64,000 nt of DNA from an uncultured Rhodobiaceae bacterium (lineage in GTDB: Bacteria > Pseudomonadota > Alphaproteobacteria > Rhizobiales > TMED25): assembly GCA_913045225.1 (NCBI GenBank), contig CAJWPC010000003.1:94705-158704 (forward strand), in the 5' to 3' direction. The notes under the pieces are model-generated. The model searched no databases. It was not told the DNA's origin and worked only from the letters and a program-made list of their open reading frames with translations. This document shows, piece after piece, positions 1-64,000 of the stretch. Position 1 is the stretch's first letter. Each line of letters starts with the position of its first letter. A program made the translations under genes and the position numbers.

Positions 1-1740
<1,740 letters not shown>

Positions 1741-1756
1741 TTATTAACCAATCAAC

Positions 1757-2950
1757 TTACAGTTCAATGTACCCCATCTTGAAACTGTGCATTCTAACCG
1801 ACTTATCTTTTTGTATATGAACTAATTCACCAGTCTGAATGCCAGCCTTGTGGTCATTCGTTATGACATTAGGCTGAATAACAACCGTCATATTTTCTTT
1901 AAATTTGAATCCCTCATAACTACTTGCCGGACGGCTTTTTGTCCCGAGTACTGGGTCTAAATAGCCACCCCCATAACCATGAATTAAGTCATCCCAAATT
2001 GAAAAACTACCATCTTCAATTTTTGATGAGACTGCATTAATTTCTTCAATTGTAGTCCCATCTTTCAGAATTGAAAAAATTGTACTGAAGACCTCATCGC
2101 CCACAGCGTGTAACTCATTATATAGTGGAGTCATTTTCTTAAAGCCGATAGTTCTAAGCACTTGTCCAGGATAATTCCAAAAGTGGGAGCTTATCTCAGT
2201 CGTAATTATATCATTTTTTGTAATATTTTTATTTGATGTATATTGATACGGAACACAATTTTCTGGATTATCCATATCGGTGATTCCAAAGAAATTGATT
2301 ATTTTGTGACCTCCATGCTTTAAATAACCGCACTGCGTTATCTGAGACATCTCGTGTTCATTGAGGCCCGGCTTTAAGTTTGAGACAATATTATTTATAC
2401 CCTCGTCTGTGAGTGCAGAAGCAATTTTCATCCAAGATATTTCCTCATTACTTTTTATTGATCTCATCAAATTATAGTCTTTGGAGATATCTATGACTCT
2501 TATATTTTTTTGCTGAAGCTGGGTTATATAGCTGTATGGTAATCTCCCAATTATTCCTATGGTATTATTTTGACCGAGGTCATTTATCATTTCAGGTAAT
2601 ATTTTATTTGCGAGCTGTCTTTGCCCCCAAAATAGTTTTGTTCTATTATTGATAAGCTTCTCAGCCATTGGGAGGTGATTGTAATGTTCTACGTACAAAT
2701 TTAAATTTTCATTTTCTCTAATCTCAACAAGAGCTTCTTGTGTTGTATGCCATCCAGTAAAATATTGTACAGCATTACCTGAGCCAAGTGCTTCATATAT
2801 GATAACTTTATCTAATTTTTTTTGTTTGATGACAGTCTCAATAAGGGAAAATCTTCTTTGATATTCTGCCTCACTAAAAACAGGGTATTTCTCTTTTAAA
2901 ATTGCTTTACATGTATCATTAAGATCATTAATGAATTGAGCATTATTCAT
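1757..2950 (-). CDS. M24 (creatinase/prolidase fold) family protein, probably metal-free
   Basis: A 397-residue protein with the two-domain layout of creatinase and Xaa-Pro peptidases: an N-terminal creatinase-like half (about 1-160) and a C-terminal pita-bread half (about 165-397). Aligning the pita-bread motifs by eye, the five metal ligands of M24 peptidases are mostly changed: the first Asp is Glu252, the second is Gln263, His324 remains (IHGYGGGY), the IEPG Glu is Gln359, and a Glu remains at 375. Creatinase also works without metal, so this may be a C-N hydrolase of a small amidine or amide, or a non-peptidase. It is followed 41 bp upstream by the SMP-30 gene on the same strand, suggesting one transcript. 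The substrate is unknown. Confidence 0.75.
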   Translation of the reverse strand: MNNAQFINDLNDTCKAILKEKYPVFSEAEYQRRFSLIETVIKQKKLDKVIIYEALGSGNAVQYFTGWHTTQEALVEIRENENLNLYVEHYNHLPMAEKLINNRTKLFWGQRQLANKILPEMINDLGQNNTIGIIGRLPYSYITQLQQKNIRVIDISKDYNLMRSIKSNEEISWMKIASALTDEGINNIVSNLKPGLNEHEMSQITQCGYLKHGGHKIINFFGITDMDNPENCVPYQYTSNKNITKNDIITTEISSHFWNYPGQVLRTIGFKKMTPLYNELHAVGDEVFSTIFSILKDGTTIEEINAVSSKIEDGSFSIWDDLIHGYGGGYLDPVLGTKSRPASSYEGFKFKENMTVVIQPNVITNDHKAGIQTGELVHIQKDKSVRMHSFKMGYIEL

Positions 2951-2991
2951 AATTACACCAATATATCCCTATCAATATTTTAAAACTCTAA

Positions 2992-3912
2992 CTAGGATAA
3001 TCCATATAAAAGTTTGCCCGCAACCGGTAATGAAGCCCTCATTATCCTTCCATTCATTGAGTCGGTTATATAGAGCGTTTTTCTATCTGGACCACCAAAT
3101 GCCGTATTTGTCATCAAACTATGATTATCCGTATAAATAAGGTGTGTTGGCAGACAATTACTATCAAATCTCCAAACACCAACCCCTAAGTGATTTATAA
3201 TCATTCCGTCTTCGGAGTCCATTTCAAGTCCATCTGGTCCAGCATGCCCCCCAGATAACTGTATTGCAACACCGCTTTTGCTCACACTGTTATCTGCCAT
3301 TAGAGGCAGTCGCCATATTTGTTGAGACCTTGTAATAGCTACATATACTTGATTTTCGGAATTATTCACCGTTATACCATTTGGGCTCGGTGCGTTTGTC
3401 ACAAGTTTATGTAATTCACCACTTGCAGTTAGCCTAAATACCCTACCGGTTGGATCTATTATTCCCGTCTGACCTTGGTCAGTAAAATATAGATCTCCGT
3501 TTGATGTAAAGTGAAGATCATTTAGGCCTTTAAATCCCTCTGAATACATAGTCTCTATTATTGGCTCAATCGATCCTGAGTTTACGTCTAATTTCATTAA
3601 GCCTTGTTTATAGCAGGCAATATAAGCGGAGCCATCTTTATGGAATTTTAATCCGTTTGGCCAACCATCATATTCACAAACAATATCCCATTCACCGTCT
3701 GGAGATATCTTAAAAATTCTACCGAAAGGAATATCTGTTACATACAAATTACCCTTTCTGTCAAAAGAGGGGCCTTCAAGAAATTGATTCACTTTTGCAC
3801 CTTGTCTATTTGGGTTTGACCACGCCGTTTGTCTTGTATCCCTGTATTTTTCTGGTAGTTCAGTGAATACCTCAGCTTTTATAAGTTCTGGTTGATTAAA
3901 AGGATTTAGCAT
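2992..3912 (-). CDS. SMP-30/gluconolactonase/LRE family lactonase
   Basis: A 306-residue six-bladed beta-propeller of the SMP-30/gluconolactonase family, expected to hydrolyse a sugar or aromatic lactone using one divalent metal. Repeated blade motifs are visible: GPSFDRKGNLYVTD (about 48-61), GWPNGLKF, GLNDLHFTSNGDLYFTDQG (about 129-147), PNGITVN and GPDGLEMD; the Asn and Asp in these loops are the usual metal ligands. No signal peptide is visible, so it is probably cytoplasmic. The ATG at 3912 is preceded by GAGGA at good spacing. It is divergent from the VOC/CoA gene cluster, and its lactonase activity could feed that pathway; this is inference from position. Confidence 0.85.
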   Translation of the reverse strand: MLNPFNQPELIKAEVFTELPEKYRDTRQTAWSNPNRQGAKVNQFLEGPSFDRKGNLYVTDIPFGRIFKISPDGEWDIVCEYDGWPNGLKFHKDGSAYIACYKQGLMKLDVNSGSIEPIIETMYSEGFKGLNDLHFTSNGDLYFTDQGQTGIIDPTGRVFRLTASGELHKLVTNAPSPNGITVNNSENQVYVAITRSQQIWRLPLMADNSVSKSGVAIQLSGGHAGPDGLEMDSEDGMIINHLGVGVWRFDSNCLPTHLIYTDNHSLMTNTAFGGPDRKTLYITDSMNGRIMRASLPVAGKLLYGLS

Positions 3913-3936
3913 TGAATTTCCTCACAGTAAGTTATC

Positions 3937-3966
3937 TTGAGTTGAACATATAAAGTACCATATAAA
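3937..3966 (+). promoter_or_regulatory. Candidate sigma-70 promoter for the CoA-ester cluster
   Basis: TTGAGT at 3937-3942 and TATAAA at 3961-3966 are separated by 18 bases in the 125-bp divergent spacer between the lactonase gene and the VOC gene. This would give a leader of about 65 nt before the start at 4038. The spacer is very AT-rich, so chance matches are likely. Confidence 0.3.
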
Positions 3967-4037
3967 ATATTTTTCATTAAACATAGATTTTTTTTTATTC
4001 ATATATTAAATAGTATAGATAATTATTTTTATTTTTT

Positions 4038-4487
4038 ATGTATAAAATTATGAGTAATGATGAGATTGAGATGGATCATTCCAATTTTAGCGTAGACCAT
4101 ATTGCACATGCAGTTCCTAATATTGAAGATGCGATAGGTCAATATAAAACAGTTTTTGGCGCTAAAGTATCTGATATCAAAATAATAGAAAAGCAAGACA
4201 TCAAGATTGCGATTGTATCTTTTGCAAATTTAAAGATTGAGCTCATGGAACCCTTGAGTGATAAATCCCCGATCGCTAATTATTTACGAAAAAATCCAAA
4301 AGGTGGATTACACCATTATTGTCTTGCCGTCGGGGATCTCAACCAGGCGTATGGAGACCAAAAAGAAAAGAAAATAAATATCTTATCAGAACCAACAACA
4401 GGTTATCATGGAAGAAATTTATATTTTATTCACCCAAGTGAGGTTTGCGGTGCACTGATTGAGGTTGAAGAGCATGAAAAAGAATGA
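4038..4487 (+). CDS. Methylmalonyl-CoA epimerase-like VOC (glyoxalase-fold) protein
   Basis: 149 residues in the vicinal oxygen chelate fold with the signature of methylmalonyl-CoA epimerases: VDHIAHAVPNIEDAI (about 19-33), KIELMEP (66-72), NPKGGLHHYCLAV (86-98) and ALIEVEE (139-145). The metal-binding positions His21, Glu68, His92 and Glu142 can be lined up. Such enzymes shift a proton next to a CoA thioester. No methylmalonyl-CoA mutase is in the window, so a related epimerase or isomerase role in this cluster is as likely as the propionate pathway. In-frame ATGs at 4038, 4050 and 4071 are all possible; none has a clear ribosome binding site, and 4071 would still keep the whole fold. Confidence 0.8.
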   Translation: MYKIMSNDEIEMDHSNFSVDHIAHAVPNIEDAIGQYKTVFGAKVSDIKIIEKQDIKIAIVSFANLKIELMEPLSDKSPIANYLRKNPKGGLHHYCLAVGDLNQAYGDQKEKKINILSEPTTGYHGRNLYFIHPSEVCGALIEVEEHEKE

Positions 4488-4532
4488 TAATTTTCATTTG
4501 TCAAAAATTTAATAAAATTAGCAGAGGTAAAA

Positions 4533-5399
4533 ATGTCAAAAGCTGGTGGTGAATATAAAGAAGTATTATTTGAAATTAGAAACAAAGTTGCATGGATTTC
4601 AATAAATAGACCTGAAGTAAGAAACGCATTCCGTGAGCAGACTCTGGATGAGTTAACTGACGCTGTTCTATCTACGCGTAACGATCCATCAATCGTGTGT
4701 GTTGTGATTAATGGGGTCGGTGATAAGGCTTTCTCCGCAGGTGGTGATTTTCATGCAATGATGAGATTAGATTGGATCAACGCAGCGCACTGGAATGACC
4801 GCATGTTAGCGCTAGCAATGGCTATTAGAGGCCTACCAATACCAGTAGTTGCATCTGTTCATGGCTACTGCATGGGTGGTGGTCACGAGCTTGCACTATG
4901 GTGTGATTTGGTTATTGCTGCGGATGACGCAATATTTGGCCAAAGCGGTGCAGTAGTAGGGGCTTGTCCTACTGTTGGGGCAACTCAATATCTTCCACAA
5001 CTAATTGGGTCAAGGTTAGCAAAAGAAATGATTTTTATGGCGAGACGATTCACTGCAGAAGAAGCTGTAAGCATCGGATTAATCAATAAAGTGGTTCCAA
5101 AAGATAAGTTAGACGAAGAAACCCAAAAGTGGTGCGAGGGGCTTATTGAGAGAAGCGGTCAGACCATAAGACAGACAAAGAAATCACTCAATCATGACTC
5201 TGATACATTATATGCAAGTTGGCAGCATGGTATGGAACTTCTCGCTCATGTGTGGGGTTCTGAAGAGTCTCTTGAAGGTATGAATGCATTTCTCGAAAAA
5301 AGGAAACCCGACTTTCAGCAGTTCCGTGAAAGAAGAAAAGAAAATGTTGAGGCATATCTTGATGGACTTGATAATGATGAAAACGAAAGACCTAACTAG
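4533..5399 (+). CDS. Enoyl-CoA hydratase/isomerase family protein, MenB/BadI-like
   Basis: A 288-residue crotonase-superfamily protein that would act on a CoA ester. The oxyanion-hole segments are AFSAGGD (66-72) and MGGGHELALWCD (114-125). Glu119 sits where crotonase has its first catalytic Glu, but the second one (FGQPE in hydratases) is FGQSG here. That feature, the AIFGQSGAVVG region and the C-terminal FLEKRKPDF motif resemble the MenB and BadI branch (ring closing and ring opening) more than fatty-acid hydratases. The start at 4533 follows AGAGG. It lies 45 bp after the VOC gene and 17 bp before the CaiB-type gene, so it is almost surely cotranscribed. Confidence 0.85.
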   Translation: MSKAGGEYKEVLFEIRNKVAWISINRPEVRNAFREQTLDELTDAVLSTRNDPSIVCVVINGVGDKAFSAGGDFHAMMRLDWINAAHWNDRMLALAMAIRGLPIPVVASVHGYCMGGGHELALWCDLVIAADDAIFGQSGAVVGACPTVGATQYLPQLIGSRLAKEMIFMARRFTAEEAVSIGLINKVVPKDKLDEETQKWCEGLIERSGQTIRQTKKSLNHDSDTLYASWQHGMELLAHVWGSEESLEGMNAFLEKRKPDFQQFRERRKENVEAYLDGLDNDENERPN

Positions 5400-5416
5400 C
5401 GAAAAAAGGACAATTT

Positions 5417-6616
5417 ATGGCTAAAAAAGAACAGGGCCCTCTAACTGGCATTAAGGTGCTAGACTTAAGCAGAATATTGGCGGGCCCATTTTGTACTATG
5501 AATCTTGGAGATATGGGTGCAGAAATCATCAAGATTGAGCAACCCGGAAAAGGTGATGACACAAGAGCGTGGGGCCCTCCATTTGCAGGGAGCGAAGCTG
5601 CATATTTCCTCGGTATTAACAGAAACAAGAAAAGTGTGACATTAAACTTAAAATCTGAGGAAGGTATCGACATCCTAAAACGACTACTCAAGGAAGCTGA
5701 CGTTCTGATAGAAAATTTTAAGTATGGGACAATGGATAGCTATGGGATCAGTGACGAATGGAGAGAGAAAGAAGCACCTCGGCTCATACATTGCCAGATT
5801 ACAGGATATGGTGGTAGAGGTCCAAGAGGTAAAAGACCAGGGTATGACTTTCTGCTTCAAGCTGAAAGTGGGCTAATGAGTATCACAGGTGAAGAAAATG
5901 GAGAACCAATGAAAGTTGGTGTTGCATTAGTCGATATATGTACAGGGATGAATGCAACAATATCTATTTTGGGAGCATTAAATTCCAGATACAACACTGG
6001 TAAAGGGCAAAAAGTAGAGACCAGCTTATACACAACCAGCATTTCGATGTTAGTTAATGTTGCGGCGAATCATCTTGTTAGCGGTAAGCCAGCAAGACGA
6101 TTTGGAAATGGGCACCCAAATATCGTGCCCTACAGGACTTTTGAGGCGAAAGATGGTAGTATTGCTATCGCTGTTGGAAATGATGCTCAGTTTGCAAAAT
6201 TTGCCGCATGTTTGAACAAAGAAGAGTGGGCAACAGATACAAGGTTCACTAAAAATGCTGATCGAGTAATAAACAGACAATTAATCGATCAAGAAATACA
6301 AAATGTTATTGCAAACAAAACAGTTACAGAATGGCTTGAGAAGTTATTGAGTTCAGACATACCTGCAAGTGCTGTGAATTCTGTTGAAAGTGCACTGGCA
6401 GATGAACAGACTATAGCCAATGACATGGTCGTAAATATAGAACATTCAGAAGCCGGAACACTCAAGATGTTGGGTGTCCCATATAAATTTTCTGATACAC
6501 CAGCTCAGATAGATAAAGCGCCACCACTTCTTGGAGAAGATAATAATGATGTCTTAGCCTCCCTTGGATACGACGAAGAGTATATAAAAGACCTTCATAC
6601 AAAGAACGTTATTTAA
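5417..6616 (+). CDS. CaiB/BaiF (class III) CoA-transferase, SUGCT-like
   Basis: A 399-residue class III CoA-transferase that moves CoA between carboxylic acids through an aspartyl-CoA anhydride. It has the N-terminal Rossmann segment LDLSRILAGPFCTMNLGDMG (about 15-34), the GDDTRAWGPP motif (46-55), and the catalytic Asp144 in PGYDFLLQAESGLM. The C-terminal half closes with PPLLGE. Overall wording is close to succinate/hydroxymethylglutarate CoA-transferase (SUGCT), so a dicarboxylate acceptor is plausible; this is recall, not a search. An AAAGGA site precedes the ATG. It sits between the crotonase and the two-subunit CoA-transferase. Confidence 0.9.
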   Translation: MAKKEQGPLTGIKVLDLSRILAGPFCTMNLGDMGAEIIKIEQPGKGDDTRAWGPPFAGSEAAYFLGINRNKKSVTLNLKSEEGIDILKRLLKEADVLIENFKYGTMDSYGISDEWREKEAPRLIHCQITGYGGRGPRGKRPGYDFLLQAESGLMSITGEENGEPMKVGVALVDICTGMNATISILGALNSRYNTGKGQKVETSLYTTSISMLVNVAANHLVSGKPARRFGNGHPNIVPYRTFEAKDGSIAIAVGNDAQFAKFAACLNKEEWATDTRFTKNADRVINRQLIDQEIQNVIANKTVTEWLEKLLSSDIPASAVNSVESALADEQTIANDMVVNIEHSEAGTLKMLGVPYKFSDTPAQIDKAPPLLGEDNNDVLASLGYDEEYIKDLHTKNVI

Positions 6617-6629
6617 AAATCAAATTTTT

Positions 6630-7523
6630 ATGATTGATAAAACTTCAACAGTACAAGACGCAATAAAGAATAATGTAAATGCTGGAGATAATATATTTAT
6701 TGGTGGCTTTGGTCACTTAATACCATTTTATCTATCCCATGAGCTAATTCGTCAAAAAATACTAGATTTAACCATTTGCCGATCGGGAGCCGATATTTTA
6801 TTTGACCAATTAATAGCATCTGAAATTGTAAAAAAAGTAATCTTTGGTTATGTTGGAAATCCAACTGTTGGCCTGTCTCACTCATTCAGTAGAGCATACA
6901 AAAAAAAATCAATAGAAATTGAAGAGTGGACAAACCAGTCGATCATAATGAGATTACATGCAGCAAGGATGGGTGTTAGTTTTATCCCATCAAAGATTCT
7001 TCAGATTGGGGATAAGCCAAGTAATATCAGTCATCTAAAACAAGTTACATGTCCATACACAGATCATAAATTTTCAGCGATTCCTGCACTAAAGCCTGAC
7101 ATTGCACTCATACACGCACAATGTGCTGATAAGTACGGAAACATTCAAATGTGGGGTATTGATGGTGACACTGTTGAAGGGGCACTGGCATCAGATAAGA
7201 TTATTGTCAGTGTAGAAAAAATTATTAGTAATTCAAAGATAAAAGAGGCACCAGAAAAAACAGTTATACCATCACACAGAGTTTCGAACATTATTGAACT
7301 TCCATGGGGTGCATACCCATCATACGTTTCGGGCTTTTATTCGAGGGATGATGATCATTATATCGAATATGATACAACATCAAGAGATGAGGATAAACTA
7401 TCTAGCTACCTTAAAAATTGGGTTCATGATGCTAGAAATATACAAGAATATAAGAAGTTAATTGGAAGTACAAAAATCAAAGAGCTTGAAGAGGGTCTGT
7501 GTGGAGTAAAAAATGAAGATTGA
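6630..7523 (+). CDS. Class I CoA-transferase subunit A (GctA/IpdA-like)
   Basis: The 297-residue alpha subunit of a class I CoA-transferase family enzyme. The N-terminal GDNIFIGGFG segment (about 20-29) is the GxGGF-type CoA-binding loop. The middle has PALKPDIALIHAQCAD-type sequence followed by DKYGNIQMWG, as in glutaconate CoA-transferase alpha and IpdA. It starts 13 bp after the CaiB-type gene and overlaps subunit B by 11 bp, so the two subunits are translationally coupled. IpdAB, a ring-cleaving hydrolase pair built on the same fold, is the main alternative; see subunit B for the deciding residue. Confidence 0.85.
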   Translation: MIDKTSTVQDAIKNNVNAGDNIFIGGFGHLIPFYLSHELIRQKILDLTICRSGADILFDQLIASEIVKKVIFGYVGNPTVGLSHSFSRAYKKKSIEIEEWTNQSIIMRLHAARMGVSFIPSKILQIGDKPSNISHLKQVTCPYTDHKFSAIPALKPDIALIHAQCADKYGNIQMWGIDGDTVEGALASDKIIVSVEKIISNSKIKEAPEKTVIPSHRVSNIIELPWGAYPSYVSGFYSRDDDHYIEYDTTSRDEDKLSSYLKNWVHDARNIQEYKKLIGSTKIKELEEGLCGVKNED

Positions 7524-8253
7524 CTATACAGAATATAGCCCTAATCAGAGGATTGCAATAATCGCAGCATCCGAACTTGTGGGGTATAAGTCCTGTTTTG
7601 TCGGAATTGGTATCCCATCGGACGCAGCATGCTTGGCAAAACTCAGTGTCGAACCAGAGCTCAATCTTATTTATGAGTCAGGCGCAATCGGCGCTCTACC
7701 GCTGTCTAAATCTTATTCAACTGGTAGTCCATCAATCGCACATGGTGCAGATATGATAACAGATAGTCTCTCCGTGTTTTCAGATTTGCAGGCCGGTAGA
7801 ATAGATGTTGGTTTACTATCTGCAGCACAAATCGATAAATTTGGAAACTTAAATTCAACCGTTATTGGAGACTATGATGAACCAAAAATAAGGATGGTCG
7901 GGTCGGGTGGAGCGCATGATATTGCATGTTTAATACCAAATTTAATTGTTCTGATGCCCCATGATCCGAGGCGGTTTGTTGACACTGTTGATTTTGCAAC
8001 GAGCCCGGGCTCTGGAAGGGATATTAAGAAAATTAGAGACCAGTTAAATTTGCCAGAAGGTCCCTCAATTCTTATAACAGATAAAGCGAAATTTATTATG
8101 TCGGACGAAGGTTGGTTGCTGCATAGTATACTTGATAGTTTTACTTTTGCGCAGGCAACTGAAGGATTACCATGGTCTTTAAAACCTCCTATTTCCGGTC
8201 CAATTGAGACAGATCCAGCAATAATTTCTGCATTGGCGCAAATCAATTATTAA
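7513..8253 (+). CDS. Class I CoA-transferase subunit B (GctB-like)
   Basis: The 246-residue beta subunit, which carries the catalytic carboxylate in this family. Glu55 in NLIYESGAIGA sits at the position of the glutamate that becomes the CoA thioester in GctB-type transferases. In IpdB, as I recall, that position is not Glu, which favours a true transferase here. Other family segments are GIGIPSDAACLAK (31-43), GHGAD-type SIAHGADMITD, and IDKFGNLNST. The gene overlaps subunit A by 11 bp. Its 3' end overlaps the convergent aminotransferase by 11 bp. The substrate is unknown; a C5-C6 dicarboxylate or a ring-derived acid fits the neighbours. Confidence 0.88.
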   Translation: MKIDYTEYSPNQRIAIIAASELVGYKSCFVGIGIPSDAACLAKLSVEPELNLIYESGAIGALPLSKSYSTGSPSIAHGADMITDSLSVFSDLQAGRIDVGLLSAAQIDKFGNLNSTVIGDYDEPKIRMVGSGGAHDIACLIPNLIVLMPHDPRRFVDTVDFATSPGSGRDIKKIRDQLNLPEGPSILITDKAKFIMSDEGWLLHSILDSFTFAQATEGLPWSLKPPISGPIETDPAIISALAQINY

Positions 8254-9613
8254 CTACTTCATTTACACTTTGAAGAGTTACATCGAGTATAGTGTCAATT
8301 TCATTATTACTGATACAGAAAGCAGGTGCGAAACCAATTGTATCACCTGCTGGCATTGCTCGAGCTAAAACACCATTTTTTGCCATCCTCGTTACTATCT
8401 CTTGAGATAATTGTCCCTGTTTTTCAAAAAATTTCCTATTTTTTTTATCTTTAACAAGCTCAATAGCAGATAGTAACCCAATCCCCCTTACATCACCTAT
8501 TTGAGGGTGATCTTGAAATTTCTCCTTTAGTTTGAAATTAAAGTATTCGGATATATTTTTACCTTTTTTAATAAGTTGATGATTATCTATGTGATTTAAA
8601 TTCGCAACTCCAGCTGCGCAAGATATTGGGTGGGCAGAATAAGTTGAGCCATGTGTCCAAACACCGTATTTATCAGTTGCATCCCTGATTACATTGGATA
8701 TTTTTTCTGATAATATAGACCCTGATAGGGGAGAGTATGCCGAAGTAATTCCTTTGGCGACAGTGATCATATCAGCTTCGATTCCAAAATAATCAACACC
8801 AAACATTTTTCCTAATCTGCCGAAGCCGGTCACAACCTCATCTGATATAAGCGCAACATCATATTTCTCTAAGACATTTCTAATTCTTGGCCAGTAATTC
8901 TGCGGTGGAGGTACCAGTCCACCATTTCCAATAACAGGCTCAGCAATGAACCCAGCTACAGTATCTGGATTTTCTTTTAAAATTAGCTCTTCGAGCTGGT
9001 CAGCGCAGAATTGGGAATATTCATCTTCTGTTTGATCTAGATCAGCTCTGTGGAAATAAAATGCAGGCTCCGTATGAAGTATTCCCTCGATAGGTAGATC
9101 GTAATTGGTATGATATGTTTTTATACCTGTGAGGCTACCTGTAAAAATACTTGCTCCGTGATATCCACCCCTCCTCGATATTATTTTCTTTTTCTTCGTG
9201 TGACCGATAAGATTGTTGTAATACCACAATAATTTTATATTAGTGTCATTAGCGTCAGAGCCAGATAAACCAAAATATATTTTTTTCATGTTATTCGGTG
9301 CCCTCTCAATAACCATGTCAGATAATTTGATTGAAGCCTCAGTAGCATTTCCATAATAACAATGATAGTATGCAAGCTCTTCTGCTTGTTTTTTAATCGC
9401 GTCAATAATATCTGTACAGCCATAACCAACATTTACACAATACAGTCCAGAAAAAGCGTCTATGAATGAGTTACCTTGGGCATCTATTATCTCTACACCC
9501 TTTGCAGTTTTCATTATTCTATTATCGATTTCACCGCGTTCAAACTTTGCAAGATGAGTCATAGGGTGGATTAGATATTCTCTATCTATTTTTTCGTATT
9601 CGTTTAAATTCAT
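8243..9613 (-). CDS. Class III (omega) aminotransferase, PLP-dependent
   Basis: A 456-residue fold-type I aminotransferase of the class III family. Visible features are GSDANDTNIKL (cofactor phosphate site, about 118-128), YHGASIFTGSL (151-161), the EPVIGNGG motif (225-232), the Asp of LISDEVVTGFGR (about 255-266) that binds the PLP pyridine nitrogen, and the Schiff-base Lys287 in MITVAKGITSAY. The overall wording resembles the putrescine-, taurine- and beta-alanine-pyruvate aminotransferases, so a terminal amine donor and pyruvate acceptor are likely. It is convergent with the CoA-transferase genes and overlaps subunit B at the 3' end. It is a candidate upstream step producing an aldehyde or oxo-acid. 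Confidence 0.9.
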   Translation of the reverse strand: MNLNEYEKIDREYLIHPMTHLAKFERGEIDNRIMKTAKGVEIIDAQGNSFIDAFSGLYCVNVGYGCTDIIDAIKKQAEELAYYHCYYGNATEASIKLSDMVIERAPNNMKKIYFGLSGSDANDTNIKLLWYYNNLIGHTKKKKIISRRGGYHGASIFTGSLTGIKTYHTNYDLPIEGILHTEPAFYFHRADLDQTEDEYSQFCADQLEELILKENPDTVAGFIAEPVIGNGGLVPPPQNYWPRIRNVLEKYDVALISDEVVTGFGRLGKMFGVDYFGIEADMITVAKGITSAYSPLSGSILSEKISNVIRDATDKYGVWTHGSTYSAHPISCAAGVANLNHIDNHQLIKKGKNISEYFNFKLKEKFQDHPQIGDVRGIGLLSAIELVKDKKNRKFFEKQGQLSQEIVTRMAKNGVLARAMPAGDTIGFAPAFCISNNEIDTILDVTLQSVNEVVNN

Positions 9614-9702
9614 TGTTATGTTATTATTGTAGTGAAAATTACACCTTAATACGTATGTGTAAATCTTTCAATATTTGATAGAGAAATTAAAGGAATATGA
9701 TT

Positions 9703-10032
9703 ATGAGTTTTTTTGAAAAAATGAAGTTGGCAAGAGAAAATAAAGATCACCTTGCATTCGGTGAGTTGCTATCTGAAAATTATACATTTGTCAGACATCA
9801 GACTGGAACAACGATGAATAAAGAAGAAACCCTAGCAATGATTCAGGGGTTTTTTAACAGTGACGCTTTCAATGTTGAGAGTCACAGATGCGTTTATGAG
9901 AATGATGATATTCTTGTAGAACACATGTTAATAGCTTTCCCTGATAATACGAAAGAAGCTGTTTTGGCGGCATACACCAAAAAAGATGGGAAATTTATAC
10001 AATGTGAAACTGGAGCAACAAAGATTGAATAA
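9703..10032 (+). CDS. SnoaL-like/NTF2-fold domain protein
   Basis: A 109-residue protein with the pattern of the NTF2/SnoaL fold: an N-terminal helix (FFEKMKLARENKD), LLSENYTFVRHQTG, KEETLAMIQGFF, and the beta-strand run ILVEHMLIAF...AVLAAYTKKDGKF. Many relatives are small ketosteroid-isomerase-like enzymes or ligand-binding proteins, and function here is unknown. Two in-frame ATGs exist at 9697 and 9703. The AAAGGA at 9689-9694 is only 2 nt from the first but 8 nt from the second, so 9703 was chosen. It is divergent from the aminotransferase and is followed by the structured 3' region at 10038-10175. Confidence 0.65.
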   Translation: MSFFEKMKLARENKDHLAFGELLSENYTFVRHQTGTTMNKEETLAMIQGFFNSDAFNVESHRCVYENDDILVEHMLIAFPDNTKEAVLAAYTKKDGKFIQCETGATKIE

Positions 10033-10037
10033 GTGTA

Positions 10038-10135
10038 GTGTGGGTAAGTGAAATCAACCTTTAGGGATTAATAGGGATATGTTGATATAGTATGTAAGAT
10101 GAGGTTTGGTATTACTAACTATCATCTACCCACAC
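10038..10135 (+). ncRNA. Candidate structured RNA (three-way junction), 3' UTR or small RNA
   Basis: The spacer after the NTF2-fold gene folds by hand into a three-way junction. P1 is a perfect 9-bp helix of GTGTGGGTA (10038-10046) with TACCCACAC (10127-10135). P2 is ATCAAC (10053-10058) with GTTGAT (10081-10086). P3 is ATAGT (10087-10091) with ACTAT (10118-10122), continued by GTAA (10094-10097) with TTAC (10112-10115). P2 and P3 are directly adjacent, allowing coaxial stacking. The P2 loop has AGGGAT twice. A plus-strand terminator follows at 10150-10175. Both neighbouring genes end here, so this is not a 5' leader; a 3' UTR element or an independent small RNA is possible. No known RNA family is recognised. 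Confidence 0.3.
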
Positions 10136-10149
10136 GTAAAGAAAACGGT

Positions 10150-10175
10150 GTGGTCTTATCTTTGGATCACTTTTT
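10150..10175 (+). terminator. Rho-independent terminator
   Basis: GTGGTC (10150-10155) pairs with GATCAC (10165-10170), including one G-U pair, around a 9-nt loop, and is followed at once by TTTTT and further T-rich sequence. It would end plus-strand transcripts from the NTF2-fold gene or from the RNA candidate just upstream. It overlaps the last codon of the convergent bicupin gene. Confidence 0.5.
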
Positions 10176-10992
10176 ATATATTTTTTCCTTCACCATGCAC
10201 ATGTTTTTCAATATGTCTTGATGGTGACTGGCCATTTATATCTACACCCATTGGTGACCAAGTACAAACATTGGTTGTTTTTGTCCAAACTGTTTTATTT
10301 TCGCCTGGTACAAAAAATTCTACAAAATCGCAGCTTTTTTCATTTGTATAAAACCAATGCGGTTCATTCTCAAAATTATATAAAACATCATACTTTTCAA
10401 GTTTTGTCTCTTTTCCATCAAGGACTGCGATGACTTCACCTTCAGTAATTAGCTGGTAGTGCTGTGCGCCAACATGATAGTGCTCAGGACAGGATGTGTT
10501 TTTTGGGTATATTATTAATTCACCTTTCACTGAGTCTGTGCCCGCAAGGAGTTCTGATAATAAATATACCCTCTTTCTGTCATCATGCTCGGATTTTAGA
10601 ATTGGCTCATTCCCCCAATTAATTATGCTAATTTGCGAGTCAAAGGCATCGGAAGCATCACTTTCAAATATTTTATAATTATTTATTTTTGTTATTGCTA
10701 GCTCCGTATCTCTAGATGTACTTAATTGTATCTCCTTTTTACCCTTTATTAATACAATCTGATCCTTATTCAAGTCCCCGTCAGATATCTTTATACCTCC
10801 CGATAATATTTGTATCCAGCTAATGTCACTATCTTTGTTTAGATAATCTAGCTGGGCATTATTTGAAAGTTTATAATAATCAATTGTAATTCTGCTATCA
10901 TCAAGATCATCTTTTCGAAGTAAATTTTTACAGAGGATATCTTGGTCTATCTCAATGTATTCAGCTTCATCAAATTTTTTTACAATTGGCAT
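10174..10992 (-). CDS. Cupin-domain protein (bicupin-like)
   Basis: 272 residues with two cupin-sized halves. The N-terminal half (about 40-115) is degenerate. The C-terminal half (about 150-235) has a readable cupin core: His-x-His in CPEHYHVGAQHYQLITEGEV, then G-E/D-x turns, and a later His in NEPHWFY, giving a three-His metal site; the usual motif-1 Glu is not clear. Such proteins are metal-dependent dioxygenases, isomerases or binding proteins, and the reaction cannot be named. Start: AGGAC lies just before the ATG at 10992. It is convergent with the NTF2-fold gene. Confidence 0.7.
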   Translation of the reverse strand: MPIVKKFDEAEYIEIDQDILCKNLLRKDDLDDSRITIDYYKLSNNAQLDYLNKDSDISWIQILSGGIKISDGDLNKDQIVLIKGKKEIQLSTSRDTELAITKINNYKIFESDASDAFDSQISIINWGNEPILKSEHDDRKRVYLLSELLAGTDSVKGELIIYPKNTSCPEHYHVGAQHYQLITEGEVIAVLDGKETKLEKYDVLYNFENEPHWFYTNEKSCDFVEFFVPGENKTVWTKTTNVCTWSPMGVDINGQSPSRHIEKHVHGEGKNI

Positions 10993-11085
10993 TTTTTTGT
11001 CCTGTTTGCATGTATTTAATTATGAGGATATAATTTTTATTTAGCCTAGTAAACTGTTTTAATATCCCTATATGAATATACGAAT

Positions 11086-11298
11086 ATGATTAACGAACTT
11101 AAATATACATTAGTACTGTTAGCAATTTTTCTGCTATCGGGGTATATCTTTCACAGGATTAAGTCCCGCGAAATTAGGAATTTAGAAGTGCCATATTTTC
11201 TAAGCAGGATTGCAAGTATCCTTGGGTTGGTGATAATAATTTCTTTCGCATTAGGTATTACTATGGCAGTTATTACAATAGTAAAATTATTAGATTGA
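11086..11298 (+). CDS. Small two-helix membrane protein, unknown
   Basis: A 70-residue protein with two hydrophobic segments (about 7-24 and 43-66) joined by a basic loop (HRIKSREIRN), so both ends probably face the same side. No family is recognised. There is no clear ribosome binding site before the ATG at 11086. It lies 9 bp before the pirin gene on the same strand, so cotranslation with pirin is plausible. Confidence 0.5.
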   Translation: MINELKYTLVLLAIFLLSGYIFHRIKSREIRNLEVPYFLSRIASILGLVIIISFALGITMAVITIVKLLD

Positions 11299-11307
11299 AG
11301 GATTGAT

Positions 11308-12210
11308 ATGTCGTTCAGGCCAATTACAACTATCTCAAAACCGAAACCTGTCATTGAAGGGGCGGGAGTCTCTTTAGATAGAGTCTTCGGCTTCACGGAG
11401 CCAGAAAAATTTGACCCATTTTTACTTTTAGACGATTTCAGAAATGATGACCCAGAGTGTTATAAGTCTGGATTTCCATGGCATCCCCATAGAGGTATCG
11501 AGACGATAACGTATGTCTTGGAGGGAACCGTAGAACACAAAGATAGTTTAGGAAATTCAGGATTATTATCGGGTGGTGATGTTCAGTGGATGACAGCTGG
11601 GTCTGGAATAATGCACCAAGAAATGCCTCAGGGTAATAAGAACGGTCAGATGCATGGTTTTCAACTATGGGCAAATCTCCCCTCAGAAAAAAAAATGACA
11701 ACGCCAAGGTATCAAGATATTAATTTATCAAATATACCCGTTATTGAGGATGATGATGGATCAAAAATTAAAGTCATCGTTGGTAATTATAGAGGGATTT
11801 TAGGACCGGTTGATGGCATTGCAGCCGAGCCAGAGTTTTTGGATATATCCATACCTCCACATACCCATAAAGTAATAAAAATAGATACATATAAGAAGAC
11901 TTTTGCATACATTTTTGATGGTAAGGCAGATTTCAAATATGCTTCAGCTCCAGCCGGAATTAAAGTTGAAAAGGAGTTTGAAGGAAGGGAATTAAATATA
12001 CGAGATTTATCGGGTAATAAAACCTTGATATACTTTGATCCCGGAGAGTTTGTCTCTCTTCATACAGGTGAAGAAGGTGTCAGGTTCCTTCTTGTTTCAG
12101 GAAAGCCAATTAGAGAGCCGATTGCATGGCATGGTCCAATCGTTATGAATTCACGAAATGAGCTGATGCAAGCGATGCATGATTTAAATACGGGGCAATT
12201 TATTAAATAA
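11308..12210 (+). CDS. Pirin family protein
   Basis: A 300-residue two-domain bicupin of the pirin family. The iron site of the N-terminal cupin is intact: His59 and His61 in WHPHRGIET, His103 and Glu105 in GIMHQEMP. The GHGIxT-like GIETITYVLEG segment and the GDVQWMTAGSG motif are typical. Bacterial pirins are quercetinase-like dioxygenases or redox regulators of metabolic enzymes, so the role here is open. It is followed 23 bp later by the glutaredoxin-like gene, suggesting a shared redox theme. Confidence 0.93.
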   Translation: MSFRPITTISKPKPVIEGAGVSLDRVFGFTEPEKFDPFLLLDDFRNDDPECYKSGFPWHPHRGIETITYVLEGTVEHKDSLGNSGLLSGGDVQWMTAGSGIMHQEMPQGNKNGQMHGFQLWANLPSEKKMTTPRYQDINLSNIPVIEDDDGSKIKVIVGNYRGILGPVDGIAAEPEFLDISIPPHTHKVIKIDTYKKTFAYIFDGKADFKYASAPAGIKVEKEFEGRELNIRDLSGNKTLIYFDPGEFVSLHTGEEGVRFLLVSGKPIREPIAWHGPIVMNSRNELMQAMHDLNTGQFIK

Positions 12211-12233
12211 TTGAAAGGCAAAAAGGAGAAAAA

Positions 12234-12608
12234 ATGATCAAAAATAAATTATTTGTGAAGGGGGGATGCCCTTTTTCATATAAGTTCATAATTTTTCTGA
12301 ATGAGATAAATAAGCTTGAAGATTTTGATATTAACGTCGCTCATGCCGATGAACCATCATATGAGGAAATTACTATGTATATACTTGAAAAATCAGGTCA
12401 AAAAGCAAGTTTTCCAACCGTTGAAACTGATGATGGCATCTTCCTCGTGGGGTCTGATGAGTTAATTTTACATTATTCTGAGATTTATAAAACAAACAGG
12501 GATAATATAAAAATGCTAAATTATTGGGAAAAAAATATGATGCCGAGAATGCGGAATGTAATAAAGCAATTAAGAGAAGCAAACGAGAGAATTGAAAGCC
12601 TTAGTTAA
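12234..12608 (+). CDS. Glutaredoxin/GST N-terminal-like protein
   Basis: A 124-residue protein with a thioredoxin-fold start: a beta strand LFVKGGCPFSYKF with a CPFS (CxxS, residues 12-15) monothiol active site, and a cis-Pro segment in KASFPTVETDDGIFLVGSDELILHY (about 57-81) as in glutaredoxins and GST N-domains. The C-terminal third is a charged helix (RNVIKQLREANERIESL). A strong AAAAGGAG site precedes the ATG. It is probably a glutathione-linked thiol-disulfide protein; its partner is unknown. It is the first gene of the run leading to the ceramidase, CutA and channel genes. Confidence 0.65.
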   Translation: MIKNKLFVKGGCPFSYKFIIFLNEINKLEDFDINVAHADEPSYEEITMYILEKSGQKASFPTVETDDGIFLVGSDELILHYSEIYKTNRDNIKMLNYWEKNMMPRMRNVIKQLREANERIESLS

Positions 12609-12621
12609 AATAGTGTGAAAT

Positions 12622-13272
12622 GTGAATCTTAATCAGAGTATTGATATATATTGTGAGCGAATATCTCCTGAAATATTCTCTGAACCAATTAACTTTTTTA
12701 CCAATTTTGCTTTTTGGGTTGTCTTCTTTTTATTACTAAAAAAACATAATAAAAAAAATTATGAACATGAAAATTTAAGAATTTATTCCATAATACTCAT
12801 CTTTCTTGTTCTTATGATTGGTGCGGGAAGTTTCCTTTTTCATTTATTTGGCAATGTATGGTCATTACTAGCTGACACAATTCCAATAATGATCTTTATC
12901 ATCCTATACCTATATCTCGCCGTCCGTTTCTATCTTGAGCAAACGAAAGTTATTTCTACTTTTTCAATATTTTCATTTTTATTCTTAAATTATTCTTTGA
13001 GTTATTTTGGTGTCGAGGAGATATCGTCATATCTTATGGCTCTGTTTTCTATGTTAATTATAGCGTGTATTGCTTATAGAAAAAATAAAAGGAATATCTC
13101 ATCTGGACTATTTCTCACATCTTTCATTTTCATGGTGTCTCTAGGATTTAGGCAACTTGATTTATTTACTTGTGCACAATTTTCACATGGCACACATTGG
13201 ATATGGCACATTCTAAACTCGATATTGTTATATACTCTTGTTGTATTATTTATTGAAAGAAAAATTCGATGA
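12622..13272 (+). CDS. Ceramidase-family integral membrane hydrolase
   Basis: A 216-residue protein with about seven hydrophobic segments. It carries the signatures of the alkaline ceramidase/CREST superfamily: an N-terminal DIYCER motif followed by EPINFFTNFAF (about 8-31), GAGSFLFHL with a later LADTIPI (about 67-90), and a C-terminal GTHWIWHILNS (about 190-200). The Ser, the three His and the Asp of these motifs form the zinc catalytic site in the family. The start is GTG at 12622. It overlaps cutA by 4 bp (ATGA). The family is known from sphingolipid cleavage, but this organism need not make ceramide and the true amide substrate is unknown. Confidence 0.8.
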   Translation: MNLNQSIDIYCERISPEIFSEPINFFTNFAFWVVFFLLLKKHNKKNYEHENLRIYSIILIFLVLMIGAGSFLFHLFGNVWSLLADTIPIMIFIILYLYLAVRFYLEQTKVISTFSIFSFLFLNYSLSYFGVEEISSYLMALFSMLIIACIAYRKNKRNISSGLFLTSFIFMVSLGFRQLDLFTCAQFSHGTHWIWHILNSILLYTLVVLFIERKIR

Positions 13273-13604
13273 ATTTTATTATGATTTATACGACATGCAC
13301 CTCAGAAGATGAAGCGATGCATATTACAAAAATTTTATTGGATAAGAATTTGATTGCGTGCGGTAATATTATTCCAAAGATTTTATCCATTTTTAAGTGG
13401 GATAGTAAGATTTCTAGTGAAAGTGAATGTGCGTTACTTTTAAAGACAGTTGAAGAAAATTTTGATGGGATATCTGCTCTCATTAAAGAAAATCATTCAT
13501 ATGAAATGCCATGCATTGTGAGCTTTCCCATCAATAATATTGACAAAGATTTTGGTGAGTGGATAAAGAAAATAACAAAAAAGTTGGTACCAATAAATGA
13601 ATAG
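13269..13604 (+). CDS. cutA: Divalent-cation tolerance protein CutA
   Basis: A 111-residue member of the CutA1 family of small trimeric ferredoxin-like proteins linked to copper and other divalent ion tolerance. Recognisable parts are IMIYTTCTSEDEAMHI, LIACGNIIPKI and ILSIFKWDSKI, followed by ECALLLKT and HSYEMPCIVSFPI. It starts inside the ceramidase-family gene (4-bp overlap) and its end overlaps the ion channel gene by 8 bp, so the three are translationally coupled. Confidence 0.92.
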   Translation: MNFIMIYTTCTSEDEAMHITKILLDKNLIACGNIIPKILSIFKWDSKISSESECALLLKTVEENFDGISALIKENHSYEMPCIVSFPINNIDKDFGEWIKKITKKLVPINE

Positions 13605-14283
13605 AACTTCATTTGAAAAGATAAAAAATAATCGATTTTTTCAAGCATTCGTAATTAGTGCTATAATATTATCAGCTTTTTTAGTTGGTGTTTCAACTTA
13701 TAATATACCTCCGCAAGCAATAGCATTTATTTATATTTTAGATACACTAATCACTATTTTCTTTGTTATTGAAATTTGTATAAGATTCTTTGCTGAGGAT
13801 AAGAAACTGCATTTTTTTAAAAATGGGTGGAATATTTTTGATAGTCTAATTGTTATAATTTCTATTATTCCAATTGGGCCAAACTCATCAATACTCGTGC
13901 TGAGATTATTGAGAATATTCAGAGTTTTAAGATTAATATCTGCTATACCAGAACTAAAAGAACTAATCGAAGCACTATTAAGTTCAATCAAAAGAGTGTT
14001 TTATGTATCCTTGCTCTTGTTCATAATTATCTACGTTTATGCATCATTTGGAAGTATTCTATTTGGACAATCAGATCCACAGAGATGGGGAGATCTGGGA
14101 ATATCGATGATTACCCTTGTCCAAGTTCTGACGCTATCAAGTTGGGAAAATGTGATGCTACCAATGCAGGAGATATACTGGTGGGCATGGGTATACTTCT
14201 ATAGTTTTGTCGCAATAGGATCAATAACAATCCTAAATTTGATTATTGCAGTCTTAGTTGACGTAATAACAAAGCAAAAATAG
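13597..14283 (+). CDS. Voltage-gated-type ion channel, NaChBac-like, altered filter
   Basis: A 228-residue single-repeat (6TM) ion transporter of the bacterial sodium channel family, which would assemble as a tetramer in the inner membrane. S1-S3 carry Glu59 and Asp82 at the expected charge-transfer positions. S4 has four arginines at every third place (103, 106, 109, 112). The pore loop reads TLSSWENV at 179-186 where NaChBac/NavAb channels have TLESW. The high-field-strength Glu is therefore Ser181, and a Glu appears at 184. S6 ends right after the pore (ILNLIIAVLVDV), and the long C-terminal coiled-coil of NaChBac is absent. Selectivity cannot be predicted. Confidence 0.85.
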   Translation: MNRTSFEKIKNNRFFQAFVISAIILSAFLVGVSTYNIPPQAIAFIYILDTLITIFFVIEICIRFFAEDKKLHFFKNGWNIFDSLIVIISIIPIGPNSSILVLRLLRIFRVLRLISAIPELKELIEALLSSIKRVFYVSLLLFIIIYVYASFGSILFGQSDPQRWGDLGISMITLVQVLTLSSWENVMLPMQEIYWWAWVYFYSFVAIGSITILNLIIAVLVDVITKQK

Positions 14284-14318
14284 TTAACATAAAGTTACTA
14301 CTTTTTTATAAAAAAACA

Positions 14319-14347
14319 TTGTTTTTAGCATATTTTTCCAATATTTT
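14319..14347 (+). promoter_or_regulatory. Candidate rhodopsin promoter
   Basis: TTGTTT at 14319-14324 and TATTTT at 14342-14347 are 17 bases apart in the 117-bp spacer before the rhodopsin gene, giving a leader of about 45 nt that ends in a strong AAAAGGGAGAA ribosome binding site. The spacer is AT-rich, so the match is only suggestive. Confidence 0.35.
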
Positions 14348-14400
14348 ATGTGTAAGGAAATAAGGGGTTATATAGTTAATTTTTAAAAGGGAGAACTATT

Positions 14401-15090
14401 ATGACAACAGGAGCACTCAATCCAGCTGATTACGTCGGCGTAAGTTTCTGGATTATATCTGCAGCTATGGTTGCAGCAACATTCTTTTTCTGGGTAGAAA
14501 GAGATCGCGCAGTTGGTAAATGGAAAACATCTCTAACTGTAGCCGCAATGGTTACAGGTATTGCTGCCATCCACTATTTCTACATGCGTGATGTTTGGGT
14601 TAGCACAGGCGAGTCCCCAATCGTATTCCGATATGTAGACTGGCTGTTAACCGTACCACTTCAAATTGTTGAATTCTACTTAATACTAGCAGCTATTGCT
14701 GTGGTTGCAGCGTCACTATTCTGGCGTCTGCTCATCGCATCAGTTGTAATGCTAGTTGCCGGTTATCTCGGTGAAGTAGGTGCAATGAATGTCTGGCTTG
14801 CGTTCATCATCGGAATGGCAGGTTGGATCTACATCATTTACGAAATATTTGCTGGTGAAGCAAGTAAAATTAGTGCAAGTGATGGTACCCCAGCATCTCA
14901 ACGAGCATTTAATGCTCTGAGAATCATAGTAACAGTTGGTTGGGCGATTTACCCACTTGGCTATGTACTTGGATACGCTGGTGCCGGAAGTGCAGATGCG
15001 CTCAACATCATATACAACCTTGCTGATTTTGTTAACAAAATCGCATTTGGTGTTGTTATATGGGTTGCTGCTACATCTGACGCAAAATAA
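14401..15090 (+). CDS. Proteorhodopsin, blue-tuned light-driven proton pump
   Basis: A 229-residue seven-helix retinal protein that would pump protons outward in light. Key residues: His58, proton acceptor Asp80, Thr84, proton donor Glu91 (the D-T-E triad of RYVDWLLTVPLQIVEF), Asp209, and the retinal Schiff-base Lys213 in FVNKIAFG. The spectral-tuning site is Gln88, which in proteorhodopsins gives blue absorption. The N-terminus is short, without the cleavable signal peptide seen in many relatives. Codon use is less AT-rich than in the neighbours, and the ribosome binding site is strong, both fitting high expression. No carotenoid or retinal genes are in the window. Confidence 0.97.
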   Translation: MTTGALNPADYVGVSFWIISAAMVAATFFFWVERDRAVGKWKTSLTVAAMVTGIAAIHYFYMRDVWVSTGESPIVFRYVDWLLTVPLQIVEFYLILAAIAVVAASLFWRLLIASVVMLVAGYLGEVGAMNVWLAFIIGMAGWIYIIYEIFAGEASKISASDGTPASQRAFNALRIIVTVGWAIYPLGYVLGYAGAGSADALNIIYNLADFVNKIAFGVVIWVAATSDAK

Positions 15091-15096
15091 TAACAA

Positions 15097-15125
15097 GTTG
15101 GTGGTTGTCTAGTACAACCACCAAC
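15097..15125 (+). promoter_or_regulatory. Perfect 12-bp hairpin after rhodopsin stop
   Basis: GTTGGTGGTTGT (15097-15108) pairs perfectly with ACAACCACCAAC (15114-15125) around a 5-nt loop, starting 6 nt after the rhodopsin stop codon. No T-run follows, so it is not a standard intrinsic terminator. A role in 3'-end protection or in attenuating read-through into the DUF393 gene is inferred. Confidence 0.55.
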
Positions 15126-15152
15126 ACTTATAACCCCCTAAACTTCCTTCTT

Positions 15153-15512
15153 ATGAAAAAGCCCACCATTCAAGTAATTTATAATCATTCTTGCTCGATC
15201 TGTAGGTTTGAAATTAATCACTATAAAAAACAAAATACAGATACAATTCAGTATCTTGATTTGCATCAAGATTTACCAGAGAAATTGGTCTCAATCGACA
15301 AAGCTAAGTTTATTAGAAAACTTCATGTATGTGAGGGGGATAAGATTTATGTTGGCGTAGATGCATTTAAGTTAATTTGGTCCAAGATTGGTCGGTATAA
15401 ATTTCTTGCAAAATTGCTTGATTATAAAGTTGTATATTTTCTTGCAACGTATTTATATGAAGTGCTGGCTTTTTTTTTATATCTAAAAAACCGGAAACAA
15501 ATTAATGAGTAA
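15153..15512 (+). CDS. DUF393 / DCC-family thiol-disulfide oxidoreductase-like protein
   Basis: A 119-residue protein of the DCC (DUF393) family. The N-terminus has IQVIYNHSCSICRFEI, the place of the family's DxxCxxC motif, here with the Asp replaced by Ser and the CxxC kept (residues 14-17). Then come a YLDLHQD segment and a GVDAFKLIW helix that match the family. A hydrophobic C-terminal segment follows (about 85-112). The ATG at 15153 was chosen because an upstream in-frame TTG lies inside the rhodopsin 3' hairpin and would add an unrelated leader. It overlaps the following DUF2256 gene by 8 bp. Confidence 0.75.
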   Translation: MKKPTIQVIYNHSCSICRFEINHYKKQNTDTIQYLDLHQDLPEKLVSIDKAKFIRKLHVCEGDKIYVGVDAFKLIWSKIGRYKFLAKLLDYKVVYFLATYLYEVLAFFLYLKNRKQINE

Positions 15513-15630
15513 AAATCTGCCTGAAAAAATTTGTGTTAGGTGTAAAAAACCTTTTAGCTGGAGAAAGAAGTGGAAACTAAATTGGAGTGATGTTAAATAT
15601 TGCTCAAAGCGATGTAGGGATAATAAGTAA
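15505..15630 (+). CDS. DUF2256 small zinc-ribbon-like protein
   Basis: A 41-residue gene reading MSKNLPEKICVRCKKPFSW and so on. It has the DUF2256 pattern CxxCxxPFxWRKKW (Cys10, Cys13, WRKKW at 19-23) and a second Cys pair in VKYCSKRC (Cys33, Cys37), so a zinc-binding mini-protein is likely. The family has no established function that I know. It overlaps the DUF393 gene by 8 bp and ends 3 bp before the convergent acyl-CoA synthetase gene. The tight motif conservation makes it a real gene despite its length. Confidence 0.85.
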   Translation: MSKNLPEKICVRCKKPFSWRKKWKLNWSDVKYCSKRCRDNK

Positions 15631-15633
15631 TCT

Positions 15634-17385
15634 TTATATTGTATATAGTGCTCTCAGAGCATCCTCATATTTTTCAAGTACCTTATACCTTTTTATTTTC
15701 ATAGATGGGGTCATCATTTCATTTTCAACTGTAAATTCTTCATCAACAATTATATAATTTTTTACTTTTTCGATTGCTGAAAGTTGATGGTTAACTCGTT
15801 TTAGTGCTTCATCGATAATCTTTTTTGATGGCTGCATCTCATTTACAAAACTTGTATCAATAACAATAATTGCAACTAGGTATTTTTCTCCATCTCCATA
15901 TACCATTGCCTGATTAATTCCGGGCTCCATCACCAGCATGGTCTCTATTTTTGTTGGAGAAATATTATCCCCACCAGAATTAACGATGATGTCTTTCATG
16001 CGATCTGTAATAACTAAGTAGTCGTCCTTATCAAAAACCCCAACATCACCAGTTTTTAGCCATTCTCCTGAAAATGCATTTTTTGTTGCATCCGGGTCTT
16101 TAAAATAGCCATTCATTACATTTTCACCCTTGACAAGAATCTCGCTCTCATCTGATATCTTTACATCAGTATTAGGCAACAACCTACCTACGGTATCGAT
16201 CTTGTTATTTTTTGGGTAATTTACTGATATTACTGGCCCACTCTCTGTTTGCCCATACCCTTGATAGATTGGAATACCTAGAGAGTATAGAGATATCCCA
16301 ACATCGTAATTTAGAGCAGCACCACCCGAGATCAGCCCTACCAATCTGCCCCCAAATCTACTTCCGATCTTTTTTCGAACCAAAAGAGATAAAATTTTGT
16401 TATACATTTTACTCCCGAGTGATAGTTTTTCATACTCATACAATTTCCGCCCTAATGCGATTGTGTCATTAAATAATTTCTGTTTTAATTTACTTTCTTT
16501 GCTCATTTGTAGAGAAATCTTCTGTAAAAGGCTTTCATAAAACCGAGGAACCGCAGACATCAAGTGAGGCCTTACCTCACTAAGATTTTGAAGTAGCTTG
16601 TCTAGACTTTCTGCATAGTAAATCTGGTTACCTGAATATAAATTATAAAACTGTAATGTATGCTCATATGAATGTGACAGTGGGAGCCACGATAAAAAAA
16701 GTACATTCTCAATATCATTTAGCTCCGGTCCGAGTATTTCGAAGGCGCCTTCGCAATTATGAAGAATTGAACCATGACTTAACATCACACCCTTTGGGAA
16801 GCCAGAAGTTCCTGAGGTATATATGATGCATGCGACATCTTTTCTGTTCTTTCTTTTTGCCTGATATGATATTTGATCGATATCATCTTCGGCAGGCTCT
16901 CTCTGAATGTCGTCCCATTTATGTATTGTAATTAAATTGTTTTTTTTTGGTCCAAAATCATCGATAATAATCACATCCCGTTCTATTTTCAGTTTATTTA
17001 AAGCTAACTCAACTTTTGAATATAACAACTTAGAGGACACAATTATAACTTTTGTTTCGGAGTGGTTTATTAAATATTCATAGTCTTGCGATGTAATTGT
17101 TGTGTATGCTGGGACTGATATCCCATCTGCTGCCATTATGGCTAAGTCACTTATTTGCCATTCAGGCCTATTTTCTGAGATAAGCATCACTTTTGAGTCA
17201 CTTTCAATACCTATTTTTTTTAGATAGTTTGCTAATTTTTTAACTCGAAGGTATGTGTCATTCCAACTCAGGAATTGATAATGCTTTTTATTTTTTGACC
17301 AAAGATATGGCTCATCAGCATATTTCTCAGCTTGGTCACAAAAAACAGACAGTAGATTTTGATATTTTTGGATAGAGTCAGACAT
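15634..17385 (-). CDS. Long-chain acyl-CoA synthetase (AMP-forming)
   Basis: A 583-residue member of the ANL adenylate-forming superfamily, activating a fatty acid to its CoA ester via an acyl-AMP. The P-loop motif IIYTSGTSGFPKGVMLSH (about 186-203) is intact. Also seen are GYGQTESGPV (about 380-389), the adenine-binding GEWLKTGDVG with its Asp, and the linker DRMKDIIVNSGGDNIS-type hinge. The C-terminal Lys lies in MTPSMKIKRYKV (about 562-573). The length and wording match the FadD15/long-chain class, not short-chain synthetases. It is a peripheral membrane or cytoplasmic enzyme. It has its own 5' spacer and no operon partner. Confidence 0.93.
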   Translation of the reverse strand: MSDSIQKYQNLLSVFCDQAEKYADEPYLWSKNKKHYQFLSWNDTYLRVKKLANYLKKIGIESDSKVMLISENRPEWQISDLAIMAADGISVPAYTTITSQDYEYLINHSETKVIIVSSKLLYSKVELALNKLKIERDVIIIDDFGPKKNNLITIHKWDDIQREPAEDDIDQISYQAKRKNRKDVACIIYTSGTSGFPKGVMLSHGSILHNCEGAFEILGPELNDIENVLFLSWLPLSHSYEHTLQFYNLYSGNQIYYAESLDKLLQNLSEVRPHLMSAVPRFYESLLQKISLQMSKESKLKQKLFNDTIALGRKLYEYEKLSLGSKMYNKILSLLVRKKIGSRFGGRLVGLISGGAALNYDVGISLYSLGIPIYQGYGQTESGPVISVNYPKNNKIDTVGRLLPNTDVKISDESEILVKGENVMNGYFKDPDATKNAFSGEWLKTGDVGVFDKDDYLVITDRMKDIIVNSGGDNISPTKIETMLVMEPGINQAMVYGDGEKYLVAIIVIDTSFVNEMQPSKKIIDEALKRVNHQLSAIEKVKNYIIVDEEFTVENEMMTPSMKIKRYKVLEKYEDALRALYTI

Positions 17386-17438
17386 AAAGAATTATCTCAT
17401 AATTATGGGTATATTGAAAGGTTAGTCATTTTTGACTC

Positions 17439-18917
17439 TCAATTATTTAATTGACAAATTTTGCTAATTGTTTGCTTGAGGAAACTATTTCTGTCAACCG
17501 CTTCTTCTTGATGATAACAATGTGTTGTTGGGTACCAAATATTAGTACCATCCAGCCATCTCCAGTCCCAAGGCCTGTTAAGTAATACATGTGTGTTAAT
17601 ACCTGCTGCGCCAGCAAGGTGTATTGTTGTGTTGTCAATAGATATAATAAAATCACAGGCGCCTGCTAAATTTAAAAGGCCGTCGATATCATTAAAAAGA
17701 TCTATTTCATCATCGTTATAAATAGTTACACCAAGTTTACGGCTCACTTGGCTGATCTCTTCGATTGATGAGTTATACTGAAGATTAACATAGATATAAT
17801 CATGCATTGAATTTCCAAATGATTTTAAAAAGCTCAACAAGCTATAACTTCGATCTTTGCCAGATTGATTATTCTCTGAGAACCAGCTAATGCCACAAAT
17901 CTTTTTTTCACCTTTTAATTTTCCTTTTATCCTGTTCACCTCATTATTATCAAACTTTAATATGACTTCGTTTGTTTTTGGATCTTGATCTTGTTTTGCG
18001 TAATATTTTAGTAGACCAAACATTGATAGATGCTCATCATATTTAATTTTTTTAATATCATAATCATTTGGTAAAAATGTAATATTTTTATCAAAACACC
18101 TACTAAAAATTCCCTGCAGCCGTGGATCGCACAAAATAATTATCTCTTTAAAATTACCTAGAGGTTTATTGAAAAAAAGTGAGCACATTATCTGATCTCC
18201 AGGTCCTTGTTCATCCCATATCAATAGCTTCTCTCCACCGGAGGAACCATTCCATTCTGCTGTCTCAAAATTATATCTCTTCGATAAGAATGATGGGCTA
18301 TTCCAACGATGATCAAATAGTTCCCAGCCAATCTCGAAATTTTTTTGTTTTAAATTGGTAAAACCCCTGAAGTACATAGCCTCATAATGCTGAGGGTGTG
18401 ACTTTAAAATCTCTTTAAATGTATGATCCGCCGCTTCAAGTTGATCGAGCTTAAATTCTATAAATCCTTTGGTAACTAATATATCCGTATCCTCGGGGCG
18501 TATTTTTATGGCCCTCTCAACTTGTTTAAAAGCTGATTGCCATTCACCCTCTCGACCAAGAGCTTTCGCATAATTGTGAATACATGATGCATTATTCGCG
18601 TTCAAACTTAATGATTTCCTATAATCAATGATTGCACGCAAATTGTCATTTTTTCTCCCATATGATAGCGCTCTCCAGAAATAGTAGTCAGAATTATTTT
18701 TTTTATATTTAATTGCAGAGGACAAATAATGGATTGCCTCTTCATAAAATCCTTGGAAATATTTTACAACGCCCATTTGATGCAGAAGCTCAGAATTATT
18801 GCCTGAACTCTTTAGTAATTCTTGGAGCAAAGGCTCAGCTTCTCCAATTTTTCCAGAAGATATCAAAGTTCCGATAAAACTTATTTTTTTATCAATGTTG
18901 GGATTTGTGTTCATCAT
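17439..18917 (-). CDS. TPR-repeat protein with GT9-like glycosyltransferase domain
   Basis: 492 residues. The N-terminal part (about 10-190) is built of tetratricopeptide repeats, for example AIHYLSSAIKYKKNNSDYYFWRALSYG-type units and AFKQVERAIKIRPEDTDILV. The C-terminal half (about 215-490) resembles the GT9 heptosyltransferase fold: LLIWDEQGPGDQIMCSLFF, where GT9 has the GxGD-type N-terminal loop, then KKICGISWFSE and CDFIISIDNTTIHLAGA (about 437-453) with the nucleotide-sugar binding pattern. It probably glycosylates a surface polymer or protein; the acceptor is unknown. ATGs at 18917 and 18914 are both possible. Confidence 0.75.
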   Translation of the reverse strand: MMNTNPNIDKKISFIGTLISSGKIGEAEPLLQELLKSSGNNSELLHQMGVVKYFQGFYEEAIHYLSSAIKYKKNNSDYYFWRALSYGRKNDNLRAIIDYRKSLSLNANNASCIHNYAKALGREGEWQSAFKQVERAIKIRPEDTDILVTKGFIEFKLDQLEAADHTFKEILKSHPQHYEAMYFRGFTNLKQKNFEIGWELFDHRWNSPSFLSKRYNFETAEWNGSSGGEKLLIWDEQGPGDQIMCSLFFNKPLGNFKEIIILCDPRLQGIFSRCFDKNITFLPNDYDIKKIKYDEHLSMFGLLKYYAKQDQDPKTNEVILKFDNNEVNRIKGKLKGEKKICGISWFSENNQSGKDRSYSLLSFLKSFGNSMHDYIYVNLQYNSSIEEISQVSRKLGVTIYNDDEIDLFNDIDGLLNLAGACDFIISIDNTTIHLAGAAGINTHVLLNRPWDWRWLDGTNIWYPTTHCYHQEEAVDRNSFLKQTISKICQLNN

Positions 18918-19025
18918 GGTTAATTATAGTAATTTATGTATGATTTTCTTCTGCTTTTTTTGGTGTATCCAAAAAAATACTAATATTTATTGTATCATGT
19001 TATCTTAAACATATTAGGCAAAGAA

Positions 19026-20012
19026 ATGAAAAAAATATTTCAAACTTTATTATTACTCATAATTATGAGCAGCCCTGCTAGTTCCTTCGATGAAGAAAGA
19101 TATACCGGAGGTGGCCAATGGCCTGTCTCATCAAGTGATGATACTTTTATTCATTATCAAGATCAAAATCAGTTGACTAATAAAAATGAAAAGGATGAAA
19201 TTGAAGGTAGATTTTTCTACGACCAAGAAGATGTTACCGACGATTATCAAGTGCACGCTATTTATATATTAGCTTCAGACTCAAAAGATAAAAAGTATGA
19301 TACCAACGGAACAATTGAGAGTATTGTTATCAAAGGTAATGAGCATCTGAAAAAAAATATCGACCAAAAACAATTTAGGTTAGATCTTACCAAAGACGGT
19401 AATTTAGATGTTAGTTTTCTGCGAGTTAATAAAACTAGGAAAGAAATTAATAGACTAGAGAATGCCGCAGGTTATTTTACTGGCATGGTAATCCTTCATG
19501 GATTCAATAATCCAAAAAAACTTTATACAATCTTTTATCAAGACAAGTATAAATGGGAATGGGGGCAAGTAGGAGATGCGCTATATGATACACCTAATGG
19601 AGAGGTTGAAGTCACTGCAGGCGTGGTTTATTTAGGAAAAAAAAAGGCAAGTGAAGCTTGGGTACCCCACATTCATGAGTTATTTCATGCCTTAGGTTTT
19701 GTTCAACTATGTGCGCCAGGCGCAATTATAGAAAGGAACTCTCGTTGGGGTAAGAATGATCATCTCAATTACAAGAATGATATAATGAGTGATAGGGGGG
19801 GAGATTATTTATATATTGACAAAAAGAGAACAGAATACTTCGGGCACTCGAATCTTAATTGTGAACTAGATTTAGAAAAAAGTGCTTTTATGGAGCCTAC
19901 TGAGGAAAATTTTCAATTACAACCTTTTTCACCAACATGTAAATTAACTAGATGGCAGCCAATTTATAATCACGAGCGGTCATTGGAATGTTTATCAAAA
20001 TTAGATTTTTGA
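19026..20012 (+). CDS. Secreted protein with zincin-like HELFHALG motif, unknown family
   Basis: A 328-residue protein starting with a clear signal peptide (MKKIFQ, then a hydrophobic core to about residue 16, and a small-residue cleavage region SSPASS), so it is exported. Near the C-terminus HIHELFHALGF (215-225) is an HExxH zinc-protease motif with a following Gly, followed by Cys and Asp/His-rich stretches. This would make it a metallopeptidase, but I recognise no named family. Four Cys are in the C-terminal third and could form disulfides. An in-frame ATG at 18990 would bury the signal peptide and was rejected. It is followed by tRNA-Ala on the other strand. Confidence 0.7.
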   Translation: MKKIFQTLLLLIIMSSPASSFDEERYTGGGQWPVSSSDDTFIHYQDQNQLTNKNEKDEIEGRFFYDQEDVTDDYQVHAIYILASDSKDKKYDTNGTIESIVIKGNEHLKKNIDQKQFRLDLTKDGNLDVSFLRVNKTRKEINRLENAAGYFTGMVILHGFNNPKKLYTIFYQDKYKWEWGQVGDALYDTPNGEVEVTAGVVYLGKKKASEAWVPHIHELFHALGFVQLCAPGAIIERNSRWGKNDHLNYKNDIMSDRGGDYLYIDKKRTEYFGHSNLNCELDLEKSAFMEPTEENFQLQPFSPTCKLTRWQPIYNHERSLECLSKLDF

Positions 20013-20034
20013 AATTTTTAAAAAAAAATGATGA

Positions 20035-20110
20035 TGGTGGAGCCAGGGGGGCTCGAACCCCCGACCTCTTCGCTGCCAGCGAAGCGCTCTCCCAACTGAG
20101 CTATGGCCCC
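20035..20110 (-). tRNA. tRNA-Ala (anticodon GGC)
   Basis: On the minus strand a full cloverleaf can be drawn. The acceptor stem GGGGCCA pairs with TGGCTCC with one G-U. The D-arm is AGCTCAGTTGGGAGAGC. The anticodon arm CTTCG-CTGGCAG-CGAAG puts GGC at 34-36. The T-arm is GGGGG-TTCGAGC-CCCCC. The discriminator is A, and CCA is encoded in the gene. A run of nine T follows a few bases after CCA on the transcribed sense, probably acting in termination. Confidence 0.96.
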
Positions 20111-20194
20111 ATATCTGCAAAATAACATAAATATAGGTATCATTAAATATAGAATCGTTTTTTGATAAAATTTAATCGCAATAAAAAATAGATC

Positions 20195-20629
20195 TCATTT
20201 ACAATAGTTCGGAAGAGGTAATTCTCTTGACGCTTCTGTCTCGAAGATTTTATACTTCCCACTTGAGTATCGTTTACAATCTCTCGCGCACCCATTCTCA
20301 ATTATTTTTTGTTGTAAATCTTCAGTTTTATCTTTTTTTGTTACTCTGCAAATACCTACATGCCGATCGTAGGTCATATCACCTGTTAATTTGCATGACA
20401 CAGTATCGGACTCAGCAATAATTTTTTCTACTATTTTTTTGCAAGGTTTATAGGTCGCATGACCTCTTTCTGCAGCGGATATTCCATTTAAGCGTATCTT
20501 CATATTGCACAGTTTTATTGTATCAGCATCAATTACATACACATTATGGGAGGCGCAATTAATTTCTTTACTATACGACAGAGAGGTATAGCTTATTAGA
20601 ATAATTATTATGTAAACCAGTCTTTTCAT
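20195..20629 (-). CDS. Secreted thermonuclease (SNase)-like protein
   Basis: 144 residues: a signal peptide (MKRLVYIIIILISYTSLSYSK, cleaved near residue 20), then a staphylococcal nuclease-type OB fold. The family landmarks are VIDADTIKL (about 32-40), IRLNGISAAE, where Arg and Glu match the catalytic Arg35/Glu43 of SNase, and TYDRHVGICRV with the second Arg. It probably cuts extracellular or periplasmic DNA/RNA using calcium, which could serve phosphate and nucleotide scavenging. Six or more Cys suggest disulfides. It stands alone, between tRNA-Ala and nth. Confidence 0.85.
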   Translation of the reverse strand: MKRLVYIIIILISYTSLSYSKEINCASHNVYVIDADTIKLCNMKIRLNGISAAERGHATYKPCKKIVEKIIAESDTVSCKLTGDMTYDRHVGICRVTKKDKTEDLQQKIIENGCARDCKRYSSGKYKIFETEASRELPLPNYCK

Positions 20630-20697
20630 AGTTTCATATTAATCAGGATTGTTTAATATTTATATCATATTAAAATTAGAGAAAAATAAAATTAAAA

Positions 20698-21351
20698 ATG
20701 ATCAAAGCAGAACGCGTCAAAAATATAATTAAAATATTGGATAGGATTTATCCAAATCCTCCCATCCCACTCGATCACAAGAATATATTTGAATTGCTAA
20801 TTTCGGTTCTGCTCAGCGCTCAATGTACGGATGTTCGGGTGAATCAAGTTACGCCGAGCCTCTTTCAATTAGCAAATAATGCGAAGGACATGAGCCGTCT
20901 AGATTTAAACGTAATTTATGAAATAATAAGACCCTGCGGCTTAGCGCCACAAAAATCCGCTGCAATAAAGGAGTTATCCGAAATACTCATCCGAGATTTT
21001 AACGGTCAAGTTCCGGATACTTATAAGGAATTAGAGATTTTACCTGGTGTGGGCCACAAGACCGCGTCCGTTGTAATGTCTCAAGGATTTGGTCACCCTG
21101 CTTTTCCAGTCGATACACACATACACCGGTTAGCGCAACGATGGGGTCTCACAAATGGAAAAAGTGTTGTTCAAACAGAGAGGGATTTAAAAAGATTATT
21201 CCCAAAAGATAATTGGAATAGATTACATTTACAAATTATATTTTATGGACGCGAATACTGTCAGGCCAGAGCATGTTTTGGTATTGATTGCGAGATCTGC
21301 AACACTTGTTATCCTGACAGAAAAAAACCCATCAAGGTTAAAAAACCATAA
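20698..21351 (+). CDS. nth: Endonuclease III (DNA glycosylase/AP lyase)
   Basis: A 217-residue base-excision repair enzyme for oxidised pyrimidines. The helix-hairpin-helix LPGVGHKTA holds the catalytic Lys121, and VDTHIHR holds the catalytic Asp139. The C-terminal cluster region is unusual. E. coli Nth has C-x6-C-x2-C-x5-C, whereas here Cys fall at 188, 193, 198, 201 and 204, so the standard 4Fe-4S spacing is not met although enough Cys exist for a cluster. The gene follows a spacer without a clear ribosome binding site before the ATG at 20698. Confidence 0.93.
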   Translation: MIKAERVKNIIKILDRIYPNPPIPLDHKNIFELLISVLLSAQCTDVRVNQVTPSLFQLANNAKDMSRLDLNVIYEIIRPCGLAPQKSAAIKELSEILIRDFNGQVPDTYKELEILPGVGHKTASVVMSQGFGHPAFPVDTHIHRLAQRWGLTNGKSVVQTERDLKRLFPKDNWNRLHLQIIFYGREYCQARACFGIDCEICNTCYPDRKKPIKVKKP

Positions 21352-21425
21352 GATTAACGTGAAATGTAAACTATGAAAGTACATTAATCGTTTTATAATC
21401 ACCGTTTGATATAAGGACAAATTAC

Positions 21426-21863
21426 ATGAATAGGTTTACACTTCTTTTTACTTTAATCGCCCTTCTTTTTACACACAATAACGCGATCTCTGCAACATAT
21501 GACGTCGATATGTTAAATAAAAGAGATGATGGAGAGAAGATGGTTTACTCTGAAGATATTTTATATATTGATCTAAATGATACCGTTAATTGGCTAACTA
21601 CTTCTCCCGGACACAATGTAGAGTTTATTAGCGCCCCAGAAACTGCGGACCTTCCAAAGAAACCGTCTAAGGTAAATAAAGAATTCAGTTATACTTTCGA
21701 TGTGCCCGGTATATATTTATATCAATGTTCACCACACAAGAGCATGGGTATGATTGCATTGGTTATCGTGGGTGAGGATCTCTCTAATATCGATGATATT
21801 GCATCAACTAGAGTTGTTGGAAAAAGTAAGAAAAAGCTCGAAGCACTCTTAGCAAGCCTTTAA
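21426..21863 (+). CDS. Pseudoazurin-like blue copper protein
   Basis: A 145-residue exported cupredoxin. The signal peptide spans about residues 1-23 (FTLLFTLIALLFTHNNAISA). The type 1 copper ligands are His63 in GHNVEF, Cys101, His104 and Met109 in CSPHKSMGM, exactly the pseudoazurin spacing. It would carry electrons in the periplasm; a terminal reductase or cytochrome partner is not in the window. The ATG follows AAGGAC. The next gene, an FAD oxidoreductase, starts 33 bp later on the same strand. Confidence 0.93.
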   Translation: MNRFTLLFTLIALLFTHNNAISATYDVDMLNKRDDGEKMVYSEDILYIDLNDTVNWLTTSPGHNVEFISAPETADLPKKPSKVNKEFSYTFDVPGIYLYQCSPHKSMGMIALVIVGEDLSNIDDIASTRVVGKSKKKLEALLASL

Positions 21864-21896
21864 AATAGCAATAAAAGAAATAAACTTGGTGAAAAA

Positions 21897-22874
21897 ATGG
21901 ATAAAGTAGCCATTATTGGAGCTGGTATATCTGGCCTGGCCCTAGCTAATAAATTAAAAAACCATTTTGAAGTTGTTGTATTTGAAAAATCACGCGGCTA
22001 TGGAGGACGTGTTGCGACAAGAAGATCTGGTGAGTTTATATTTGACCATGGGGCTCAGTTTTTCAAAGCAAAAACAGAAGAATTTAAGAACTACATTAAC
22101 CCCATGATAGATCAGAATATTATCGATGTTTGGAAGGCACGGTTTGTTGAAATTGATAATGGTAAAATCACAAATGACCGTGTTTGGGGGGAAGATCCGT
22201 CAAATTATGTTGGAATACCATCCATGAATGCTATTGGCAAATATATGGCAGATGGCCTAAATGTTAGATTATCAGAGAAAGTGGCGAATGTCTTAAAGGG
22301 TAATAAGTGGCAACTATATGATGAAGCCAATGACAATATTGGTGAGTTTGATTGGGTAATTTCTGCAATACCGCCCAAACAAGCAATAGATATGATCCCT
22401 GATGTTGTTAATTTATATAGCGAAATCAGTCGTTACGAGATGCTTGCATGTTATTCGCTGATGCTGGGTTATGAGGAAAAAATAGATATAGGGTTTGATG
22501 CTGCACTAATAAAGGGAGCGGATATTAGCTGGCTATCGGTAAATTCATCAAAGTACTCAAGCGTAAATAATACAGCTTTTCTGATCCACTCAACGAACAA
22601 ATGGGCATCTCAAAATATAGATAATGATAGGGATTGGGTTAAGGGCTATCTCTGTAATGAATTATCAAATTTAGTTCCAATAAAAACAGAAAATGCCAAT
22701 TATATTGGATTACAGGGATGGCGTTATGCAAATATAAAAAAACAAAATAATCTTGAATTTTTTTTGGATAGAGATAATAAATTTGGTCTTTGCGGAGACT
22801 GGTTTGTTCAAGGTAGGATTGAGGCCGCTTATCTAAGTGGCTCTCATTTGGGCGATCACATACTAATCTCCTAG
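21897..22874 (+). CDS. FAD-dependent amine oxidase-like (renalase-type) oxidoreductase
   Basis: A 325-residue flavoprotein. The N-terminal FAD-binding motif VAIIGAGISGLALANKL (about 4-20) is followed by FEKSRGYGGRVATRR (35-49), as in flavin amine oxidases. The DHGAQFF segment (57-63) is typical of the renalase-like bacterial branch, and the C-terminal FGLCGDWFVQGRIEAA is the second FAD contact. It probably oxidises an NAD(P)H-like or amine substrate; the real one is unknown. Its stop lies a few bases before the convergent GST stop. Confidence 0.82.
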   Translation: MDKVAIIGAGISGLALANKLKNHFEVVVFEKSRGYGGRVATRRSGEFIFDHGAQFFKAKTEEFKNYINPMIDQNIIDVWKARFVEIDNGKITNDRVWGEDPSNYVGIPSMNAIGKYMADGLNVRLSEKVANVLKGNKWQLYDEANDNIGEFDWVISAIPPKQAIDMIPDVVNLYSEISRYEMLACYSLMLGYEEKIDIGFDAALIKGADISWLSVNSSKYSSVNNTAFLIHSTNKWASQNIDNDRDWVKGYLCNELSNLVPIKTENANYIGLQGWRYANIKKQNNLEFFLDRDNKFGLCGDWFVQGRIEAAYLSGSHLGDHILIS

Positions 22875-22880
22875 CTATTA

Positions 22881-23678
22881 CTAAGCTTTATCCCAATATT
22901 CCTTTATTTTCGGGTATGCGTCCTTACCGTTTTGAGCCCTTTGATCTGCAGTTACGTCCCCCCAATCATATATTGCTTTTTTATATGCAGGTCTTGTTTT
23001 AATTTTTTCATACCACTGATCAAGATTTTTTAGATCTTTCCATAAAGGTCTCATCATAAAGGAGTCCAATCTGTGTAGGTAAACGACAAATGAGATATCT
23101 GCTAACGAGTACTTATCTCCCGCCAGCCAAGTATTTTTACCTAAATATTCATTCATTTCTAGGAATAGTGACTTGAATTCAATCATCGCCTCTTCGAGAA
23201 GAGGTGACTCTATCCCCATTTCAATATTTATTTGATCATTTTTTTTGCGAACTTTGTCTTTCATTTCTTTGTAGTATTTTTTAATCTGCCCTGGGTCTTT
23301 CTTTTTATAAATGTGTCTGTTCACGAGACATACACCAATTGTTCGACTTGCAACATGGATCCCTTCATCTATTTTACGCATCCAGAGACGCATTTGGGCA
23401 AGATCTTCGGGCCTAGATGGTTTTAATTTAGGATCTCCACCATATCTTTCCTCAAGGTATTCGATAATTACTAAAGACTCGGGTATTGCTAGGTTATCAT
23501 CAATAATCACTGGGACAAGGCCTTTGGGATTTAGCTCATAAAAATTTTTTGGAAGCTGATCGATATCTCCCAGAGCGGTATCTACAATTATGCTTTCCCA
23601 TGGAATAGATTTTTCTTCGAGACAAAGACGTACCCTTTGAGCTGCACTGGTTCTGTCGTAATGAAAAAGAGTGAGCAT
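22881..23678 (-). CDS. Glutathione S-transferase family protein
   Basis: A 265-residue GST-fold protein. The N-terminal thioredoxin-like domain starts LTLFHYDRTSAAQRVRLCLEE (about 2-22), with Ser10 a possible catalytic residue, and has the cis-Pro motif GLVPVIID and PESLVIIEYLEE (about 53-76). The all-helical C-terminal domain carries WLAGDKYSLADISFVVYLHRLD (about 183-204), the usual N-capping box. The central region is longer and more charged than in small GSTs. It follows the aldehyde dehydrogenase with 2 bp between them, so the two form an operon, perhaps for detoxifying an aldehyde. Confidence 0.9.
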   Translation of the reverse strand: MLTLFHYDRTSAAQRVRLCLEEKSIPWESIIVDTALGDIDQLPKNFYELNPKGLVPVIIDDNLAIPESLVIIEYLEERYGGDPKLKPSRPEDLAQMRLWMRKIDEGIHVASRTIGVCLVNRHIYKKKDPGQIKKYYKEMKDKVRKKNDQINIEMGIESPLLEEAMIEFKSLFLEMNEYLGKNTWLAGDKYSLADISFVVYLHRLDSFMMRPLWKDLKNLDQWYEKIKTRPAYKKAIYDWGDVTADQRAQNGKDAYPKIKEYWDKA

Positions 23679-23680
23679 TA

Positions 23681-25159
23681 TTAGATTTCTTTTGATGGGG
23701 TATTTAGATTTATACTAATATTTTTTCTTTGAGTGAAGCTATCGAGCATACCTTCAAGTGAAAACTCACGGCCAATACCCGATTGTTTAAATCCACCATA
23801 TGAATGTCCAGGGGCTTGCGCCAGGCCTTGATTAACCTGCACCCAGCCAGACTCAATTGCATGAGCTGCATTTATGCCTTTTGTTATATCTCGAGTCCAA
23901 ACATACGCTGCTAAGCCATAGTGACTCTGATTTGCCATTCTTATGACTTCTTCTTCGTCATCCCAGGGGATTGCAACAAGGACAGGACCAAAAATTTCTT
24001 CCTTCGCAAGACGCCATTCATTTGATTTATTTCTGAAGATAGTTGGTATTGTAAAATATCCCTCGCTAAGGGGGCCATCTTCAGGAGGCAGACCTCCACA
24101 AATAACTTCTGTATTTTTATTATTTAAACCGTCAGAAATATAGTCGCAAACTTTTGTAAATTGTTTGTTATTTATAATAGTGCCAATGTCAGTATTATCA
24201 TTGAGTGGATTACCGATGATTAGCTTATCAAGTTTTTCTGATAATTTACCAATAAAGCTGTCAAATATTTTTTTGTGTAGGAATAATCTTGAGCCTGCTG
24301 TGCAAGATTGGCTTTGCCTTGTAAATCTCATGGCGCCAATAATTCCATCAACTGTCCAATCTTCATTTACATCAGGATAGACTATTGAAGGACTTTTTCC
24401 TCCGAGCTCAAGAGACACTGGCAGTATCCTCTCCGCAGCTGCCCTCATTACCAGCTTTCCAACTCCCGTTGATCCCGTGAAGGATAATTTATTTATTTCA
24501 GGGTGATATGCAAGCGGCTCACCACATTCAGGACCGGTTCCTGTTAGAAGGTTCAGAACACCTGGTGGTATGAATCTTTGACAAATCTCAGCAACTTTTA
24601 GAATTGCCAACGGGGCATCTTCAGCGGCCTTCATTACAATTGTATTGCCCGCACATAATGCGGGTGCAATTTTGCATGCGCCAAGCATGACGGGGGCATT
24701 CCAAGGAATTATTGCACCGACTACACCTAAGGGTTCACGCCTAGTATAACTCAACACATGTTCTCCAAGTGGGATGGTTTCACCTTTCAATTCAGAGGAT
24801 AATCCACCAAAATATCTAAATATATCAACCACAAGGTTAATTTCTGGCCTTGCTTGGGTCTTTATTGCATTTCCAGTTTCAGTTGCAATAATTTTTGCAA
24901 TATCTTCTTTTTCAATTTCTATGGCATCAGCTATCTGGAGAAGTATTTTTCCTCTCTCTTTGGGCATTACTTTTGACCAAGATCTGAATGCTTTCAGAGA
25001 CGATTTTACGGCGATATCAACATCAGCCTCATTACCCCGTGGAACAGTAGCAAATATCCTCCTGTTTGCAGGACACTCAATTTCAATTGTCTTTTCTGTT
25101 ATGCTATTAGTATACTTGCCATCTATGATCATTTGATAATTTATTATTTTCTGACTCAT
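23681..25159 (-). CDS. NAD(P)-dependent aldehyde dehydrogenase
   Basis: About 492 residues, the usual ALDH length. The segments GAIIPWNAPVMLG and KAAEDAPL form the cofactor-binding part. FTGSTGVGK binds NAD. LELGGKSP holds the general-base Glu, and RQSQSCTAGSRLF the catalytic Cys. EEIFGPVLV and GGFKQSGIGRE are the conserved tail motifs. The substrate is not evident; the family includes betaine, lactaldehyde and aryl aldehyde enzymes. A GTG at 25165 also fits, but the ATG at 25159 directly follows GAGGTGAGG and was chosen. First gene of the ALDH-GST pair. Confidence 0.93.
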   Translation of the reverse strand: MSQKIINYQMIIDGKYTNSITEKTIEIECPANRRIFATVPRGNEADVDIAVKSSLKAFRSWSKVMPKERGKILLQIADAIEIEKEDIAKIIATETGNAIKTQARPEINLVVDIFRYFGGLSSELKGETIPLGEHVLSYTRREPLGVVGAIIPWNAPVMLGACKIAPALCAGNTIVMKAAEDAPLAILKVAEICQRFIPPGVLNLLTGTGPECGEPLAYHPEINKLSFTGSTGVGKLVMRAAAERILPVSLELGGKSPSIVYPDVNEDWTVDGIIGAMRFTRQSQSCTAGSRLFLHKKIFDSFIGKLSEKLDKLIIGNPLNDNTDIGTIINNKQFTKVCDYISDGLNNKNTEVICGGLPPEDGPLSEGYFTIPTIFRNKSNEWRLAKEEIFGPVLVAIPWDDEEEVIRMANQSHYGLAAYVWTRDITKGINAAHAIESGWVQVNQGLAQAPGHSYGGFKQSGIGREFSLEGMLDSFTQRKNISINLNTPSKEI

Positions 25160-25210
25160 CCTCACCTCAGCATATTTTAACCTTATGGTATCATATACGT
25201 ACAGTTTATT

Positions 25211-25615
25211 TTAATCAATTGATTGGTTGACAGTTTTACAAATATTCTCTTTGCATTCCATTCGCTTCATTATTTGATTATTGGAGTTATAAATTAGTCT
25301 AACACCATTCATCTTTCCATTTTCATAATTTATTTCTGATTTTTTAGTTGAGTCAATATTGTAGAAAGTCCATAAGCCCTCTTTTAGCCCATCCTTATAA
25401 TTACCCTCATACCAAACGGTATTATTAATATCCCAGATACACAAGCTTCTCCCTGTATAAGGTTTCTTAGATTCTTTTAAAAATAGAACTCCATTTCTAC
25501 TTTTGCCGTCTAGATCATCACATATTGTTTTTGAATTGACTACAGCAAAAAAAATAAGGATGAGTATCACAAAGAAGGAGAGTAAGTATTGAATATTTTT
25601 TTCGAGTTTAATCAA
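25211..25615 (-). CDS. Membrane-anchored MORN-like repeat protein
   Basis: 134 residues. A basic N-terminus and a hydrophobic segment (about 10-28) make a signal anchor or uncleaved signal. The exported part holds MORN/YwqK-type repeats: VWYEGNYKDGLKEGLWTFYN, followed by SEINYENGKMNGVRLIYN (about 67-108). Such repeats form beta-sheet binding surfaces. Three or four Cys could make disulfides. It overlaps the alkA-like gene by 4 bp and is its downstream partner; the pairing has no obvious functional logic. The specific function is unknown. Confidence 0.6.
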   Translation of the reverse strand: MIKLEKNIQYLLSFFVILILIFFAVVNSKTICDDLDGKSRNGVLFLKESKKPYTGRSLCIWDINNTVWYEGNYKDGLKEGLWTFYNIDSTKKSEINYENGKMNGVRLIYNSNNQIMKRMECKENICKTVNQSID

Positions 25616-26247
25616 TATTCCACTAGCTCGTCATCTATTACCTGCCAAAGATACCATGTTGCTACAGTCCGATACGGGCGCCATTTATTTGATATTTGAT
25701 TGATTTTCTCAATTTGATTGATTTTCTCAAAATGATCTAGGTTGTAAACTTTTTTTATGGCATTAATAAGGCCAATATCTCCAAGTGGTAGAATATCTGG
25801 ACTCATTTTAAAGAATATAAGGAACATCTCTATTGTCCAAGGGCCAACACCTTTAATGGTAATAAGGTTAGACTTTATAGTTTCTTCATTAGCGTCTAAA
25901 AAATACTCTTTTGTCGAGGTATTGGGATTTTCTATGAAATATTTTGATATATTGAACAAATAATTTATTTTTTGACGTGAAAGTCCAGTTTCTCTTAGCG
26001 CTTGTTTGTCGATAGATAAAAGCATATTAGGAGAAACATCTGCTTGTAATAGTTTCAAGAGCTTTTTATAGATACTCTCCGCCGCTTTGACTGAGATTTG
26101 TTGTCCAACAATCGATTTTAGTAGTGTCCCAAAGGGGTCCTTTCTTGATTTAAGGATATTTTTTTGATTTCGTTCAATAACTGATTTAAGGATTACATCT
26201 TCTTTTTTGAGCTTAATGATGGCTCTTTTCCAGTATTCAGGTTCCAT
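25612..26247 (-). CDS. DNA-3-methyladenine glycosylase II-like (AlkA type)
   Basis: A 211-residue helix-hairpin-helix DNA glycosylase that would excise alkylated purines. Family landmarks are LLKSIVGQQISVKAA (about 42-56), the hairpin IKGVGPWTIEMFLIF (about 133-147), and LPLGDIGLINAI, whose Asp is the catalytic residue. The N-terminal TBP-like domain of E. coli AlkA is absent, as in many short bacterial forms. An in-frame 18-bp tandem duplication lies near the 3' end and repeats the six residues EKINQI. Confidence 0.88.
   Translation of the reverse strand: MEPEYWKRAIIKLKKEDVILKSVIERNQKNILKSRKDPFGTLLKSIVGQQISVKAAESIYKKLLKLLQADVSPNMLLSIDKQALRETGLSRQKINYLFNISKYFIENPNTSTKEYFLDANEETIKSNLITIKGVGPWTIEMFLIFFKMSPDILPLGDIGLINAIKKVYNLDHFEKINQIEKINQISNKWRPYRTVATWYLWQVIDDELVEY
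25695..25730. repeat. Perfect tandem duplication of an 18-bp unit
   Basis: The unit TTTGATTGATTTTCTCAA occurs twice without a gap (25695-25712 and 25713-25730) inside the AlkA-type gene. It keeps frame and doubles the peptide EKINQI. The perfect identity suggests a recent slippage event. Confidence 0.9.
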
Positions 26248-26275
26248 ATGCTGATCGCGTTAAAGTGAAGTTGTA

Positions 26276-26725
26276 TTACTCATCATCACTTTTTGGGGTG
26301 ATAATCAAATCCGAGTCTTCAATTTCATCCTCTTCAACTAGAAAGTCATTATCGTCATCTTCGATCAATTCTTCATTTTCTATATCTGGGATATCAATTT
26401 CATTTTCATTTATAAGTTCTTCCTCCGATTCGTCATCGAGTATGTCATCATCATCCATGATAATGGGATTATCATCTTCGATGACCCCACCTTCCAGATT
26501 GTTGTCCAACGGTTCTTTTTCCTGCTCCAATTCCGCATCATCTTGAACAATATCCTCAGCAACAATAGGAGTCTGCGTGGTTTGCAATGGAACTTGTGGC
26601 TCATCTAATGTAAGCGTGACTTCTGTGCCACATGCAGGACAAATTATTTCTAACTTATTGAGATCGTAAAACTTTACACCACAGTTTAGACACGTATGTT
26701 TGTTCCCTAATTCAGCTCTAGCCAC
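26276..26725 (-). CDS. TIGR02300-type FYDLN acidic protein
   Basis: A 149-residue alphaproteobacterial protein with an N-terminal zinc-ribbon and FYDLN motif: LGNKHTCLNCGVKFYDLNK (about 6-24), then IICPACGTEV (about 28-37), giving two CxxC pairs. The rest is strongly acidic low-complexity sequence rich in Asp, Glu and Ile (about 60-149). The molecular function is unknown. It stands divergent to aroA, a position it holds in many alphaproteobacteria, which supports the taxonomic reading. Confidence 0.9.
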   Translation of the reverse strand: MARAELGNKHTCLNCGVKFYDLNKLEIICPACGTEVTLTLDEPQVPLQTTQTPIVAEDIVQDDAELEQEKEPLDNNLEGGVIEDDNPIIMDDDDILDDESEEELINENEIDIPDIENEELIEDDDNDFLVEEDEIEDSDLIITPKSDDE

Positions 26726-26806
26726 TATAAAACCCCTTTTATATTTTATGCCAATTTAATACTATGTTATATAATGTAATATTATGATATCTACATTTAT
26801 ATACAC

Positions 26807-28156
26807 ATGATCATGAAAATAAACAACAAAAATAATCCAGTCATTGTTGAGAGATCAAACGCGCTGTCTGGTAGTATCGACACGCCAAGTGATAAATCTA
26901 TTTCACATCGTGCTCTTATTCTTGGCTCGCTATGCATTGGTGAAACGAAAATTCATAATTTACTTTTGTCGGAAGATATCACCTCCACAATCTGCGCTTT
27001 GGAGCAGTTTGGTGCAAGCATCAATATGGGAGAAGAGCAAAACATCACAAATATATACGGTATTGGAATTGGTGGATTATTACAACCCAGTAAAAAAATT
27101 TATTTAGGAAACTCAGGCACTTCCGTAAGATTGCTTATTGGTCTTATGTCAAGCTGTGATGTTTGTGTAGAGTTTGAAGGTGATGAGTCACTGTCTAAAC
27201 GGCCAATGGGTAGAGTATTAGATCCTTTAAAAGAAATTGGTTTGGAAATACTGAGCAATGAGAAAGAAAATTTACCATTAAAGCTAAAGGGTACGGCTTT
27301 ACCTGTTCCTATAAATCATAAGCTTGTTGTGCCATCAGCTCAAATAAAGTCAGCTTTAATGCTGGCAGCTTTAAACATAAGAGGGCGCTCTACAATAATT
27401 GAAACAATAAAAACTCGTGACCATACGGAAAAATTATTTGAATATTTTGGCGCAGATATTCAAACAAGTTTGAATGATTTGGGCCAAAAGGAAATTATGA
27501 TAAGCGGGCAAAAAAAACTCTCTCCAAGAGAGATAGATATTCCCGGTGACCCAAGCTCAGCTGCATTTTTTATTGTTGCAGGCTTAATATCAAAAGGTTC
27601 TAAGCTAAGGATAAAAAATGTAATGATAAATCCTACAAGGTCGCTATTTATTGACTATTTGATCTCAATGGGGGCAAAGATAGATTTCTTGGATAAATAT
27701 TCAAAATGTGGTGAAGAGGTTGTGGATATTGACGTTACAGCAAGTGAATTAAAAGGAGTCACAACCAGTCTGAACGACGCCCCATCAATTATTGATGAAT
27801 TTCTAATATTATCTGTCGCAGCTGCCTACGCAAAAGGTGAGAGTAAATTTTGCGGGGTTTCAGAATTAAAAGTAAAAGAGAGTGATCGCCTTGAAGCAAT
27901 AATTAACATGTTAACAGCCTCAGGTGTCAAATGTGAAACAAAGGATGATGATCTCATAATATATGGGAACGGTGAAGTCCCTGGTGGCTCAGATATTAAG
28001 TCCAATTATGACCATCGTGTGGCTATGTCAGCGCTAATTCTGGGGCTTGGTTCAAAAAGTCAAATTAGGATAGATGATGTTTCCCCTATAGCAACAAGTT
28101 TTCCAAATTTTATGGAAATTTATCATAAAGTAGGGGGAAATTTTCACAGTGGATGA
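26807..28156 (+). CDS. aroA: 3-phosphoshikimate 1-carboxyvinyltransferase (EPSP synthase)
   Basis: A 449-residue shikimate-pathway enzyme condensing PEP with shikimate-3-phosphate. Visible: PSDKSISHRALILGSL (about 25-40), the GNSGTSVRLLIGLM motif (about 102-115), PSAQIKSALMLAAL, KTRDHTEKL, IPGDPSSAAFF, VKESDRLEAI and DHRVAMSALILGL. The two-domain fold is complete. ATG at 26807 or 26813 are both possible starts. The cmk gene begins inside the last codons (8-bp overlap). Confidence 0.97.
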   Translation: MIMKINNKNNPVIVERSNALSGSIDTPSDKSISHRALILGSLCIGETKIHNLLLSEDITSTICALEQFGASINMGEEQNITNIYGIGIGGLLQPSKKIYLGNSGTSVRLLIGLMSSCDVCVEFEGDESLSKRPMGRVLDPLKEIGLEILSNEKENLPLKLKGTALPVPINHKLVVPSAQIKSALMLAALNIRGRSTIIETIKTRDHTEKLFEYFGADIQTSLNDLGQKEIMISGQKKLSPREIDIPGDPSSAAFFIVAGLISKGSKLRIKNVMINPTRSLFIDYLISMGAKIDFLDKYSKCGEEVVDIDVTASELKGVTTSLNDAPSIIDEFLILSVAAAYAKGESKFCGVSELKVKESDRLEAIINMLTASGVKCETKDDDLIIYGNGEVPGGSDIKSNYDHRVAMSALILGLGSKSQIRIDDVSPIATSFPNFMEIYHKVGGNFHSG

Positions 28157-28772
28157 AAAAATAATTATTGCAATTGATGGGCCCGCGGCAAGTGGTAAAG
28201 GTACAGTTGCCAGAAAACTTGCAAAAATTTTCAACTTACCCCACTTAGACTCGGGGCAGCTATATAGGTACATTGCGTATCAAGCTATGAAGAGTGCAAT
28301 CAATCTAAATGATAAATCCGCACTTTTAGAGCTTACTGATAAAATTGCTTTTGATATCAGTGAAATTGAAGATTTAAGAAATGATGAAATATCAACTGTT
28401 GCCTCAATTATATCACAATACAGTGAAATTCGTGATCAACTTATCGAATATCAAAGAGACTTTGCATCAAACGGAGCAGTTGTTGATGGCAGAGACATTG
28501 GGACCATAATTTTTCCAAATGCTGATTATAAATTTTATATAACTGCATCATTAGATCAAAGAACGGAAAGAAGATACCTTCAACTAAAGAAGGATAATAC
28601 CGAAATAGATAGAAATAATATCAAAAATGATATAAGTAATAGGGATCTTAGGGATATTAATAGAAAAATTGCCCCCCTTAAGAAAGCTGAGGATGCAATT
28701 GAGATTGATACAACTGAGATGAAAATTGATGATGTAATTGACTTTATTGTAAAATACATACATAAAGGTTAG
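28149..28772 (+). CDS. cmk: Cytidylate kinase
   Basis: A 207-residue kinase phosphorylating CMP and dCMP. It starts at GTG 28149, overlapping aroA. The P-loop is AIDGPAASGKGTVARKLA (about 7-24), followed by HLDSGQLYR, where family members have DTGAMYR, and VDGRDIGTIIFPNADYKFYITAS (about 114-136). The C-terminal segment has RDLRDINRKIAPLKKAEDA. The position between aroA and rpsA is conserved widely in bacteria. Confidence 0.97.
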   Translation: MDEKIIIAIDGPAASGKGTVARKLAKIFNLPHLDSGQLYRYIAYQAMKSAINLNDKSALLELTDKIAFDISEIEDLRNDEISTVASIISQYSEIRDQLIEYQRDFASNGAVVDGRDIGTIIFPNADYKFYITASLDQRTERRYLQLKKDNTEIDRNNIKNDISNRDLRDINRKIAPLKKAEDAIEIDTTEMKIDDVIDFIVKYIHKG

Positions 28773-28803
28773 AAATTCTATGTGAATTGGAGAATATACA
28801 TAA

Positions 28804-30639
28804 ATGGTAAAAAAAGAACTTGATAAGTTAAATCCGTCTGTTGATGATTTTGCAGCTTTGCTTGAAGAGAGTATGAGTAAAATAAATCTCTCTGAAGGAA
28901 CTGTAATAAAAGGTAAGGTTACTGCCGTCGAGAATGACTTTGTTATAGTAGATGTTGGTCTCAAAACAGAAGGCAGGATACCTACACGAGAATTCAAATC
29001 AGCTTCTGGTCCAAGCATCCCTGAGATCGGTGATGATGTTGATGTTTACCTTGACAGAGTTGAGAATTTAAATGGGGAGGCTGTATTAAGCAGGGAAAAA
29101 GCAAGAAGACAGGAAAGTTGGAATAATCTAGAGAAACTACATGCAGATGGCGTTCGAGTTGAGGGTGTGATTTTTGGCCGAGTAAAGGGCGGGTTCACTG
29201 TAGATCTTGATGGCGCAATTGCATTTCTTCCAGGAAGCCAAGTTGATGTAAAGCCTGTAAGAGACATTGGCGGGATGTTGAATGTATCTCAACCATTCCA
29301 AATTTTAAAAATGGATAGGAAAAGAGGTAATATTGTTGTGTCTAGGCGTGCAATTATTGAAGACTCGAAAGGTGACTATAATCCGGAGCTAGCTGATAAT
29401 CTTGAGGAGGGTCAGACACTGGACGGCATTGTTAAAAATATAACAGACTATGGCGCATTCATTGACCTTGGCGGGATGGATGGTTTATTGCATGTAACAG
29501 ACATCTCCTGGAAAAGAGTTAATCATCCAAGTGATTTATTAAAGATTGGTCAATCAGTAAAAGTTCAAGTAACCAAAATAAACGCAGAGAGTAAAAGAGT
29601 TAGTCTTGGAATGAAACAACTTGAGGCCGATCCATGGGAAGGTATTGCTGAAAAATATCCAATAAATACAAAATTAAAAGGTAACGTTACCAATATTACG
29701 GATTACGGCGCTTTTGTTGAAATTGAACCGGGTATCGAAGGTCTTACACATGTCTCAGAAATGAGTTGGACAAAGAAAAATATTCATCCTGGTAAGATTG
29801 TATCAAGCTCACAAGAGGTAGAAGTTGTGATCCTAGAAATAGATTATGAAAAAAGAAGAATTTCTCTTGGTATGAAGCAGTGTGTAGAGAATCCATGGGC
29901 AAAATTTGCAGAGAATTATCCCATTGGCTCAGTTGTAAGCGGAGAGGTAAAAAACTCAACTGAATTTGGTTTATTTGTAGGTCTAGAGGGTGATCTTGAT
30001 GGTATGATCCACTTATCAGATTTAGATTGGAATGAAAAGCCAGAAGTATCTCTTGAGAGGCATGTAAAGGGAGAGACGATCGAAGTAAAAGTGCTTGATA
30101 TAGATGTTGAAAAAGAGAGAATAAGCCTTGGTGTTAAACAATTGTCTGACGATCCTTATTCTGGCCTCAGCCAAATTAAAAAAGGTGATACTGTGACATG
30201 TTACATAACAAATATCCGGGATGGAGGTCTGGACGTTACAATTGGTAAGGATGGAGTACCCAGTTCGATCAAAAGGACGGATTTATCTGTAGATAAGTCT
30301 GAACAGAAACCTGACAGGTTTGATGTTGGTGAGATGGTTGATGCGAAGGTGACGCAAATAGATGCAAAAAATAATAAACTCACATTATCAATAAAAAGTT
30401 TGCAAATTGATCAAGAAAAAGAAGCTGTTGAACAATATGGGTCTGCAGACTCTGGCGCCTCATTGGGTGATATCCTAGGGGAGGCTCTAAATATTGTCAA
30501 TGAGCAGGGCGAAATCGAAGCTCCCGCAGAATCCCCTAGCGCAGCCAAGAAAACTGTGAAGAAAGCAAAACCAAAAGCTGAAAAAAAAGAAAAAGCGGAA
30601 AAGGAAGAAAAAACAGAAGACTCAAAGACTTTAAAATAA
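28804..30639 (+). CDS. rpsA: 30S ribosomal protein S1
   Basis: A 611-residue protein with six S1/OB domains, starting near residues 36, 120, 206, 292, 379 and 464. Domains 3 and 4 are the most regular (NITDYGAFIDLGG and NITDYGAFVEIEPG). It binds mRNA leader regions and delivers them to the 30S subunit. The C-terminal tail from about 575 is rich in Ala, Lys and Glu (AAKKTVKKAKPKAEKKEK and on) and makes it longer than the usual ~560-570 residues. A GGAG site lies upstream. sppA and ihfB follow on the same strand. Confidence 0.97.
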   Translation: MVKKELDKLNPSVDDFAALLEESMSKINLSEGTVIKGKVTAVENDFVIVDVGLKTEGRIPTREFKSASGPSIPEIGDDVDVYLDRVENLNGEAVLSREKARRQESWNNLEKLHADGVRVEGVIFGRVKGGFTVDLDGAIAFLPGSQVDVKPVRDIGGMLNVSQPFQILKMDRKRGNIVVSRRAIIEDSKGDYNPELADNLEEGQTLDGIVKNITDYGAFIDLGGMDGLLHVTDISWKRVNHPSDLLKIGQSVKVQVTKINAESKRVSLGMKQLEADPWEGIAEKYPINTKLKGNVTNITDYGAFVEIEPGIEGLTHVSEMSWTKKNIHPGKIVSSSQEVEVVILEIDYEKRRISLGMKQCVENPWAKFAENYPIGSVVSGEVKNSTEFGLFVGLEGDLDGMIHLSDLDWNEKPEVSLERHVKGETIEVKVLDIDVEKERISLGVKQLSDDPYSGLSQIKKGDTVTCYITNIRDGGLDVTIGKDGVPSSIKRTDLSVDKSEQKPDRFDVGEMVDAKVTQIDAKNNKLTLSIKSLQIDQEKEAVEQYGSADSGASLGDILGEALNIVNEQGEIEAPAESPSAAKKTVKKAKPKAEKKEKAEKEEKTEDSKTLK

Positions 30640-30692
30640 AAAGTCAAATATTGGGTAACTGATTATATCGACTCAAGTCAAGCAGTGATAAA

Positions 30693-31631
30693 ATGGTCTT
30701 TAATAACTCAGCAGAAATTAAATGGTACCGCAAAAGGCTATTTTTATGGCGAGTCTTTTCGTTCGTTTTAGCAATATCTCTCCTCTATATCTTTTTTAAT
30801 AACCCAAAAACAAATATTAGTTCTCAGCCACATATCGCAAACTACACTATTAGTGGTTTACTTGTAGATGCGGATCAGATTTTAGAAGATCTGGAGTATT
30901 TGGAGTTTGAAGATAATGTTAAAGCAATAATCATTACTGTCGATAGTCCTGGCGGTACAACTGTTAGTGCGGAGGAGATCTTTTTAAAGATCAGATCTAT
31001 ATCATCAAATAAACCAATAGTTGTAGTTATGAAGAATATTGCAACCTCCGGAGCATATCTATTTTCAGTCGGTGCCGACAGAATATTTGCGCGCGAGAAT
31101 ACAATTACAGGATCCGTTGGTGTATTGCTGCAATGGGCAAGGATTGATCAAGGACTTGAAAAACTTGGGATTGAGATGAAAGAGGTTAAGAGTGGCAAAT
31201 TAAAGGCAGAGCCAGATCTTTTTGGAGAGTCTGATGAGGAGGCAATGGCATTAACCCAAAAAATTGTTGATGAAACCTATAGATGGTTTCTTAATCTAGT
31301 TAAAGAACGCAGGAACGTTGAAGAGTATGCGATTAGTCAAATGTCAGATGGGAGAATATTCACAGGCAGGCAAGCTCTAGAATTGAATTTGATTGACGAG
31401 ATAGGTGGTAATAGAGAAGCAAAATTCTGGTTAATTGAGAATAGAGAAATAAATACTGATCTTGAAATATTGATCTATGACCAAAATAAGTCTACTAATT
31501 TTATTGAACTAAGTGTTGCAAAAATCATGGATTATTTTAATATAAATTCGTCATACGGGGATAGGTTAAAAAATAATCTCTCACTGATGAATATCGGCGG
31601 TCTTTTATCCATTTGGCAGCATCCAAGTTGA
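30693..31631 (+). CDS. sppA: Signal peptide peptidase SppA (S49 family)
   Basis: A 312-residue membrane-anchored serine protease that degrades cleaved signal peptides. One N-terminal transmembrane segment (about 18-35) anchors it. The catalytic Ser119 is in NIATSGAYLFSVGADRI, and the general-base Lys is in the KSGKLKAE motif (166-173). DSPGGTTVSAEEI and ITGSVGV are also typical. It is the short single-domain form. Its last codons overlap the region before ihfB, and the ihfB ribosome binding site lies just after its stop. Confidence 0.94.
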   Translation: MVFNNSAEIKWYRKRLFLWRVFSFVLAISLLYIFFNNPKTNISSQPHIANYTISGLLVDADQILEDLEYLEFEDNVKAIIITVDSPGGTTVSAEEIFLKIRSISSNKPIVVVMKNIATSGAYLFSVGADRIFARENTITGSVGVLLQWARIDQGLEKLGIEMKEVKSGKLKAEPDLFGESDEEAMALTQKIVDETYRWFLNLVKERRNVEEYAISQMSDGRIFTGRQALELNLIDEIGGNREAKFWLIENREINTDLEILIYDQNKSTNFIELSVAKIMDYFNINSSYGDRLKNNLSLMNIGGLLSIWQHPS

Positions 31632-31648
31632 CAACTTCTGGGGAAAAT

Positions 31649-31933
31649 ATGAAGAAATCAGAATTAATTGACCAATTAGCAAAAGATTATCCTCACTTAT
31701 ATCATAGGGATATCGAAAAAGTGGTTGACGTATTTTATAATTCAATTTCCGAGGCATTAGCTAACGGTCAAAGAGTGGAGCTGAGAGGATTCGGCGCATT
31801 CTCTACAAAAGAAAGAGGTCCACGGATAGGAAGAAATCCAAAAAACGGTGAGAGAGTGGCGGTACCAAGGAAAAAATCAGTGTATTACAAGCCTGGTAAA
31901 GAACTCAAGGAACGTATCAATAGTAGCAGTTAA
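31649..31933 (+). CDS. ihfB: Integration host factor subunit beta
   Basis: A 94-residue DNA-bending protein that pairs with IhfA. Family features: KKSELIDQLA at the N-terminus, VELRGFGAFSTKER (about 43-56), the DNA-inserting PRIGRNPKNGE arm with Pro (about 58-68), and PRKKSVYYKPGKELKERI. An ORF with 12 more N-terminal residues is open from 31613. The ATG at 31649 is preceded by GGGGA and gives the exact standard length, so it was chosen. Confidence 0.97.
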   Translation: MKKSELIDQLAKDYPHLYHRDIEKVVDVFYNSISEALANGQRVELRGFGAFSTKERGPRIGRNPKNGERVAVPRKKSVYYKPGKELKERINSSS

Positions 31934-31959
31934 TAGTCCAATCAATGAGGAGTGGTAAT

Positions 31960-32676
31960 TTGAGTTTTAAAAATAAAAATGCCCTTTTCTGTGCTCTTGA
32001 TATGAAAAGTATCGACCAAGCTTTATCTTTCACAAACATCATAAAAGATTATATAGACGGCATAAAGATTGGAATGGAAGCCTTTTATTCAATGGGCATT
32101 GATGGTTACTTAAGATTGCAAGATTTAAATATACCAATATTTCTGGATTTAAAATTACATGATATACCCAATACAGTAAATTCAGCAATAAAATCCCTAA
32201 TTCCACTTAATCCGTTTATGATTAATGTACACATATCTGGGGGCGCTGTGATGCTGAAAGAGGCCGTTAGTGCAATTCATGAAAGTAAAGATAACAAGCC
32301 AAAAATTGTTGGCGTAACAATATTGACTAGCATGAATGAGTCTAGCTTTGCAGAACAAGGCATCAAGCTTAATATCCAAGATCAGGTGATCAATCTTGCA
32401 ACTTTAGCCGCTGATTGTGGGCTAGATGGTGTTGTTTGTAGCCCGCATGAGGCAGGTAAGGTGAAGAGTAAATGCGGCAAGGATTTTTTAACAGTTGTGC
32501 CGGGTATTAGGCTAGAAAAAACACAATCTGATGACCAAAAAAGAACCCTTACACCATATGAAGCCGTTCGGAATGGTGCAGACATTCTAGTAGTTGGAAG
32601 ACCTTTGACAAAAGCGAATGATCCACTGGAAGTTGCCAAAATAATTAGAAAGAATATCGATAATTATGCGTGTTAA
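31960..32676 (+). CDS. pyrF: Orotidine 5'-phosphate decarboxylase
   Basis: A TIM-barrel enzyme making UMP from OMP. Landmarks: LFCALDMKSIDQAL (first strand Asp), GIKIGMEAFY, the catalytic FLDLKLHDIPNTV motif, GVTILTSM, and VPGIRLEKTQ followed by GADILVVGRPLT. The TTG at 31960 was chosen because a GGAG at 31949-31952 sits 7 nt upstream, giving 238 residues. An in-frame ATG at 31945 has no ribosome binding site. The gene overlaps trpF by 11 bp. A pyrF-trpF pairing joins pyrimidine and tryptophan synthesis in one transcript. Confidence 0.95.
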   Translation: MSFKNKNALFCALDMKSIDQALSFTNIIKDYIDGIKIGMEAFYSMGIDGYLRLQDLNIPIFLDLKLHDIPNTVNSAIKSLIPLNPFMINVHISGGAVMLKEAVSAIHESKDNKPKIVGVTILTSMNESSFAEQGIKLNIQDQVINLATLAADCGLDGVVCSPHEAGKVKSKCGKDFLTVVPGIRLEKTQSDDQKRTLTPYEAVRNGADILVVGRPLTKANDPLEVAKIIRKNIDNYAC

Positions 32677-33319
32677 AATAAAGATTTGTGGAATTAGTGA
32701 AGAAGATAATATCAAGTGTTGTATCGATAATTCAATTGATATGATCGGATTTGTGTTCTATGAAAATAGTCCACGTAACATTTCAATTTTAAAAGCTAAA
32801 AATTTATATCGAGAGTTTGGTCATGAAATTAATATAGTAGGGCTTGTTGTTGATCCTGATGAAAATCTAGTAGAGACACTAGTAAATGAAATTGGGATAA
32901 ATATTTTGCAATTCCATGGTAATGAAAATTTAAGTAAATTACTAACTTTAAAATCCAAATATAATATACAAATTATTAAGGCTATAAATATAAATGAGGG
33001 AACTGATAAAGCCCAATTGATTGAACTTCAAAATAATATGGATTATTTATTATTTGATGCTCCCCCACCAGAAAACTCCATGAGACCTGGTGGAAACGGT
33101 AATCATTTTGATTGGAATTTAATCAAAAACTTAGAAATGGCCTCTAATTGGATACTATCAGGCGGACTAAGTCCTGAAAATATTGGCGATGCCATTAAAA
33201 TCACAGGTGCAAATTTTGTTGATGTTTCGTCGGGAGTTGAGAATAATGTTGGCATCAAAGATAATGATTTGATAACGAAATTTATTTATAATGCAAGAAA
33301 TTACATGGAGAAAAATTAA
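32666..33319 (+). CDS. trpF: Phosphoribosylanthranilate isomerase
   Basis: A 217-residue TIM-barrel isomerase of tryptophan synthesis. IKICGISEEDNI (catalytic Cys7 region), MIGFVFYENSPRNIS, VGLVVDPDE, LQFHGNE, and the late LLFDAPPPENSMRPGGNGNHFDW (general-acid Asp) and WILSGGLSPENI are all present. It starts inside pyrF and stops 3 bp before trpB, so it is tightly coupled to both. Confidence 0.96.
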   Translation: MRVKIKICGISEEDNIKCCIDNSIDMIGFVFYENSPRNISILKAKNLYREFGHEINIVGLVVDPDENLVETLVNEIGINILQFHGNENLSKLLTLKSKYNIQIIKAININEGTDKAQLIELQNNMDYLLFDAPPPENSMRPGGNGNHFDWNLIKNLEMASNWILSGGLSPENIGDAIKITGANFVDVSSGVENNVGIKDNDLITKFIYNARNYMEKN

Positions 33320-33322
33320 GAG

Positions 33323-34534
<1,212 letters not shown>

Positions 34535-34537
34535 GAC

Positions 34538-35335
34538 TTGACAGTGCGCATCGATAATTGTTTTGAAACACTAAAATTAACCAATAAAAAAGCCTTAATA
34601 ACTTTCTTAACTGCGGGTGATCCAAATTATGATTTATCACTGGAACTAATAAAGTCATTACCAGAAGCTGGTGCAGATATAATTGAAATTGGGATGCCGT
34701 TCAGTGATCCGATGGCTGATGGACCGGCGATACAGGCGTCTTCACTCAGGGCAATAAATTCTGGTCATAAAATGGAAAAGACCTTTGAAATGATCGAAAG
34801 TTTTCGGAAAGATAATTCTCATACTCCAATAATTCTAATGGGATATTTCAATCCAATATACAATTATGGGGTCGACTCTTTTATTAAGAAGATTATTGAT
34901 ATAGAAGTTGATGGTGTCATAGTTGTTGATTTACCTCCAGAAGAGGATAATGAGCTTTGTAACGCGATAGAAAGTGCAGATCTTTCATTTATAAGATTAG
35001 TTACTCCGACAACCAACGCAGATAGACTCAATAAAATTCTTCAAAAAACTTCAGGATTTTTATATTATGTATCAATAGCTGGGATAACGGGCTCAAAGAG
35101 ACCAGAAATAAACGAAGTTGAGACCGCTGTCCAAGAAATTAAAACAAAAACAAATATCCCGATAGGTGTGGGTTTTGGAATAAGAACAAAAGAGGATATT
35201 GAGAGGGTTGGAAGTTTTGCCGACGGGGTGATCGTCGGCTCAGTATTAGTTGATATAATAAAAAATAATGAGCACGAGTCTTCTGTAAAAGATAAAATAA
35301 TGAAAAAAGTTAGAGAATTTGCAAGTGCAGTATAA
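34538..35335 (+). CDS. trpA: Tryptophan synthase alpha chain
   Basis: A 265-residue TIM barrel releasing indole from indole-glycerol phosphate to TrpB. The catalytic Glu lies in DIIEIGMPFSDPMADGPAIQ (about 47-66) and the catalytic Asp in GVIVVDLPPEE. GITGSKRPEI, GVGFGIRTKEDI and ADGVIVGSVLV complete the phosphate site. The start is TTG at 34538, with GGAG about 9 nt upstream inside the end of trpB; GTG at 34544 is an alternative. Confidence 0.96.
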   Translation: MTVRIDNCFETLKLTNKKALITFLTAGDPNYDLSLELIKSLPEAGADIIEIGMPFSDPMADGPAIQASSLRAINSGHKMEKTFEMIESFRKDNSHTPIILMGYFNPIYNYGVDSFIKKIIDIEVDGVIVVDLPPEEDNELCNAIESADLSFIRLVTPTTNADRLNKILQKTSGFLYYVSIAGITGSKRPEINEVETAVQEIKTKTNIPIGVGFGIRTKEDIERVGSFADGVIVGSVLVDIIKNNEHESSVKDKIMKKVREFASAV

Positions 35336-35355
35336 TTTTAAATCAGGAATGATAA

Positions 35356-36201
35356 ATGAGTTGGATTAATAATATAGTCACACCTAAAATAAAGGAGATC
35401 TTAACCAAAAAAGATGTACCAGACAATCTTTGGATAAAATGCCCAGACAGCGGACAAATGGTATTTCACAAGGATCTGGAAGCAAATCAATGGGTTATTC
35501 CTGGTTCAAATTATCATATGAAAATCCCAGCAAAAAAAAGACTGGAGCTACTCTATGATGACGAATACACAGTGATTGATGTAGAAGAGAGTGTATCAGA
35601 CCCTCTGAAATTCAAAGATGAGAAAAAGTACATTGATAGACTTAAAGATGCTAGAAAGAAAACCGGTACCGACGATGCAGTTGTGATCTCTCAGGGTAAT
35701 CTTGGCAGTATTCCAGTGACATGCATAGTTCAAGACTTTGCATTTATGGGTGGATCACTTGGTGTTGCTGCAGGGGAAGCAATAATTAAGGCAATGGATG
35801 AGGCGCTTCGTTCATCCTCGCCCGTCATACTATTTTCTGCAGCAGGTGGCGCGAGAATGCAAGAGGGTATTCTGTCACTCATGCAGATGCCGAGAACGAC
35901 AATAGCTGTTCAAAAACTAAATGAAGCAAGGATACCATATATTGTTGTTCTTACGAATCCGACAACTGGAGGTGTAACAGCATCATACGCAATGTTAGGC
36001 GACGTCCATATAGCTGAACCTGGCGCTTTAATAGGCTTTGCAGGGCCCAGAGTTATAGAACAAACAATCAAAGAAAAATTACCCGAGGGTTTTCAAAGAT
36101 CTGAATATCTCTTAGAGCACGGTATGATTGATATGGTAGTTCACAGGCATGATCTTAGGAGCAAGCTTATTACTATTTGCAAACACCTTCTCAATAAATA
36201 A
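35356..36201 (+). CDS. accD: Acetyl-CoA carboxylase carboxyltransferase subunit beta
   Basis: A 281-residue subunit of the enzyme that makes malonyl-CoA for fatty acid synthesis. [17 protein letters not shown] (about 168-184), [34 protein letters not shown]-type sequence (about 199-232) and the [20 protein letters not shown] end are typical. The N-terminal C4 zinc ribbon of E. coli AccD is reduced: [25 protein letters not shown] keeps only one Cys. As I recall, other alphaproteobacteria show the same loss. It is the last step of the trp-acc run before folC. Confidence 0.96.
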
Positions 36202-36218
36202 TACATCAAGTACACCTT

Positions 36219-37520
36219 ATGTTATTTGAAATAAAATCTTTTCAAGATCGAATTGCCCATTTATATCCAAAAGTAATGGATTTATCATTGGGAAGAATTG
36301 AAAATCTTCTCAAAAAATTAGGTAACCCACAAGACAGTATAGAGAGGATTATTCATGTAGCGGGAACAAATGGAAAAGGCTCAACACTCACATATATTTC
36401 AAGTATTCTTAACGCATCCGGCTTCTCGGTTGACTCATACACATCGCCACATTTAGTTCATTTTAATGAGAGAATCAAGATTGGAAAAAAAGGGTATCAG
36501 GAGAATATAAATGATGCTGCCCTGGAGGAGATACTTTTGGAGTGCGAGCAAGTAAATGATGGTGATCCAATAACAATTTTTGAATTAATCACAGCAGCAG
36601 CATTCCTTAAATTTTCAAAAACAAAATCTGATTTTCTCATACTTGAAACAGGCTTAGGTGGTAGGCTAGATGCAACGAATGTTATCCAAAATCCACTCGT
36701 ATCCGTGATTACACCAATAGGAATTGACCATCAGCAATTTCTTGGGGAGTCTATTCAAGAGATTGCATCAGAGAAAGCCGGCATTATAAAAGATAAATGT
36801 AAAACTGTATTATCGTATCAGGATAAAAATATAATTCCTATATTTCAAGATATAATTAGTGCTAGAAATAATATCTCTAAAATTTGGAACAAAGACTATT
36901 TTGTTATCGATAATGGGGAAGATTTTACATATTCCGATCAAAAATATCAGATGTCACTCCCACTGCCAAATTTATTCGGCAGGCACCAGATTATGAACGC
37001 TGGAACAGCAATCGCTACAATTTCGGCGATTGATGATATCTCCATTACGAGAGAGTCCTTTATTGATGGAATAGAAAATGCTGAATGGCCAGCTAGATTA
37101 GACTTTCTGGAAATTGGTCCTTTGCATGGGCATGTACATAGTGATACTGAAATATGGATAGATGGAGGACATAATAGTCATGCCGCAATCGCAATAGCTG
37201 ATGCAATGAGAGGATTAGATAAAAAAGGGTTAATCTTAATTATTGGTATGTTGAACACAAAGAATTGCCGTAAATTTCTTGAGCCATTTAAAAATATCAC
37301 AGACGCTGTGATAGCAATTAAGATTCCAGATAATATTAACTCACATAAACCCGAGAAAATAGTCCATGACGCTCAATCACTCGGTATTTCTGCAGTCGCA
37401 GAAATAGACCTTCACAGTGCACTTGCATATACACGTAAATATCTTAATGACTCTAAGAGGATACTAATATGTGGATCTTTGTACCTTGCTGGTTATGCAA
37501 TTAAAATACATAGGGGATAG
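36219..37520 (+). CDS. folC: Folylpolyglutamate/dihydrofolate synthase
   Basis: A 433-residue Mur-ligase-like ATPase that adds glutamate to folates. The P-loop IHVAGTNGKGSTLTYI (about 44-59) is intact, with the Mg-binding SPHLVHFNERI (about 76-86), LETGLGGRLDATNV (about 143-156), GIDHQQFLG and EKAGIIK. The C-terminal domain has WIDGGHNSHAA. It ends 9 bp before the convergent trxA stop. Confidence 0.96.
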   Translation: MLFEIKSFQDRIAHLYPKVMDLSLGRIENLLKKLGNPQDSIERIIHVAGTNGKGSTLTYISSILNASGFSVDSYTSPHLVHFNERIKIGKKGYQENINDAALEEILLECEQVNDGDPITIFELITAAAFLKFSKTKSDFLILETGLGGRLDATNVIQNPLVSVITPIGIDHQQFLGESIQEIASEKAGIIKDKCKTVLSYQDKNIIPIFQDIISARNNISKIWNKDYFVIDNGEDFTYSDQKYQMSLPLPNLFGRHQIMNAGTAIATISAIDDISITRESFIDGIENAEWPARLDFLEIGPLHGHVHSDTEIWIDGGHNSHAAIAIADAMRGLDKKGLILIIGMLNTKNCRKFLEPFKNITDAVIAIKIPDNINSHKPEKIVHDAQSLGISAVAEIDLHSALAYTRKYLNDSKRILICGSLYLAGYAIKIHRG

Positions 37521-37529
37521 GGGTTATTA

Positions 37530-37850
37530 TCAAATGTTTTCGTCAATCCACTCAAGCAGGGTAAGTTTTGGGAAAGCTCCAACTTTTGTTGATACAAGCT
37601 CTGCATTTTTAAATAGTAATAGAGTTGGTATACCTCTAACTCCATAGTTTGTAGGCGTAATGGGATTTTCATCAATATTAACTTTTACAACTGATAATTT
37701 ACCCTCATAGTCAGATGATATTTCCTCGAGTATCGGGCCAATTTGTTTGCAAGGACCACACCATTCGGCCCAGAAATCTACAAGCACTGGAACTGATGAG
37801 GTATCGATCTCTGATTGAAAGTTATCGTCAGTAAGTTGTTTTGTTGCCAT
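37530..37850 (-). CDS. trxA: Thioredoxin
   Basis: A 106-residue cytoplasmic dithiol reductant. It has [18 protein letters not shown] with the CGPC active site (about 31-34), the KVNIDENP strand, and the cis-Pro motif [10 protein letters not shown]. The convergent folC-trxA arrangement is common in alphaproteobacteria. In many of them addA would follow here; instead an exonuclease I-like gene lies next upstream. Confidence 0.96.
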
Positions 37851-37886
37851 CTAATTACCTCTTTTTTAAAAAAGTAACACTTTAAT

Positions 37887-39347
37887 TTAAGAAGTCAATA
37901 ATCTACTTTCAAATTGCTTGAATATTTCCTCAAGATTATCGTTGTAATCATCGAGGAACTCAAGCTTGTCATTATCCTCATTATATTTCTCTCTTAGATC
38001 ATCAACAGCAGCAAATGCCTCCGGTATGGTAAGCCATTTCTCAGTATTACTGCTAGTTAATCTTTTAGATATATCTTGATCTATTGATCTACGGTCTAGT
38101 TCATCCAAAAGGGATGGGTCATATTCATAAATTATTTTTTTTGCAAAATATTTGTATCCTTCTTGTTCAAATTCTTCTGAGATAATAGGTTTTTGGTTCC
38201 AGTCAGCTGCATGGAATTTTTCCATTAACATCTTATCCTTATTTGAAGCAAATCCCAAAGAATATAGGCTCTCTTCCCAGAAAGGATCTAGTTGCGATAC
38301 TTGTTGTTCGAAATCGTTACTCTCGTTTTGATGCCAGTCTAAAATTTTCATCTTAAAGTCATAACTATTTTTTATGATGCTAGCCCTTTGATGAAGTTCT
38401 TCCATGCCAATGGCTTCATATTGCGGGAAGCTCACGGCGTAATCTTTATCCATGAATATTGGATGTCTGTTAAATCTACGCGTTCTTAAAAATTTTGTTT
38501 TGCTATCACTATTTATATGCTTCAGTTCGGTTATATTGAGATCTAAAAGCTCTTGGGGATCTCTTTTTAAATCAAAAAAAAGATTTATTTCTGCGTTATT
38601 TTTATTGGAGTAGGATCCAATATGCGCTGTTGCATAAGTATAGACTTTTCCATAGTAAGCCTCATGGTGGCATAGTATATCTCGATCTTGGATATAATTC
38701 ATAACATCATTTTTCGAGGCAGTTTCAAGTGATTTCGACCAAAAGTCAGGAGTTTTCTGTTTTATTATTTTGCATAAATCGATTGTTGTTTCAACATCGG
38801 CCATGGCATCATGTGCATTTGAATGATCAATATTATTCGCCTCAGCTAGATTTTCTAGAGAAAACTGCTTTTTAACATCAAGGATCTTGATACAAGATGG
38901 ATTAAACACAGAGGATGCGCGTACTATATTGAGCGCATCGGCTCTTTTATTTCCATTAATTTGGGTAAAATATGGATTATGTAGATTTTGAAATAAAGAA
39001 TTTCTTAAAAATTCCTCATCAAAATCTATTGAGTTAAAGCCAATATATATTGCAGTGCCCCATTCTCTAAATTTATCTAGCATGTCACAGATAAGTCTGT
39101 AGCTGGAAATGTTATTTGTATTACGGATTGTTGTCATTGACAAATTGTTAACAAGTAATGCTGATGGATTTGGTATCAGTGTTTTATTTAAGTTACATTT
39201 AATTTCAAAACGATCCTTCTCGATCAAGTTTTCGTCGCAAAGAATTGCTCCTACTTGAAGTATCTGATCCCACTGACCATTTCGGGTTTTTTTATGATTT
39301 TCTCCCCTACCGGATGTTTCTAGATCATAAAATATTAAATTACTCAT
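37887..39347 (-). CDS. sbcB: Exodeoxyribonuclease I (SbcB)-like 3'-5' exonuclease
   Basis: A 486-residue DEDDh exonuclease. Motif I is LIFYDLETSG (about 4-13), motif II is GFNSIDFDEEFLR and motif III is HDAMADVETTIDL. The region after about 200 has the exonuclease I-type SH3-like and helical extension: RDILCHHEAYYG, then HPIFMDKDYAV. It would digest single-stranded DNA. The ATG at 39347 matches the normal SbcB N-terminus; a GTG at 39359 is also open. It sits where addA/addB are usually found in relatives. Confidence 0.85.
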   Translation of the reverse strand: MSNLIFYDLETSGRGENHKKTRNGQWDQILQVGAILCDENLIEKDRFEIKCNLNKTLIPNPSALLVNNLSMTTIRNTNNISSYRLICDMLDKFREWGTAIYIGFNSIDFDEEFLRNSLFQNLHNPYFTQINGNKRADALNIVRASSVFNPSCIKILDVKKQFSLENLAEANNIDHSNAHDAMADVETTIDLCKIIKQKTPDFWSKSLETASKNDVMNYIQDRDILCHHEAYYGKVYTYATAHIGSYSNKNNAEINLFFDLKRDPQELLDLNITELKHINSDSKTKFLRTRRFNRHPIFMDKDYAVSFPQYEAIGMEELHQRASIIKNSYDFKMKILDWHQNESNDFEQQVSQLDPFWEESLYSLGFASNKDKMLMEKFHAADWNQKPIISEEFEQEGYKYFAKKIIYEYDPSLLDELDRRSIDQDISKRLTSSNTEKWLTIPEAFAAVDDLREKYNEDNDKLEFLDDYNDNLEEIFKQFESRLLTS

Positions 39348-39355
39348 CTTTAATT

Positions 39356-40087
39356 TCACTTAGAAAACTGGTTAGCAAGCTTTATTGCTTCCACATTACC
39401 CGCATGGAACCAGATGTTCTCAAAAACCATACCGTAACATGTTCTTTTTTTTATGAGTTTACTCCAAATTTCAACAAGAGAAAATCTTTCAGCATTCACT
39501 AATTCCAGAGTTTTTGTATTAAGTACTGAAATACCCATAAATACCATTTTGTCTGATCGATCGCTTTCAATTACGGTGCCATCGTTAGCGATAATATAAT
39601 CACCACTACCAGAATACCCAAGAGCATTTTTTGGTGATGAAAATGCTAACAATGCGTCCATTTTATCTGGATTAAATTTTTTTTGTAAGTCTTGAAGCAA
39701 ATTTGAATAATTATTTAATAATATAGCGTCGCAATTGATAATCATAATAGCTTGAGTAGTATCTGGGTCTATTGCATTCTTTATCCCTCCGCCTGTGTCA
39801 AGTAACGAAGTCTCATGGGAAATATGGATATTCGATATTTTTTTCCTTTCAATATATTCGAAGATTCTTTCATGCTGATAATGTGTGTTGATATACATTT
39901 TATTTATACCAATTGTTGCTAATGCATCAAAAATATAATCAATCATTGGTCTTTGGTTAATTTCAACTAAGGGTTTTGGCATATTTTTTGTGAGAGGCAT
40001 AAGCCTTCTACCTAATCCTGCTGCAAGAATAAAGGCTTCCTCCACTGTTTTTTTATAATAAATATGTTTATTTATTTTGATATCCAT
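39356..40087 (-). CDS. murU: MurU-like sugar-1-phosphate nucleotidyltransferase
   Basis: About 243 residues with the nucleotidyltransferase signature [21 protein letters not shown]-type start (about 18-37), [14 protein letters not shown], and the INCDAILLN metal-site Asp. The partner for the MurU name is context: the neighbouring fusion protein carries an AmgK-like sugar kinase domain, and AmgK with MurU makes UDP-MurNAc in peptidoglycan recycling. The ATG at 40087 was chosen; the longer frame open from 40174 would add 29 residues that lie inside the transporter gene and do not match the family. It overlaps that gene by 20 bp. Confidence 0.75.
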
Positions 40088-41312
40088 CTTCACTGAATTC
40101 AATTTTAGATAAGCTTTTTCCAGATAATGTCGACTCAAATGTCTGCAGTCTTTTAAAAATTGAAATGAGCTCAATGATGGTTGGCCATGCGTTTACAATA
40201 TATTGGAAAGAATTAGATACTTGACCAAATGCTGTGAGTATTTGCTGCAATATTCCAAAAGTTATTTTACCAGCAACAATTGTAGGGATAAGTATTAAAT
40301 ATGCAAAAATATTGTCAGCTTGTAAATAGAAGCTTCTTGCAACGTTAAAATATAAATAGTGAAAATACAGGCGAAAGTAATTTCTTCTTACGTTACTGAA
40401 AAGCTCATTTATTGATTGAGGGGTGGCGCGATCTTCATAGTCTTCCCCATACACCAACTCTTTTCGAAGGGAAGCCTCAACCCTCTGGTTTCGGAATTCC
40501 AAACCGGGTAGTTTTATTCCCACGATTGCTAAAAAAATTGTTCCAAATAATGACCAGAATATCGCAGCATTTAATAATGGTGCCGGTATTTCACCCAGTA
40601 TTGGTAAAACTGTAACATATTCAGACAAAGCAAGGAGGACTGGCAAGAATGCAATTAATGTCATTACAGCATCAATTATTGAGACTCCAAGACCTTCCAT
40701 AATGGCCGCAAACCTCATTGTATCCTCTTGGACACGTTGGGCCGCACCCTCTATACTTCTAAGCTTTGACCACTGATCGGTGTAATAAAAATTCATGGCA
40801 GTGCGCCACCTAAAGATATAGTGACTAACAAAAAATCTAGTTAAAACAAACACTGCAAGGGATACGAAAGCAATTTGTGCAAATATAAATAAAAGAATAT
40901 ACAGATCCTCTGAATAAACGGTAATTTCGTTTCCCAAAGCATTTTGGATAGCATCGAAGAAAGGTCTTCTCCAATTATTGATTGCAACTGCTACTTGAAC
41001 CCCGAAGTACGTCGAAAAGATTATCAATGATGATCCCAATATGGACCAATTTTGCCATTTATGAGGCGAATATCTAAACCAAAAACCAGCAAATATAATT
41101 GTAGCTATGAGATAATATAAATAGAACCATATAAATTTATGAGATATGAAGTACCCAAGACCAATTATTGGTTCAGCATCTTCATCGATATTAAAACCAA
41201 CGATTTTTGCAATATCAGCTCCTATCCAAAACCAGATTATTGTTGATAAAATAATCCAAATTATGGCAGACGGAAAAAAAATTTTTGGCATCGGGAAAAA
41301 AGATCTAAACAT
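40068..41312 (-). CDS. SbmA/BacA-like peptide transporter
   Basis: A 414-residue inner-membrane protein with about eight hydrophobic segments. It contains the SbmA/BacA signatures [35 protein letters not shown]-type (about 165-200), [28 protein letters not shown] and [17 protein letters not shown]. Relatives import peptide antibiotics and, in rhizobia, are needed for symbiosis and lipid A modification. There is no ABC nucleotide-binding domain, as expected. It overlaps both neighbours (20 bp and 8 bp), so it is built into this operon. Confidence 0.93.
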
Positions 41313-42780
41313 TGAACGTTTCCTTGAAATTCTGATTAAGCCAACATGCTAGCGCTTGTATGCTACCCGATTGCATGATACGTTTGATATAACAAATAAT
41401 TCGTGGCATATGAACTAAATAATTCTGATTAGCCTCAAGTATAGCAAGTCTTGCAAAAATTCCCAATATCTTAATTGATCTCTGAACTCCCAGGATATGA
41501 TATTGTTGCATAAATGATAAACTATCAAATTGGAAATTGTTGAAGGGAAAATCTTTTTTGTATAATCCAATTAAATATTTTTCTTGGTACTCATCTATTG
41601 TAATCCTTGCATCATTTGTTAGGGAGACAAGATCGTAAAGAGGGTGTCCAAATAGTGCATCTTGAAAGTCAATTACCGCACATTTTCTAAAGCCATTTTC
41701 ATTTTCCAAAAATAGAAGGTTTGGTGAGTGAAAGTCTCTTAGCATGAGTGTTTTATCATTCGTAAGATTTGAATATACTTCTTCCATAATATGCGTAAAT
41801 TCTTGTTTTTTATCAGCATTGCATTGTTTTCCATGAATGAAGGGCCAATAGTAATCGATGAATATCTCAGCCTCATTAAGGTAGATATTCAAATCAAATT
41901 CTTTCAGGTAATGTGGGTTTGATTTTGTACTAATATTTTTTGGGTGATTAATATTAGAAATATGTATTAGTGTTTTTATTGCAGGATTATAGAGTTTCTG
42001 ATAATTCTCTTTTGTTAACATATCTGTATAAGAATATTCCCCCAAATCCTCCTCAAGTATAATATTATCAATCTTATTTCTGACTATTAATTTAGGGACG
42101 CGCACGTCAATACTATTGAGGTATTCTTGAATTTTAATGAAATCATCAATCCCATTGGTTAGACCGGTCTTATTTTTTATATCACTTTTTTGAGTTGCAT
42201 CCATCACTATCATAGTATTATCTGAGCTCATTACCCTATAGTAATTTCTTTTTGAGGCATCACCCGGTAATCTCTGTAATTCAGTGAAGTTTATATCAAG
42301 ACCTCCAAGGAAATTTTCTATTTTAGCCCGATTACTTACAACTTCCCCGAATTTGCCGAGAGGATTTATTCTATAGACTCTCTCATTTTTTGTGCACTTA
42401 ATAAAAATTTCAATACGGTCTTTCGGAAGAAAGTCCCTAAATTTATCTGCCCACTCTATAATGCATATCTTATCTGTGAAGGACTCGTTAAGGTCTATTT
42501 CATGGAGCTCCATCTCACTTTCAATTCTATAAAAATCATAATGTGCAATCTCAAGATTATCCTTATTATAAGTGTGGTATAAATTGAATGTAGGGCTAAC
42601 AATATCTTCAAGCGGGGTTTGAGTTAGTTGTTGTATTATGAGCTTGGCAAGAGTTGTTTTTCCAGCACCAATTTGGCCATTTAGTGTTACGACACCTCCC
42701 TCATTTAGGAGAGGGGCAAGCTCTTTTGAAAGTTTCTCTAAATCAGATAAATTTTGAGATATATATTTACTATGGATCAT
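41305..42780 (-). CDS. tsaE: TsaE-aminoglycoside phosphotransferase-like fusion (TsaE/AmgK)
   Basis: A 491-residue two-domain protein. Residues 1-150 are TsaE, the ATPase partner in t6A37 tRNA modification: P-loop [16 protein letters not shown] (about 33-48), [18 protein letters not shown] and IIEWADKF. Residues 160-491 are an APH/choline-kinase-like fold starting [13 protein letters not shown] (about 167-179), with the catalytic [13 protein letters not shown] (about 340-352) and [12 protein letters not shown]. The second domain resembles AmgK, a MurNAc/GlcNAc anomeric kinase. This fusion is known in alphaproteobacteria. It overlaps the transporter by 8 bp and the PAS kinase by 4 bp. Confidence 0.92.
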
Positions 42781-44744
42781 AATTGAATTGCTGGTATTTC
42801 GATGGTAATGTTATCTTCTTTAGGCTCAATATTAATTTTCCCTGAGAAAAACATGACATATTTATCAATAATAATATTTTCAATACTGCCAGGCACATAG
42901 GTAAATTCTCTATTCAAATTATTGATATCTTTGAATAGATTTTGTGAGATTTCATCAAATTTTAAAATAAACTTCGAAGATTTTTGATCGCTTTTAATAT
43001 CTATTTTTATTTTACATTTTTTGATATCATCACTTGACATGTGCCGGTCCACAAGTCTTACCACACCGGTGAAGAGTCTTGAAATATGTGTTACGTCGAT
43101 ATTCATAAATTTGCTATCATCTATAGCATTCCCTACCACATCATAATCGATGTTAAAGAAATCTAATTTATTCAGTTCATCCTGAAAGATTTCTATTATT
43201 TCATTCCCATTAATTTTTTGATATTCGGACTCTATATTGCCTGATTCGAGTGCGGTAATTTCAAGTATTTGATTAATTTGATGGTGTAACTCATTACCAG
43301 ACTTTTTTATGTCTTTGATATAATCAGAAATTTGTTGATCCATAACGCTATTATTATGAGTTTCCTCAATTAATTCAGAAAACCCAATAATATTTTGCAG
43401 GGGAGCCCTCAGCTCATGGGAGATATTATTCATAAATGATGTTTTAATATTATCTGCTTGCGCCAACGCACTATTTTTTTCAATTAGTGCCTCTTCAATT
43501 TTCTTACTATCTGTTATATCAGTGAAAGTGTATAGAATTGATCTATCGGGTAAGATTGAAGATTGATAATAAATAATTTTATTATTCTCACAATTTAAGA
43601 TATTACTGTGCTCTCTTCTATCTACTCCAGAGGATACAATATTTGTATATATCTCATCTAATATTTCTGACTTTTCTATAATTTTCATGAAACTTCTTAC
43701 ATGCATGCCAACCAGACTATCTTCAATTTGCCAGAGTTCAGTGAATTTAGGGTTGTGTAGCTTTATTTTACCGTCAATCCCAAACAGTACAATACCTTCC
43801 GATAGACTATCAATAGTCTGTTTTTGTATCTCAGACAGAAGTTTTGCTTCATTTTCAAGTGCTAATCTTTCGGTGTGATTTTCAAATATATGCGTTACTC
43901 CACCCATAGGATTTGGTTGTGACAATAAGCGTAATGTCCTCCCATCCTGCAAATACCACCATTGCTCTCGATCATTTAGAGTCTCGTAGATATTGAGTTG
44001 TTTCTTCTTCCACTCTTGGAAGTTTGCTTGGTACGGCAGTATCTCTTTTTGTCTCATGCTATCTAATATTTCTGATTCAGTTGGTTTATTATTTAAGTAT
44101 TCATAGGTTAACATCGAAAACGACTCGAATGCTGAATTAAAAAAAACCAGTGATTGGTCTTGACCAAAAATAGCAACTGGACTATTTAGTCTGTTCATTA
44201 ATTGCAGATTTGTCTCATTCTGTTTGTCGAGAAGCTGATTTTGGGTATCTTCCTTAGTTTTGTCTTCTGCAGTAATAATAATTGAGTCGTCCTTATTCTC
44301 ACTTTTCAAAATAAAAGTATATTGCTTCCCATTAAGTATTTTTTTTATTTTTGTTTTTCCGTCATCTATATTTTTTAAATCTTCAATTGGGAATATATGT
44401 ATATTTTGACGTATTATTTCAGAAATTGTTTTGCCATTATGCAAATTTTCATAATTTTTATTAAATTCAACTATTTTCCCATTTTTTATTACCCAGCATA
44501 TCTTATTGGATGTTTGTATTTTATATTTATCTTCCTGAATTTTCTTTGCAAAACGTATATCAAAAACATAGATAAAAAATGCCTCAATAATGTATTTGAA
44601 TGAGTTTGTAAAAGGATATGATTTTTTCTTTTGATGAATAATAATGCAAGCGACCAATAAGGACAGCAAGAGCATAAAGATCATATCACTTATATTGTAC
44701 ATATCTAATATATAATCATTCATGCTATCTCTAAATTTCATCAA
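42777..44744 (-). CDS. PAS-domain histidine kinase, DivL-like with degenerate ATPase
   Basis: 655 residues. One N-terminal transmembrane segment (about 20-37) is followed by three PAS-like regions (about 80-160, 185-290 and 305-410) and a DHp domain whose His443 lies in NNISHELRAPLQNIIGF. The C-terminal ATPase-like part (about 530-655) lacks the N box and G boxes of active kinases. The position next to tsaE and the PAS-rich architecture match DivL-type cell-cycle regulators of alphaproteobacteria, which act by binding partners more than by kinase activity; that identification is inference. Caulobacter DivL has Tyr where this protein has His. Confidence 0.7.
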   Translation of the reverse strand: MMKFRDSMNDYILDMYNISDMIFMLLLSLLVACIIIHQKKKSYPFTNSFKYIIEAFFIYVFDIRFAKKIQEDKYKIQTSNKICWVIKNGKIVEFNKNYENLHNGKTISEIIRQNIHIFPIEDLKNIDDGKTKIKKILNGKQYTFILKSENKDDSIIITAEDKTKEDTQNQLLDKQNETNLQLMNRLNSPVAIFGQDQSLVFFNSAFESFSMLTYEYLNNKPTESEILDSMRQKEILPYQANFQEWKKKQLNIYETLNDREQWWYLQDGRTLRLLSQPNPMGGVTHIFENHTERLALENEAKLLSEIQKQTIDSLSEGIVLFGIDGKIKLHNPKFTELWQIEDSLVGMHVRSFMKIIEKSEILDEIYTNIVSSGVDRREHSNILNCENNKIIYYQSSILPDRSILYTFTDITDSKKIEEALIEKNSALAQADNIKTSFMNNISHELRAPLQNIIGFSELIEETHNNSVMDQQISDYIKDIKKSGNELHHQINQILEITALESGNIESEYQKINGNEIIEIFQDELNKLDFFNIDYDVVGNAIDDSKFMNIDVTHISRLFTGVVRLVDRHMSSDDIKKCKIKIDIKSDQKSSKFILKFDEISQNLFKDINNLNREFTYVPGSIENIIIDKYVMFFSGKINIEPKEDNITIEIPAIQL

Positions 44745-44816
44745 ATTCTTTGATAAATTAATAGTAAATTAATTTTTTTTTTATTGAAATTAAATCAGTG
44801 AGATGTGGGGATATTT

Positions 44817-46208
44817 TTAATATCTATAGTGATCTGGTTTAAACGGTCCGTTATTTGGTACACCAATGTATTCGCTCTGTTCCTCGTTTAACTTTGTTAA
44901 GTTAACATTTAACTTTTTGAGATGGAGTGAGGCAACTTTTTCGTCAAGCTCCTTTGGTAGCATATAAACTTTGTTTGTATATTTGTCTTTATTATTGAAA
45001 AGTTCTATTTGAGCCAGTACTTGATTCGTGAAGGATGCACTCATTATAAAGCTTGGATGTCCAGTAGCGCAGCCAAGATTGACAAGTCTACCCTCCGCAA
45101 GCAAAATTATTTTTTTCCCATCAGGAAATTCTATTTCGTCGACTTGAGGTTTTACATTTACCCATTTTAAATTTTTTAATTTAGATACTTGTATCTCAGC
45201 ATCAAAATGCCCTATATTACAGACAATTGCTTTATCCTTCATTAATCTCATATGTTCGAGTGTTATTATATCTTTGTTACCTGTTGCGGTCACAAAGATG
45301 TCCGCAATTTTTGATACTTCGTCAATAGTTCTCACTTCGAAACCCTCTAATGCCGCTTGCAGAGCACATATTGGGTCTATTTCGGTTACGACAACTCTGG
45401 CCCCGGCGGCTTTAAGTGAAGACGCGCAACCCTTACCAACATCTCCATATCCGGCAACGACTGCAAGTTTGCCAGCAATCATCACATCTGTTGCTCTTCT
45501 TATTCCGTCTATCAAGCTTTCACGGCAACCATAAAGATTATCAAACTTTGATTTTGTAACAGAATTATTAACATTTATTGCTGCAAACGGTAGTGTATTG
45601 TCATTCTCCATCATTTTCAGTCGATTTACACCTGTTGTCGTTTCTTCGGTTACTCCAATAATTTGACTTTTTATTTTTGAAAACCAGTTTGGGCTTAAAT
45701 CAGATCTTTTTTTTATCTGTTTGAATAATACCTCCTCCTCCTCGTTTTGGGGGTTATCAATGACGCTCTTATTTTTTTCATACTTTGCACCGAGAATAAT
45801 ATAAATCGTAGCATCCCCACCATCATCTAATATCATGTTAGGATCACCATCTTCCCATTGAAATATTTTATCGACAAATTCCCAATATTCTTCGAGGCTT
45901 TCATTCTTGTATGCAAATACAGGTATATTTTTCTTTGCAACAGCTGCCGCGGCATGATCTTGTGTCGAAAATATATTGCAAGAAGCCCATCGAACTTTTG
46001 CACCTAATTCAACAAGAGTTTCTATCAATACAGCTGTTTGTATTGTCATATGTAGACATCCAACAATTCTAGCTCCAGACAATGGTTTTTGATTTTTATA
46101 CTCATCAACTAAAGCTACTAAACCCGGCATCTCATTTTTTGCGAGTTCTATTTCTTTGTCGCCAAAATCAGCGAGTGAGATATCCTTTATTGCAAAATCT
46201 TTAAACAT
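44817..46208 (-). CDS. ahcY: Adenosylhomocysteinase
   Basis: A 463-residue NAD-dependent hydrolase of S-adenosylhomocysteine, recycling the product of all methyl transfers. [21 protein letters not shown] (about 50-70), [14 protein letters not shown], and the NAD-binding [14 protein letters not shown] (about 255-268) are intact. [14 protein letters not shown]-type sequence and the C-terminal PFKPDHYRY ending match the family. The length with the 40-residue insert is the bacterial class I form. No riboswitch-like element was found in the 65-bp spacer upstream. Confidence 0.97.
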
Positions 46209-46273
46209 TTTTTTAGGTTGTTACATATATTTAAATATACCAAATTTTAGTTCTCTAAAAGTTATTATATCAT

Positions 46274-47905
46274 TTATATATGTTTTGGTAGTTTAATTTT
46301 AAACCTTGTACCTTTATGCTGACCTGATTTGAAGTTTTTGACCGAGACTTCTCCATCATGTGAATCAACTATTTGTTTGACAATCGATAGACCTAACCCG
46401 GAGTGTTTTTTTTTGTCCACTTTATTTGGCCTGTCTGTATAAAATCTATCAAATATACGATCTATCTTTGTTCCCATTATTCCTCCACCAAAGTCTGAGA
46501 CTTCTATATATATGCCACCCCTTTCATCGTAGAGGTTCACATCAATACTATCACCATCCTTTGAGAAAGATCGTGCGTTATCGAATAAATTTATAAATAC
46601 CTGATTTAGCCTATCTCTATTTATCACCGAATATAGTTTGATACCTATCTCATCATGATTAAGCTTGATAGGATTTGTTTTATACCTCGAATTTTGCAGC
46701 ATGATTAAATCATGAAGAAATTCATAAATATCCGTAATTTCTCTTTCTTCTACAGTCAGCGCAGTATCCAGCTTTGATGTCTCTGAGATATCAGAAATTA
46801 ATCTATCAACTCTATCAATATCTTCTTGTATAATTCCAATAAGCTTTAATCTTTCGTTTTTATTTTTAATTACAGGAAATGCTTCTATTGCACTCCTCAA
46901 AGATGTTAGGGGATTCCTCAATTCATGTGCCACGTCAGCAGAAAATTTTTCAATTGTATCTATCCTATTTAATAGTGTTACAGTCATATTATTTAAAGCA
47001 CCGGATAGATTTCCAATTTCGTCATTTCTTTTAGTGAAGTCAGGTATTTTTTTTCTTATATTTAGGTTGTTGGTTAATTCATCAGCTGCATCAGCCAACT
47101 CTCTCATTGGCTTTGCAATTGTATTCGACAGTATCAATGATAGAATGATTGTGATTAATGATGCAATCATAAATACTTTCATTATTGCAGCGCGCTCTTC
47201 ATAAACGATCATATCAATAGTACTACTTTGTGTTGAAAGTACAAGATAGCCGACAATAGCTTTGAATTTAACAATGGGAACTGACACATGAATAATAGCC
47301 TGACCACTCTGATTTTTATTCACAACAATATTTTTGCTACCATCTAATGCATTCGCAACAACATTATAATCATTTGCATATTTAAGATGTCGTATGCTAT
47401 CTAAACCAAAAAATCTGGTTATTTTGTTGTATATTGACCAAAAGAGGCTTCGGTCTTCTATCTCAGAAATCGGAAATATAGCAACTTTCTGCTCTGAAAA
47501 AAATTGATTAGACTCATGAATAAGTTTGTTATTTGAGTCATAAATTTTTGCGTTCAAGGTTTTAGGGTCGATAAGCTGTCCGATAATGCTCTCTAAAAGT
47601 TTTTTGTTAATTCTATAATTCCGGTATTTGATCACTCTTTGATCAAAGCCATTACCATTTGCTATATTTCGATCAAATACAAATAAATTAGTACCTTTGC
47701 TAGATGTTGCACTTGCCGAAATTGTGGCGGAGATAATTTCGCTCTGTGTCTTAAGAGCATCAACTTTTGACTCAATTAAACTTTGCCTGAATTGATTTAG
47801 ATATAAAATACCTACCAACAATAATATTAAAGCAAGTAGATTCAATAATAATATTCTTGCTGATAAGCTTAAGTGGGTGTTTTGAATAATTTTAATCATT
47901 CTCAT
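46274..47905 (-). CDS. chvG: ChvG-like sensor histidine kinase
   Basis: A 543-residue inner-membrane sensor. Transmembrane helices lie at about 16-36 and 240-262, enclosing a periplasmic domain of about 200 residues. A HAMP linker follows (TIAKPMRELADAADEL), then the phospho-acceptor His in FSADVAHELRNPLTSLRS, the N box NLFDNARSF, and the G boxes DFGGGI and GLGLSIVKQI. It pairs with the adjacent ChvI-like regulator 20 bp upstream. ChvG-ChvI controls acid and envelope stress in alphaproteobacteria; its position beside pckA is a conserved arrangement. Confidence 0.9.
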   Translation of the reverse strand: MRMIKIIQNTHLSLSARILLLNLLALILLLVGILYLNQFRQSLIESKVDALKTQSEIISATISASATSSKGTNLFVFDRNIANGNGFDQRVIKYRNYRINKKLLESIIGQLIDPKTLNAKIYDSNNKLIHESNQFFSEQKVAIFPISEIEDRSLFWSIYNKITRFFGLDSIRHLKYANDYNVVANALDGSKNIVVNKNQSGQAIIHVSVPIVKFKAIVGYLVLSTQSSTIDMIVYEERAAIMKVFMIASLITIILSLILSNTIAKPMRELADAADELTNNLNIRKKIPDFTKRNDEIGNLSGALNNMTVTLLNRIDTIEKFSADVAHELRNPLTSLRSAIEAFPVIKNKNERLKLIGIIQEDIDRVDRLISDISETSKLDTALTVEEREITDIYEFLHDLIMLQNSRYKTNPIKLNHDEIGIKLYSVINRDRLNQVFINLFDNARSFSKDGDSIDVNLYDERGGIYIEVSDFGGGIMGTKIDRIFDRFYTDRPNKVDKKKHSGLGLSIVKQIVDSHDGEVSVKNFKSGQHKGTRFKIKLPKHI

Positions 47906-47925
47906 AACTATAACATTTGTTTATT

Positions 47926-48603
47926 TTATTGTATTTTATAGCCAACGCCATATATCGTCTTTATCAGATCAAATTGTGGATCTACTGATATAAATTTTTT
48001 TCTTATCCTTTTTATATGGCTATCAATTACCCGATCTTCTTTACTTAACGCTTCGTTAAAGGCCTCATTTATAAGATCATCACGAGTTTTTATAGTTCCT
48101 GGTCTTCCAATCAATGCGATTAATATTGAAAACTCTGTAGAGGTTAGCTCAATTGAATTATCTTTCCACTTGCATAACATCGATTGTTTGTCGAGAGACA
48201 AATGGCCAAGTTCAACTCTTGTAGTTTCTTTTTGAACTTTTTTTGTAGATCTTCTCAAGATAGATTTTATTCTCTCAACTAGTAATTTGTGCGAGAAGGG
48301 TTTTCTGATATAATCATCGGCACCAATCCTCAGGCCAATCAGTTCATCCATTTCACTATCTTTCGACGTCAAAAATATGATTGGTATGTTACTGAATTTT
48401 CTTACTCTTGTGAAAACCTCGAGTCCATCTATTCTTGGCATTTTAATGTCGAGTAAAATAATTTCGGCTCCGTTATCTTTTATGTAATCTATAGCTTCAA
48501 GACCGTCTGTGAATGCTTCAATAGCAAAACCTGCCGACTTTAATACCATTTCAAGTGACGTAAGAATATTTTGGTCGTCATCAATCAGTATAATTTTCTG
48601 CAT
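47926..48603 (-). CDS. chvI: ChvI-like response regulator
   Basis: A 225-residue OmpR/PhoB-class regulator. The receiver domain has the acid pair in IILIDDDQNI, the phospho-acceptor Asp in IILLDIKMP (about 49-57), and the conserved Lys in DYIRKPF. The winged-helix DNA-binding domain spans about 125-225 and ends KTIYGVGYKIQ. It is first in the chvI-chvG operon and divergent from pckA, with 97 bp between the two starts. Confidence 0.93.
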   Translation of the reverse strand: MQKIILIDDDQNILTSLEMVLKSAGFAIEAFTDGLEAIDYIKDNGAEIILLDIKMPRIDGLEVFTRVRKFSNIPIIFLTSKDSEMDELIGLRIGADDYIRKPFSHKLLVERIKSILRRSTKKVQKETTRVELGHLSLDKQSMLCKWKDNSIELTSTEFSILIALIGRPGTIKTRDDLINEAFNEALSKEDRVIDSHIKRIRKKFISVDPQFDLIKTIYGVGYKIQ

Positions 48604-48622
48604 ATCTAATTTATCTTCATTG

Positions 48623-48642
48623 ACTGCTTCGGAATAAGCAGT
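48623..48642. promoter_or_regulatory. Inverted repeat in chvI/pckA spacer
   Basis: ACTGCTT (48623-48629) and AAGCAGT (48636-48642) form a perfect 7-bp inverted repeat with a 6-bp centre, only 20 bp upstream of the chvI start. The dyad could be a binding site for a regulator; no T-run follows, so it is not a terminator. The binding protein is unknown. Confidence 0.3.
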
Positions 48643-48653
48643 ATATTAACTTA

Positions 48654-48686
48654 GATTGAATGAATATCAAAAATTTTAATTCAATC
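48654..48686 (+). promoter_or_regulatory. Inverted repeat just before pckA ribosome binding site
   Basis: GATTGAAT (48654-48661) pairs with ATTCAATC (48679-48686) around 17 nt, ending 3 nt before the GGGAGAAG ribosome binding site of pckA. It might form a leader hairpin affecting translation, or be an operator. The AT-rich arms make chance more likely than for the neighbouring repeat. Confidence 0.25.
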
Positions 48687-48700
48687 ATGGGAGAAGATTT

Positions 48701-50272
48701 TTGGCTGATTATAAGACATACTTGGCTAAAGCAAAAAAATTGCACTACAATAATTCAGCCTCACAGCTCATACAACTTGCCGCTGAGTTGAATGAGGGTA
48801 TTCTTACCATTGACGGTTCTTTCTCGGTAAATACTGGGAAGCATACTGGTAGATCACCAAAGGATAAGCACATAATTGCTGATAACGAGACTGAGGATAA
48901 TGTCTGGTGGGGCAATAATGCAAGAATTAAAAGAGATGATTTCAATCTTCTCGAGAGCGATATGCTCTCTCACATGCAAGGTAAAGAACTGTTTATTCAA
49001 GACTTGCACGCCGGAACAGATCCAAGCGAGAAAATAAAAGTAAGAGTTATCACTGAATTTGCTTGGCAGGCCCTATTTATTCAGCATTTACTCATTTTAC
49101 CTGAAAATATTGAACAGCAGGATTTTAAAGAAGATCTTTTGATAATTGATCTACCATCATTCAAAACTGATCCTAATAAATACGGTGTACGCACAGATAC
49201 GACCATAGCATGTGACTTTACAAATAATAAGATACTAATTGCAGGAACTTATTATGCTGGTGAAATAAAAAAATCAGTCTTTACTTATTTCAACTATACA
49301 TTACCACCAAAAGGTATATTTCCAATGCACTGCTCAGCAAATAGTGACCCAGAAGGTAAAAATACCGCAATATTTTTCGGATTATCAGGGACAGGCAAAA
49401 CAACATTATCTGCAGATCCAGAACGTCTTTTAGTTGGTGATGATGAGCATGGATGGTCAAACAAAGGAGTATTTAATTTTGAGGATGGATCTTATGCAAA
49501 GGCCATAAATTTATCAAAAGATGCTGAGCCACAGATTTATAATGCTGTAAGGAGATCAACAACAGTATTAGAGAATGTGGTTGTAGATGAAGATACTGGT
49601 GAACTAGATTTTAATGATGGAAGTTTGACAGAAAATACCAGAGCTGCATTTCCTATGTCTTTTGTTGGGGAGAATGTATCGAAAGACGGCATGGCGGGTA
49701 CGCCAACAAATATTGTAATGCTGACTTGTGATGCATTTGGTGTCATGCCTCCAATTTCAAGATTGGACTCAAATCAGGCCGTATATCATTTTTTATCAGG
49801 GTATACTGCAAAGGTTGCTGGAACTGAAAGAGGCGTTATCGATCCGTCTGCGACTTTTTCAACATGTTTTGCTGCCCCGTTTCTACCTCGACACCCTATT
49901 GTTTATGGCCGGTTATTAAAAGAGTATATGGAAAGATATAATGTCCGAACGTGGCTGATTAATACTGGATGGAGTGGCGGTCCAGCAGGTATCGGTCAAA
50001 GAATGCCAATCCAGCTAACAAGAAGTCTATTAAAAGCAGCGCTTAATGATGACCTAGATAATGCCGAAATGAGGCAGGATAAATATTTTAAGTTAATGGT
50101 ACCCCTCTCGATAAATGGTGATAGCAGTTACTTGAATCCAATTGATACATGGTCAAATAAAGATGACTTTGACATACAGGCGAAGAAATTAGTTGAGATG
50201 TTTGTTGAAAATTTCAAAAGATTCCAAAACGAGGTGGACGACGACATCATTAATGCAGGTCCTTCAACTTAA
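48701..50272 (+). CDS. pckA: Phosphoenolpyruvate carboxykinase (ATP)
   Basis: A 523-residue gluconeogenic enzyme turning oxaloacetate into PEP. HTGRSPKDKHI (about 48-58), MHCSANSD, the kinase P-loop GLSGTGKTTLSADP (about 227-240), the metal-binding LVGDDEHGW, and NTGWSGGPAGIGQRM are intact. The start is TTG at 48701, supported by GGGAGAAG about 8 nt upstream; the nearby ATG is out of frame. It is divergent from chvI, a frequent alphaproteobacterial neighbour pair. Confidence 0.97.
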   Translation: MADYKTYLAKAKKLHYNNSASQLIQLAAELNEGILTIDGSFSVNTGKHTGRSPKDKHIIADNETEDNVWWGNNARIKRDDFNLLESDMLSHMQGKELFIQDLHAGTDPSEKIKVRVITEFAWQALFIQHLLILPENIEQQDFKEDLLIIDLPSFKTDPNKYGVRTDTTIACDFTNNKILIAGTYYAGEIKKSVFTYFNYTLPPKGIFPMHCSANSDPEGKNTAIFFGLSGTGKTTLSADPERLLVGDDEHGWSNKGVFNFEDGSYAKAINLSKDAEPQIYNAVRRSTTVLENVVVDEDTGELDFNDGSLTENTRAAFPMSFVGENVSKDGMAGTPTNIVMLTCDAFGVMPPISRLDSNQAVYHFLSGYTAKVAGTERGVIDPSATFSTCFAAPFLPRHPIVYGRLLKEYMERYNVRTWLINTGWSGGPAGIGQRMPIQLTRSLLKAALNDDLDNAEMRQDKYFKLMVPLSINGDSSYLNPIDTWSNKDDFDIQAKKLVEMFVENFKRFQNEVDDDIINAGPST

Positions 50273-50276
50273 TTGA

Positions 50277-53054
50277 TTATGCACAATCCCAACTATTTGA
50301 AATTTTTGTGTCAACTTTAAGCGGAACTTTGAAATTGATCAATGGCAGAGTTGCGCTTTCCATATTACTTATTACAATATTCTTCATCTCTTCAATTTCA
50401 TCGTCTGGAACTTCAAATACAAGTTCATCATGAATTTGTAAGATCATTTTTGATTTCACCCCTTTTTCTGTCATAGTTTTAGAAATCCGAACCATAGCCC
50501 TTTTGATTATATCAGCTGCTGCTCCCTGAATTGGCGCATTTATTGCAGCCCTCTCGTTGAAGGATCTAATAGGATGATTTTTGGAGTTTATATCTGGGAA
50601 ATAACACCTTCTCCCAAAGATTGTTTTTACATGTTCGTTTGTTCTCGCGAATTCAATTGTGGAGTCCATATATTCTCTTATTCCCGGAAACCTACTGAAA
50701 TAATCACTTATAAATTGCTGCGCATCTTTTCTTTGTATTTTAAGCTGCTTTGAAAGTCCAAAAGCGGATATTCCATATATTATTCCAAAATTTATAGCCT
50801 TAGCGCTGTACCTCATTTTCTCTGTAACCTCATTTAAGGGGGTGGCAAATATTGTTGAGGCTGTCATTTGATGTATATCAAGATCGTCTAAAAAAGCATT
50901 TTGGAGCTGTTGAATATTTGCAACATGCGATAATACACGTAATTCAATTTGACTATAATCTGCAGACAAAAATGTTCGCCCTTTTTCGGCTATAAACGCT
51001 GATCTGATTAGCTTGCCTTCGCTTGTTCTGATTGGTATATTTTGCAAATTAGGGTGAGATGATGATAGGCGGCCTGTAGAAGTAAGTGCTTGAGAGAATT
51101 TAGTATGTACACGTCCTGATGATTGATCAATAAAATTTGGAAGGCTATCAGTATAAGTTGTTTTTAATTTATTAAGTTGGCGCCATTCAATAATTTCATC
51201 AGCAATTGTATGCCCGATAGCCGAGAGATCTTCGAGGATATCGATCCCTGTTGCCCATGTGCCGCTTTTTGTTTTTTTTCCTCCGCTAAGACCAAGACTC
51301 TCGAAAAGTATCTCGCCAAGTTGTTTCGGGCTTGCAATATTAAATTCACTCCCAGCTAAGCTATAAATATTTTGCTCAATTTTCTTAATTTTCTGTCCAA
51401 ATTCTTCTGAAAGTTCAGATAATATGCTTCGATCAGCTTTGATACCATTTTTTTCAATTTCACAAAGCACGCTTATTAGAGGTTTCTCAACTAATTCATA
51501 CATTTGTATTAAGTCAAAATCTAGCAGGTAGAATCTAAGATATTCCCATAAATCGAAAATTATGGAAGCTCTATCTGAACATGATATATTTATTTTCTGA
51601 TCACTGCCTATCTCATCACTACCAATACCAATTTGAGTTTTAATTTGTTCTTTGTAAGCAATAGTAAGAGTATTCAGGTCATTTTTTAATTTACCATTAT
51701 TAATCACATACGACATCAAAGACACATCATCAAATGACTTTACAGTAATTTTATAGCTATGAAGGATTGGCAAAATATTTTTCAGGTCAAAAAAGATTTT
51801 TTTTACGGTCTCATCAGCCATAAAAGGATTAATTTTTTCAATTAGATCTAGAATAGATGGCCTACCGTCTTTATTTTTGTCATCACTAAGATAGTATGTT
51901 TGCATACCAGTCGAAATAGAAACTTCTTTGATTTCCCTATCATTTGTTTCAAGATCAATACAAAAAGCTTCTGAAGAAGCGATTTCATTTGCCAGTTCTT
52001 CTAGTAAATTAACTGAATGAATTTCAATTACTGAGTCTTTGCCTTGTTTTTTACTTCCTATTGAGACGTCATTGCTTGATATCGGCGTTATATTTGTCAG
52101 AGTAGTATTATTTGATATTATATTTTCTGATCCCTCTTTTGAGAACCAATTATTTATGCGATTTGAAAGGTTAGAGAGTTCCATTTCTTTTGAGAATGAA
52201 ATAATTTTGTCATAATCAAGCTGTTGATTGTATAAGTCATCAATATCAATCTCGATTGGTGAAGACGACTCTAGCAATGCGAGTCGATAAGAGATACGTG
52301 CATCATCAGCATGATTTATAAGATTTTCCCTCCTTTTATTTTGCTTTATGTTCCCGGCATTAGATAATAAATTCTCGAGTGAGTGGTATTCATTGATTAG
52401 TTCAGATGCAATTTTGATCCCGATGCCAGGGACGCCGGGTATGTTATCTGTAGAGTCTCCAGCTAAAGCCTGAACATCGACGACTTTATCTGGGGTTACT
52501 CCAAACTTATCTCGCACGCCATTGGTATCAATAAATCGTTCTTTTCCGGGCATAGGATCATACATTCTTACATTTTTATTGATCAGTTGCATAAGATCTT
52601 TATCGCCAGAAATTATGATAGTCTTGGCATCTCTCTCGGATGCAATTTTGGAGTAAGTTGCAATAAGGTCATCTGCCTCATATCCAATTTGTGATACACA
52701 TTTTATATTGAATGCCTCAACAGCCTTGTGAATTAGAGGAAATTGGGGAATTAAGTCCTCAGGTGGGGCGTCTCTATTAGCCTTGTATGGTGTATAAATA
52801 TCACTTCTGAATGTTTTCTCTTTAGTATCAAAAATGACCGCGATATGGGATGGATGTATTCCATCTATTCCATTTGTTATAATTTTCCACATCATATTAC
52901 AAAACGCCATAACAGCGCCTGTGGGTGTACCATCAGATCTCGTAAACCCACTACCTCTGCTCTGTGATGCTTTATACATTGCAAAATAGGCTCTAAATAT
53001 AAAAGTTGAACCGTCGATTAAAAATAAGGTAGAATTAGAGTTGATCTTTGACAT
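50277..53054 (-). CDS. polA: DNA polymerase I
   Basis: 925 residues in three domains. The 5'-3' nuclease spans about 1-290 (LIDGSTFIFRAYFAM, GDKDLMQLI, GDSTDNIPGVPGIG). A 3'-5' exonuclease-like domain spans about 335-530. The polymerase domain follows to the end, with SADYSQIELRVLSHV, the O-helix RYSAKAINFGIIYGISAFGLSK, and QIHDELVFEVP. In the exonuclease domain motif I (IDLETND) is kept, but the place of Klenow Asp424 reads ILPIL and Tyr497 is also changed, so proofreading may be weak or lost. It works in repair and Okazaki fragment maturation. Its stop is 4 bp from the pckA stop. Confidence 0.96.
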   Translation of the reverse strand: MSKINSNSTLFLIDGSTFIFRAYFAMYKASQSRGSGFTRSDGTPTGAVMAFCNMMWKIITNGIDGIHPSHIAVIFDTKEKTFRSDIYTPYKANRDAPPEDLIPQFPLIHKAVEAFNIKCVSQIGYEADDLIATYSKIASERDAKTIIISGDKDLMQLINKNVRMYDPMPGKERFIDTNGVRDKFGVTPDKVVDVQALAGDSTDNIPGVPGIGIKIASELINEYHSLENLLSNAGNIKQNKRRENLINHADDARISYRLALLESSSPIEIDIDDLYNQQLDYDKIISFSKEMELSNLSNRINNWFSKEGSENIISNNTTLTNITPISSNDVSIGSKKQGKDSVIEIHSVNLLEELANEIASSEAFCIDLETNDREIKEVSISTGMQTYYLSDDKNKDGRPSILDLIEKINPFMADETVKKIFFDLKNILPILHSYKITVKSFDDVSLMSYVINNGKLKNDLNTLTIAYKEQIKTQIGIGSDEIGSDQKINISCSDRASIIFDLWEYLRFYLLDFDLIQMYELVEKPLISVLCEIEKNGIKADRSILSELSEEFGQKIKKIEQNIYSLAGSEFNIASPKQLGEILFESLGLSGGKKTKSGTWATGIDILEDLSAIGHTIADEIIEWRQLNKLKTTYTDSLPNFIDQSSGRVHTKFSQALTSTGRLSSSHPNLQNIPIRTSEGKLIRSAFIAEKGRTFLSADYSQIELRVLSHVANIQQLQNAFLDDLDIHQMTASTIFATPLNEVTEKMRYSAKAINFGIIYGISAFGLSKQLKIQRKDAQQFISDYFSRFPGIREYMDSTIEFARTNEHVKTIFGRRCYFPDINSKNHPIRSFNERAAINAPIQGAAADIIKRAMVRISKTMTEKGVKSKMILQIHDELVFEVPDDEIEEMKNIVISNMESATLPLINFKVPLKVDTKISNSWDCA

Positions 53055-53149
53055 TTGGTTTAATTTGATAATAAATATTTATTAGTAATTTAACAGTTAT
53101 AAGATTACTACGACTTATTAAAAATCAAAACGAAAATAAATCTTTATCA

Positions 53150-54100
53150 ATGAATCAAACATCAGAATATGCAATTGAGACAAACCGTCTAAATAAGATT
53201 TATCAGCCAAATAACAAAAAATTAGCAAAGCATGCGCTAATTGACTTCACAATAAAAATTGAGCCAGGGCAAATATATGGATTGCTTGGGCCAAATGGGG
53301 CAGGTAAATCAACATTTATAAATATATTAGCAAATCTTGTAATTAAAACTTCAGGAAATGCAAAAATTTTAGGATTCGATATTGAAAAGGAAAAAAGAAA
53401 AGCAAGGTCAGCTATTGGTATCGTACCTCAAGAGTTAAACCTTGATCCATTTTTTAAACCAGTTGAGGTACTTGAAACCCAAGCAGGTTTATACGGTATT
53501 CCAAAAAAAGATCGTGACTCAATGGGGCTTTTAAGGATATTGGGTCTAGAAGATCAAGCGTATTCATATTCAAGAACGTTATCTGGGGGGATGAGAAGGC
53601 GGCTTTTGATTGCAAAAGCTCTAACACATAAACCAAGGGTTCTTGTACTTGATGAGCCAACTGCTGGTGTTGACATTGAGTTACGTCACCAATTATGGGA
53701 CTTCGTTAGAGAGCTAAATAGTAAAGGAACAACTATATTACTTACGACACATTATTTAGAGGAGGCTCAGTCACTTTGCGATCATATCGGTATAATCAAT
53801 AAAGGTCGTCTTGTAGCTAATGCTCCAACAAAAGATCTACTAGATAGTCTCGATAGAAAGCAAATATCAATAAAAGCTGATGTTAAGCAAAAGAATATAA
53901 ATATCCAAATAGATGGAGTTAGTAGCGTAGAAAACAATCAGGATGGTTATATTGATATTACATATCAGCCAAGTAAAACAAATTTTTTCGATATTTTGCA
54001 GCAACTTGAAAATCAAGATATATCCATAATTGACATAATTTCGAAAGAAACCGACCTAGAGGATATTTTTCTTGAATTTATAAGGGAGAATAAAAAATAG
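53150..54100 (+). CDS. ABC transporter ATP-binding protein (YadG-like)
   Basis: A 316-residue ABC-2-type ATPase. The Walker A is LLGPNGAGKSTF (about 44-55), followed by the Q-loop IVPQELNLD, the signature LSGGMRRRLLIAKAL (about 145-159), the Walker B RVLVLDEPTAGVD and the switch His in LLTTHYLEEAQ. A C-terminal extension of about 90 residues is typical of the drug/lipid export class. No permease gene is adjacent; the next gene is on the other strand, so the membrane partner must lie elsewhere. The ATG has no clear ribosome binding site. Confidence 0.92.
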   Translation: MNQTSEYAIETNRLNKIYQPNNKKLAKHALIDFTIKIEPGQIYGLLGPNGAGKSTFINILANLVIKTSGNAKILGFDIEKEKRKARSAIGIVPQELNLDPFFKPVEVLETQAGLYGIPKKDRDSMGLLRILGLEDQAYSYSRTLSGGMRRRLLIAKALTHKPRVLVLDEPTAGVDIELRHQLWDFVRELNSKGTTILLTTHYLEEAQSLCDHIGIINKGRLVANAPTKDLLDSLDRKQISIKADVKQKNINIQIDGVSSVENNQDGYIDITYQPSKTNFFDILQQLENQDISIIDIISKETDLEDIFLEFIRENKK

Positions 54101-54125
54101 GGACTAAATAAAACACATTAGCCCC
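54091..54125 (-). terminator. Rho-independent terminator for the small membrane protein genes
   Basis: On the minus strand GGGGCTAA (from 54125 down to 54118) pairs with TTAGTCCC (54107 to 54100), with one G-U pair and a 10-nt loop, followed by TATTTTTTATT. It lies 22 bp after the stop of the gene at 54148. On the plus strand the same stem has an A/C mismatch but may also slow transcription of the ABC gene. Confidence 0.65.
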
Positions 54126-54147
54126 CATTTTTATTTTATGAAATTAA

Positions 54148-54363
54148 CTATTTTAATTGGTCAACAACAATCAATGCTGCGATTACACCAATTAGACCAG
54201 CACCTGAGAATTGATTTATAAGATCAATCAGGTTTCCTGCTACGTCAGCGTTAATAAATGCTAATGCATCCGGGAAAAGGATTTGTAGAACAACCCCTAA
54301 TCCAACTAAAACTAACGCAACGTCAATGCCACTTCTGAGCATGCCAGTTAATGATGAAAACAT
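54148..54363 (-). CDS. Miniature two-helix membrane protein, paralog A
   Basis: A 71-residue protein with two hydrophobic helices (about 14-36 and 49-68) and a short linker DALAFINADVAGNL. It is a clear paralog of the protein at 54459: both share a LRS/LKS start, an LQxLFxD block, DVxGN, QF and a GLxGxIAA second helix. No known family is recognised. A GGGAGAA ribosome binding site precedes the ATG at 54363, and codons are less AT-rich than in neighbours, suggesting high expression. It is the second gene of the pair and is followed by a terminator. Confidence 0.75.
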   Translation of the reverse strand: MFSSLTGMLRSGIDVALVLVGLGVVLQILFPDALAFINADVAGNLIDLINQFSGAGLIGVIAALIVVDQLK

Positions 54364-54458
54364 GTTATTTCTCCCATTTGTTATAAAAAAAGTTTAACAA
54401 AATTTACAGTGCCTACAATAAACTAAACACCATAAATTCCTTTATCATAGTGCTTGAG

Positions 54459-54692
54459 CTACTTCCGACTAATTAAGTATGCAACGAGACCCGCGGCTAT
54501 AAGTCCAACAAGTCCTTCGCTACCAAATTGTGCCATGAGTCCACCGATGTTACCCAATACATCAATTCCGAATAGTAATACAAAACTATCACCAAACAGA
54601 ACCTGAAGCAGAGTAAGCAGTGCTACCGCCCAGAGCGCTATTTCAAGAGAGCTCTTAAGAACGCCTCTCAATTTGTCTAATAAAGCTGTCAT
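54459..54692 (-). CDS. Miniature two-helix membrane protein, paralog B
   Basis: A 77-residue protein with two hydrophobic helices (about 14-40 and 52-72), a central loop with DVLGN, and a basic C-terminus (SRK). Its sequence aligns along its whole length with the protein at 54148. An upstream in-frame ATG at 54704 is part of the ribosome binding site region; the ATG at 54692, with GGGAGAAG just upstream, was chosen. A good sigma-70 promoter lies about 70 bp upstream. Function is unknown; it could be a pore, an oligomeric membrane scaffold or a stress peptide. Confidence 0.75.
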   Translation of the reverse strand: MTALLDKLRGVLKSSLEIALWAVALLTLLQVLFGDSFVLLFGIDVLGNIGGLMAQFGSEGLVGLIAAGLVAYLISRK

Positions 54693-54758
54693 AACTTCTC
54701 CCATCTTTATTTTCTATTTTTTAGCGTTTTAAACTTAGTAAATAGAATCACTATTTAA

Positions 54759-54786
54759 AGTCTATGTGTGCCGAAAAAATAGTCAA
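54759..54786 (-). promoter_or_regulatory. Sigma-70 promoter for the small membrane protein pair
   Basis: On the minus strand TTGACT (54786-54781) and TAGACT (54764-54759) are 16 bp apart, giving a leader of about 60 nt to the start at 54692. A 7-bp inverted repeat, AAGTGAT (54785-54791) with ATCACTT (54801-54807), overlaps the -35 edge and could be an operator. Confidence 0.45.
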
Positions 54787-54962
54787 GTGATTAAAAATTT
54801 ATCACTTTACCAATATTTTAGTAGCCAAATAGTTGATAAAACCTTAATTATAATTTAATTGTTTGGCATAATTCTATGCAAAGGAAAGATATTTTTTTTT
54901 GATAATTACAAATAAATTAAAAAAGATTTATTTCAAATCTTCATTTTTAATCAGAGCAAATA

Positions 54963-55805
54963 ATGAATAATGATAAGAAAAGTATTTTGATTACTGGATC
55001 CTCGAGTGGTATAGGTTTGGCTGTAGCAAAGGATTTAAGTAAATTAGGTTGGAATGTAATAGCCTCCTGCCGTAAAGAAGAGGATTGCAAAATATTGAAA
55101 GATAAATATGGCCTCAATAGTACTGTCATTGATTATGGAAATCAAAAAACTATTCTATCTGGGCTGGAATATACATTAGATAAAACGAATGGTAAGATTG
55201 ATGTTTTGTTTAATAATGGGGCCTACGGACTGCCTGCTTTAGTAGAAGATATTCCTGTGGATTCCTTGAGAGATATCTTTGAAACCAATTTTTTTGGGTG
55301 GCATTCGCTGACAAAAGAAATTATTCCACATATGAAAGTAAATGGCTCTGGTCGGATAATCCAAAACTCATCAATTTTAGGTTTTATGGCACTAAAATAC
55401 CGTGGTGCCTACACAGCAACAAAATACGCGATTGAAGCTATGTCAGACACTCTTAGATTAGAAATAAAAAATGACAATATAAAAGTAATAATCATACAAC
55501 CGGGTCCTATTACAACTAAGTTTCGAGAAAATAGTTATATTCGTTTTAGAGAGTCCATAGATTGGCAGGGGTCTGATTATAAATCACTTTATATAAATAA
55601 AATAATTCCAAGATTAGAATCAAAGAAAATTAAGAAAACTACATTTGAGCTATTGCCAAATGCTGTTAGTAAAGCAGTTATACACGCTTGTACAGCACGT
55701 AATCCACGTATAAGATACAGAATTACTTGGGCAACAGTGATAATGATGTATTTGAAAAGGTTTTTGACAGATAATCTATTTGATAGAATTTCATCGAAGC
55801 TATAG
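54963..55805 (+). CDS. Short-chain dehydrogenase/reductase
   Basis: A 280-residue classical SDR. The NAD(P)-binding ILITGSSSGIGLAVAKDL (about 8-25) has the TGxxxGIG motif. NNGAYG and the catalytic Ser in IQNSSILG, with YTATK (about 157-161), complete the active site. The PGPITTKF segment follows. After about 230 it has a basic, partly hydrophobic tail (ITWATVIMMYLKRFL) that may touch the membrane. The substrate is unknown. It is divergent from the small membrane protein pair across a 270-bp AT-rich spacer. Confidence 0.9.
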   Translation: MNNDKKSILITGSSSGIGLAVAKDLSKLGWNVIASCRKEEDCKILKDKYGLNSTVIDYGNQKTILSGLEYTLDKTNGKIDVLFNNGAYGLPALVEDIPVDSLRDIFETNFFGWHSLTKEIIPHMKVNGSGRIIQNSSILGFMALKYRGAYTATKYAIEAMSDTLRLEIKNDNIKVIIIQPGPITTKFRENSYIRFRESIDWQGSDYKSLYINKIIPRLESKKIKKTTFELLPNAVSKAVIHACTARNPRIRYRITWATVIMMYLKRFLTDNLFDRISSKL

Positions 55806-55841
55806 ATATTGTGACCTTAGCTAATTTGAATTTAGTACTTC

Positions 55842-55918
55842 GCACCCGTAGCTCAGCTGGATAGAGTAGGTGGCTTCGAACCACTTGGTCGGGAGTTCGA
55901 ATCTCTCCGGGTGCGCCA
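55842..55918 (+). tRNA. tRNA-Arg (anticodon TCG)
   Basis: The acceptor stem GCACCCG pairs with CGGGTGC, with discriminator G and an encoded CCA. The D-arm is AGCTCAGCTGGATAGAGT. The anticodon arm GGTGG-CTTCGAA-CCACT places TCG at 34-36. The T-arm GGGAG-TTCGAAT-CTCTC is normal. It reads CGA and related Arg codons. It is flanked by the SDR gene and a small membrane protein, with no sign of an integrated element. Confidence 0.95.
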
Positions 55919-55925
55919 TAATAAC

Positions 55926-56189
55926 TCAGGATTTTAATTTATGCAGGGCAATGCTTAATATTATGAGTATAAAAAGAAGAATTTGTCCATTAACATATAT
56001 TTCATAGAATTTATCAGACTCGTTCCATAATGCATATGTCCAATAGGTATTAGAGATCAGTGGCAGACTTGCACTGAGTACTCCAATTACAAACCCATTT
56101 TTTACAAATGCGATACCAACCGTGAGTAGATAAGAAATAATCCCTAACAACACAGTTAGTCTTATTAATAATTCATATATTAGTTTCAT
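55926..56189 (-). CDS. Small membrane protein, unknown
   Basis: An 87-residue protein with three hydrophobic segments (about 8-28, 32-52 and 66-84), the middle one followed by an aromatic stretch (NTYWTYALWNES). No family is recognised. It ends 8 bp from the 3' end of tRNA-Arg on the opposite strand. The ATG at 56189 has no strong ribosome binding site, so this call rests on the clean membrane-protein character and the lack of any competing gene. Confidence 0.55.
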   Translation of the reverse strand: MKLIYELLIRLTVLLGIISYLLTVGIAFVKNGFVIGVLSASLPLISNTYWTYALWNESDKFYEIYVNGQILLFILIILSIALHKLKS

Positions 56190-56309
56190 GTATAATCTTT
56201 AATAGGTTTTATGTCAGTTTTATGTGTGGATTATTTTAGCTGGTTTTATAAAAATCATCCATATGTATTTCATTATACTTACGAAATAAATGAATTGGAC
56301 ACATAATAG

Positions 56310-57542
56310 ATGAATAAATTTTCCAGAAGTACATTACTTAATATAAATCTGCTAAAGTTTATAAGTCTTACATGGTCTAGTCATTTCGCGCTTAAAATAA
56401 TAACCTTAACAGTTGGTTGGCAAATATATATACAGACGGGAAGTCCACTTGCTTTAGGGCTTATTGGACTTATTCAATTTGCCCCACAATTTTTTCTGAT
56501 TTTACCTGCAGGTGTTATTGCTGATAAATACAACAGGAGGCATATACTTATAATATGTAATATAGTTCAGGTTTTTGTTGCTGGGTTCCTTTTATATTAT
56601 TCTCTTTACAAATTAGATGATGGCTCAGTTATTCCAATTTATTTGATTTTAATATTACATGGATTTGCAATGTCGTTTGAAGGCCCTAGTAGCTTTGCCA
56701 TTCTGCCAAATTTGGTCAAGTCTGAAATTTTCCCAAGAGCTGTACATTATGTTAATTTTTTTGAAGAGTTTGGCTCATTAGCTGGCCCAATCGCTGCTGG
56801 GATATTAATCGCATACATTAATGAATGGGTTTATTTGGTGGCTTTAATTAGCTTCATAGCTTCCACATTAAGCGCGATATCACTTCCAGATATTGGAAGT
56901 GGATCTAAAGAGATCAAGCGAATAAATTTAAAGGTTTTGCTCAGTGGGTTTGTTTATGTTTGGAAAACAAAAATAGTGCTTGGAACAATGACAATAGATA
57001 TTGTTGCAATGTTGTTTAGCAGTGTTATGGGTATGTTACCCATATTTGCTATTGATATTTTGGATATTGGCTCTGAGGGCCTTGGAATACTGAGAGCAAC
57101 ACCATCAATCGGCGCATTATTCGCGGCAATGACATTATCCCAATTACCATCATTAAGGTATCCGGGCAGGATGTTAATTTATTCAATTATTGTTTTTGGG
57201 AGCGCTACAATTACATTTGCTCTATCAACAACGTTATGGATTTCACTTGTTGCACTTTTTATTTATGGGGCATCCGATATGATTAGCATGAACATAAGGC
57301 AGATAATAGTTCAGCTTGTTACACCGAATAATATGAGAGGTAGAGTTATGTCAGTTCACTCTGTTATAACTACTGGGTCAAACGAGTTAGGAGATTTTAG
57401 GGCAGGTTTGTCCGCAAGTATTATCGGCATAGCTCCTGCGATTATGATAGGTGGGATGTTAACAGTTTCTTTTTCAATTATTTGGTGGTTTTTATTTCCT
57501 GGTTTGAAGGAGTTAAAAGATATGAAGGATCTTAATAATTGA
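56310..57542 (+). CDS. MFS transporter (EntS/drug exporter type)
   Basis: A 410-residue major facilitator with about 12 membrane segments. SPLALGLIGLIQFAPQFFLILPAGVIADKYNRRH holds the loop 2-3 motif GxxADxxxRR (about 65-75), and EEFGSLAGPIAAGILI is the helix 5 region. NMRGRVMSVHSVITTGSNELGDF is a conserved block of the EntS/MFS_3 exporter family (siderophore and drug efflux). The substrate is not evident. An SMR exporter follows 50 bp later on the same strand, so the two may form an efflux unit. Confidence 0.9.
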   Translation: MNKFSRSTLLNINLLKFISLTWSSHFALKIITLTVGWQIYIQTGSPLALGLIGLIQFAPQFFLILPAGVIADKYNRRHILIICNIVQVFVAGFLLYYSLYKLDDGSVIPIYLILILHGFAMSFEGPSSFAILPNLVKSEIFPRAVHYVNFFEEFGSLAGPIAAGILIAYINEWVYLVALISFIASTLSAISLPDIGSGSKEIKRINLKVLLSGFVYVWKTKIVLGTMTIDIVAMLFSSVMGMLPIFAIDILDIGSEGLGILRATPSIGALFAAMTLSQLPSLRYPGRMLIYSIIVFGSATITFALSTTLWISLVALFIYGASDMISMNIRQIIVQLVTPNNMRGRVMSVHSVITTGSNELGDFRAGLSASIIGIAPAIMIGGMLTVSFSIIWWFLFPGLKELKDMKDLNN

Positions 57543-57592
57543 ACTTTCAGATTGTTATATTACTATATATTAAAGATTAGGATATTTATAAG

Positions 57593-57922
57593 ATGCACTG
57601 GTTGTATTTATTTTTAGCGATAATTGCAGAGACGCTTGGGACTACATTTTTAAAAATGTCTAATGGCTTTACGCAACTCTTTCCATCTATCTTAGCTATA
57701 GCTCTTTTTTGTTTAGCTCTTTTCTTATCTGCAATTACTTTAAAATATCTAGCGGTTGGTATTGTTTATGCAATATGGTCTGGAGTGGGGATAGTATTAG
57801 TTACTCTTGTTGGTTACTTTTATTTTAAACAAAATCTGGATATGGCTGCCTTAATAGGCATTGGACTTATAACCTTAGGTGTCTTGATAATATTCACGAT
57901 GTCCAAGACTCAATCAGGGTGA
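57593..57922 (+). CDS. SMR family multidrug efflux protein (EmrE-like)
   Basis: A 109-residue four-helix small multidrug resistance protein. The essential Glu is at residue 13 in LAIIAETLGTTFLKMSNGF, the position of EmrE Glu14. The helix 3 motif LAVGIVYAIWSGVGIVLVTLVG is typical. Such proteins exchange protons for quaternary cations or guanidinium as a dimer in the inner membrane. It is probably cotranscribed with the MFS gene upstream. Confidence 0.95.
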   Translation: MHWLYLFLAIIAETLGTTFLKMSNGFTQLFPSILAIALFCLALFLSAITLKYLAVGIVYAIWSGVGIVLVTLVGYFYFKQNLDMAALIGIGLITLGVLIIFTMSKTQSG

Positions 57923-57939
57923 TTGCAAATAGGTAATAA

Positions 57940-58242
57940 TTAGACTGCTAGCCATTTTTTTATATTATTTATAGTCTTCATTAACTCCACTTTTCTCAGA
58001 TAAGGATCCTTTATTCTAAGTTTTTCTTCGAATGATTCTGCAAATATATGACCTTTTTCTAAGTTATTTCTTATGTAGTGTAAAACCCCTTGCAGATCCT
58101 CCTCTCCTATCTCATTTGAGAAGCAAGACTCTTGTATATTATTCATTTTTCTTAAGAAGATTTTTTTTTCATGATCCTCTAAACTTTTCTCAGACCAATC
58201 ACCTCCGAAAGCAACATTTTTTAATTGTTTTTTTTTCTCCAT
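57940..58242 (-). CDS. Hypothetical protein, soluble, charged
   Basis: About 100 residues from the ATG at 58242 (another ATG at 58254 would add four residues). The composition is charged and helical, with no membrane segment, no Cys pair and no motif I recognise. It contains EKSLEDHEKKIFLRKMNN and EEDLQGVLHYIRNN. It is convergent with the SMR gene and divergent from the Y-family polymerase gene, with a poly-A-rich stretch between the starts. Confidence 0.5.
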   Translation of the reverse strand: MEKKKQLKNVAFGGDWSEKSLEDHEKKIFLRKMNNIQESCFSNEIGEEDLQGVLHYIRNNLEKGHIFAESFEEKLRIKDPYLRKVELMKTINNIKKWLAV

Positions 58243-58295
58243 AGTATAGAACAAAATAAGAACAAAAATAAAAAAAATAAAGAAAAAAATTATAA

Positions 58296-59498
58296 ATGAC
58301 GAACTTTAGAACCTTATATATTGATATGGATAGTTTTTTTGCAAGTATTGAACAACAATTGGATCCCAATTTACGAAATAAGCCTGTAGCAATAGCGGCC
58401 ATAGACAACGATTCGGGATGCGTGGTAGCCGCTAGTTATGAGGCAAAGGCGTATGGTATAAAAACAGGGACTAGAGTTTATGAGGCTAAGACTTTGTGTC
58501 CAACTATTAATTTTAGGCAGAGCAGGCACAAGCTATATGCAAAGTATAATAGATATATTTCATATTTACTGGATAGCGTAGCTGAGTTGGAAAGTGTTAG
58601 ATCCATCGATGAGTTTCAAATATATCTAGGTAACAATCATTCAAAACTCTCAAAAGCGGTAGATCTATCAATGAAGATAAAGGGTCTTATTAGGAAAGAG
58701 GTTGGGGAAGAAATAAGACTGTCAATAGGTATTGGACCAAATCCTTTATTGGCGAAGATCGCAGGTAAGATAAAAAAGCCAAATGGATTGCAGTGGTTAT
58801 GTAAAGAGAATATGCCTGGAAAGATCAACCATTTATCTTTGGAAGATCTTCCTGGAATTTCCAAGGGTATTAAAAGGAGGCTTTTAGGAGCAAGAATATA
58901 CTCTATTAAAGATTTACATGAAATGGATCCACGTCACGCTAGGTTGGTTTGGAGATCCATAGAGGGCGAGCGATTTGTAAGGGCTCTGAAAGGTGAGAAT
59001 ATTCCTATTAATAGGTCTAATAGAGGTAGCTACGGTAATTCAAAGGTCCTTTCACCGGAGAACCGCTCTCCGAATAGAGCTTACCTCGTAGGAAGGTGGC
59101 TATTAGAAAAATCCACTGAACGAATTAGAAAGTATAATTATTGCTCAAGCCGTCTAGATATCTTTATTAGATTAAATGATATTGGCGTTTGGCAGGACTC
59201 TATAACTTTTTCCTTCTCTCAAGATACATTATTTTTTCTGAAAGAATTTAAAGGACTATGGGATAAAATGATTTTAGCACTAGACCCTAAAAAAGTAGAC
59301 TTTGTTGGCGTTAGACTCAGTGGATTAATTTATTTACAAGATAGGTCAGGTGAATTCTTATTAAATTTATATCCAGGTGAAAAAAATACTAGAGAAAAAT
59401 TATCTACATCTATTGATAATTTAAATATGCGTTACGGAAAGAGGATAATAAACTTTGGGGTTCATAGAGAGCACCCTGGATTTTTTGAAAGGGAGTAG
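58296..59498 (+). CDS. Y-family DNA polymerase (DinB/UmuC-like)
   Basis: A 400-residue translesion polymerase. The catalytic acids are in LYIDMDSFFASIEQQ (about 8-22) and RSIDEFQIYL (about 102-111). The steric-gate Phe region, VVAASYEAKAYGIKTG, the HhH region IGPNPLLAKIAGKIKKPNG and the LPGISKGIKRRL segment are clear. The little-finger domain has GNSKVLSPENRSPNRA. It fits the alphaproteobacterial DNA polymerase Y class more than canonical DinB, but the gene name is uncertain. No umuD, imuA or dnaE2 partner is adjacent. Confidence 0.9.
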   Translation: MTNFRTLYIDMDSFFASIEQQLDPNLRNKPVAIAAIDNDSGCVVAASYEAKAYGIKTGTRVYEAKTLCPTINFRQSRHKLYAKYNRYISYLLDSVAELESVRSIDEFQIYLGNNHSKLSKAVDLSMKIKGLIRKEVGEEIRLSIGIGPNPLLAKIAGKIKKPNGLQWLCKENMPGKINHLSLEDLPGISKGIKRRLLGARIYSIKDLHEMDPRHARLVWRSIEGERFVRALKGENIPINRSNRGSYGNSKVLSPENRSPNRAYLVGRWLLEKSTERIRKYNYCSSRLDIFIRLNDIGVWQDSITFSFSQDTLFFLKEFKGLWDKMILALDPKKVDFVGVRLSGLIYLQDRSGEFLLNLYPGEKNTREKLSTSIDNLNMRYGKRIINFGVHREHPGFFERE

Positions 59499-59526
59499 CC
59501 TCCTTAAAAATATCCCTTATGTGATA

Positions 59527-59973
59527 TTATTTATTAGTTACGTATGACCTGAGACTTGATAAAAATTTCTTTTTTGTGTCAAGCTCAATTTCTTTTATGA
59601 AAATATTTTCTAAATCTTTCACATTCTGCTGGAGTCTGCGTAGCGTGCTCCTACCTTTTGAGGTAATACTTAGCTGTTTATGCCTTTTATCGCCCTCTTT
59701 ATGTTGACTTGATATATAATTCTTGCTTCCCAGTTTTTCTATGATCTTACTGAGTGTTGACCGATCTATATTGATAGATTTTACAATTTCATTTTGATTA
59801 GATCCTGGCTGGAAATCGATTGTTTGAAGTACGATAAATTGCCTTGGCGTTATATCATATTTCAAAAAAAGATTTTTTTGTTCAATATCCATTTTTTGCT
59901 GTACTTGGTGGAATAAGAGAAATATTGACCCTTTTGGATTTTTAGCATTTGGGGGCTTTTTTCTAACAGGCAT
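59527..59973 (-). CDS. MarR family transcriptional regulator
   Basis: 148 residues in the MarR winged-helix fold. DITPRQFIVLQTIDFQPGSNQNEIVKSI is the helix leading to the recognition segment IDRSTLSKIIEKLGSKNYISSQ (about 69-91), and the wing follows (EGDKRHKQLSITSKGRSTL). It would bind as a dimer, perhaps sensing a small phenolic ligand. It ends 28 bp from the polymerase stop. It starts 3 bp after the ftsY gene on the same strand, so its targets cannot be read from divergent neighbours. Confidence 0.92.
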   Translation of the reverse strand: MPVRKKPPNAKNPKGSIFLLFHQVQQKMDIEQKNLFLKYDITPRQFIVLQTIDFQPGSNQNEIVKSINIDRSTLSKIIEKLGSKNYISSQHKEGDKRHKQLSITSKGRSTLRRLQQNVKDLENIFIKEIELDTKKKFLSSLRSYVTNK

Positions 59974-59975
59974 TT

Positions 59976-60905
59976 TTATTTATCAAGTCCAACGATTAGT
60001 CGTGAAAAATCTTTTATATTGAAGTCACTTAAATCTTCTATGCTTTCGCCGACACCAATGAAGTGAATTGGGATTTTTAATTCTTGTGAAATTGATACCA
60101 CGTAGCCAGCTTTTGCAGAACCATCTAGCTTTGTAACAATAAGTCCTGTAATTCTTGCAATTTCATTAAAGACTTTAGCTTGCTGAATCGCATTCTGGCC
60201 TGCAGTTGCATCTAATGTAAGCAATATTGAATGTGGAGCTTGTGGCTCATATTTTTTTATGACCCTTATTATTTTAGCAAGCTCATCCATGAGCTCACTT
60301 CTGTTTTGAAGTCTGCCCGCAGTATCAATAATCGCGGTATCATAATTATTTTCTGTTGCTGTTTTTATTGTCTCAAAAGCAACACTAGCGGCATCTTTTG
60401 TTTCTGGTAAGCTTACAATATCGAGGTTTAATTTTTTAGCCCACACTTCTAATTGCTGAGTGGCCGCTGCTCTAAATGTATCGGCTGCACCAAGAATAAC
60501 CCTTGCCCCATTATTTTTCATTAGATATGCAAGCTTCGCAATTGTCGTTGTTTTTCCAGATCCATTAACTCCAACAACAATTATCGTTCGAGGCGATTTA
60601 GATTTTTCTGTATCTAATGGAGAATATGATCCTTCGAGCTTTAACTCAATTTGGTGTGCTATGAAGTTTTTTATCTCATCAGTCTCAACGTCTTTATTAA
60701 ATTTTTCTTTTTTTAAATTTTCAATTATAGAAACAGAGTTATCTACACCCAAATCAGCTTTTATAAGAAGATCCTCGAGTTCTTGAAGAGTTTCATCATC
60801 TAATCTGCGTGATGATATTATATTTGTGATACCCTCTGAGATTACCGTTGAAGATTTGGTAAGACTACTTTTTAATTTTTGGAACCACGTATTTTTCATT
60901 TCCAA
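59976..60905 (-). CDS. ftsY: Signal recognition particle receptor FtsY
   Basis: A 309-residue SRP GTPase that docks ribosome-SRP complexes at the membrane. The N domain spans about 1-100. The G domain has GVNGSGKTTTIAKLAYLM (G1, about 113-130), DTAGRLQNRSELMDEL (G3), TKLDGSAKAG (G4/closing loop) and FIGVGESIEDL. The long acidic A domain of E. coli FtsY is absent, leaving only a short amphipathic start, as in many streamlined genomes. It follows mtaB with 14 bp between. Confidence 0.96.
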   Translation of the reverse strand: MEMKNTWFQKLKSSLTKSSTVISEGITNIISSRRLDDETLQELEDLLIKADLGVDNSVSIIENLKKEKFNKDVETDEIKNFIAHQIELKLEGSYSPLDTEKSKSPRTIIVVGVNGSGKTTTIAKLAYLMKNNGARVILGAADTFRAAATQQLEVWAKKLNLDIVSLPETKDAASVAFETIKTATENNYDTAIIDTAGRLQNRSELMDELAKIIRVIKKYEPQAPHSILLTLDATAGQNAIQQAKVFNEIARITGLIVTKLDGSAKAGYVVSISQELKIPIHFIGVGESIEDLSDFNIKDFSRLIVGLDK

Positions 60906-60919
60906 TTATCTGTATTTAA

Positions 60920-62158
60920 TTATGCAATTAGTTGATCCTTTGAAATACCTATAATCTTTTTTTTAATTATTTCACCCGGATTACCCACTTCATTAACTAT
61001 AACCTTTGAGTATTGCTCAGTGCGACCAAATCCCTGTTTTTCAATCAATATGGCTTTTTCCTTACCAATTTCTCTCATTAGGAATAGGTTCATTTTTTGC
61101 CTGCCGAGCGTTCTTAAATCTTTTGCACGACTCTGAATGATATTTTTTTCGACTTGCGGCATTTTTGATGCAGGTGTTCCAGTTTTTGATGAAAAAGGAA
61201 ACACATGCAGATATGTTATATCACAGTCATTAATATGCTGCATTGTACTCCTATGCATGTCATCTGTTTCTGTCGGGAATCCAGCGATCATGTCAGCTCC
61301 GAACACTGTATTTGGCCTTATTTTTTGGATCCTTTCGCAAAACTTGACTGCATCTGATGTTTGATGTCTCCGAAGCATTCTTTTTAGAATTAGGTCGTTA
61401 CCTGACTGAAGAGATAAATGCAAGTGAGGCATTATTACTTCTTCACTTGAGAATACTTCGAGAAAGTCATCGTCAATTTCTATTGAGTCAATTGAAGAAA
61501 TTCTGAGTCTTTTTAAGTTATTTGTCTCTTTAATTATGTTCTTTATAAGTATTCCAAGGTTAGTTTCCTCATTAAGATCTTTTCCATAAGAAGTAATATC
61601 AACTCCAGTCAATATTATCTCCTGATACCCCTTATCAATCAGTGTCTGAATTTGTTTTATTATGTGCCTTTCATCTAGTGACCTTGAATTACCTCTTGCA
61701 TGGGGAATTATGCAAAATGTACATCTATGGTCACACCCATTTTGTATTTGGACAAAGGCTCTTGTTCTATTGTCAAAGTTATTTATGAAAGGTGGATCTT
61801 CGTGCATAAACTCAACTACTTCATTATCCGCATCATCAATTTGTGCGAGGTTCATAAATGTACTTGATTTGGTTTTATCATCATTTCCAATGACAATATC
61901 AACTTCTGGCATATCAATGAATTCTGATGGATAGAGTTCGGCGGCGCAGCCAGTTACAACAATCTTATTCGTTGGGTTATTTCTCTTTTCTTTTCTAATA
62001 GCTCTTCTTGATTGCTTAACAGCTTCGTTTGTTACAGCACAACTATTGATAAAACTATGGTTAGTCAAAAAATAACCCTCAGCCTTTTCCTTCATGACTT
62101 GCGTTTCAAAAGCATTAAGTTTGCAGCCAAATGTTATAAAATTTAAATTATTACTCAT
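60920..62158 (-). CDS. mtaB: tRNA (t6A37) methylthiotransferase MtaB
   Basis: A 412-residue radical-SAM enzyme that adds a methylthio group to t6A37 in tRNA. The UPF0004 N-terminal domain has FGCKLNAFETQVM, then INSCAVTNEAVKQSRR and VTGCAAE, giving the three cluster Cys. The radical SAM motif CDHRCTFCIIPHARG (about 142-156) and a TRAM-like C-terminal end follow. It overlaps dapF by 8 bp. The gene pairing dapF-mtaB-ftsY is usual in alphaproteobacteria. Confidence 0.95.
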   Translation of the reverse strand: MSNNLNFITFGCKLNAFETQVMKEKAEGYFLTNHSFINSCAVTNEAVKQSRRAIRKEKRNNPTNKIVVTGCAAELYPSEFIDMPEVDIVIGNDDKTKSSTFMNLAQIDDADNEVVEFMHEDPPFINNFDNRTRAFVQIQNGCDHRCTFCIIPHARGNSRSLDERHIIKQIQTLIDKGYQEIILTGVDITSYGKDLNEETNLGILIKNIIKETNNLKRLRISSIDSIEIDDDFLEVFSSEEVIMPHLHLSLQSGNDLILKRMLRRHQTSDAVKFCERIQKIRPNTVFGADMIAGFPTETDDMHRSTMQHINDCDITYLHVFPFSSKTGTPASKMPQVEKNIIQSRAKDLRTLGRQKMNLFLMREIGKEKAILIEKQGFGRTEQYSKVIVNEVGNPGEIIKKKIIGISKDQLIA

Positions 62159-63002
62159 CAGTTTCTTCCATTGTCATTGAACTTGAATATTCAAGTTCAA
62201 CCGGCCCAGTTTTATGAATATTACCTTCGGGGTCAATATTTATTTCTAATATACCTCCTGGTAAACTTATGTTCAAATTATTACTTGCAAGTCCTAATTT
62301 CATTGCTGAGTATGCAGCCGCGCACGCGGCGGTGCCACAGGCTCTCGTTATTCCTGCGCCTCTTTCCCATACCGCTAACTTTATATTATTTTTATCACGA
62401 ATTTCGGCGAAACTAACATTTATCTTTTCTGGGAAAATTTTATGATTCTCAACCAACGGACCTATTACCTCTGGTTTGATATTGTTTATGCTATCAAGCC
62501 AAAATATGATGTGAGGGTTACCAACATTTATTACGCTCGTATATTTTACCTTTTTCAGATCTTCAAACTCAAAATTGTAATTGAAGTTTAATGTGTCATC
62601 CATATCAAGTGATATAGGAATATTCTTCCCATTAGTATTTGCTTTACCCATATTTACGATAACGTTGCCATTATCCATTTTCTTACAAAGATGGGTACAA
62701 TTTTCTGATCTCAGTTCAACATACTCAACACCTATTTCATCAAAGATTAACTTTGCAACACACCTTGATGCGTTTCCGCATGCTTCTGCTTTACTGCCAT
62801 CTTTGTTCCAAATATTTAAATTTAGGCAATGCCCAACTCTTTTTTCAATTGTAATTAGCTGATCACAATTCGTTTCGGGGGAATTAGAACATATTGACAT
62901 GACGATATCAGGTGTATAGGTAAAGTTAATATCTGAATTATCTATTATAATGAACTCGTTACCCGCACCATTCATTTTATGATATTTTATATTTTCTATC
63001 AT
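62151..63002 (-). CDS. dapF: Diaminopimelate epimerase
   Basis: A 283-residue enzyme epimerising LL- to meso-diaminopimelate for lysine and peptidoglycan. The two active-site Cys are in EACGNASRCVA (about 73-83) and TRACGTAACAAA (about 221-232). KMNGAGNEFIIID near the start and VGNPHIIFW are family motifs. It ends inside mtaB (8-bp overlap), and begins just after the DegT aminotransferase gene. Confidence 0.96.
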   Translation of the reverse strand: MIENIKYHKMNGAGNEFIIIDNSDINFTYTPDIVMSICSNSPETNCDQLITIEKRVGHCLNLNIWNKDGSKAEACGNASRCVAKLIFDEIGVEYVELRSENCTHLCKKMDNGNVIVNMGKANTNGKNIPISLDMDDTLNFNYNFEFEDLKKVKYTSVINVGNPHIIFWLDSINNIKPEVIGPLVENHKIFPEKINVSFAEIRDKNNIKLAVWERGAGITRACGTAACAAAYSAMKLGLASNNLNISLPGGILEINIDPEGNIHKTGPVELEYSSSMTMEETDE

Positions 63003-63004
63003 CC

Positions 63005-64000
63005 TTACCCTATAAACTCTTTTACCTTTCCTGAAACATAGTAAACTTGATTTTCACTCATGTACGGATGTAAGGGGAGACTTAAAACCTCACCGCATAG
63101 CTTTTCACTGACTATTAAAGGATCTCCATTGTGATATTTCTGGTAAGCAGTTTGCTCATGCATACCTTTTGGGTAATATATCATTGTAGGGATACTATTT
63201 TTTGTTAAAAATTCTCTAAGTCCATCCCTGTCTCTTGTTCTTATTGTGTAATGGGCCCAAGCTGACTTTACTTGGTTTGTTGTAGTTGGAGTTTCGACTA
63301 TATTTTTTAACTCTTGATTGTATATGCGTGAAGTACTTTCTCTCCTGCTTAACTCTTCATCAAAAATTTTTAGTTTACACAATATTACCGCAGCTTGTAT
63401 TGCGTCAAAACGCGCGTTTGTTCCAATTCGGACATTTTCATAGGGATTATCTGTAATACCGTGTGACCTGATAGATTTAATTTTCATTGCGATCTCATCA
63501 TCGTCTGTGAATACGGCCCCTCCATCACCATAACAAGACAGCGGCTTTGTTGGGTAAAAACTTGTAGTGGTGATTGGTGATAATTTTCCAACTTTTTGAC
63601 TTCCAATGGAACCTCCAAAAGATTGAGCTGCATCAGATATTAGGTATAAGCCGGAGTTCATAGCAATATCACAAATTGTATTGTAATCAGCTGGAAGACC
63701 AAATAAATCAACAGCAATTATTGCAGAATTTGATAATTCTGACTTTGGATACTGATTTATTTTCGTAATTAGACTTTCACAGGATATGTTATAGGTATCT
63801 TCATCCACATCAACAAATGCAGGTTCCGCGCCCAGAAGTGCAATTACTTCAGCTGTTGCCGTGTATGTGAAGGCAGGAATAAAGACTTTTGACCCTGGGC
63901 CAATTCCAAGTGCTAACAAACTGACAAAAAGCGCATCTGTTCCACTGGAAACAGAAATTGTATGCTTTGCATTTGTATATTTTGATAGCGCTTCCTCAGC
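63005..64000 (-). CDS. DegT/DnrJ/EryC1/StrS aminotransferase, 5'-truncated by window edge
   Basis: About 332 residues of a PLP-dependent sugar aminotransferase; the frame stays open through base 64000, so the N-terminus lies outside. Reading upstream from 63919 gives KHTISVSSGTDALFVSLLA, the usual cofactor-phosphate motif of the family. FIPAFTYTATAEVI, DLFGLPADY and SDAAQSFGG follow, and the Schiff-base Lys is in TTSFYPTKPLSCYGDGG. It resembles the WbpE-type aminotransferases that make amino sugars for O-antigen or glycoprotein. It ends 2 bp before dapF. Confidence 0.95.
   Translation of the reverse strand, partial: AEEALSKYTNAKHTISVSSGTDALFVSLLALGIGPGSKVFIPAFTYTATAEVIALLGAEPAFVDVDEDTYNISCESLITKINQYPKSELSNSAIIAVDLFGLPADYNTICDIAMNSGLYLISDAAQSFGGSIGSQKVGKLSPITTTSFYPTKPLSCYGDGGAVFTDDDEIAMKIKSIRSHGITDNPYENVRIGTNARFDAIQAAVILCKLKIFDEELSRRESTSRIYNQELKNIVETPTTTNQVKSAWAHYTIRTRDRDGLREFLTKNSIPTMIYYPKGMHEQTAYQKYHNGDPLIVSEKLCGEVLSLPLHPYMSENQVYYVSGKVKEFIG

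Follow-up and report, generated by a model that had tools for sequence, protein, structure and literature searches.

Two neighboring genes, A and B, encode paralogous small membrane proteins of a family that is carried by several groups of bacteria and by T4-like viral contigs. We establish here this family, its conservation, its gene organization and its presence in those contigs. In the libraries and literature searched, the family is apparently undescribed. As a tentative reading, held with less than even confidence, we favor that it is an abundant oligomeric protein of the host inner membrane and that it serves T4-like phages as an auxiliary gene.

Gene A (54459–54692, minus strand) encodes a 77-aa small membrane protein of the A subfamily, and gene B (54148–54363, minus strand) encodes one of 71 aa of the B subfamily. 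Both lie in the window, which refers to the whole 64,000-nucleotide stretch of DNA that was analyzed, and are flanked by polA/ABC-transporter genes and a short-chain dehydrogenase gene. A sequence-only reading had proposed these two ORFs, and both were confirmed, on the minus strand. It had also held that they arose by duplication, which is supported. A and B share 41% identity across 64 aa with an E value of 8e-11 in a two-sequence BLASTP comparison, and in a 75-row tree, which has 69 columns and many open forks, the A clade (100/99) and the B clade (100/94) are sisters joined at 97/89. In the genome that the window comes from, the family profile matches these two genes and no others.

The A–B pair occurs in 14/14 genomes of the window's family (f1), and its order is constant with similar spacing in the 14 genomes compared. 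Among the 13 named contigs with the pair (L021–L033), four are labeled OCS116 cluster, four Rhodobiaceae, two Rhizobiales, two Hyphomicrobiales and one Alphaproteobacteria. In the aligned rows, identity to the window copy is 87–100% for B and 75–99% for A. When conservation was ranked against five related contigs, using 10–13 matching window proteins per comparison with A and B included, B came first and A second in all five comparisons. Incidentally, two other small minus-strand ORFs of the window, at 55926–56189 (87 aa) and 57940–58254 (104 aa), are conserved in related genomes and have no Pfam match at E 1e-5, and the first of them is hydrophobic.

A plan of two membrane helices had been read from A and B, and the wider family supports it. 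Lys and Arg are more numerous in the two ends than in the loop in 81/81 distinct bacterial sequences and 13/13 viral representatives, so both ends are predicted to be cytoplasmic. Helical moments, calculated with the D sequences (described below) excluded, mark two amphipathic segments, one N-terminal (hydrophobic-moment p 0.006) and one ahead of TM2 (p 0.003). In the predicted topology, a cytoplasmic amphipathic helix leads into TM1, the chain then forms a short amphipathic stretch on the outer side and returns through TM2, with both ends cytoplasmic. Conservation moments do not reach significance for TM1 (p 0.73) or for TM2 (p 0.44), so neither helix has a clearly variable face. The earlier suggestion that the proteins may oligomerize fits such helices.

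The AF2 model of A (pLDDT 81, pTM 0.53) has helices at 2–33, 35–41, 45–55 and 57–76, and that of B is poor (pLDDT 65.6, pTM 0.35). Foldseek with the two models gave no significant PDB match, the B model being too poor to support a negative, and a sequence search of PDB gave nothing significant.

That no known family could be recognized from the two sequences agrees with profile searches. A and B have no match in Pfam and only sub-cut-off matches in NCBIfam. With a wider member set, the best E values are 0.00096 in Pfam (DUF5708, one member), 0.0041 for DUF2976, 0.00025 each in NCBIfam for PRK13852 (10/36 members) and TIGR03745 (2/36), and 0.0012 in PHROGs for phrog_3087 (4/36). The PRK13852 match spans one TM segment and scores 12–15 bits against a cut-off of 206 where scores are shown, bits and cut-offs being available for singly scanned members only. 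Assignment to a known Pfam, PHROGs or NCBIfam family was rejected, as the matches are weak and mutually inconsistent, but their recurring type-IV-secretion flavor keeps some weight. PADLOC gives no match for the five members scanned, and searches of papers for peptide strings found none. The portions of the literature on small membrane proteins, OCS116 and T4-like phage genes that we consulted do not name the family.

Upstream of A is a promoter-like element, TTGACT-16-TAGACT (54759–54786, minus strand), which scores 9/12 by consensus. It had been called a good promoter, and this call stands by conservation but not by score. The region contains 3 sites against 9.2 expected in shuffles, whereas the −35 block, AATCACTTGACTATTT, is unchanged in 13/13 aligned genomes and TAGA of the −10 is kept in 12/13. 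An inverted repeat, AATCACT...AGTGATT (54746–54792, minus strand), brackets the promoter, and both blocks are nearly invariant in 13 genomes; it could act as an operator. Closer to the gene, covariation and fold indicate a 5′ UTR hairpin, CUAUUU/AAAUAG (54712–54747, minus strand). It has two-sided changes at 2/7 pairs, and its covariation score is reached by 0/500 shuffles, although 2/5 measures of the test fail to exceed shuffles.

The ribosome binding sites had been read correctly, as GGGAGAA precedes the ATG of both A (54696–54702, minus strand) and B (54369–54375, minus strand). Between the genes, a hairpin (54400–54439, minus strand) is present in the consensus fold of 13 sequences and in the single-sequence fold of the window, and some relatives fold this region differently as single sequences. 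The consensus and window folds also contain a possible stem (54363–54399, minus strand), in which a U-run would pair with the RBS of B. When intergenic and RBS stems are taken together, two-sided changes are found in 3/26 pairs of the consensus fold.

A terminator claimed after B (54093–54132, minus strand) is confirmed by direct reading, which gives a loop of 10; the scanner, which allows loops of 3–8, missed it. The same element is found in close relatives, and in one of them, L026, the terminator with the same 14-bp stem and 10-base loop was detected. It is readable both ways and, by reading, would serve the convergent plus-strand ABC-transporter gene too. On the other hand, the claim of high expression from codon choice is not supported. 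Codon usage gives no sign of it, with A 67th and B 17th among 67 mechanical window ORFs (A being scored from an upstream start, 81 aa), on an index that discriminates poorly because its reference genes, from the ribosomal/rpo region, average 0.69, below many window genes. Codon adaptation was therefore dropped as evidence of expression.

Distribution in bacteria was examined with several samples. The A+B profile finds relatives in 37/385 sampled Alphaproteobacteria genomes, and a broader profile finds them in 41/385, with G065 and G391 partial or weak, leaving 344/385 without a match. In a phylum-wide sample, only 2/398 genomes match, the window's own counted. The gene can be core, as in f79 (15/18 genomes, 6/6 good genomes), f53 (5/6 genomes) and f59 (10/10 genomes, two copies each), and is patchy in f48 (11/28 genomes). 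A scan of named genomes yielded 29 loci, 11 of which come from MAGs of Gammaproteobacteria or of unplaced Proteobacteria (Arenicellales, Acidiferrobacteraceae and others). No gene neighbor is conserved across lineages.

Duplication is recurrent within the family, with several events. The A and B clades are common to the OCS116 group, to Rhodospirillaceae/Rhodospirillales- and Rickettsiales-labeled MAGs and to one further genome; because they spread over several groups, the A/B duplication is old. A separate duplication produced D, a fast-evolving second partner (97/94). Strong D matches occur in nine genomes, each adjoining a C-type gene; once its weak matches to other family members are counted, the D profile hits 29/385 genomes altogether. 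By reading, 15 of the 41 genomes with the family have tandem pairs, and five have two dispersed copies.

Bacterial genes of the family are usually stand-alone units. An SD motif precedes 70/80 members with enough upstream sequence, compared with 92/368 control genes, a control biased low because its mechanical starts are the first start codon. A terminator is found 3′ of 44/58 rows against 8.8 expected, where the rows include near-identical sequences and two of them (L021, L025) are A genes and not last genes. When these two and eight D rows are removed, the count by reading rows is 43/48, and D genes have a terminator in 1/8. Of 23 tandem pairs, only nine have an individual intergenic hairpin with z below −2.5; a stable hairpin between paired genes would fit products made in unequal amounts. 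In the C–D pairs L115, L118, L124, L117 and L121, the intergenic sequence contains a GC-rich hairpin, and 3/5 of their D genes have no SD motif and 4/5 no terminator.

Viral relatives were found in IMG/VR. A scan with an alignment of A/B relatives gave 258 stretches encoding relatives, and other queries gave 271, 400 and 142, sets that overlap and are not additive. The best 80 of the 258 stretches were examined as viral contigs. They were checked for 12 clusters whose representatives match PHROGs, namely dUTPase, Hsp20, DNA polymerase, ThyX, UvsX, phosphoribosyltransferase, ribonucleotide reductase, RuvC-like resolvase, major head protein, head scaffold, tail tube and DNA helicase. At least one cluster is present in 80/80 contigs and at least two in 70/80, and at least one of the first five named is present in 57/80. 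A replication or structural hallmark (for example, DNA polymerase, UvsX or gp23) is present in 45/80, and a structural one in 14/80. Incidentally, one IMG/VR entry with a C-type member (L292, 6951 bases) has a gene content that looks bacterial by eye, so IMG/VR matches need not all be phage.

The best cultured match of gp23 in L196 is Pelagibacter phage HTVC008M (61%), and the polymerase of L197 has 52% identity to Synechococcus phages. The carriers are thus taken as uncultivated relatives of pelagimyophages and cyanomyophages. From this kinship we infer that they are marine; the contig records show no habitat. In the isolates HTVC008M, Mosig and Melnitz-3, no match was found in stretches of 34–41 kb that include gp23 and Hsp20 (HMM, best E 0.094). 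Neither did tblastn against cultured phages and plasmids find a match, and its low-complexity filter may hide such hydrophobic queries.

Most of the 80 viral contigs have one of four immediate upstream neighbors: dUTPase (40), phosphoribosyltransferase (15), a gp23-type head protein (14) or ThyX (five). No lysis gene is among the identifiable immediate neighbors in these contigs, several downstream neighbors being without identity. In 207 viral loci, which include some contigs repeatedly, there is one family copy each within the stretch seen. Among the best 80 gp23 loci (more exist), the family gene follows gp23 in eight, and in those eight gp23 is at least 67% identical to the query. In L377 and L379, gp23 is in the same identity range and room is present, but the family gene is absent, while L376 has no sequence there. 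As its presence 3′ of gp23 varies, the family gene comes and goes at this slot.

Two kinds of gene next to the viral copies were recognized by eye. An Amt-like gene, an ammonium transporter by eye, comes after the family gene in 8/80 viral loci (in L183, L189 and L191, around 5267–6526), and one copy of it has a PHROGs match only to a family without known function. Downstream in L180, L204 and L166, a run of genes adjoins the family gene, and its members look like a substrate-binding lipoprotein, NMT1-like protein, ABC ATPase and permease.

An SD motif is kept in 106/115 viral copies, and a terminator follows 56/77, compared with 3.0 expected from mononucleotide shuffles. The promoter score is not enriched overall, with 13/77 at 9 or above against 16.1 expected, although the top two viral copies reach 11/12 and 12/12 where 0.2 is expected at 11 or above. 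The late-promoter motif ATAAATA is found at 12/115 viral copies and at 28/277 other genes of the same contigs, with 6.3 expected at the viral copies from mononucleotide shuffles. In a joint tree, the viral sequences, given by 13 representatives, group in a single clade (92/89) that is placed among C-type sequences of bacteria. Because this tree is short (69 columns) and unrooted, with no outgroup and many open forks, a transfer from host to virus is tentative.

We propose that A and B, as two paralogues in a family of inner-membrane proteins of 70–80 aa, would be made in large amounts. Their assembly may be a homo-oligomer, or an A+B hetero-oligomer in the OCS116 group, and such an oligomer would support inner-membrane integrity or energy conservation. 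T4-like phages would carry one copy, presumably host-derived, that could keep the membrane function going during the shutdown of host expression. The reading as a self-assembling host protein comes from a gene that is short, strongly conserved, stand-alone and terminator-bounded in bacteria and phages, repeatedly duplicated, and without a clearly variable TM face in its product. In its favor we counted the charge bias, the two amphipathic segments, the SD motifs and terminators, the conservation, the duplications, the core status, the phage gene clusters of the viral contigs and the viral clade. Against it we counted the codon usage, the 11/28 occurrence in f48, the 344/385 genomes without a match, the short unrooted tree, the lack of a conserved neighbor, the viral promoter scores, the modest share of stable intergenic hairpins (9/23) and the two 5′ UTR measures that do not exceed shuffles. 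A bolder form of this reading seems doubtful to us. It holds that the proteins form a miniature self-assembling inner-membrane family, an abundant structural or energetic component in marine Alpha- and Gammaproteobacteria, that T4-like phages took it up and inserted it at several genome positions since infection depends on it, and that some lineages would build hetero-oligomeric pairs with stoichiometry set by the hairpin.

A phage-holin-like device had been suggested from A and B alone. Of this suggestion the phage link stands, with hundreds of IMG/VR stretches and T4-like contigs, whereas the holin version is weakened. As a rival, it would make the family an oligomeric gated inner-membrane pore, serving lysis or its timing in phages and kept as a tamed copy in bacteria. 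Size, two TM helices and the N-in/C-in charge bias do match class II holins, and the gene directly follows a gp23-type head gene in 14/80 of the T4-like viral contigs that carry it. Moreover, the part of the paper available to us on Melnitz, a phage related to the carriers, does not use the word 'holin' and proposes other lysis devices (PMC9004378), so a holin role of the viral copies keeps some weight. However, the late-promoter motif shows no excess over other genes of the same contigs, the upstream neighbor is dUTPase, phosphoribosyltransferase or ThyX in 60/80, and no lysis-gene neighbor is identified. The bacterial genes are strongly conserved, core in several families and stand-alone, with strong RBSs and terminators, which also weakens a holin. 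We regard the pore or holin-like device as unlikely.

Likewise, we give small weight to the reading that the family provides a small accessory subunit to a larger complex of the inner membrane (a respiratory, transport or ATP-synthase complex) whose own genes lie elsewhere. A solitary gene that is core in several families, with TM helices lacking a clearly variable face, would suit such a subunit, but its phyletic pattern is patchy (41/385), no neighbor is conserved, and repeated duplication and phage carriage would be unusual at a fixed stoichiometry. Phage T4 Imm is a small two-TM inner-membrane protein, and the family could similarly exclude superinfection or block entry, with chromosomal copies as resident antiphage factors. 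This would suit a small two-TM protein that occurs in T4-like phages and is patchy in some bacterial families. It is quite improbable, as the strong conservation and core status are unlike typical defense genes, PADLOC finds nothing in the five members scanned, and no defense neighbors are seen by eye.

That many T4-like viral contigs encode a family which lacks annotation and belongs to the core of several bacterial families suggests a missed membrane process on which cells and viruses both depend, plausibly overlooked because the genes are short and solitary. The family would also offer a candidate phage-borne membrane gene outside photosynthesis, of about 73 residues and a single gene in phages, which is testable with A and B as defined partners in the host.

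Several known systems resemble parts of this picture. In the puf operon, light-harvesting alpha and beta are small membrane proteins encoded in tandem with an intercistronic hairpin, as A and B are. Unlike them, the family does not have His among the four commonest residues at any of the 69 aligned columns, and no reaction-centre genes are among the ten flanking proteins scanned. Light harvesting of the LH1/puf type was thus rejected for want of a conserved His ligand for bacteriochlorophyll. Dual-topology SMR/Fluc pairs are also tandem duplicated small membrane proteins, and they were rejected because the same charge bias holds in 81/81 sequences, pairs included. Type IV secretion proteins, both VirB2-like (DUF2976/TIGR03745) and VirB6-like (PRK13852), recur as weak matches; where scores are shown (PRK13852), they are far under cut-off, and no T4SS genes are nearby by eye. 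Class II holins are defined by two TM helices with both ends cytoplasmic, and they are alike in size, helix number and predicted topology. The family differs in being a core gene of several bacterial families, and in phages its late-promoter motif is not enriched relative to other genes and no neighbor has been identified as a lysis gene.

The closest parallel for the phage side may be auxiliary metabolic genes (AMGs), such as cyanophage hli and psbA. Phage carriage of a host-type gene is in itself an already known kind of phenomenon. Unlike those AMGs, the family gene has no recognized function and no match in the stretches of three isolates, and the consulted section of a paper on pelagimyophages (PMC7029224) does not name it as an AMG. 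Its carriage by phages resembles the AMG habit that has been described for pelagimyophages and cyanophages (PMC7029224). As with AMGs, a host-type gene turns up in contigs of T4-like phages, with Hsp20, ThyX or ribonucleotide-reductase genes close by, and it is encoded both in viral contigs (80/80) and in cellular chromosomes outside prophages (the pair in 14/14).
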